From Rodentolepis nana (Eukaryota > Platyhelminthes > Cestoda > Cyclophyllidea > Hymenolepididae), in contig UZAE01013138.1 in assembly GCA_900617975.1 (NCBI GenBank), positions 1-26,026 of the forward strand: a stretch of DNA of 26,026 nucleotides. The letters are read 5' to 3'. The notes beneath the pieces are model-generated. The model did no database searches and had not been told where the DNA came from. It saw only the letters and a list, made by a program, of their open reading frames with translations. Each line of letters starts with the position of its first letter. Position 1 is the stretch's first letter. Below, one piece after another: positions 1 to 26,026 of this stretch. A program made the position numbers and the translations under genes.

Positions 1-291
1 TTTTCGATAATAATTATTCAGAATCACAGTCCTAGAGTACAAAATGCAATAGTTGTCGTCATGCAGTTGAAAATGGAAATAGTCGATCAGGGGATAAAGC
101 TCCTGGTCTTGAAATGTGTCGTCTATGGGAGAGCGAATTACTTTGATCCATGTGAAGTTAATGGATTCAACTATCTTCAAACTTCCACTGCCTTTCACCA
201 AACTTCCAAACAGCACCCAACACTAAGAAGTCTATCTTAGAGCAGACGCCGAAGGATGAGGCTATGGGTCTATGGAGAGTCTGTTAATCAA
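1..291. other. non-coding stretch, nothing recognised
   Basis: No open frame longer than chance and no repeat shared with the rest of the window. It ends where a duplicated block begins at 292. Confidence 0.4.
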
Positions 292-690
292 GCCATCCAA
301 ATCACAAACCACTGTCGACTAACTGTTATTTGTGAAATTAAATTGTATACACCTCTCCCCCTCTCTTCAATTTTGGGTACCAGATTCTCAAATGCCTAGC
401 TCCTTCCTTCTCACAGTAAAAGGCAATCTTTGTTGGGGGGGGGGAGGCTATCTGCAATACTTTCAATATGCCTCGTCTTCAAAGATTGCTGGACTCATTG
501 GACTTGGCGTTGAGTACCTCTATCGCAAGAATCAGTGGTGACTCAAACGACTTGGTTCCTATTTTCAGAAGCACATCCATCATGGTTGCAATAAGCGTGC
601 CGGAGCTTTTGCCATGCTTCCAGAACAATGACATCTCCGTGTCTTTCAGTCAATGCCACTGCGAAGATGAAACACTGGAGGTGAGGTGGT
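292..690. repeat. duplicated block, copy 1
   Basis: This block is repeated at 1952-2370 in the same orientation. The first 220 bp (292-511 versus 1952-2171) differ at a single position that I can see (A at 459 versus G at 2119). The following ~180 bp are still alignable but clearly more diverged, with small insertions and many substitutions. Both copies contain a run of ten G. Short open frames exist on both strands in both copies, but none is intact enough, or conserved enough between copies, to call a gene. The nature of the repeat is unknown. Confidence 0.8.
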
Positions 691-1520
691 TCGTGCCACA
701 AATCCCTATTTCTCTCCTCTCATTCTTGATTTTGTCATGAAGAGGGTCCACTAGGTATAAATGGCAGGCCACTCTTTCCTTTTAGGCACTCATTAATGCG
801 TTAGACCAGCTGCAATCATGGTGAAATCGCATGACTCTGAATTCCACGTGGTTTTTCAATATTAGTTAATTCAATTCTCATTGGTAGATGAACGGACGTT
901 TTAATGCATCTAAATTCCGCCATTGATGAATATTTAGAATCTGGCGGTAAGCAAGTGACTGTCCTAAAGCACGCAACATTGTTTATCTGGTTAATCTTTG
1001 TAATTTAAAGTTACTTATGACCTTCTGATTAATGAAGTGTTTCTGTATTTTACCTGCTCTCCTATTTCTCCATAATTTTTTTCCTTATCATGTATATATA
1101 CCTTTAGACATATCAATGAAAACGACGCCTCAATTTTTCTGGGATAAAAACATAAAGTTAGTCACTACAAATATCTGATTTTGTTCATTGCTTTGCCTGA
1201 GTTGCTTTAGGCCTACCAAATAGCCATGAGCCTCTAAGCCGAGAGTTGACTTTCATTATTGGAAAATTTATGACTATTCCAAGTACCTCAGTGCTTCAAT
1301 TATTTGCACAACATATCAAACGATAATGTCAGCACATAATGATGATCAAATGTCTTAACATCTTTCACAGCTTTTTTATTCCACTTCTAACTGTGCAGTT
1401 AGTTAAATTTAAAAGGCAATGACTTAAATATATTTCAAATATCAATGTGCTTTAATATGAAAATTACCTTTAAAGAGTCCGCATTGAAGACTCCAGCTAT
1501 ACCTACTCTCCAAGCCATGA
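691..1520. other. non-coding, AT-rich, nothing recognised
   Basis: No convincing open frame, RNA gene or repeat seen between the duplicated block and the first SINE copy. Confidence 0.4.
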
Positions 1521-1592
1521 GGGGTGTGCGATAGACTTACCTCCACATGGTGCATCCTGGGCAACGTATGCTCCTACGGCAAAAAAGTCTAT
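1521..1592 (+). ncRNA. HDV-like ribozyme, SINE copy 1 (P1 weakened)
   Basis: Same fold as the consensus described for the copy at 19556. P1 pairs GGGGUGU with GCAUCCU, so one G-C has become G-U. L3 reads UCCACAU. P2 AUAGACUU/AAGUCUAU is intact, P4 is CGUA/UACG and the J4/2 cytosine is kept. It may be weakly active. Confidence 0.7.
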
Positions 1593-1847
1593 TAACCGGC
1601 AGTTGACTTCAAACTACCATGACCCCACTGTATGTCATATTCGACTGCTTCCACATTACTCGCCTCACCTGTTTTCTACCTTTGTGTCTGCCTCTTTTAC
1701 AGCTTTAAACACTCTTCTATTCCACTCCCCCCTCCCACTCTCTACATTTTTTCACTTTGATGTTCCTTCCCCTCTGTGAAGCCTGAAGTCGACTAAAGGG
1801 CTAATGATAATTATCAAAACGCCTGCCATTTGATATAAATAAATAAA
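1521..1847 (+). mobile_element. SINE-like retroposon with 5' HDV-like ribozyme, copy 1
   Basis: Full-length copy of the dispersed family. It starts with GGGGTGTGCG, has the 72-nt ribozyme fold, a C/T-rich body, the 3' block GCCTGAAGTCGACTAAAGGG, the ATGATAATTATCA hairpin, CCTGCCATTTGATA and an ATAAATAAATAAA tail. I see no clear target-site duplication at this copy, which suggests an older insertion. No protein is encoded. Confidence 0.85.
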
Positions 1848-1950
1848 CTTTCGAAACTATTGATTATTGCAGTGAATATTCAAACTATGCAGTATAACTT
1901 GGCAGTGGAATGAAAGGTCTATTACTGGATGGAATCAAGCATTGACACCA

Positions 1951-1951
1951 N
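1951..1951. other. single N, unresolved sequence or contig join
   Basis: The N sits directly before the first base of the second duplicated block (1952). This placement suggests an assembly join or a collapsed gap rather than an isolated ambiguous base. Confidence 0.6.
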
Positions 1952-2370
1952 GCCATCCAAATCACAAACCACTGTCGACTAACTGTTATTTGTGAAATTA
2001 AATTGTATACACCTCTCCCCCTCTCTTCAATTTTGGGTACCAGATTCTCAAATGCCTAGCTCCTTCCTTCTCACAGTAAAAGGCAATCTTTGTTGGGGGG
2101 GGGGAGGCTATCTGCAATGCTTTCAATATGCCTCGTCTTCAAAGATTGCTGGACTCATTGGACTTGGCGTTAATTTCATTCGTATTAATAGTACCTTTAT
2201 CGCAAGAATCAGTGGTGACTCAAACGACTTGGTTCCTATTCTCAGAGACATGTGCATCGTGGTTGCAATAAGCGTGCTGGAGCTTTTGCCATGAATCCAG
2301 AACAACGACATACTGTGTCTTTCAGTTAATGCCACTGCGAAGCAGAAACATGTAGATGAAAGCCAAAGGG
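1952..2370. repeat. duplicated block, copy 2
   Basis: Second copy of the block at 292-690, same orientation, starting immediately after the N at 1951. The near-identity stops sharply at 2171. Beyond that, insertions and substitutions separate the copies until similarity fades near 2370. Confidence 0.8.
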
Positions 2371-3319
2371 CAGTGGTGCAGATGAAAGTATTTTTCAATC
2401 ATTATTAAGTTTAAACAATGAAATAATCATTAGCTGCTGGTGAGCTTTGTTCGTTACCGCTATGCCAGAAGTGTGCCTCCTTGACTTCACCTTCAATATT
2501 GCAATGTGAGCCACTATCATCGTCTCTCCTTGTCCAACTGCTTAGTTATGTGTTTTCATTGGAATGTTTTCGATCGCCTCTGATCCCCTCTCCCATTATG
2601 GGTCTAAAGTTTCCTTCATATAAATCCCACAGTGCCGAAGCAAATCTTAGTTTGTGAATGAATGAATTTCGCGAAACAAGATTGATTCGATTAAAACTTT
2701 CTTCATCTATTAGAGGGGCTGGTGACAATGGATATCATAATATTTTTATTCAAATGACCTTTCCAAAACCTGTCTGTAACCTACAAAGGGGGTGCAATTT
2801 GGTTGTGTTTGAAGTGGTAGTCAGTGTGATGGCTGCTCTCAAACCCAGGAGTTCTGAAATTTGAAGAGGAAGGTAGAACCAGTTAAATATCTTTATATTA
2901 TAGCCTAAAATCGTAGTTCGTTATTTTTTGTTATTTCGTTTATGAATGGAATGACGTTAAAATTGAAAGCAGGATAGCTTGACTATTGATAAAAATAGTA
3001 ACCCCGAGGAAATTAGCAAATTTCTATTGGTTAAACTTCCTAAAGATTCCTTAAAGTACTATTAGCTATTATGGAGTGATTAATCGAAACCATTATGTGA
3101 CTTTTCATCAATCCTTCCATTTTGGAAATCTCTCGAATCGTTTATCAACTGCTTCTTTCACAATTTAATCAAATTTGAAATAGAAGAGATGTGTTTTTGA
3201 AGATGTCTTTCTTACCGTCTCTGCATTAACAGTGACAAAGCACATTGCCGAATTCTTTCATATGAGGCAAAGGATGTTAACCTAAGCAAGCCGCTGGCTT
3301 CTACGTTCGAGTTTGGTGA
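2371..3319. other. non-coding, nothing recognised
   Basis: Only short chance frames on both strands. No repeat seen elsewhere in the window. Confidence 0.4.
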
Positions 3320-3640
3320 ATGAGTCAATTGTCAAATTATCAGTCATTAAAAAGACTATATTCCCTTTTACTGAAATACTCCAGTGCTTTAAAACACGAC
3401 AATGATGAGCAAGGCTTAAATTGTGGTATATTATTCCTTCTTCAAACGACGATGACGATGTCGAAGAACCAAGAGCTCATGAATAAATGTTCCCAATACG
3501 TATATCAGCAAAGCCATCATGAAGGCGATAATCAGGAAGTGGTTGAATGTGGCAGTGCTTGTGAATCCACGAGTTTCTCGAATTCGGAAGATGAAAGTCT
3601 AAATATGCAAATGTTAGACAAGTGTAAATATGAGGCATAA
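3320..3640 (+). CDS. possible small hypothetical ORF, 106 aa
   Basis: An ATG-to-TAA frame that I do not recognise. It is hydrophilic, with a Ser/Glu/Asp-rich C-terminal third and five cysteines, no signal peptide and no membrane segment. It lies about 360 bp beyond the 3' end of the Ig-repeat gene and faces it (convergent). Length alone does not exclude chance in this base composition, there is no supporting homology, and I saw no splice sites that clearly extend it. Treat it as a weak candidate. Confidence 0.2.
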   Translation: MSQLSNYQSLKRLYSLLLKYSSALKHDNDEQGLNCGILFLLQTTMTMSKNQELMNKCSQYVYQQSHHEGDNQEVVECGSACESTSFSNSEDESLNMQMLDKCKYEA

Positions 3641-4002
3641 TTTACATAGCAAACGTAAAATGCATTTCTTATATTGCAATCTTTCGTATGCCTGGGAAAA
3701 TTTATGCCCACTCAGTCTTATTCTAAGTAATTTCAACTGGAAGAGTAAGTCTCCTATGAAATTCCGCTAGTATAAATTCTTCTGATTTATCCCCTTGTAT
3801 TCACCTGAACGGGAACTGCTGTAAACGTAGGTGTTAATTCGATGTCCCATACCTTTTAGAGAGGAAATTTATCGTAAACTCCTAATTTAACTGTTCTCCT
3901 TCTGCGCGTTATCCAACTGAAAGATTTAATGCATTCCATATCCAAAATAATATCATTAAATAAAATATAAAAACCAATTTTAGTCAATGCCTTACTTTAC
4001 AT
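3641..4002 (-). other. probable 3' UTR and downstream flank of the Ig-repeat gene
   Basis: This region follows the stop codon at 4003 on the minus strand. The minus strand reads ATTAAA at 3925-3930, about 75 nt past the stop. That is a plausible variant polyadenylation signal, but it is not proof. No canonical AATAAA was seen on the minus strand here. Confidence 0.35.
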
Positions 4003-6033
4003 TCACAATCCTACAAAATGTATTACCTTGTAAGTGGTTACTTCTGTTTTATTGACTCTATTTGTACCACGGCAGACCCCAAAATAGGTGACATCTGGAG
4101 GATCATTAAGTTCTTTCAGCACCATTAGCATAGATCCAGTATCATTCTTCAACGGTGCTGACGGCCAATCAGGTTGTGCCCTTGAGTAATCCCGCCAATT
4201 CTCAATTCCCTCAAGTCCCAATCGCATTGCATCAGCAAGTGCTCCTCTTCTCATTGGATAAGCATCGAGAGTCACTGTGGGCGGGGGGTTTCCACTAGCT
4301 ATGCACGTTACCCACTCTCCTGATTCGATTTTAAATGCCACCTTTGTCATACTCACTTGTTCTGGAGGTGTTGGAATGATTATGTAATCTGAAGCTGGAC
4401 TAAAGACACACAATTTTCTTGAAGCTCGTCGAATGATTTTCGCTCTTATTCTCTGCCATTCATTTCGATTTACAAGGGAAACATTCAGCAACTTTGGTTC
4501 TATTAAACAACTAAGTTTTGCATTGTGGTGGCTGCGGGTAATTGTTATTGGAACAGGTGCGTATTGAACCGTTTTTATCGGTGGCTTCCATTCTAATATA
4601 CGAAAAGAGAACAGACGCAGTGGGGAGGATTTATCAAAATTTCCCGAGGTGATATGCACAGTAGCGTCAGTTTCAACGAAACGAGAGCCAACAGGTTTGT
4701 CCTCCTCATCACAAAAAATCTGGAAGACAGTTGCTTGGCAGTAAACATTGATCACCTCACCTTCAGTGTAACAATCGTCTGATTGGTCTGGTTTTGTTAC
4801 AATTTGCACATCTGCATGGTTGTCAACAATACAGATAGGATATTCAGAAACCTGACTTAGAGACAAATTCCTCACTTCTCCTACCGGTCTGAGAGCTCCT
4901 ATAGTACAGCCGTAGAAACCGTAATCTTCGAAGGAACTTGACTGAATATCTATAGCGAATACCTCTCGATTTCTTCTACCGAAGTGATATGCAACAAGGC
5001 TTGGATGTGAAATATTTACCGTGTTATTAATCAAATCATGATAAGAGAGGATTTTCGCGAATTTATTCAGATGTGGTGAGACTGTATTTGCTGGGCGATT
5101 GATACGAAACCAGGTTAAATTCAATGCTGTTAGATAACTTCCTTCGCTTAGAATGCTTGGACATTCAACGGTGAACTTCTCTGGAAGGAGAATCATTCGT
5201 TTAGAAATTGACACCGTAGTAAAAGCAGGTGCTTTTTCATCACCAACCACCACAAATTGTATGGTCTTCTCGGACACCATTTTTTTGCCACCACAGAAAC
5301 TGCTCGCTACACACTTGTAAATATAAAATCCTGGCATGGGAAGTAAGTACAAATCTAATTTTGATGATTTGATAATTCTGGGAATACCACTAACTTCAAC
5401 TGAGTCATTTAAACGTGGCAAGGGTCCAAATCTATATACCCAAGTGAATTCATGTTCATGATAAATTTCCCCATCATCATAGCATTCTATAACTCCATCC
5501 CTTGCCATTGGTTCATTGGGATCCGGCCTCGTTTTTAGGCTCTCAGTGGGAGCACAAATCTTTAGGGGCCCAAATTTCTCGCCAAGTTCCCTTTCCTCTT
5601 TCGTGTCTAAATTCCAGTAGCACCCAACGTGCTTATCATAGTCAAAGTGAACGTTAAGATGCCAAGAAATATTAACCGTGTAGAAGGAATAATGTTGGAA
5701 TATTGTCTTCTCGGTTAGTATGGTAGGACTTTTGGTAATTTTGGCCATATTAGGATTGCGCTTAGTGGACTCCGCTATAAGAGGTTTGGTGAAATAGGTT
5801 TCGTAGGGATTTTGAAATCTCCATATTAAACATTGGCTCGTGAAATATTCATCATCGAAGAATGTGAGATACCTTGAATAGGAATCTGAGAATTCCCAAC
5901 TTCTATTTTCTGCTAAATACCCAATTATTGGAGATTGCTTATCTGCAGGGACTACAAGATCTGGAACTACTGGTGCATCGTAATAAACACTGTCTACGTG
6001 AAAACGGCACATATATCTTCCAGTATCATGCAT
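4003..6033 (-). CDS. Ig-repeat gene, exon 3 (residues 1553-2228 and stop)
   Basis: Opens directly after the acceptor AG with codons for MHDTGRYMC and runs 676 codons to a TGA at 4003-4005. Ig-like landmarks in order: DTGRYMC; FYIYKCVASSFCGG followed by the G-strand KTIQFVVV; EKFTVECP with FEDYGFYGC; GEVINVYCQ; WVTCIASGNPPPTV; and a final VTYFGVC with VTTYKVIHFV. The final G-strand resembles the earlier KTIQFVVV, which favours the stop being the genuine C-terminus. An alternative donor (TACAAG|GTAATA) lies just before the end, so a further exon with a membrane anchor cannot be excluded. Confidence 0.8.
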   Translation of the reverse strand: MHDTGRYMCRFHVDSVYYDAPVVPDLVVPADKQSPIIGYLAENRSWEFSDSYSRYLTFFDDEYFTSQCLIWRFQNPYETYFTKPLIAESTKRNPNMAKITKSPTILTEKTIFQHYSFYTVNISWHLNVHFDYDKHVGCYWNLDTKEERELGEKFGPLKICAPTESLKTRPDPNEPMARDGVIECYDDGEIYHEHEFTWVYRFGPLPRLNDSVEVSGIPRIIKSSKLDLYLLPMPGFYIYKCVASSFCGGKKMVSEKTIQFVVVGDEKAPAFTTVSISKRMILLPEKFTVECPSILSEGSYLTALNLTWFRINRPANTVSPHLNKFAKILSYHDLINNTVNISHPSLVAYHFGRRNREVFAIDIQSSSFEDYGFYGCTIGALRPVGEVRNLSLSQVSEYPICIVDNHADVQIVTKPDQSDDCYTEGEVINVYCQATVFQIFCDEEDKPVGSRFVETDATVHITSGNFDKSSPLRLFSFRILEWKPPIKTVQYAPVPITITRSHHNAKLSCLIEPKLLNVSLVNRNEWQRIRAKIIRRASRKLCVFSPASDYIIIPTPPEQVSMTKVAFKIESGEWVTCIASGNPPPTVTLDAYPMRRGALADAMRLGLEGIENWRDYSRAQPDWPSAPLKNDTGSMLMVLKELNDPPDVTYFGVCRGTNRVNKTEVTTYKVIHFVGL

Positions 6034-9000
6034 CTAAAAATAATATAATTTCTTTATATATTTACTTAGTGATTTAATAGTATTTTAAAATTTGGCACCT
6101 TAATTTATTGCAAAAATGTAATCTAAAGTAATGGTAAATAAAAATTTCGAAGAAATGCCCTCTTGTTTTTGCAGCAATAACTACGTTGATGAAATAAGTT
6201 CTTATTAATAAGTAGTGAACTTACAAATGCTTTTGGTAAATCAATTTTAACGACTTGATTGTCCTGATGGCCCTTGGTCAAAGAAATATCAAACTCCCTC
6301 CCCCTTCCAAAGGACCACCACCCGAGAAGTTTAAGATGATTAATCCTGGAGCTATCATTTTTCGGTTTATAGATAGTTAGGTGTAGCAGTGGAATTTCTA
6401 AAGGTTCGATAGAAGGAGCCTTTACTTGGGCAAGTAGAAACACATGGAAAAAAACTTCTGCATTCTCTGCTATCTCTCTTAGTGGGCATTTTATAGTCCA
6501 TGGGTCATCAGGATTAACCACTCCAAGGTCAGGTTCAATGGAACCTGAAGCTGTCCACCCACCGTTGGAACTCCCAAAGCCGTACATAATAACTGCTTCT
6601 TCGTAGGCTGTTTTGTTGTTTGGGCCCACTACATAGCAAACAAATTTTGCTTTACCAAAGAGTCCAACTTGGAAGACATAGGGAGCAGGCCACTTTAAAG
6701 TAAACTCATAGGGTGTTCTCCAATCCGGTCTTCTAAACTTCATTGGAAAGTAACTCATAGATACAAGGTATCCACGATGTCGTACAGATGCAGCTAAATC
6801 TTTAGTGAATTGGAATCGACGCAATCCAGATGCAAAGGTTTCTGGCGACGCTTCAAGCGGCGCCCAGGAGGCATTAATAGGTTCAGGATAAGCCAATACA
6901 CCACATTGCCATTGATAGTAGCCCACTCTAATGTAAGTGACTCTTGGGCCAACAGGGAATAGATTATCAATAGGATCACTAAGAAGTCGACTTTCTTCTT
7001 CAACCTCCCATGTTGGAATAGTTTCGCAAAAGAGAAAGGATTCAAAGTGTCGTACTGTGATCACTGGAATAGTATATTCAATCCTTCGAATGTAGGCACC
7101 ATCTCTCTCTCTATGGGAGATGCTACAATTAGCGAATGCGCCTTTTGGATGGATGTCCGATAAGACTTTTTCGTGGCTCCAGCAACCTGAATCTCTAAAA
7201 GGACTGAACATACAAGGGACGCTGATGTTCACTTTTCCACCACCCCGATTTGAACAGATGATCATATCTACAGACGACTCGATGTAAGACATTTGAAGAG
7301 CATGCATATGGTCTTGCCCAGTTACCGCTTCACAAATAAAAGTCACTCGAGAACCTTCAGTTAAGTTCGTCTTCGGTGGAAAAACTAATCTTTCAATGGT
7401 TGGTCTCATAGGGCAAATGGCGGAGAGGTTATGATAAATTGGCTCACTGACTAATGGCGGGAGATCATAGAGATTGTCTTTAAATTGACCTATTTGGCTA
7501 ACAGCGCAGTAAATTTCCCTATCTGCAGCTTCAGCAGGAAAGAAGGGCCAAATGAGTGGAACAGTCACGTTATGACCAATATTTCTATAGGAATATTCCA
7601 AGTCCATTGATGTTTTCTGAGTAATTATTACATAAGTATCGTTGTTTGGGGGTTGGTAGATGAGATAGACTTGAAATTTCAAGTGCGGCATCACAAATTC
7701 GCACTCAAATTCAGCTGAATCCATTGCTTTCACAGCTGGACTCTTTAATCTTAAAGTGGGCTTGGAGAATTCACCGCGGTTTAAACGAATCGGTAAGATG
7801 GCAACTTCTTGACTGGACTGAAAACATTAAGTGCATTATTGAAATGTGTTGCGAATTTAAATATAAATCCTTAGCCACACAAATACCTACTGCTCATAGT
7901 TTTTTCCTTAAAAACCTCATCAATTTATCAGTCTTCTGCATAATAATACCAACGTATTCGTTTATTGCCTACATCAGACAAGATATCTTCTTTTTTCTCT
8001 CCAAAAACACAATCTCTAAACTATCTTTTCCTCATTACTATCTTTCCTAGCAAGTTAGTAGGAATTTCCAACGATATAGGCTACCTTTTAAAATGCATCG
8101 AATTCTGAAATATCTTTATTGTTTCTTTTAAAGTAACTGATCATTTAGACTTACCAAAGTGTTCTTTACGCCTCGCTTGTAAACCAACAGATACTTTTTG
8201 TCAAGCTTCTTTTTCAAGGCCAACTCCAACTCAAAGTAGATGCAGTTGGAATCTAAGTTGCTTGGTTTTGACTTCAACAAGGGTTGCAAGCAAACGCTGT
8301 CCAAGTAATCCAAATCCGTCTCTCCTTGTTTTATATAATTAGCTTCTTCCTCATCAATCAAACACAGCCATGATGTTACCGGAGGCTTGTCAAAAGGCGT
8401 TTTTCTAATAATGGCAAAGATTTTAACAGTCTCTCCCGAGTAGAATTGATGTGGTTGATGACTCGAAAAAATAGCTACCATCAACGTTTCATCATATAAC
8501 ACAGCGGGTTTTGCAATAGCGCAAATCGCTTTAAAAAGTGGGAGGCGTTGGATAAAACTGGCACGACTATTAATACTGTATCTCTGGCATGTACTCGAGA
8601 AATTTGCTATCTGGATTGCATAATTAGGTGTACCTTTAGCCCACGTCTTGTCGTCTTCAAAGAACACGCTAATAACTTCGCCATAGACTTTTCTTATGTT
8701 TTGTATGAAGTTCTGCACGTCTCCAACGTCCCATCGATCTTGTGGAAGAACAACGGCAAAAGGTCTCTTGGAAGATCGGGGAGCGTCTCTTAGTGCTGTA
8801 ATGAAACCTTCTTTGAGATTGACAGGTAGCTTTTGAGGGCATGCATCGGGATCGGTTGCATAAATGGCCTGGGGTCTGATAATTTGTGAAATTAGACCTT
8901 CTGCAAGAGCAATTCTTGATGATTTGGTGCTGAAATGAGTTACAGAGGCATACAAGGGAGCTTCCCTCAAATTTCTACTCAGCACAGAAGTTGGATGCAA

Positions 9001-11217
9001 GCCAATACGGACTAATCCTTCTCCATAACCGAGACCCAAAATAATTTGCTGTAGCAAGTGAACATAACGCTCACCGTAGATATCCAAAGTAGACCTTTCA
9101 TTGTCTGAGTCTACTAGACTAATACCTGCGACAATCTGAGGCGATAAGATTAAAGACAGATCCAGTTGGACGAATCGGATGTCACATAAACAGATGCTTA
9201 AGAAAACAACTCTCTGAGAGGTGAATTCATGTCCGGCAAATTTATTCGAGGCAGTACATTTGAGGAGATAACTCATTCCCTTGTACTTCGGATCATTAGG
9301 GATTTTAAGTTGTTCGCCTTGGAAAGCAGATTTAGGTAAGCCATGAGGGCTGTCAAGGAAAATCTTTGACACTCTCGACATTCCGATAAAACCGGTGGAG
9401 AATTGAGTAGGATCAATCGCTGTCCACTTATATACAGGCTTTGGATATCCGTTAGCACCAGAACATCGAATAACAGTTCCTAGAGGGACGGGATACTCAT
9501 CCAGTCTATCAACCGTACCGTGGAATTTCAAGTCCCCTTCGGTTGGGTGGTACATGTGGATATATCGAAGATTCGCAGCTACTCGACCTAGCTCAGCATT
9601 TTCATTTACGTCATTTGGATCAATGATCCATTCCGGAATAGAACGTTCCATTTCTTCATAACTTGTTGAACAATATGCTCTTAATTTTCCCCCGTTATTA
9701 ACATTTCCCTCACCACTGATGCTGTAGAACTTGAATATCCGTATTATGTGAGTACCTTCACGAAGAATATACGTATTGGTCAAATTAAATGGAAATTCTG
9801 TAGTATCATTACCGTCCTCTTTAAGAAGGCTCAAGGAGAGGGTGTAGTCATACTTTGTATCCGTCTCTGTCCAACACAAAATGTAAGCTTTCTGTGTTGT
9901 CAACAAAAATGGCACCTTGTCCTCAGTAAATTGTTCAAACCTGTCTGTTGGTTCAAGGTCTTCTGTGGGAACTAGGTCCTTATATAATAAAGTCCGAACT
10001 GGTATAACATTACCAATTACATAAAGGCGTCTGTCAGAACACACAGGCTGCGGATATCCATTTACTTTTACAGTACATCCATAAACCCCACTGTCTGAAG
10101 TATCTGTAGAATTTTTCCTCAAATAGAAGAATTTATTTCCTTCAAAGTACTCAACCCAAAATCCACTTGGCAAGGTAGTATCAATTGTGTCGAAATATAA
10201 AGCTCGAGACCGGAAACAGTTAATCGCACGTGGAGACGCATGTTTCACAAGGGGACAGTAAATTTCCACCTTTTCACCCGCTTCAATAACAGCAGACCAA
10301 CCAATTTTTAAAGGAATCACACGATAATCCCTTCCAAAAACTGTCTCTGGGGCTGCCGGAGTGTCTACATATGGCATATCAAAACGCCACAACACCAGAC
10401 GTTTCATTACCCAATCTTTCAGCAAGCCGAGTGCTTGTTCATTACTAATTGAAGCATTCACTGAATTTGCGATGAAAATACCCATTGCAAAATCATCAAT
10501 ACTGGGTTGGCAGGAGAAATTGTGTAAACTGGCATTCGAGGAAATTTCGCAGGGTTCGTAATAGGGATAGTGGGTGTTTCTTGGTTGCCTGACTAAGTAA
10601 ATACCAATTACACCTGCTGGTAAACCGAGATTGACTTTGATAGATCCTTTAATAAAAATACCTTCATGAATGAATTTAAGTGTGCTATTCAGGTTATCAA
10701 GGTTCTGTTTATCTAGAACGGCCGCTGATGGACTTTTCAGAGCTTCTGTAATCTGAGGTACATTTGAAACGAGAGAAGTCAAGTGTAAAAGGGAAGGTGA
10801 TGATTTTACTAAGGTACTAACGGAAGTGAAATTATAATGCTTTCCGATGAAGGTTACAGTGATCTTATAATCTCCAATCATGGCACTTGTAGCTTTAAAA
10901 GCAAAGAGACGGAAGATATTCTCCTCAATGCGGATGCCATAAGAATCGAATGCTTGACATTGTTCGTATAGACAACCTTTAGGACACTTAAAGTAACTGT
11001 TCAAAACGGGTCCATCTTTCGATCCCGTATATTCGCAAAAGATGACCGTCTTATTCTGGAATTCCCAAGTTATGTTAGAAACTCTGTGACCGATACGTGG
11101 AACGAATTTGACAGACCAATCACCACCCTCTGTTGCTAATTGATCAGCTTCGTAATACTGAACTCGGCATTTTGCAGAAGAAAGTAGCAGAAGAAATAAT
11201 AACGGTATTAATTGCAT
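4003..11217 (-). CDS. large secreted Ig-repeat protein with a VWA-like region (3 exons, ~2228 aa)
   Basis: Gene model: join of 8155-11217, 6225-7817 and 4003-6033 on the minus strand. Both introns are short (337 and 191 bp), obey GT-AG and are phase 0, and the reading frame stays open across both joins. The product starts with a signal peptide (about residues 1-17: MQL followed by a leucine run ending in SSAKC) and has no obvious transmembrane segment, so it is predicted secreted. Several Ig-like units are visible through B-strand cysteines and the D-x-G-x-Y-x-C motif: C321 with DSGVYGC ending at C381; C585/W598/C654 with GYPKPVYKW; DTGRYMC at the exon 2/3 join; FEDYGFYGC; WVTCIASGNPPP near the C-terminus. 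N-glycosylation sequons are frequent. Residues ~675-880 look like a VWA fold. The family is unidentified. Roles in adhesion, extracellular matrix or the host interface are inference only. Confidence 0.85.
6034..6224 (-). other. intron 2 of the Ig-repeat gene
   Basis: Donor GCATTT|GTAAGTTCAC and acceptor TTATTTTTAG|ATGCAT on the minus strand, 191 bp, phase 0. The ATG after the acceptor is an internal codon, not a translation start. Confidence 0.8.
6225..7817 (-). CDS. Ig-repeat gene, exon 2 (residues 1022-1552)
   Basis: Bounded by TTTTCAG| and GCATTT|GTAAGT, exactly 531 codons, phase 0 at both ends. It begins SSQEVAILPIRL and soon shows an Ig B-strand cysteine (AEFECEF). Many cysteines (REIYCAV, RVTFICEA, FLFCET, AKFVCYV) are spaced as in divergent Ig-like domains, and NVT, NLT, NIS and NCS sequons are present. 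The last codons (VVKIDLPKAF) run straight into MHDTGRYMC of exon 3, giving a typical E-to-F strand of an Ig domain across the splice. This is strong internal support for the model. Confidence 0.85.
7818..8154 (-). other. intron 1 of the Ig-repeat gene
   Basis: Donor CTTTG|GTAAGTCT and acceptor AATGTTTTCAG|TCC on the minus strand, 337 bp, phase 0. After the acceptor the frame is open through 28 codons into the long exon 2 frame. Confidence 0.8.
8155..11217 (-). CDS. Ig-repeat gene, exon 1 (residues 1-1021)
   Basis: Starts at ATG (11217-11215), chosen because it is followed at once by a strong signal peptide. The exon ends at CTTTG|GTAAGT, after a leucine codon. The raw frame would run eight codons further to a TAA at 8128, but the consensus donor and the in-frame downstream exon argue that it is spliced. 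Residues 18-300 form one or two divergent domains with Cys61, Cys78, Cys82, Cys87 and sequons at N48, N55 and N129. An Ig domain covers about 310-400, another Ig-like region about 430-520, and a clear Ig domain about 575-670. The VWA-like region (~675-880) follows, then a Cys-containing beta-rich segment to 1021. Confidence 0.85.
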
Positions 11218-11230
11218 TTTTATTCCATCT
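11218..11230 (-). promoter_or_regulatory. short leader with candidate 3' splice acceptor
   Basis: On the minus strand a T-run ends in AG at 11230-11229, leaving an 11-nt leader before the start ATG at 11217. The leader itself begins ATG GAA TAA, a three-codon upstream ORF. This looks like a splice acceptor, for a 5' non-coding exon or for spliced-leader trans-splicing as is known in flatworms. No partner donor was identified. Confidence 0.4.
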
Positions 11231-13275
11231 AAAAAAAATATTAAAGTTGATGCATAAGAAGTTCAGCTGATCATTGATTAAAAATCAATATTTGGTAATT
11301 GTTTTAGATGATTTCACTGCCTTACGAACGTTATACAATTTATTGGTTCAAGTTAAATGAAATTTTGATGCGTCCTACAAATATAACAAATAATTTACTG
11401 ATTCCATTTAAGTAGCAAATCGTCGTCCATTTAATCGTTTAATAATTTTCAGTGATTATGAAACTATTATTATTGATATTAGCATTTAAACATTGAAAGA
11501 TATAACTTATAATTTAAAACGTTTAAAAGCACCTTAGCGTAAAGATGGCATTCCTGCTGATCGATTACAAGTAGAAACTAAAATTTTGAAACGAAATTTG
11601 ACTTCCAACTCTATTTTCGGGGCCTATTCCACTGTTTTGCACTCTTATTTCTTCTGTGGCTATTGATGAATGTCATAAAGTCTGAAATTTGAAAAATTAT
11701 TCTAATTTCTATTCGTTTCTGATTCTCTGAATTCCATTGACATTGCTATTATTTTAACCCCCTTAAATTTTCCATAGGAGGCTAAAGGGAGATTGATTTA
11801 AACACTGTATAGCTAATTCGAAATACGTTATCCTTACATTTTCTTCTTGGGTCTTTATTATTTCACCATTGATTAGAAAAACATAGAAAAAGATCTCACT
11901 TCCAGCATGTCCTTAAAATAAATTAATTTATAAAGTGCTTAATTCGGTAAATCTTCTTAAAGTTCCCTAGGATATTCCACCTTTGAGAAACAGGAGTATT
12001 TCAAATAGAAGCCAGTCTGTTTTTGGGTATTCATATAGAATATGGATTAGAAACAGCATGGTAACTCGTATTAAGAGTAAGTGATGCTATTCGCGTCCAT
12101 TTGGTCCGAAAATAATTCGGGAACTAGTTAGCCATCAACACCAAGTAATGGCGCAGAGGATTGTCATCACAACTGTTAACGCACGTCATGTTCGAAATCT
12201 CTGCACGGTGTATGACTCGTTACCGCCACACACACTCTTCATTCTCCCCGTCTACCTTGCCTAGATTTCTACCCGAAAGTATAATTAGCAATATCTTCGT
12301 TTTCCCATCTAAGTTCGATTTCATTTAAATTTCATTAAAATGTATATTTGTATTTTGTAATGGAGTTTAAGAACGGAAATGAAAATCGCGGGGGACATCG
12401 TGGTGCAAAAGTACAGATAAGATTGGACTGAGGAAGAATGTTCAATCAGTGAGAAAGTCATTTAGAAAACTTCCTAAGTAAGCAGTGTGATTTCATCTAT
12501 CCTCGAAGACGGTTATGAATCATTTGGTTGACTTGAACAGACAGATTATGCGCCATAAATAGTTTAAAACTTATTTGCCAAACTGAGTGAACGGACGGAA
12601 TAACGCGTAAAAGCGTTTAGAAATCATCAATACCAAACTGACACGCCTGGGAGAGTGACCACTCGTTGAGTTCGTACGGAATTCCAGTTAAATAATTGTC
12701 GAAATCACGATGCTTCATGGGTAGAAGGCGAGGAAAGAGAATTGGCATAAACTATCTTGGGTTAAAATTTGAGCTCTTCCTTTTGAATTTCGATATTTAG
12801 CATTAGATATAAATAAAAAATCCTCTGCAGTTGTTTATCTAAATATGCTCTCTCTCAGCTTCACTCTGTTTTCAGTTCCATCAATTTGTTTATAGCTGTT
12901 AAAATAAACAGGCAATTTAAGATGATAATACCAGGTAGAATTAAGTCAATCAACCAATCATCAAGCTACCAATTTACTGGACATGACCTCAGACATGGCC
13001 CTGCGAGTTAACTGCTGACGATTATACAATACAAAGTCCCAATTCAATCACTTTTATAAGGAAAAGTCATTTCTTCCAAAATCAAATAACGACTCATTAA
13101 TTACCCCCATTGTATAATTTTACTAATACTGTAAATGTATTATGTTGAAAGTACGAACTATCTTGAATGCGTGTTTAGAGGGTAATTATTTCTTAAGCTT
13201 ACCTTTGATTTACCTTATGAAGGTGTGTACCTACTTTTGTAGAATCCAGATTCATGAAGGTCATAGATGATTTTG
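11231..13275. other. upstream intergenic region, nothing recognised
   Basis: AT-rich with stops in all frames. It probably contains the promoter or a 5' exon of the Ig-repeat gene, but no core promoter motif can be singled out. Confidence 0.4.
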
Positions 13276-13347
13276 AAGGGTGATAGTATAGCGCAGTTGT
13301 CTGGAGTTTTGTAAAAGAAACTAATGTCTGCCTCAACTATCACCCTT
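13276..13347. other. 72-nt inverted repeat / candidate hairpin
   Basis: AAGGGTGATAGT at 13276-13287 is perfectly complementary to ACTATCACCCTT at 13336-13347. Inside the arms, GCAG/CTGC and AGTTT/AAACT can also pair, giving an imperfect stem with a short terminal loop. The size resembles a microRNA precursor, but no known mature sequence was recognised. It could equally be a remnant of a small palindromic element. Confidence 0.45.
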
Positions 13348-13670
13348 TCAACTTAGCCGAAGGGAACCTAGGCTAAAAGAAACTAAGGAGAGAATGTAAG
13401 ATTATTGGATAGGTAGGAACATTTTCGACTTACAGGATGGGTTTCGCCTGATTTGACTTATTGCGGCATTTAAGGAAGTGAAGTATCATTTTTACGTTTA
13501 CAATTGATCACCAAAATAATACCATTTGAAAGTTTTTTGTTAAAAATTCAAATTATGGCCTTTTATATATTGGTAATTTCTACATTCGACAAATTTAATT
13601 CAAAGGGCAACGCCTAACTCAAGTCAATCATTGGCTTCAAATAAAACACCTAAAGCCTTGTTTTGAAAAT

Positions 13671-13741
13671 GGGGTGTGCGATAGACTTAACTCCTCGTGG
13701 TGCACCCTGGGCAACGCATACCCATTCGGCAAGAAGTCTAT
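13671..13741 (+). ncRNA. HDV-like ribozyme, SINE copy 2a (P3 and P4 mutated)
   Basis: P1 GGGGUGU/GCACCCU and P2 AUAGACUU/AAGUCUAU are intact and the J4/2 cytosine is present (GGCAAG). The P3 5' strand is AAC instead of ACC, so one pair is lost. P4 is degraded (CGCAU...AUUCG). Confidence 0.65.
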
Positions 13742-13878
13742 AAACGAGCAATTGACTTCTGACTTAAAACTAACATGATCCCATCGAATTCCATATTCGA
13801 CCACTTCACAGTACTCACCTTACCTTCTTCTCTACCTTCGTGTCTGCCTCTTTTACATCTGTGAATCACACCACTTAA
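13671..13878 (+). mobile_element. SINE-like retroposon, 3'-truncated copy 2a
   Basis: Starts GGGGTGTGCGATAGACTT and runs through the ribozyme and most of the C/T-rich body to about TACATCTGTGAATCAC. It is then interrupted by a second, 5'-truncated copy of the same family. The join contains short repeats of the TCTATTA motif, which suggests template switching or recombination at that motif. Confidence 0.8.
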
Positions 13879-14158
13879 AGTCTATTATGTCTATTAAAAA
13901 GTCTATTAACCGGCAGTTGACTTCTGACCACAAACTTTAATGGCCTCACTGTATGTTATATTCTATCCATTCCACAGTACTCATCTCTCATTTTTCCCTG
14001 CCTTTGTGTCCATATCTTTCGGATCTTTGATTCTCTCTTCTGCTCTCCCTGTCGAATTTTTCTTACTTTGATGTTCCTCCCCTCTGTGAAGCATGAAGTC
14101 AACTAAGGGGCTAATGATATTTATCAAAACGCCTGCCATTTGAAATAAATAAATAAAT
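13879..14158 (+). mobile_element. SINE-like retroposon, 5'-truncated copy 2b
   Basis: Lacks the ribozyme core. It enters the family around AAAAAGTCTATTAACCGGC, continues through the body to GAAGTCAACTAAGGGGCTAA and CCTGCCATTTGA, and ends in an AATAAATAAATA tail. With 2a it forms one composite insertion. An imperfect duplication flanks the pair (TTTTGAAAAT before 13671, TTTTCGAAAAT just after the tail), consistent with one composite retroposition event. Confidence 0.75.
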
Positions 14159-15519
14159 ATTTTTTCGAAAATACTTTCCGGATTTGTTGTAATTTGTCCA
14201 AAAAATACTTGAATGCTAAAAGGGATTAAAAATTTCGTTCTTTAAAAGGAATTTCCCAAAAAAACGAATCGACAAGTACTTGAACAGTTCCAATTGAGCT
14301 TCTAATATGATTCCTGGAGCTCACGTAAGACAAATGTTTGGTTGATGGAGCCTCTTTCAGTGATTTGATTTTCAGTTTTACGCCCATATCTTGGTTTGCT
14401 TTTAGCCCTCTAACGTCCAAATTATGTTTTTTGAAAAATTCACCCAACCGTACTCACGCCTGTCTCACAACAGACTGATGCTGTCGACATGGTGAGTTTT
14501 GGTGATGGCTGAAGACATATCGAACATGTTTCAAACGGCAATAGCGCCTTCTATTAGGAGTCTAGTACCTGTGGAGCTTATTTTGAACGCCAACCGTACT
14601 ATGATAAGGGCGCCAAAGGGTTGAACAATAAGCTTGTTCATACCGTGGTCTTAGTTAAACTCATAGGTAATAAGTCAGGGAGCTTTAGTAACACAGACGA
14701 ACATTTTGAAAAACGACTACGCTACCCCAAGCCATTGCGAAACTATCAAGTTTTCAAAAAACCTTTAAATTCTATTCTTTGTGCCTTATTAACGTCTGTG
14801 GATGCAACTGCTTTTGTACTAATACTAATATTCTAAAAATTGAGTGAATATTGCCTCAGGAGTAAGTGGTAAAAATGTGAAAGAAGTAACGACTCATTAC
14901 TGTATTTTATTGCTGGATGAATATTAAAATAGTCTAATATCACAATGCTTCCCAAATTACCACATTTTCTGATGGATAAAAATTTCTTTTCCCTTTGCGG
15001 GGTGTTGATGTTAGTCCAAGCGACATGGGATAAATGTTTGGTCAGTGGGTGGTTATCTTTTGGGAAAGAAATGCCTTTTATCCCAAAATCATACATCTTC
15101 CTATTGATAGTAATAACAACAATTTTTCCGAGGTAAATTTTAAATCAGGATTAATATTGGACTCTTTTTAATCGGTTCCATCCAGTACCTTGTCACAATA
15201 ACAAAAGCCAATAGATGCTTATAGACAAAAAAACAATTGCCTATTTATCGGCGCAAATAAACTCATTAGAGAAAATTGGTGAACAAAAACAATACGCAAG
15301 GTAGAAGGTGAGTACGATTCACCCGCCAATTAGATATTGGCAAAATCAGCGCCCCCCCCCCTCTACGGTGGCCTTGAGAAATTGTTTACATCTGCTTAAA
15401 AATCACCATTGGAGTCTGCTTTATGGGGTATTAGTGAGTGATCAATAGTGACAGTCCTGACAAGGAGGAAGTAGGAAATTAAAAGCACGGTTAAATACCC
15501 TCATCCATAATGACACTAC
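14159..15519. other. non-coding region with two faintly similar minus-strand frames
   Basis: No gene is supported. Two minus-strand frames (14226-14447 and 14833-15096) contain a shared TKHLS[YH]V stretch in an otherwise weakly alignable context, which hints at decayed copies of one element. A run of ten C lies at 15352-15361. Confidence 0.3.
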
Positions 15520-15704
15520 TATTGGGTTGGCAACTAAGTCATTGTCGTTTTTGTTGACGGATTCACTCTATACTTTCTTTTGTTTTGTTAACGTGGCCAG
15601 AGCATCTAACCTATATTTTTTTCTTACTGTATGGGCTTCTAGGTTAATTAGTAAAAAATTTTTTTTGTTTAGTTCTTTAGTTTTGTTTTTATTCCAATTT
15701 AAAT

Positions 15705-16711
15705 ATGAAAGAGCAGGACGTGCACTTCCGACACATTTTATTGTATTACTTCCGAAAAGGCAAGAACGCATCGCAAGCACAAAAGAAGTTATTTGCCGTA
15801 TATGGAGATGAAGCCTTAAAAGAAAGGCAGTGTCGAAATTGGTTTGAAAGATTTCGTTCCGGTGATTTTTCACTCAAAAATTCACAACGATCTGGCCGCC
15901 CAGTCGAAGTGGATGAAACCCATATCAAGGCCATTATCGATTCAAATCGTCACAGCACAACACGAGTTATTGCAGAGAAGCTCAATGTGTCGCATACTTG
16001 CATTGAAGATAAAAATTAAAAACCCTTGGTTATGTCAAGAAACTTGATTTATGGATCCCTCACCAGTTAAAGGAAATTCATTTGACGCAACGGATTAGCA
16101 TCTGTGATTCGCNGAAGAACCTAGTTACTGGCGACGAAAAGTGGATAGTTTATAACAATATTACTCGCAAGAGATCATGGGTGAAGCAAGATCAACCAGC
16201 CCAAACAGTATGAAAAGCAGAGATTCACCAAAAAAGATTATTCTGTTAGTCTGGTGGGATGACAAAGGAATTTTGTATTTTGAACTCATGCCGCAGAATC
16301 AAACGATAAATTCAAATGTGTATGTTGAAGAACTGGAAAAACTGAAAGAAGGATGCAATTGAAGATAAGCGGCCGGCATTATCAAATCGGCGGAAGGGTG
16401 TTGTTTTCCATCATGATAACGCAAGGCCCCACACATCTTTGGTTACTCGGCAAAAATTATTGGAACTGGGTTGGGGTGTTTTGTCACACCCACCATATAG
16501 CCCTGACCTTGCGCCTTTGAATTACCATTTGTTTCGTTCCATGTAAAACTCTTTAAATGGTAAAATTTTGAACAACGCGGATGATGTCGGATCACACCTA
16601 ATTCAGTTTTTTAATAGCAAAGACCAGACATTTTACAAAGGGGGCATTTTTACTCTGCCAGAAGGATGGAAAAAGGTCATCGACAAGAACGGCCAATATC
16701 TAATTGAATAA
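15705..16711 (+). pseudogene. mariner transposase, disrupted (copy A)
   Basis: The N-terminal part is readable from MKEQDVHFRHILLYYFRKG and includes the paired helix-turn-helix region (FRSGDFSLKNSQRSGRPVEV). The frame then breaks at about 16009, where GAAGATAAAAATTAA replaces an A-run, a 2-nt insertion relative to copy B. Later pieces in other frames still show VTGDEKW (first catalytic Asp), HHDNARPH (second) and SPDLAPLNYHLF (third), matching the DD34D arrangement of mariners. Further lesions shared with copy B are a TGA in the QTV*KAE segment, a one-base loss in the following A-run, an insertion around EKLKEGCN and a TAA after RSM. It cannot make transposase. Confidence 0.9.
16113..16113. 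other. N inside mariner copy A
   Basis: Unresolved position just before GAAGAACCTAG. Relative to copy B, about 23 bp are also missing just before it. The same N occurs at the equivalent site in copy B. Confidence 0.6.
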
Positions 16712-16786
16712 AGTTATATTTTTAAAAAAAATTCCGAATTTGCCTTCTTATTTGAAATCGGCAATGACTTAGTTGCCAACCTAATA

Positions 16787-17683
16787 CAATGTACAAGTAA
16801 ACTTACTTAAAAATAACCAACTCTCAAGAATAAGTTTCTCTTTGTGAATTTTCAAATTTAAAGGCTTAACAACAATTTTAGAAATTATAAATGTGTTCAG
16901 AGAGCTTTTATATTTGTTCCATTTGGGCTGTGTACTTTTATAATTACTTACACCTAGACAATGAATAGATTATTTCTCAAAATCTTCTGTTAGAAATCTC
17001 AGAAAATTACTTACTCTCCTCATCTGTTTTTGTTTAAACATAGAAATTCGCTTCTTTTCGTGACTAGTTGGATTCGTGAAAAGGGGATAGTAGTGGATAA
17101 AATTTGGTAAATAATAAATCATTGCTGTGTTAAACGAATGAACGGGAACTCAGAAATGTCTTTTAGCAATTAGAAAAGATTTAGTTAAGTCACTGGAGTG
17201 AAAACAAAACGTTTCGTTATTAGAAAAATTCTTTCTGTCCCCATTCTGAGCATTTACTAAATCAAACAATAATTTTCAAATATAGAATTATGAGGGTAAC
17301 CCATCATAGTGAAAGCAAAAAGATTTACTGCAGGTGACTCTATTTATCAGAATGGCAGAATTATTTAGTCGATGCCTACAAATAATGATCCTCATTTGTA
17401 GGAAAAAGTAGGTTTGATTCCTATTGTTGGATGGAATTCCCATTTTTTGAACCTGAAGGTTTGTATCCCCTTGTGCTTCGTTTGAAATGACTTGAAATCT
17501 CTGCACACATTCGTCTCACTGATGATGGAGAATCGATCACATTTGTAAACCTTGATGGAATCTTAACAAAATGCGATCAATAGTTTTGTTTAGTTAGTTA
17601 GTTAGTTTTCTTGGAATTAATTAGCTAAAATGAAGAAAGGTTTGCTCGTGCATTTGGCGTTTGTCACAAGCTGATCTGCGTGT
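16787..17683. other. non-coding, nothing recognised apart from a TTAG microsatellite
   Basis: No supported gene. A short TTAG tetranucleotide run lies near 17588-17607. Confidence 0.4.
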
Positions 17684-18031
17684 CTTTTTCCACAATTTAT
17701 TTATTTTTATCAAATGGCAGGTGTCTTGATGATTATCATCAGCCCTTTAGTTGACTTCAGGCTTGACAGAGGGGAAGAAACATCAAATTGAAAAAGTCGA
17801 GAGGGAGGGGAACAGAAGAGTGTTTCAAAGATGTAAGGGACAAACATAAAGGTAGAAAAAAGGTGAGGTGAGTACTGTGAAAATAGTCGAATATGGCATA
17901 AAGTGAGGTGATGGTAGTTTGAAGTGAGAAGTCAACTGCCAGTTAATAGACTTTTTTATCCTATGAATATTCGTTGCCAAGGGTGCACCACGTGGAAGTA
18001 AGTCTATCACACACCCCCTTTTTCCACAATT
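17684..18031 (-). mobile_element. SINE-like retroposon with TSD, copy 3
   Basis: A minus-strand copy whose body is 17698-18017, enclosed by a perfect 14-bp duplication CTTTTTCCACAATT at 17684-17697 and 18018-18031. The tail (TTATTTTTAT on the plus strand) adjoins the left duplication and the GGGG start adjoins the right one, as expected for target-primed reverse transcription. The 3' hairpin is unusually complete here: CTGATGATAATCATCA. Confidence 0.92.
17946..18017 (-). ncRNA. HDV-like ribozyme, SINE copy 3 (predicted dead)
   Basis: P1 and P2 are intact, but the J4/2 strand reads GGAUAAAA, so the presumptive catalytic cytosine is lost. J1.1/4 reads UGGC instead of GGGC and P4 is disrupted. 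It is predicted inactive, probably through decay after insertion. Confidence 0.75.
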
Positions 18032-18709
18032 GATATGGACTAAATGATTGCAAATTAAACGCCATTAAAAGTAATGCCATAGTTGCCACTATTTTTTTGA
18101 TATCATACTCCGCCAATTGAAAGAAGATTGTTAAAATTACTTTGAACTTGGCTAGAAGGTAGTGGTAAGAAGGCGTCGGTAAAATCTCCCTCCAAAGTCA
18201 ATAGTTGGAAAAGGGTAGGTCAAAAAAAGTATGATTGAAATGCGTACTTTAAATGAAATATAATACGGTGTTGCTATTCAGACAAATTGGAGAACGCAGT
18301 TCTTCGTGATCCCATCACTAAAGCTGTTGATTGTCAATGGTCCATTTGAGCGACTCACTTACTTTAAATCTACTCTGTCATGATTGGGAGTGGAAGTGTA
18401 ATATGGGGAGTTTTAACTACCGTGATCATACAACCAGAACTTAGACGTTGCGCTTGAGAAAGAGTGAACTTCCAAGGTTCAACAGCGCTTCTTCCTGCGC
18501 CCAAATCATTTTCATACAATTGACAGCATTAGACCTCATCGAAATCGCTTGATTTCCCTTGAGGTAGGCAACAATGCCTTCTTGGAAAGTAATTAGTATT
18601 TGTGGCTTCTTTACTCATGGCATCCTTCCCAACCCAAATTATTCCACGTCAACATACTTGTTTTATCTTTGCACAACTTTGTTTGAGATTTATTTTCAAA
18701 GATATTTTG
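18032..18709. other. non-coding, nothing recognised
   Basis: No convincing frames, repeats or RNA genes seen. Confidence 0.35.
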
Positions 18710-18737
18710 CACGATGGCACTCTTTGACTTAGTCGAC

Positions 18738-18809
18738 TGGCCAAGAATCGAAGCCGTTGCTGAGTTTAGCTATTGGCCAAGAATCGAAGCCGTTGCTGAG
18801 TTTAGACTA
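18738..18809. repeat. tandem duplication, 36-bp unit
   Basis: The unit starting TGGCCAAGAATCGAAGCCGT occurs at 18738 and again at 18774, nearly identical over the full 36 bp. Confidence 0.9.
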
Positions 18810-18826
18810 CGTACGGACGGATTGCC

Positions 18827-18894
18827 TGGCAAAACACCTTCAAAGATTGGGAGTATACACTGGCAAAACACCTTCACATATTGGAAGTATACAC
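18827..18894. repeat. tandem duplication, 34-bp unit
   Basis: The unit starting TGGCAAAACACCTTCA occurs at 18827 and 18861 with a few differences (AAGATTGGGAG versus CATATTGGAAG). Confidence 0.9.
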
Positions 18895-18927
18895 TCAACC
18901 CACACGCCCCTATGTAACCTTTAGGAG

Positions 18928-18999
18928 GAAATGGAGAAGACCCACCTGATTCGGTGTCTAGCTGAAATGGAGAAGACCCACCTGATTCGGTGTCTAGCC
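18928..18999. repeat. tandem duplication, 36-bp unit
   Basis: The unit starting GAAATGGAGAAGACCCACCT occurs at 18928 and 18964, essentially identical, ending GGTGTCTAGC. Confidence 0.9.
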
Positions 19000-19148
19000 C
19001 TAAAGGCAACGACGGAAACCCAGAGGTACTGGGAAGCTAGAAGACAACTAATTAACTGCTATATATGTACCCCCCCCCCACATGGGGAAAGCTGAAGTCA
19101 ACTAAGGGGACAATGATAAATATCATAAAGCCTGCCATTTGAAATAAT

Positions 19149-19541
19149 ATCAATATTCTGCACGAACAAAGCTTCCCTATAACAATCCCAGCTCCTACTT
19201 AACACGGAAGTTTCCAAGTAAAATTTTTGAACTTGGCGTCTCTACAATATTTTCGCTAACTTGAAGGGAAGGAAATTTCAACTCTCCTATTTAAGTTAAA
19301 GCAAACGATCCTAAAATTTTCAAGAAAACAACAGTGAAGAGAGAGAGAGAGTGAGGGGGGGGGAGAGTTAGATAGGAAACAATTTTCATGTTATCATATG
19401 GCTTTTGAAGAAATATCCAGTTACCCTCGACAAATTAAGCCTTGAATATTAGTAGAGAAGTACAATTGCATCAATAAGCATTATTTCCCAAATTACAAGA
19501 GAAAGCATAAAAGTAAAACCTCAAGGTCTTCAGAAAAAATT
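19149..19541. other. non-coding with GA microsatellite
   Basis: A GA-rich run with a G9 stretch at about 19336-19367. Otherwise nothing recognised. Confidence 0.4.
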
Positions 19542-19893
19542 ATATTTTACAATATGGGGTGTGCGATAGACTTACCTCCACGTGGTGCACCCTGGGCAAC
19601 GTATACTCATACGGCAAAAAAGTCTATTGACCGGCATTTGTCTTCTGACTTCAAACTACCATGGCCCAACTGTTTGTCATATTCGACCCCTTCCACATTA
19701 CTCATCTTACCTTTTTCTCTACCTTTATGTCTGTCTGCCTCTTCTACATCTGTGAATCGCTCTTCTCTTCCCCACCCCTCGACTTTCTTCTACTTTGATG
19801 AACCTTCCCCCTGTGAAGCCTTAAGTCAGCTAAATGGCTAATGATAGCTATCAAAACGCCTGCCATTTTAAATAAATAAATATTTTACAATAT
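19542..19893 (+). mobile_element. SINE-like retroposon with TSD, copy 4 (best reference copy)
   Basis: Body 19556-19879, flanked by a perfect 14-bp duplication ATATTTTACAATAT at 19542-19555 and 19880-19893. It begins GGGGTGTGCG directly after the left duplication and ends with TGCCATTTTAAATAAATAA against the right one. There is no protein-coding potential and no recognisable tRNA-type A and B boxes. The 5' 72 nt are a consensus HDV-like ribozyme. Confidence 0.95.
19556..19627 (+). ncRNA. HDV-like self-cleaving ribozyme, SINE copy 4 (consensus)
   Basis: Numbering from the first G. P1 pairs 1-7 GGGGUGU with 32-38 GCACCCU and includes the G1-U38 wobble typical of delta ribozymes. P2 pairs 11-18 AUAGACUU with 65-72 AAGUCUAU. 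P3 pairs 19-21 ACC with 29-31 GGU. L3 is UCCACGU, whose CC can form P1.1 with the GGG at 39-41. P4 pairs 45-49 CGUAU with 54-58 AUACG. J4/2 is GCAAAA with C60 in the position of the catalytic cytosine, followed by AAA as in the C-N-R-A consensus. HDV itself has the same P1-GGGCAAC join. Cleavage is predicted just 5' of G1, exactly the element boundary shown by the target-site duplication. Confidence 0.87.
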
Positions 19894-20847
19894 AATAGTA
19901 ATAATTTGTAAAAGAATTGCGATATATTTGTGATCTTTTATTCCTCATTTTACTTCTAACCCTGTCTCCAAAACGGACCCTTAGAATACTTACTAAAGAG
20001 TGGAGATCCAACTCTGTTACACTGATCTATAAATCGTAAGCTTTGACCGTTTGAACCCTGCCTACTCTAGACGAGACAAAATAATAATTCATACATTTTT
20101 AAAGAACACTTCATATTTTCTCCGAATAAATATGAAGCGTGTTATGAATTTGGCATACTCAATCTCCTTTGCCAGATCCTTTGAAGTGTCAGAGCAGATG
20201 ACCTATGACAACTATTGGAAAGTAGTCAGCCGGAGTTTTGCTTGCAGAAATGCATACCTTTATATGCTCTTGAAAGCCGATGAAGAAGTATGTGCTTACA
20301 GCATTCTCTCAGAATAAAAAATTTAGATTGCATTGTTTTTCGATCTTTGAACTGAATACTTCTATTATTTTTCACCACATTCAGCCCACAGGAGTTTCTG
20401 CTATAAAACTCTCTTTTTTTGAAATACTACACCAACGATTTTATGAACTGTCTAATTTTAGACAAAGCGGAAATTTTAATTTAGAGCAACAAAAATAGAG
20501 CTGTTTAAATCTTGCAAAATGACCTTGAAATTGAATCAACCTAACTCTCACAGAAATTGCTGCAGGTGACTGGAAAAAAAATTTAAGCACAATTTAAACT
20601 TTGTGAAAGGGTTCAGCTTTGCAAAGACAATGACACGCACAAAAGAAATCTCCTCTATTTTCAATGGCTTTAAAGTGGGGTACAACTTGGAACTCGTTAA
20701 TTAAATGTACTTTCGATCATTGTTAAATAATTATGTATTCATGTTTTTGTATTTTGTATTCCGAGTTCCTATCAAATGACTTTAGGATGAAATGCAAAAG
20801 TGCAATTGAATGTAAGCCACTGCTTATGAAAATCGATTTCCAATACA
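19894..20847. other. non-coding, nothing recognised
   Basis: Two overlapping plus-strand frames of 72-88 codons lie near 20050-20500, but neither has recognisable domains. I judge them chance frames. Confidence 0.35.
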
Positions 20848-20922
20848 TATTAGGTTGGCAACTAAGTCATTGCCGATTTCAAATAAGAAGGCAAATTCGG
20901 AATTTTTTTTAAAAATATAACT

Positions 20923-21951
20923 TTATTCAATTAGATATTGGCCGTTCTTGTCGATGACCTTTTTCCATCCTTCTGGCAGAGTAAAAATGCCCCCTTTGTA
21001 AAATGTCTGGTCTTTGCTATTAAAAAACTGAATTAGGTGTGATCCGACATCATCCGCGTTGTTCAAAATTTTACCATTTAAAGAGTTTTACATGGAACGA
21101 AACAAATGGTAATTCAAAGGCGCAAGGTCAGGGCTATATGGTGGGTGTGACAAAACACCCCAACCCAGTTCCAATAATTTTTGCCGAGTAACCAAAGATG
21201 TGTGGGGCCTTGCGTTATCATGATGGAAAACAACACCCTTCCGCCGATTTGATAATGCCGGCCGCTTATCTTCAATTGCATCCTTCTTTCAGTTTTTCCA
21301 GTTCTTCAACATACACATTTGAATTTATCGTTTGATTCTGCGGCATGAGTTCAAAATACAAAATTCCTTTGTCATCCCACCAGACTAACAGGATAATCTT
21401 TTTTGGTGAATCTCTGCTTTTCATACTGTTTGGGCTGGTTGATCTTGCTTCACCCATGATCTCTTGCGAGTAATATTGTTATAAACTATCCACTTTTCGT
21501 CGCCAGTAACTAGGTTCTTCNGATCATTTTCATTGCGTTTCAGTAGCGAATCACAGATGCTAATCCGTTGCGTCAAATGAATTTCCTTTAACTAGTGAGG
21601 GATCCATAAATCAAGTTTCTTGACATAACCAAGGGTTTTTAATTTTTTTTCAATGCATGTATGCGACACATTGAGCTTCTCTGCAATATCTCGTGTTTTG
21701 CTGTGACGATTTGAATCGATAATGGCCTTGGTATGGGTTTCATCCACTTCGACTGGGCGGCCAGATCGTTGTGAATTTTTGAGTGAAAAATCACCGGAAC
21801 GAAATCTTTCAAACCAATTTCGACACTGCCTTTCTTTTAAGGCTTCATCTCCATATACGGCAAATAACTTCTTTTGTGCTTGCGATGCGTTCTTGCCTTT
21901 TCGGAAGTAATACAATAAAATGTGTCGGAAGTGCACGTCCTGCTCTTTCAT
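20923..21951 (-). pseudogene. mariner transposase, disrupted (copy B)
   Basis: The first 119 codons are open (MKEQDVHFRHILLYYFRKG to KKLDLWIPH) and include the DNA-binding helices and the WIPH linker. A CAG-to-TAG change then stops translation at 21592-21594, a lesion not present in copy A. Downstream the frame carries the same TGA, A-run loss, insertion near EKLKEGCN and TAA after RSM as copy A. The catalytic Asp motifs (TGDEKW, HHDNARPH, SPDLAP) remain visible. Confidence 0.9.
21521..21521. other. N inside mariner copy B
   Basis: On the transposon's coding strand it lies between GATC and GAAGAAC. The conserved protein context (ND-P-F-LKNLVTGDEKW in related transposases) suggests about seven bases are hidden, so the N stands for a short gap. 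Confidence 0.6.
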
Positions 21952-22137
21952 ATTTAAATTGGAATAAAAACAAAACTAAAGAACTAAACAAAAAAAATTT
22001 TTTACTAATTAACCTAGAAGCCCATACAGTAAGAAAAAAATATAGGTTAGATGCTCTGGCCACGTTAACAAAACAAAAGAAAGTATAGAGTGAATCCGTC
22101 AACAAAAACGACAATGACTTAGTTGCCAACCCAATAT

Positions 22138-22357
22138 TTCACTTAGTTAATCCCCACCGCAAATGCTTTACACCATAGACATATCGATTATTGCACGAGA
22201 ACATAAATCCCCATTCCGTTAAGGCAGAAGTCATCAGATTTCACTTATCTTTTTTTCTGTCCGAATTGGTCTCTTTAATCTCGTATTATATCAAACCTAT
22301 AATTAAACGAAAAACCCATTGAATATCATTCTAACCTGGTCCATTCTGATATGTGCT
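22138..22357. other. non-coding spacer, nothing recognised
   Basis: Short spacer between mariner copy B and SINE copy 5. It has no frames or repeats. Confidence 0.4.
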
Positions 22358-22701
22358 TCTTGACTAAAGTTTGTTGTTTGTATCAAATGGCAGGCATCTT
22401 GATGGTTATCATTAGCCCTTTAGTTGCCTTCAGGCTTCACAGAGGGGGAGGAACATCAACTTGAAAAAAGTCGAGAGGGGGAAGAGAGGAGTGTTTCAAA
22501 GATGTAAGAGACGAATACAAAGGTAGAACAAAGGTGAGGTGAGTATTGCGGAAATAGTCGAATATGGGATAGAGTGGGGGTGATGTAGTTTGAAGTGAGA
22601 AGTCAACTGCCAGTTAGTAGACTTTTTTGCCGTATGAGTATACGTTGCCCAGGGTGCACCACGTGGAGGTAAGTCTATCGCACACCCCTCTTGACTAAAG
22701 T
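22358..22701 (-). mobile_element. SINE-like retroposon with TSD, copy 5
   Basis: Body 22371-22688 on the minus strand, enclosed by a perfect 13-bp duplication TCTTGACTAAAGT at 22358-22370 and 22689-22701. The GGGG start lies exactly against the right-hand duplication. Confidence 0.93.
22617..22688 (-). ncRNA. HDV-like ribozyme, SINE copy 5 (near consensus)
   Basis: Identical to the consensus through P1, P3, L3, P4 and J4/2 (GGCAAAA). Only the last base of P2 differs (AAGUCUAC), removing one terminal pair. Predicted active. Confidence 0.85.
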
Positions 22702-23414
22702 AATTTCTTTCAAAGGTTGCGGCCTCGAGACTGTTTTGTCGAGACAACGGATCACATAAAATCATGCAACTAGTTTAAGGCCAATCGTCTAGCCCCAATG
22801 TCACTTGACCCGCTTGTCTAATTTTCCAATTATTAATAGCTTTTTTCTTTAAATAAAACAAACTCAAATTTAGTTGTAATGGGTGGAGTTATTCTGTTAA
22901 TCTCAAATGCTCTGGGAATTAGCGCATTGATTAATTAAACGAAATCATGCCCATAGAACTGTACAACGATGGAATTAGCTCATGTAAGAATTATCTTATG
23001 TAGTACTCTAAGACTTCGTCATCAATATGAACACACTGCTTTGGGAGTCATTTGAAAATAAAAAAGAACCAAGTTTCCGCAAAAAGCTTTCTGTCAATTG
23101 GTTAGTAAACCTTGAATGCAATGAAGGCCAAATCACTTAGATACCTCAAGTACGCAACCGAAACCTGTGAGTGGGGGAAAGCTTCCTGATCCCAATAATC
23201 CCTTTACTACTCGTATTCACTAACCACCAGCCCCTGAGTTAAAAGTTAACTACCTCATGATATTTTGCTGTGGCTGGGGATATAGTAAGAGTAAAATTAA
23301 AGCGGTTAATTCAATCTCAATGAGCTATTTTTCATGATATACATACACATATAAATAACATAATTGCACGGATTGTCGTTGAAAGATAAAAGCACATAGA
23401 TATCCAATCTTCCT
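22702..23414. other. non-coding; 3' flank of the exon at 23415-23972
   Basis: No open frame of note. It would contain the 3' UTR of the minus-strand gene whose coding end is at 23415, but I found no clear AATAAA on that strand nearby. Confidence 0.35.
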
Positions 23415-23972
23415 CTACCTAGGTTGATTATGCGGATGGAATTCGGGAATTTGGACATCATGGCTCAGCATATAAACCCCCGGGTAGAAGGGTTGAGATC
23501 GCGGTATCCGGAGCATTGCAGAAGGCGAATCAATCCTTAATTGATCTCCAGTGTGGAAACTGGCGCTTCGGTTTACTCCAAAGTTGTTAGTTCCATGAAG
23601 TAGCTTATCTGGTCCGTAGTGATTACTCAAGAACATACTTCCACATTGTTGTGGTTGTTGATTTTGTGAAGCAAAGCTGAAGCTGATATCAGCTATGGAG
23701 TCTTCTGTAACTGAGGGCGTTTCTAGTGATTTTAGTGGACTAGCTGAGGTGTTTGCATTGGCAGCAGTGAGATATGGATTGTCCGGATTACTGTTGCTGC
23801 TTTTTGTGGCCTGAAATTCGTCTTCAGCTGACGTGTAGACCGTTTGGGAGTTTTCACTAATGGATTCCCCAGTTTGAAGGGCAACTGACTTTTGAGTTGG
23901 TCCACTGGTTGAAGGCTTCATTTCGACTTGATGAGGTACCAGTGGATATCCAGGAGGATAGTAGGATTGTGG
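23415..23972 (-). CDS. terminal coding exon of an unidentified gene (partial)
   Basis: A minus-strand acceptor TTTATTATAG|CCACAA at 23973-23974 opens a frame of 185 codons ending in TAG at 23415. The first 17 codons read PQSYYPPGYPLVPHQVE and then continue into MKPSTSGPTQ, so the ATG at 23921 is probably internal rather than a start. The peptide is rich in Ser, Pro, Gln, Asn and Thr with no folded-domain signature, typical of the disordered C-terminal tail of a transcription factor or RNA-binding protein. This is only a guess from composition. Upstream exons should lie at higher coordinates, but none could be identified before 26026. A possible donor overlapping the stop (CCTAG|GTAGAG) leaves a small chance of a further exon. 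Confidence 0.6.
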   Translation of the reverse strand, partial: PQSYYPPGYPLVPHQVEMKPSTSGPTQKSVALQTGESISENSQTVYTSAEDEFQATKSSNSNPDNPYLTAANANTSASPLKSLETPSVTEDSIADISFSFASQNQQPQQCGSMFLSNHYGPDKLLHGTNNFGVNRSASFHTGDQLRIDSPSAMLRIPRSQPFYPGVYMLSHDVQIPEFHPHNQPR

Positions 23973-23974
23973 CT

Positions 23975-24627
23975 ATAATAAATTCAAGAAACCACCATTA
24001 ATAACGCAATCTTCAGCAATGCAAAATATGCACTTTCAAGAGTGAGAGGCAATTGAAATCCGTTCAAATTAAGTCCTAAGGAGAGTGAAGAAAAGACACT
24101 TCGAATGAAGTGATGTATTACGGAGGCTTATTTTAACTTTTGATTTTGGGTTTTACAACAATTATTCAGGCAATAGTTTAGCTTCTCAATCTCAACTTTC
24201 ATTATTCGTCCACTAGGTTGGGGTCAAGGTTATCAGGCGCTTATTGAAAGATTTTTTCAAGCACTACAGTCGACTTTCCACAACCCTATTTACCATTCTT
24301 TATACTCTAAATGGCCTCAATTTTAAGCACAATCATGTATTTTAATATAAAATTTAACATTAGATATAATTATATTAATTCAGCGTTCACCACTTTGAAG
24401 TTTGAGATATCCTTTGATAAAAAGCGCTTGATTTCTAGTAGATAGTAAGGACTACGATTATTTCTGTTTGACATTACTTCCTCACCATCTGACTATGCAC
24501 ATTATAAGTTGACCACCACGTCACCGATTTTCCGATGCCTTTTAGTAACTTTCAACAACACTTCTAAAGCAATGTACACATTCCAGATTAGAAAATTTAG
24601 TAATGGGCGAAACCTACTGAGTATACG
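23975..24627. other. probable intron sequence, nothing recognised
   Basis: AT-rich, no frames. It would be intronic if the exon at 23415-23972 belongs to a gene extending to the right. Confidence 0.35.
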
Positions 24628-24955
24628 AGGTCAACAACTCTTTTTTATTCTATCAAATGGCTGGCGTTTTGATGGTCATCATTAGCCTTTAGTTGACTTC
24701 AGTCTTCAAAGAGGGGAAGGAACATCAAAAAATTCAAAAGGGACAGAAGAGTGTATCAAAGAGGAAGGTAGATAAGGTGGATAAAGGTGAGATGAGTACT
24801 GTGAAAGTGATGGAATATGGCATACAGTGGGTTGATGGTAGTTTGAAATCAGAAGTCAACTGCCAGGTAATAGACTTTTTTGTCGTATGAGTATACGTTG
24901 CCCAGGGTGTACCACGTGGAGGTAAGTCTATCATACACCCCAGGTCAACAACTCT
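24628..24955 (-). mobile_element. SINE-like retroposon with TSD, copy 6
   Basis: Body 24642-24941 on the minus strand, enclosed by a perfect 14-bp duplication AGGTCAACAACTCT at 24628-24641 and 24942-24955. It is slightly shorter in the body than copies 4 and 5. Confidence 0.93.
24870..24941 (-). ncRNA. HDV-like ribozyme, SINE copy 6 (P1 pair improved)
   Basis: P1 is GGGGUGU with ACACCCU, so the U7-G32 wobble of the consensus has become a Watson-Crick U7-A32 pair. P2, P3, L3 and P4 are intact. J4/2 is GACAAAA and retains the cytosine. Predicted active. Confidence 0.82.
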
Positions 24956-25826
24956 AATGTTAGCTTTCAGAAATCATCAAAAATCGACTTAGATAAAACT
25001 ATATTTGGTGACTTTGAAATTCAATCTTTAAAAACAACCATTCCACCAGTTACCAATAATTTTTGTTCAACTCAATCACCTCTTCATATAAGATAGCTTT
25101 CGTTATCCTAAGAGATACCACAATAAGCTAAAAAGTCATCCAATTTGGTATAGATTTTAAAATAAATGCATAAATTAAAGCAAAGTACATCACATTTAAG
25201 GAAAAATATTGCTAAGCCGATAAAATGCGCTAATTACGTTGTGTGCAAAGTGAAAAAATGATAAATGTTATTTTTTATTAAACTTTGGCTCCTTTTTTAC
25301 TATTTTAAATCGGTAAAGACCTGTCTAACTTTGCTTTTGCTATAATGTGCAAAAGCCGCCAAGTATAACTTGTGAAGAAATTTGAGGTATGGCGAATGCA
25401 TTGAGACGGAGTAAACATTCAAATTCATAGAGTTTGAAATTCCACTTATTAGAGCCCACTAGGAAGGAAGGTAATAGAACGTGCTATTACGAAAAGTCGT
25501 CAATAATTAAAAAGAGGGCGGTGAAATGCATAATTGCATTAATTATCTTTTTTCTTGAGTTAAACTCCATACCTTGGGTGGGATTACTCAATGACAAATT
25601 GCTGTGACTTTCAAAAGGGGCAATATAAGAAAGTACAAATCGTAAATGTGCACATTTGCTGAGGCGAGGTCACTGCTTCTAAGAACGCACTCAGCGGTGA
25701 GGATGACTGACTGCAATAATTTTTGTAATTGTCAAGAGAGAGAGAGAGAGGGGGAGGCAGAGAGAGAGAGCGCGCGATTTTGTCGACTAGAAGGAGGATT
25801 GTTTGATGTTCTTATAATGAGCTCAA
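24956..25826. other. non-coding with GA microsatellite
   Basis: A GA-rich run with CG repeats lies at about 25734-25777. A frame reading through it is low-complexity and not a gene. Nothing else recognised. Confidence 0.4.
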
Positions 25827-25898
25827 GGGGTGTGCGATAGACTTACCTCCACGTGGTGCAACCTGGGCAACGTATACTCATACGGCAAAAAAGTCTAT
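25827..25898 (+). ncRNA. HDV-like ribozyme, SINE copy 7 (one P1 mismatch)
   Basis: Consensus except that the P1 3' strand is GCAACCU, which gives a G4-A mismatch in the middle of P1. All other helices and J4/2 are intact. Activity is probably reduced. Confidence 0.78.
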
Positions 25899-26026
25899 TA
25901 ACTGGCAGTTGACTTCTCACTTCAAACTACCATCACCCCACTGTATGTCCTATTCTCCAACTTTCGCAGTACTCACCTCACCTTTCATCTACCTTTTCTA
26001 CCTTCGTCTTTGAAACACTCTTCTGT
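25827..26026 (+). mobile_element. SINE-like retroposon, copy 7, cut by the window end
   Basis: Starts GGGGTGTGCGATAGACTT and continues through the ribozyme and the first part of the C/T-rich body to the end of the window. The 3' end and any right-hand target duplication are outside. Confidence 0.9.

What the first reader, a model, noticed from the sequence alone, without database searches (positions are those of the whole stretch)
19556..19627. A SINE-like family in this genome begins with an HDV-like self-cleaving ribozyme
The first 72 nt of the dispersed retroposon fit the nested double-pseudoknot plan of delta ribozymes in every part: 7-bp P1 with the G1-U38 wobble, 8-bp P2, 3-bp P3, an L3 loop with CC that can form P1.1 with the GGG after P1, a P4 hairpin, and J4/2 with a cytosine followed by AAA. 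The join after P1 (GGGCAAC) is the same as in HDV. HDV-like ribozymes are known at the 5' ends of R2, RTE and trypanosome L1Tc/NARTc elements, where they process the 5' end. I know of none described for a flatworm SINE (schistosome SINE-like elements carry hammerheads instead). Novelty is inference and needs a literature check.
Basis: partly seen in the sequence, partly recalled or inferred. Interest (0 to 1): 0.93.

Follow-up and report, generated by a model that had tools for sequence, protein, structure and literature searches.

The report
Tapeworm jumping genes headed by ribozyme
A tapeworm genome holds thousands of copies of the core of a 72-base RNA motif that heads a short jumping gene and is predicted to cut itself exactly at the element's first base; the longer jumping gene that likely moves it starts with the same motif, a design known from fly and trypanosome elements but not found described for tapeworms in the papers searched.

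Summary
The motif heads a ~325-nt dispersed element whose 14-nt target-site duplication (TSD) abuts G1. The genome has 4376 exact copies of a 21-nt core of the motif (reversed control 0). In 68 SINE copies conservation jumps at G1; 37 have a TSD of 10 nt or more, ending exactly at G1 in 23 and within 1 nt in 33. New here: a LINE with endonuclease, reverse transcriptase and RNase H begins with the same ribozyme and ends with the SINE's 3' tail, so the short element shares both ends with a likely partner. This is the anatomy of Drosophila R2 SIDEs and trypanosome L1Tc/NARTc. COX1 places the host among tapeworms. Corrections: an HDV-like ribozyme is already listed for a planarian R2 element, so the phylum is not new, and no pol III signals were found. 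Covariation is weak; cleavage was not tested.

The parts
19542..19555 (+). 5' copy of the 14-nt target-site duplication ATATTTTACAATAT
19556..19627 (+). HDV-like ribozyme; predicted cleavage just 5' of G1 (19556)
   Evidence: RF02682 44.5 bits; descriptor; identical to the SINE majority sequence of 80 copies
19556..19562 (+). P1 5' strand (pairs with 19587-19593; G1.U38 wobble)
   Evidence: sequence; 90.0% of cells paired in 96 distinct copies
19566..19573 (+). P2 5' strand (pairs with 19620-19627, pseudoknot)
   Evidence: sequence; 80.6% of cells paired
19574..19586 (+). P3 (19574-19576/19584-19586) with L3 UCCACGU 19577-19583
   Evidence: 94.4% of cells paired
19594..19599 (+). J1.1/4 GGGCAA; G39 and G40 pair with C24 and C23 of L3 (P1.1)
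   Evidence: P1.1 cells 96.9% paired
19600..19613 (+). P4 hairpin (19600-19604/19609-19613)
   Evidence: 94.0% of cells paired
19615..19615 (+). C60, the equivalent of HDV C75 (catalytic)
   Evidence: C in 76 of 80 SINE and 21 of 22 LINE copies; equivalence to C75 recalled
19620..19627 (+). P2 3' strand
19628..19813 (+). SINE-specific body, pyrimidine-rich; among the LINE loci held, found only as SINE copies or pieces
19814..19879 (+). 3' tail shared with the LINE 3' end, ending in AAATAAATAA
19880..19893 (+). 3' copy of the target-site duplication
1521..1845 (+). SINE copy with ribozyme at 1521-1592
13671..14163 (+). SINE copy in two overlapping pieces (element 1 to ~203, then ~62 to its tail); weak ribozyme match (25.4 bits)
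17698..18017 (-). SINE copy with TSD; decayed ribozyme, no Rfam match
22374..22688 (-). SINE copy with ribozyme and TSD
24641..24941 (-). SINE copy with ribozyme and TSD
25827..25996 (+). 5' part of a SINE copy near the window end
18715..19158 (+). 3' part of a copy of the partner LINE, with the shared tail at 19092-19157

Best explanation
The 72-nt head of this dispersed retroelement is predicted to fold as an HDV-like ribozyme that likely cuts read-through transcripts exactly 5' of G1, and the same head and tail are found on a LINE that would supply the enzymes for its movement. Proposed cycle (inferred): an element lying inside a host transcription unit is co-transcribed; the ribozyme folds and cleaves before G1, leaving a 5'-OH at G1; the LINE protein binds the shared ~65-nt 3' tail and copies the RNA at a new nick by target-primed reverse transcription. 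Because the whole ribozyme lies downstream of the cut, each full-length daughter copy carries a complete ribozyme and can be released from any new location. Shown here: the fold-compatible sequence, the sharp 5' boundary at G1, the flush target-site duplications, and the shared ends of LINE and SINE. Inferred: catalysis, co-transcription, and LINE-driven mobility.
For: RF02682 over the curated cut-off at 19558-19627 and in 37 genome copies; P2, absent from the model's structure line, is complete; P1.1 cells 96.9% paired. Boundary: in 68 SINE copies information content is at most 0.55 bits at each of the 12 positions before G1 and at least 1.07 at each of positions 1-12; in 20 LINE 5' ends 0.07-0.36 bits at -6..-1 against 0.95-2.0 at +1..+10, base 1 being G in 15 of 20. 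TSD of 10 nt or more in 37 of 68 (1.1% with swapped flanks); flush at G1 in 23 and within 1 nt in 33 of 37. 73 of 112 SINE HSPs that reach the tail start within 5 nt of G1. LINE: 354 places for a pattern from its 5' coding start, up to 3 mismatches (control 0); 16 of 20 fetched 5' ends match RF02682 at E <= 0.01; endonuclease domain in L073, RT and RNase H in P0124; the SINE tail lies downstream of RT in 11 of 20 loci of this LINE family (E <= 7e-7). Head and RT lie on one strand 0.3-2.0 kb apart in seven contigs (C4476, C2663, C3298, C2860, C2606, C2383, C2728; coordinates, whose lists are partial). LINE and SINE majority ribozymes differ at 5 of 72 positions (7, 41, 50, 51, 54), none in L3, P1.1 or J4/2 (sequences). 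No A or B box; TTTT in 68 of 68 copies.
Against: No cleavage assay or transcript 5'-end data. Covariation is weak: 7 pairs change on both sides against 4.0 in shuffles (33 of 500 as high), and five of six slid registers give more such pairs (8-10; the sixth gives 3). P1.1 counts equal the shuffles, and a slide by one column pairs almost as well (95.9% and 87.0%), so they discriminate little. The LINE majority has a U49xU54 mismatch at the loop end of P4. By my rule (all helices plus C60 and C42) 46 of 80 SINE and 11 of 22 LINE copies look intact, and L001-L030 were picked by Rfam score, so the genome-wide share is probably lower. 1 of 20 LINE heads reaches the RF02682 cut-off. 31 of 68 SINE copies lack an exact TSD of 10 nt. 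By eye no TSD surrounds L085, and no LINE head was found upstream of the RT in L061/L093. A promoter that starts transcription at G1 would also give a sharp 5' end.
Confidence: 0.87

Rival explanations
1. The 72 nt act as an internal promoter that starts transcription at G1, and the ribozyme fold is inert or secondary.
For: In trypanosomes the Pr77 head of L1Tc/NARTc is described as both promoter (DNA) and HDV-like ribozyme (RNA) (PMC4035085, passages). A start at G1 would give the same boundary.
Against: A promoter alone does not predict eight matching P2 pairs or a C at position 60 in 76 of 80 SINE copies, nor a covariance-model match over cut-off. Both functions may coexist.
Confidence: 0.07
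2. It is an ordinary pol III SINE whose head resembles a ribozyme by chance or descent.
For: Short, dispersed, LINE-type tail and TSDs.
Against: No A or B box in the majority sequence and TTTT runs in 68 of 68 copies; ARAGORN finds no tRNA in the window; Rfam finds only HDV families in the window at E <= 1; the LINE has the same head; the descriptor gives 0.009 hits per shuffled window.
Confidence: 0.02
3. The ribozyme is a relic: ancestors cleaved, but present families are dead, and the shared head only reflects common descent.
For: SINE copies have a median of 87% identity to the majority sequence (range 75-92%), and the two LINE copies read in detail are damaged: L085 lacks most of the endonuclease part and the C2663 copy is broken in all frames.
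Against: Many copies keep every predicted part, and the window copy equals the family majority; L085 has a 609-residue open frame with RT and RNase H (one undetermined residue). Even so, past activity would remain the cause of the flush 5' ends.
Confidence: 0.04

Closest known systems
R2 SIDEs of Drosophila (PMC3414825; abstract and passages seen)
   Same: A 5' HDV-like ribozyme plus the 3' end of an autonomous non-LTR element, with a central part unlike the autonomous element (197 bp in R2Dwi_SIDE); not pol III; released from a co-transcript. The R2/R1 hybrids have 14-bp TSDs.
   Different: SIDEs sit at fixed sites in 28S rRNA genes; here insertions are dispersed, the core motif occurs 4376 times exactly, and the partner LINE has endonuclease (PF14529), RT and RNase H domains.
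L1Tc/NARTc and ingi/RIME of trypanosomes (PMC4035085; passages seen)
   Same: A LINE with AP endonuclease, RT and RNase H and its short partner share a 77-nt 5' head that is an HDV-like ribozyme.
   Different: Distant hosts; Pr77 is also a demonstrated promoter, untested here; no sequence comparison with Pr77 was made and clade membership was not tested.
R2 ribozyme of the planarian Schmidtea mediterranea (PMC3774820; passages seen)
   Different: R2, site-specific, cut placed 28 nt upstream in 28S rRNA rather than at the element's first base.
Rfam RF02682, HDV-F-prausnitzii
   Same: Same P1, P3 and P4 plan and core; matches in this genome score up to 54.5 bits.
   Different: Model named for a gut bacterium; P1 and P4 letters differ with pairing largely kept (alignment).
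Hammerhead retrozymes of animals, platyhelminths included (PMC7229834, three passages; PMC7761336, passages)
   Same: Small non-autonomous retroelements with a self-cleaving ribozyme.
   Different: Hammerhead rather than HDV fold, tandem repeats and circular RNA; here copies with TSDs and a LINE-type tail.

Membership tests
HDV-like ribozyme (RF02682) | Covariance-model score over the curated cut-off | tested here: met
   44.5 vs 44 bits for the window copy; 37 genome copies over it; 1 of 20 LINE 5' ends over it, 16 of 20 at E <= 0.01
HDV-like ribozyme (RF02682) | Nested double pseudoknot: P1, P2, P3, P1.1, P4 | tested here: met
HDV-like ribozyme (RF02682) | Catalytic C in J4/2 | tested here: met
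   C60 in 76 of 80 SINE and 21 of 22 LINE copies
HDV-like ribozyme (RF02682) | Compensatory change in helices among relatives | tested here: inconclusive
   7 pairs vs 4.0 in shuffles, slid registers 3-10; pairing largely kept against the Rfam consensus with different P1 and P4 letters
HDV-like ribozyme (RF02682) | Self-cleavage 5' of G1, dependent on C60 | not testable with these tools
   no wet-lab or transcript data
Classical HDV ribozyme (RF00094) | Covariance-model score over the curated cut-off | tested here: not met
   36.7 vs 50 bits
SIDE (short internally deleted element with ribozyme) | 5' ribozyme shared with an autonomous-type LINE | tested here: met
SIDE (short internally deleted element with ribozyme) | 3' end shared with that LINE | tested here: met
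   tail downstream of RT in 11 of 20 LINE loci
SIDE (short internally deleted element with ribozyme) | Target-site duplications from target-primed reverse transcription | tested here: met
   37 of 68 copies, 1.1% with swapped flanks
SIDE (short internally deleted element with ribozyme) | Actually mobilised by that LINE | not testable with these tools
   inferred from shared ends
Pol III SINE | A and B boxes, small-RNA head | tested here: not met
RTE-clade LINE (partner) | No RNase H domain (recalled) | tested here: not met
   PF00075 in the partner's open frame
I/ingi/L1Tc-type LINE (partner) | AP endonuclease, RT and RNase H | tested here: met
   PF14529 in L073, PF00078 and PF00075 in P0124
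I/ingi/L1Tc-type LINE (partner) | Clade by RT phylogeny | not tested
   no labelled reference RTs at hand; one search gives relatives by similarity only

The most novel reading that the evidence does not exclude
Tapeworms carry an animal counterpart of the trypanosome L1Tc/NARTc system: an RNase H-bearing LINE and a high-copy SIDE both headed by the same HDV-like ribozyme, so that thousands of self-cutting cassettes lie scattered through the genome and cleave host transcripts wherever they are read through, making the worm's gene expression tolerate or use this cutting.
Probability: 0.3. Interest if true: 0.8.

Novelty: new member of a known kind. Interest (0 to 1): 0.6.

Why it matters
It would extend ribozyme-processed retroelements to tapeworms and to a dispersed, high-copy short element, beyond the rDNA-bound SIDEs. 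Thousands of copies differing by a few letters in one genome form a natural mutation series for relating ribozyme sequence to cleavage and to retrotransposition success. It also raises the question of what happens to worm transcripts that contain sense-oriented copies, and it asks whether the likeness to L1Tc/NARTc is convergence or common descent.

Tried and rejected
A DNA search of the own genome with the 72 nt gave nothing; the tool says that it skips very common words. The exact 21-mer gave 4376 places. My first P1.1 count used wrong columns and was redone. The RTE clade was rejected for the partner because it has RNase H. A tRNA, 5S or 7SL head was rejected. Ten of the 30 RT loci form another family and gave no match to the SINE. 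A total copy count with up to 3 mismatches did not complete, so total copy number is unknown; the 21-mer count includes partial and tandem copies and misses mutated ones. Host species could not be named: COX1 is 86% identical to the best named record. A PDB sequence search with the RT gave only distant L1 and R2-type matches. The contig upstream of L061 (L093) held no LINE head.

Rows dropped: 155 SINE HSPs were cut to 78 with query start <= 12 and end >= 300, then to 68 with flanks and unique junction. In one search the cut was start <= 12 and end >= 200 (SINE, 80 rows) or >= 115 (LINE, 22 rows); L110, with a deletion in the head, did not enter. In one search the LINE boundary list was picked by hand, without L096 (internal duplication) and L051 (near a locus end). 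L001-L030 were picked by Rfam score and L031-L060 by the exact 21-mer, so intactness counts are biased upward.

Full report
What was checked. Rfam's RF02682 matches 19558-19627 at 44.5 bits against a cut-off of 44 (E 2.3e-5), and five other places in the window at 25.4-43.2 bits; the classical HDV model RF00094 matches the same site at 36.7 bits, below its cut-off of 50. P2 is a pseudoknot outside the structure lines of these models and is complete: eight Watson-Crick pairs between 11-18 and 65-72. My own descriptor (P1 at least 6 of 7, P2 at most one mismatch, P3 3 of 3, P4 at least 4 of 5, CC in L3, GG after P1, C in J4/2) hits five of seven copies in the window and gives 30 hits in 3468 dinucleotide-shuffled windows. 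It was written after seeing the sequence.

The element. A BLAST search in the window finds further copies at 1521-1845 +, 13671-14163 + (two overlapping pieces), 17698-18017 -, 22374-22688 -, 24641-24941 - and 25827-25996 +. The window copy at 19556 is flanked by ATATTTTACAATAT on both sides, flush at G1 on the left and after the A-rich tail on the right. In the 107-Mb genome the 21-nt string from G39 through P4 to G59 occurs exactly 4376 times, the reversed control 0 times; this counts cores, not complete elements.

The 5' end. In 68 non-redundant full-length SINE copies the information content is at most 0.55 bits at each of the 12 positions before G1 and at least 1.07 bits at each of positions 1-12. 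Of these copies 37 of 68 have an exact repeat of 10 nt or more across the element (1.1% on average when flanks are swapped); its right end is flush with G1 in 23 and within 1 nt in 33 of 37; 24 of 37 are 13-14 nt. Of 112 SINE HSPs that reach the tail with room upstream, 73 start within 5 nt of G1. The 5' end of the inserted RNA is thus fixed, in most copies examined, at the base where an HDV-like ribozyme of this fold would cut.

The partner. 20 of 30 reverse-transcriptase loci form one LINE family. The SINE's last ~65 nt match downstream of RT in 11 of these 20 (L061, L062, L068, L073, L075, L076, L082, L084, L085, L086, L089, and with the majority tail all at E <= 7e-7). L085 also carries the ribozyme upstream, followed by a coding start that reads like an AP-endonuclease N-terminus (by eye). 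A pattern from that start occurs at 354 places with up to 3 mismatches. Twenty 5' ends were fetched: unrelated flanks give way to GGGGTGCGCGATAGACTT...; 16 of 20 match RF02682 at E <= 0.01, one over the cut-off. In seven contigs the pattern and an RT hit lie on one strand 0.3-2.0 kb apart (coordinates, partial lists). Domains: endonuclease PF14529 in L073, RT PF00078 and RNase H PF00075 in P0124; a further open stretch of L073 gave none. The LINE and SINE majority ribozymes differ at 5 of 72 positions (7, 41, 50, 51, 54), outside L3, P1.1 and J4/2 (sequences); one of these breaks the loop-end pair of P4 in the LINE. The SINE body (81-255) is found, among the LINE loci held, only as SINE copies or pieces, apart from two 21-nt chance-level matches. 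So the two elements share their two ends and, in what I hold, little else. Upstream of the RT in L061 no head was found. The window holds a LINE 3' part too, at 18715-19158.

Transcription. The SINE majority sequence has no A or B box by the consensus patterns used, and has T runs at 157, 186 and 228; TTTT occurs before the last 60 nt in 68 of 68 copies. This speaks against full-length pol III transcripts and for co-transcription or an internal pol II promoter; which one is not settled.

Structure counts. On 102 copies (96 distinct; 22 LINE, 80 SINE) 88.2% of cells pair at register, against 32-53% when slid and 87.7% in shuffles (2 of 500 as high). Covariation beyond shuffles is weak: 7 pairs changed on both sides against 4.0 expected, 33 of 500 shuffles as high; five of six slid registers give 8-10 and one gives 3; covariation score 0.099 against 0.093 in shuffles (9 of 500) and 0.025-0.063 slid. 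This is expected of near-identical, decaying copies, and it neither supports nor refutes the fold. P1.1 cells pair in 96.9%, no more than in shuffles and little more than slid by one. By rule, 46 of 80 SINE and 11 of 22 LINE copies keep all helices, C60 and C42; the sampling favours intact copies.

Host. COX1 (read under flatworm mitochondrial code 9) has its best named match in Pseudanoplocephala crawfordi (86%), then Taenia serialis (84%); the named records down to Khawia sinensis are cestodes (placement of some genera recalled). The LINE's relatives include Rodentolepis nana proteins at up to 92% over short stretches.

What is known. R2 SIDEs have the same anatomy, including an unrelated centre (PMC3414825, abstract and passages). 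L1Tc/NARTc share an HDV-like 5' head, and L1Tc has AP endonuclease, RT and RNase H (PMC4035085, passages). R2 of the planarian Schmidtea is listed with an HDV-like ribozyme cutting at -28 (PMC3774820, passages), so such ribozymes are not new to flatworms. Retrozyme-like repeats with hammerheads are reported for platyhelminths (PMC7229834, passages). Ten searches of the held library showed no paper on an HDV-like ribozyme in a tapeworm or in a flatworm SINE; for most I saw only the top rows of long lists with the start of each abstract, and subscription papers are mostly not held. Passages were seen of five papers; no paper was read whole.

Verdict. A well-supported new member of a known kind: a ribozyme-headed LINE/SIDE pair in a tapeworm, unusual for its copy number and dispersed insertion. 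Catalysis and the transcription mode remain to be shown.

Noticed in passing
15681-16019 + and 21592-21975 -: Two similar, oppositely oriented open frames (112 and 127 aa) with the N-terminal HTH domain of a Mos1-type mariner transposase (PF17906); related DNA also lies in L065 and L072.
   Followed up: partly
L002:2652-2941; L009; G000 contigs C26, C34, C42: A tandem array of a ~39-nt piece of the ribozyme in L002, repeated partial matches in L009 and closely spaced core matches elsewhere, perhaps from template jumps or slippage.
   Followed up: partly
L096:140-211 and upstream: A LINE head with an internal partial duplication of the ribozyme.
   Followed up: no
4003-11262 -: Three long open frames on the minus strand (676, 567, 1044 aa) without Pfam match; the 676-aa one has two relatives in unnamed contigs and one Ig-like protein of the tapeworm Schistocephalus solidus (28%).
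   Followed up: partly
G000 RT loci L063, L064, L066, L069, L070, L071, L074, L081, L083, L088: A second RT family in the same genome, with shorter RT domains (LTR-like by their span, by eye).
   Followed up: no
upstream of G1 in 68 SINE copies, positions -12 to -9: T-rich stretch 9-12 nt before G1 (T in 31-44 of 68), perhaps the trace of the LINE endonuclease's target preference at the TSD edge.
   Followed up: no
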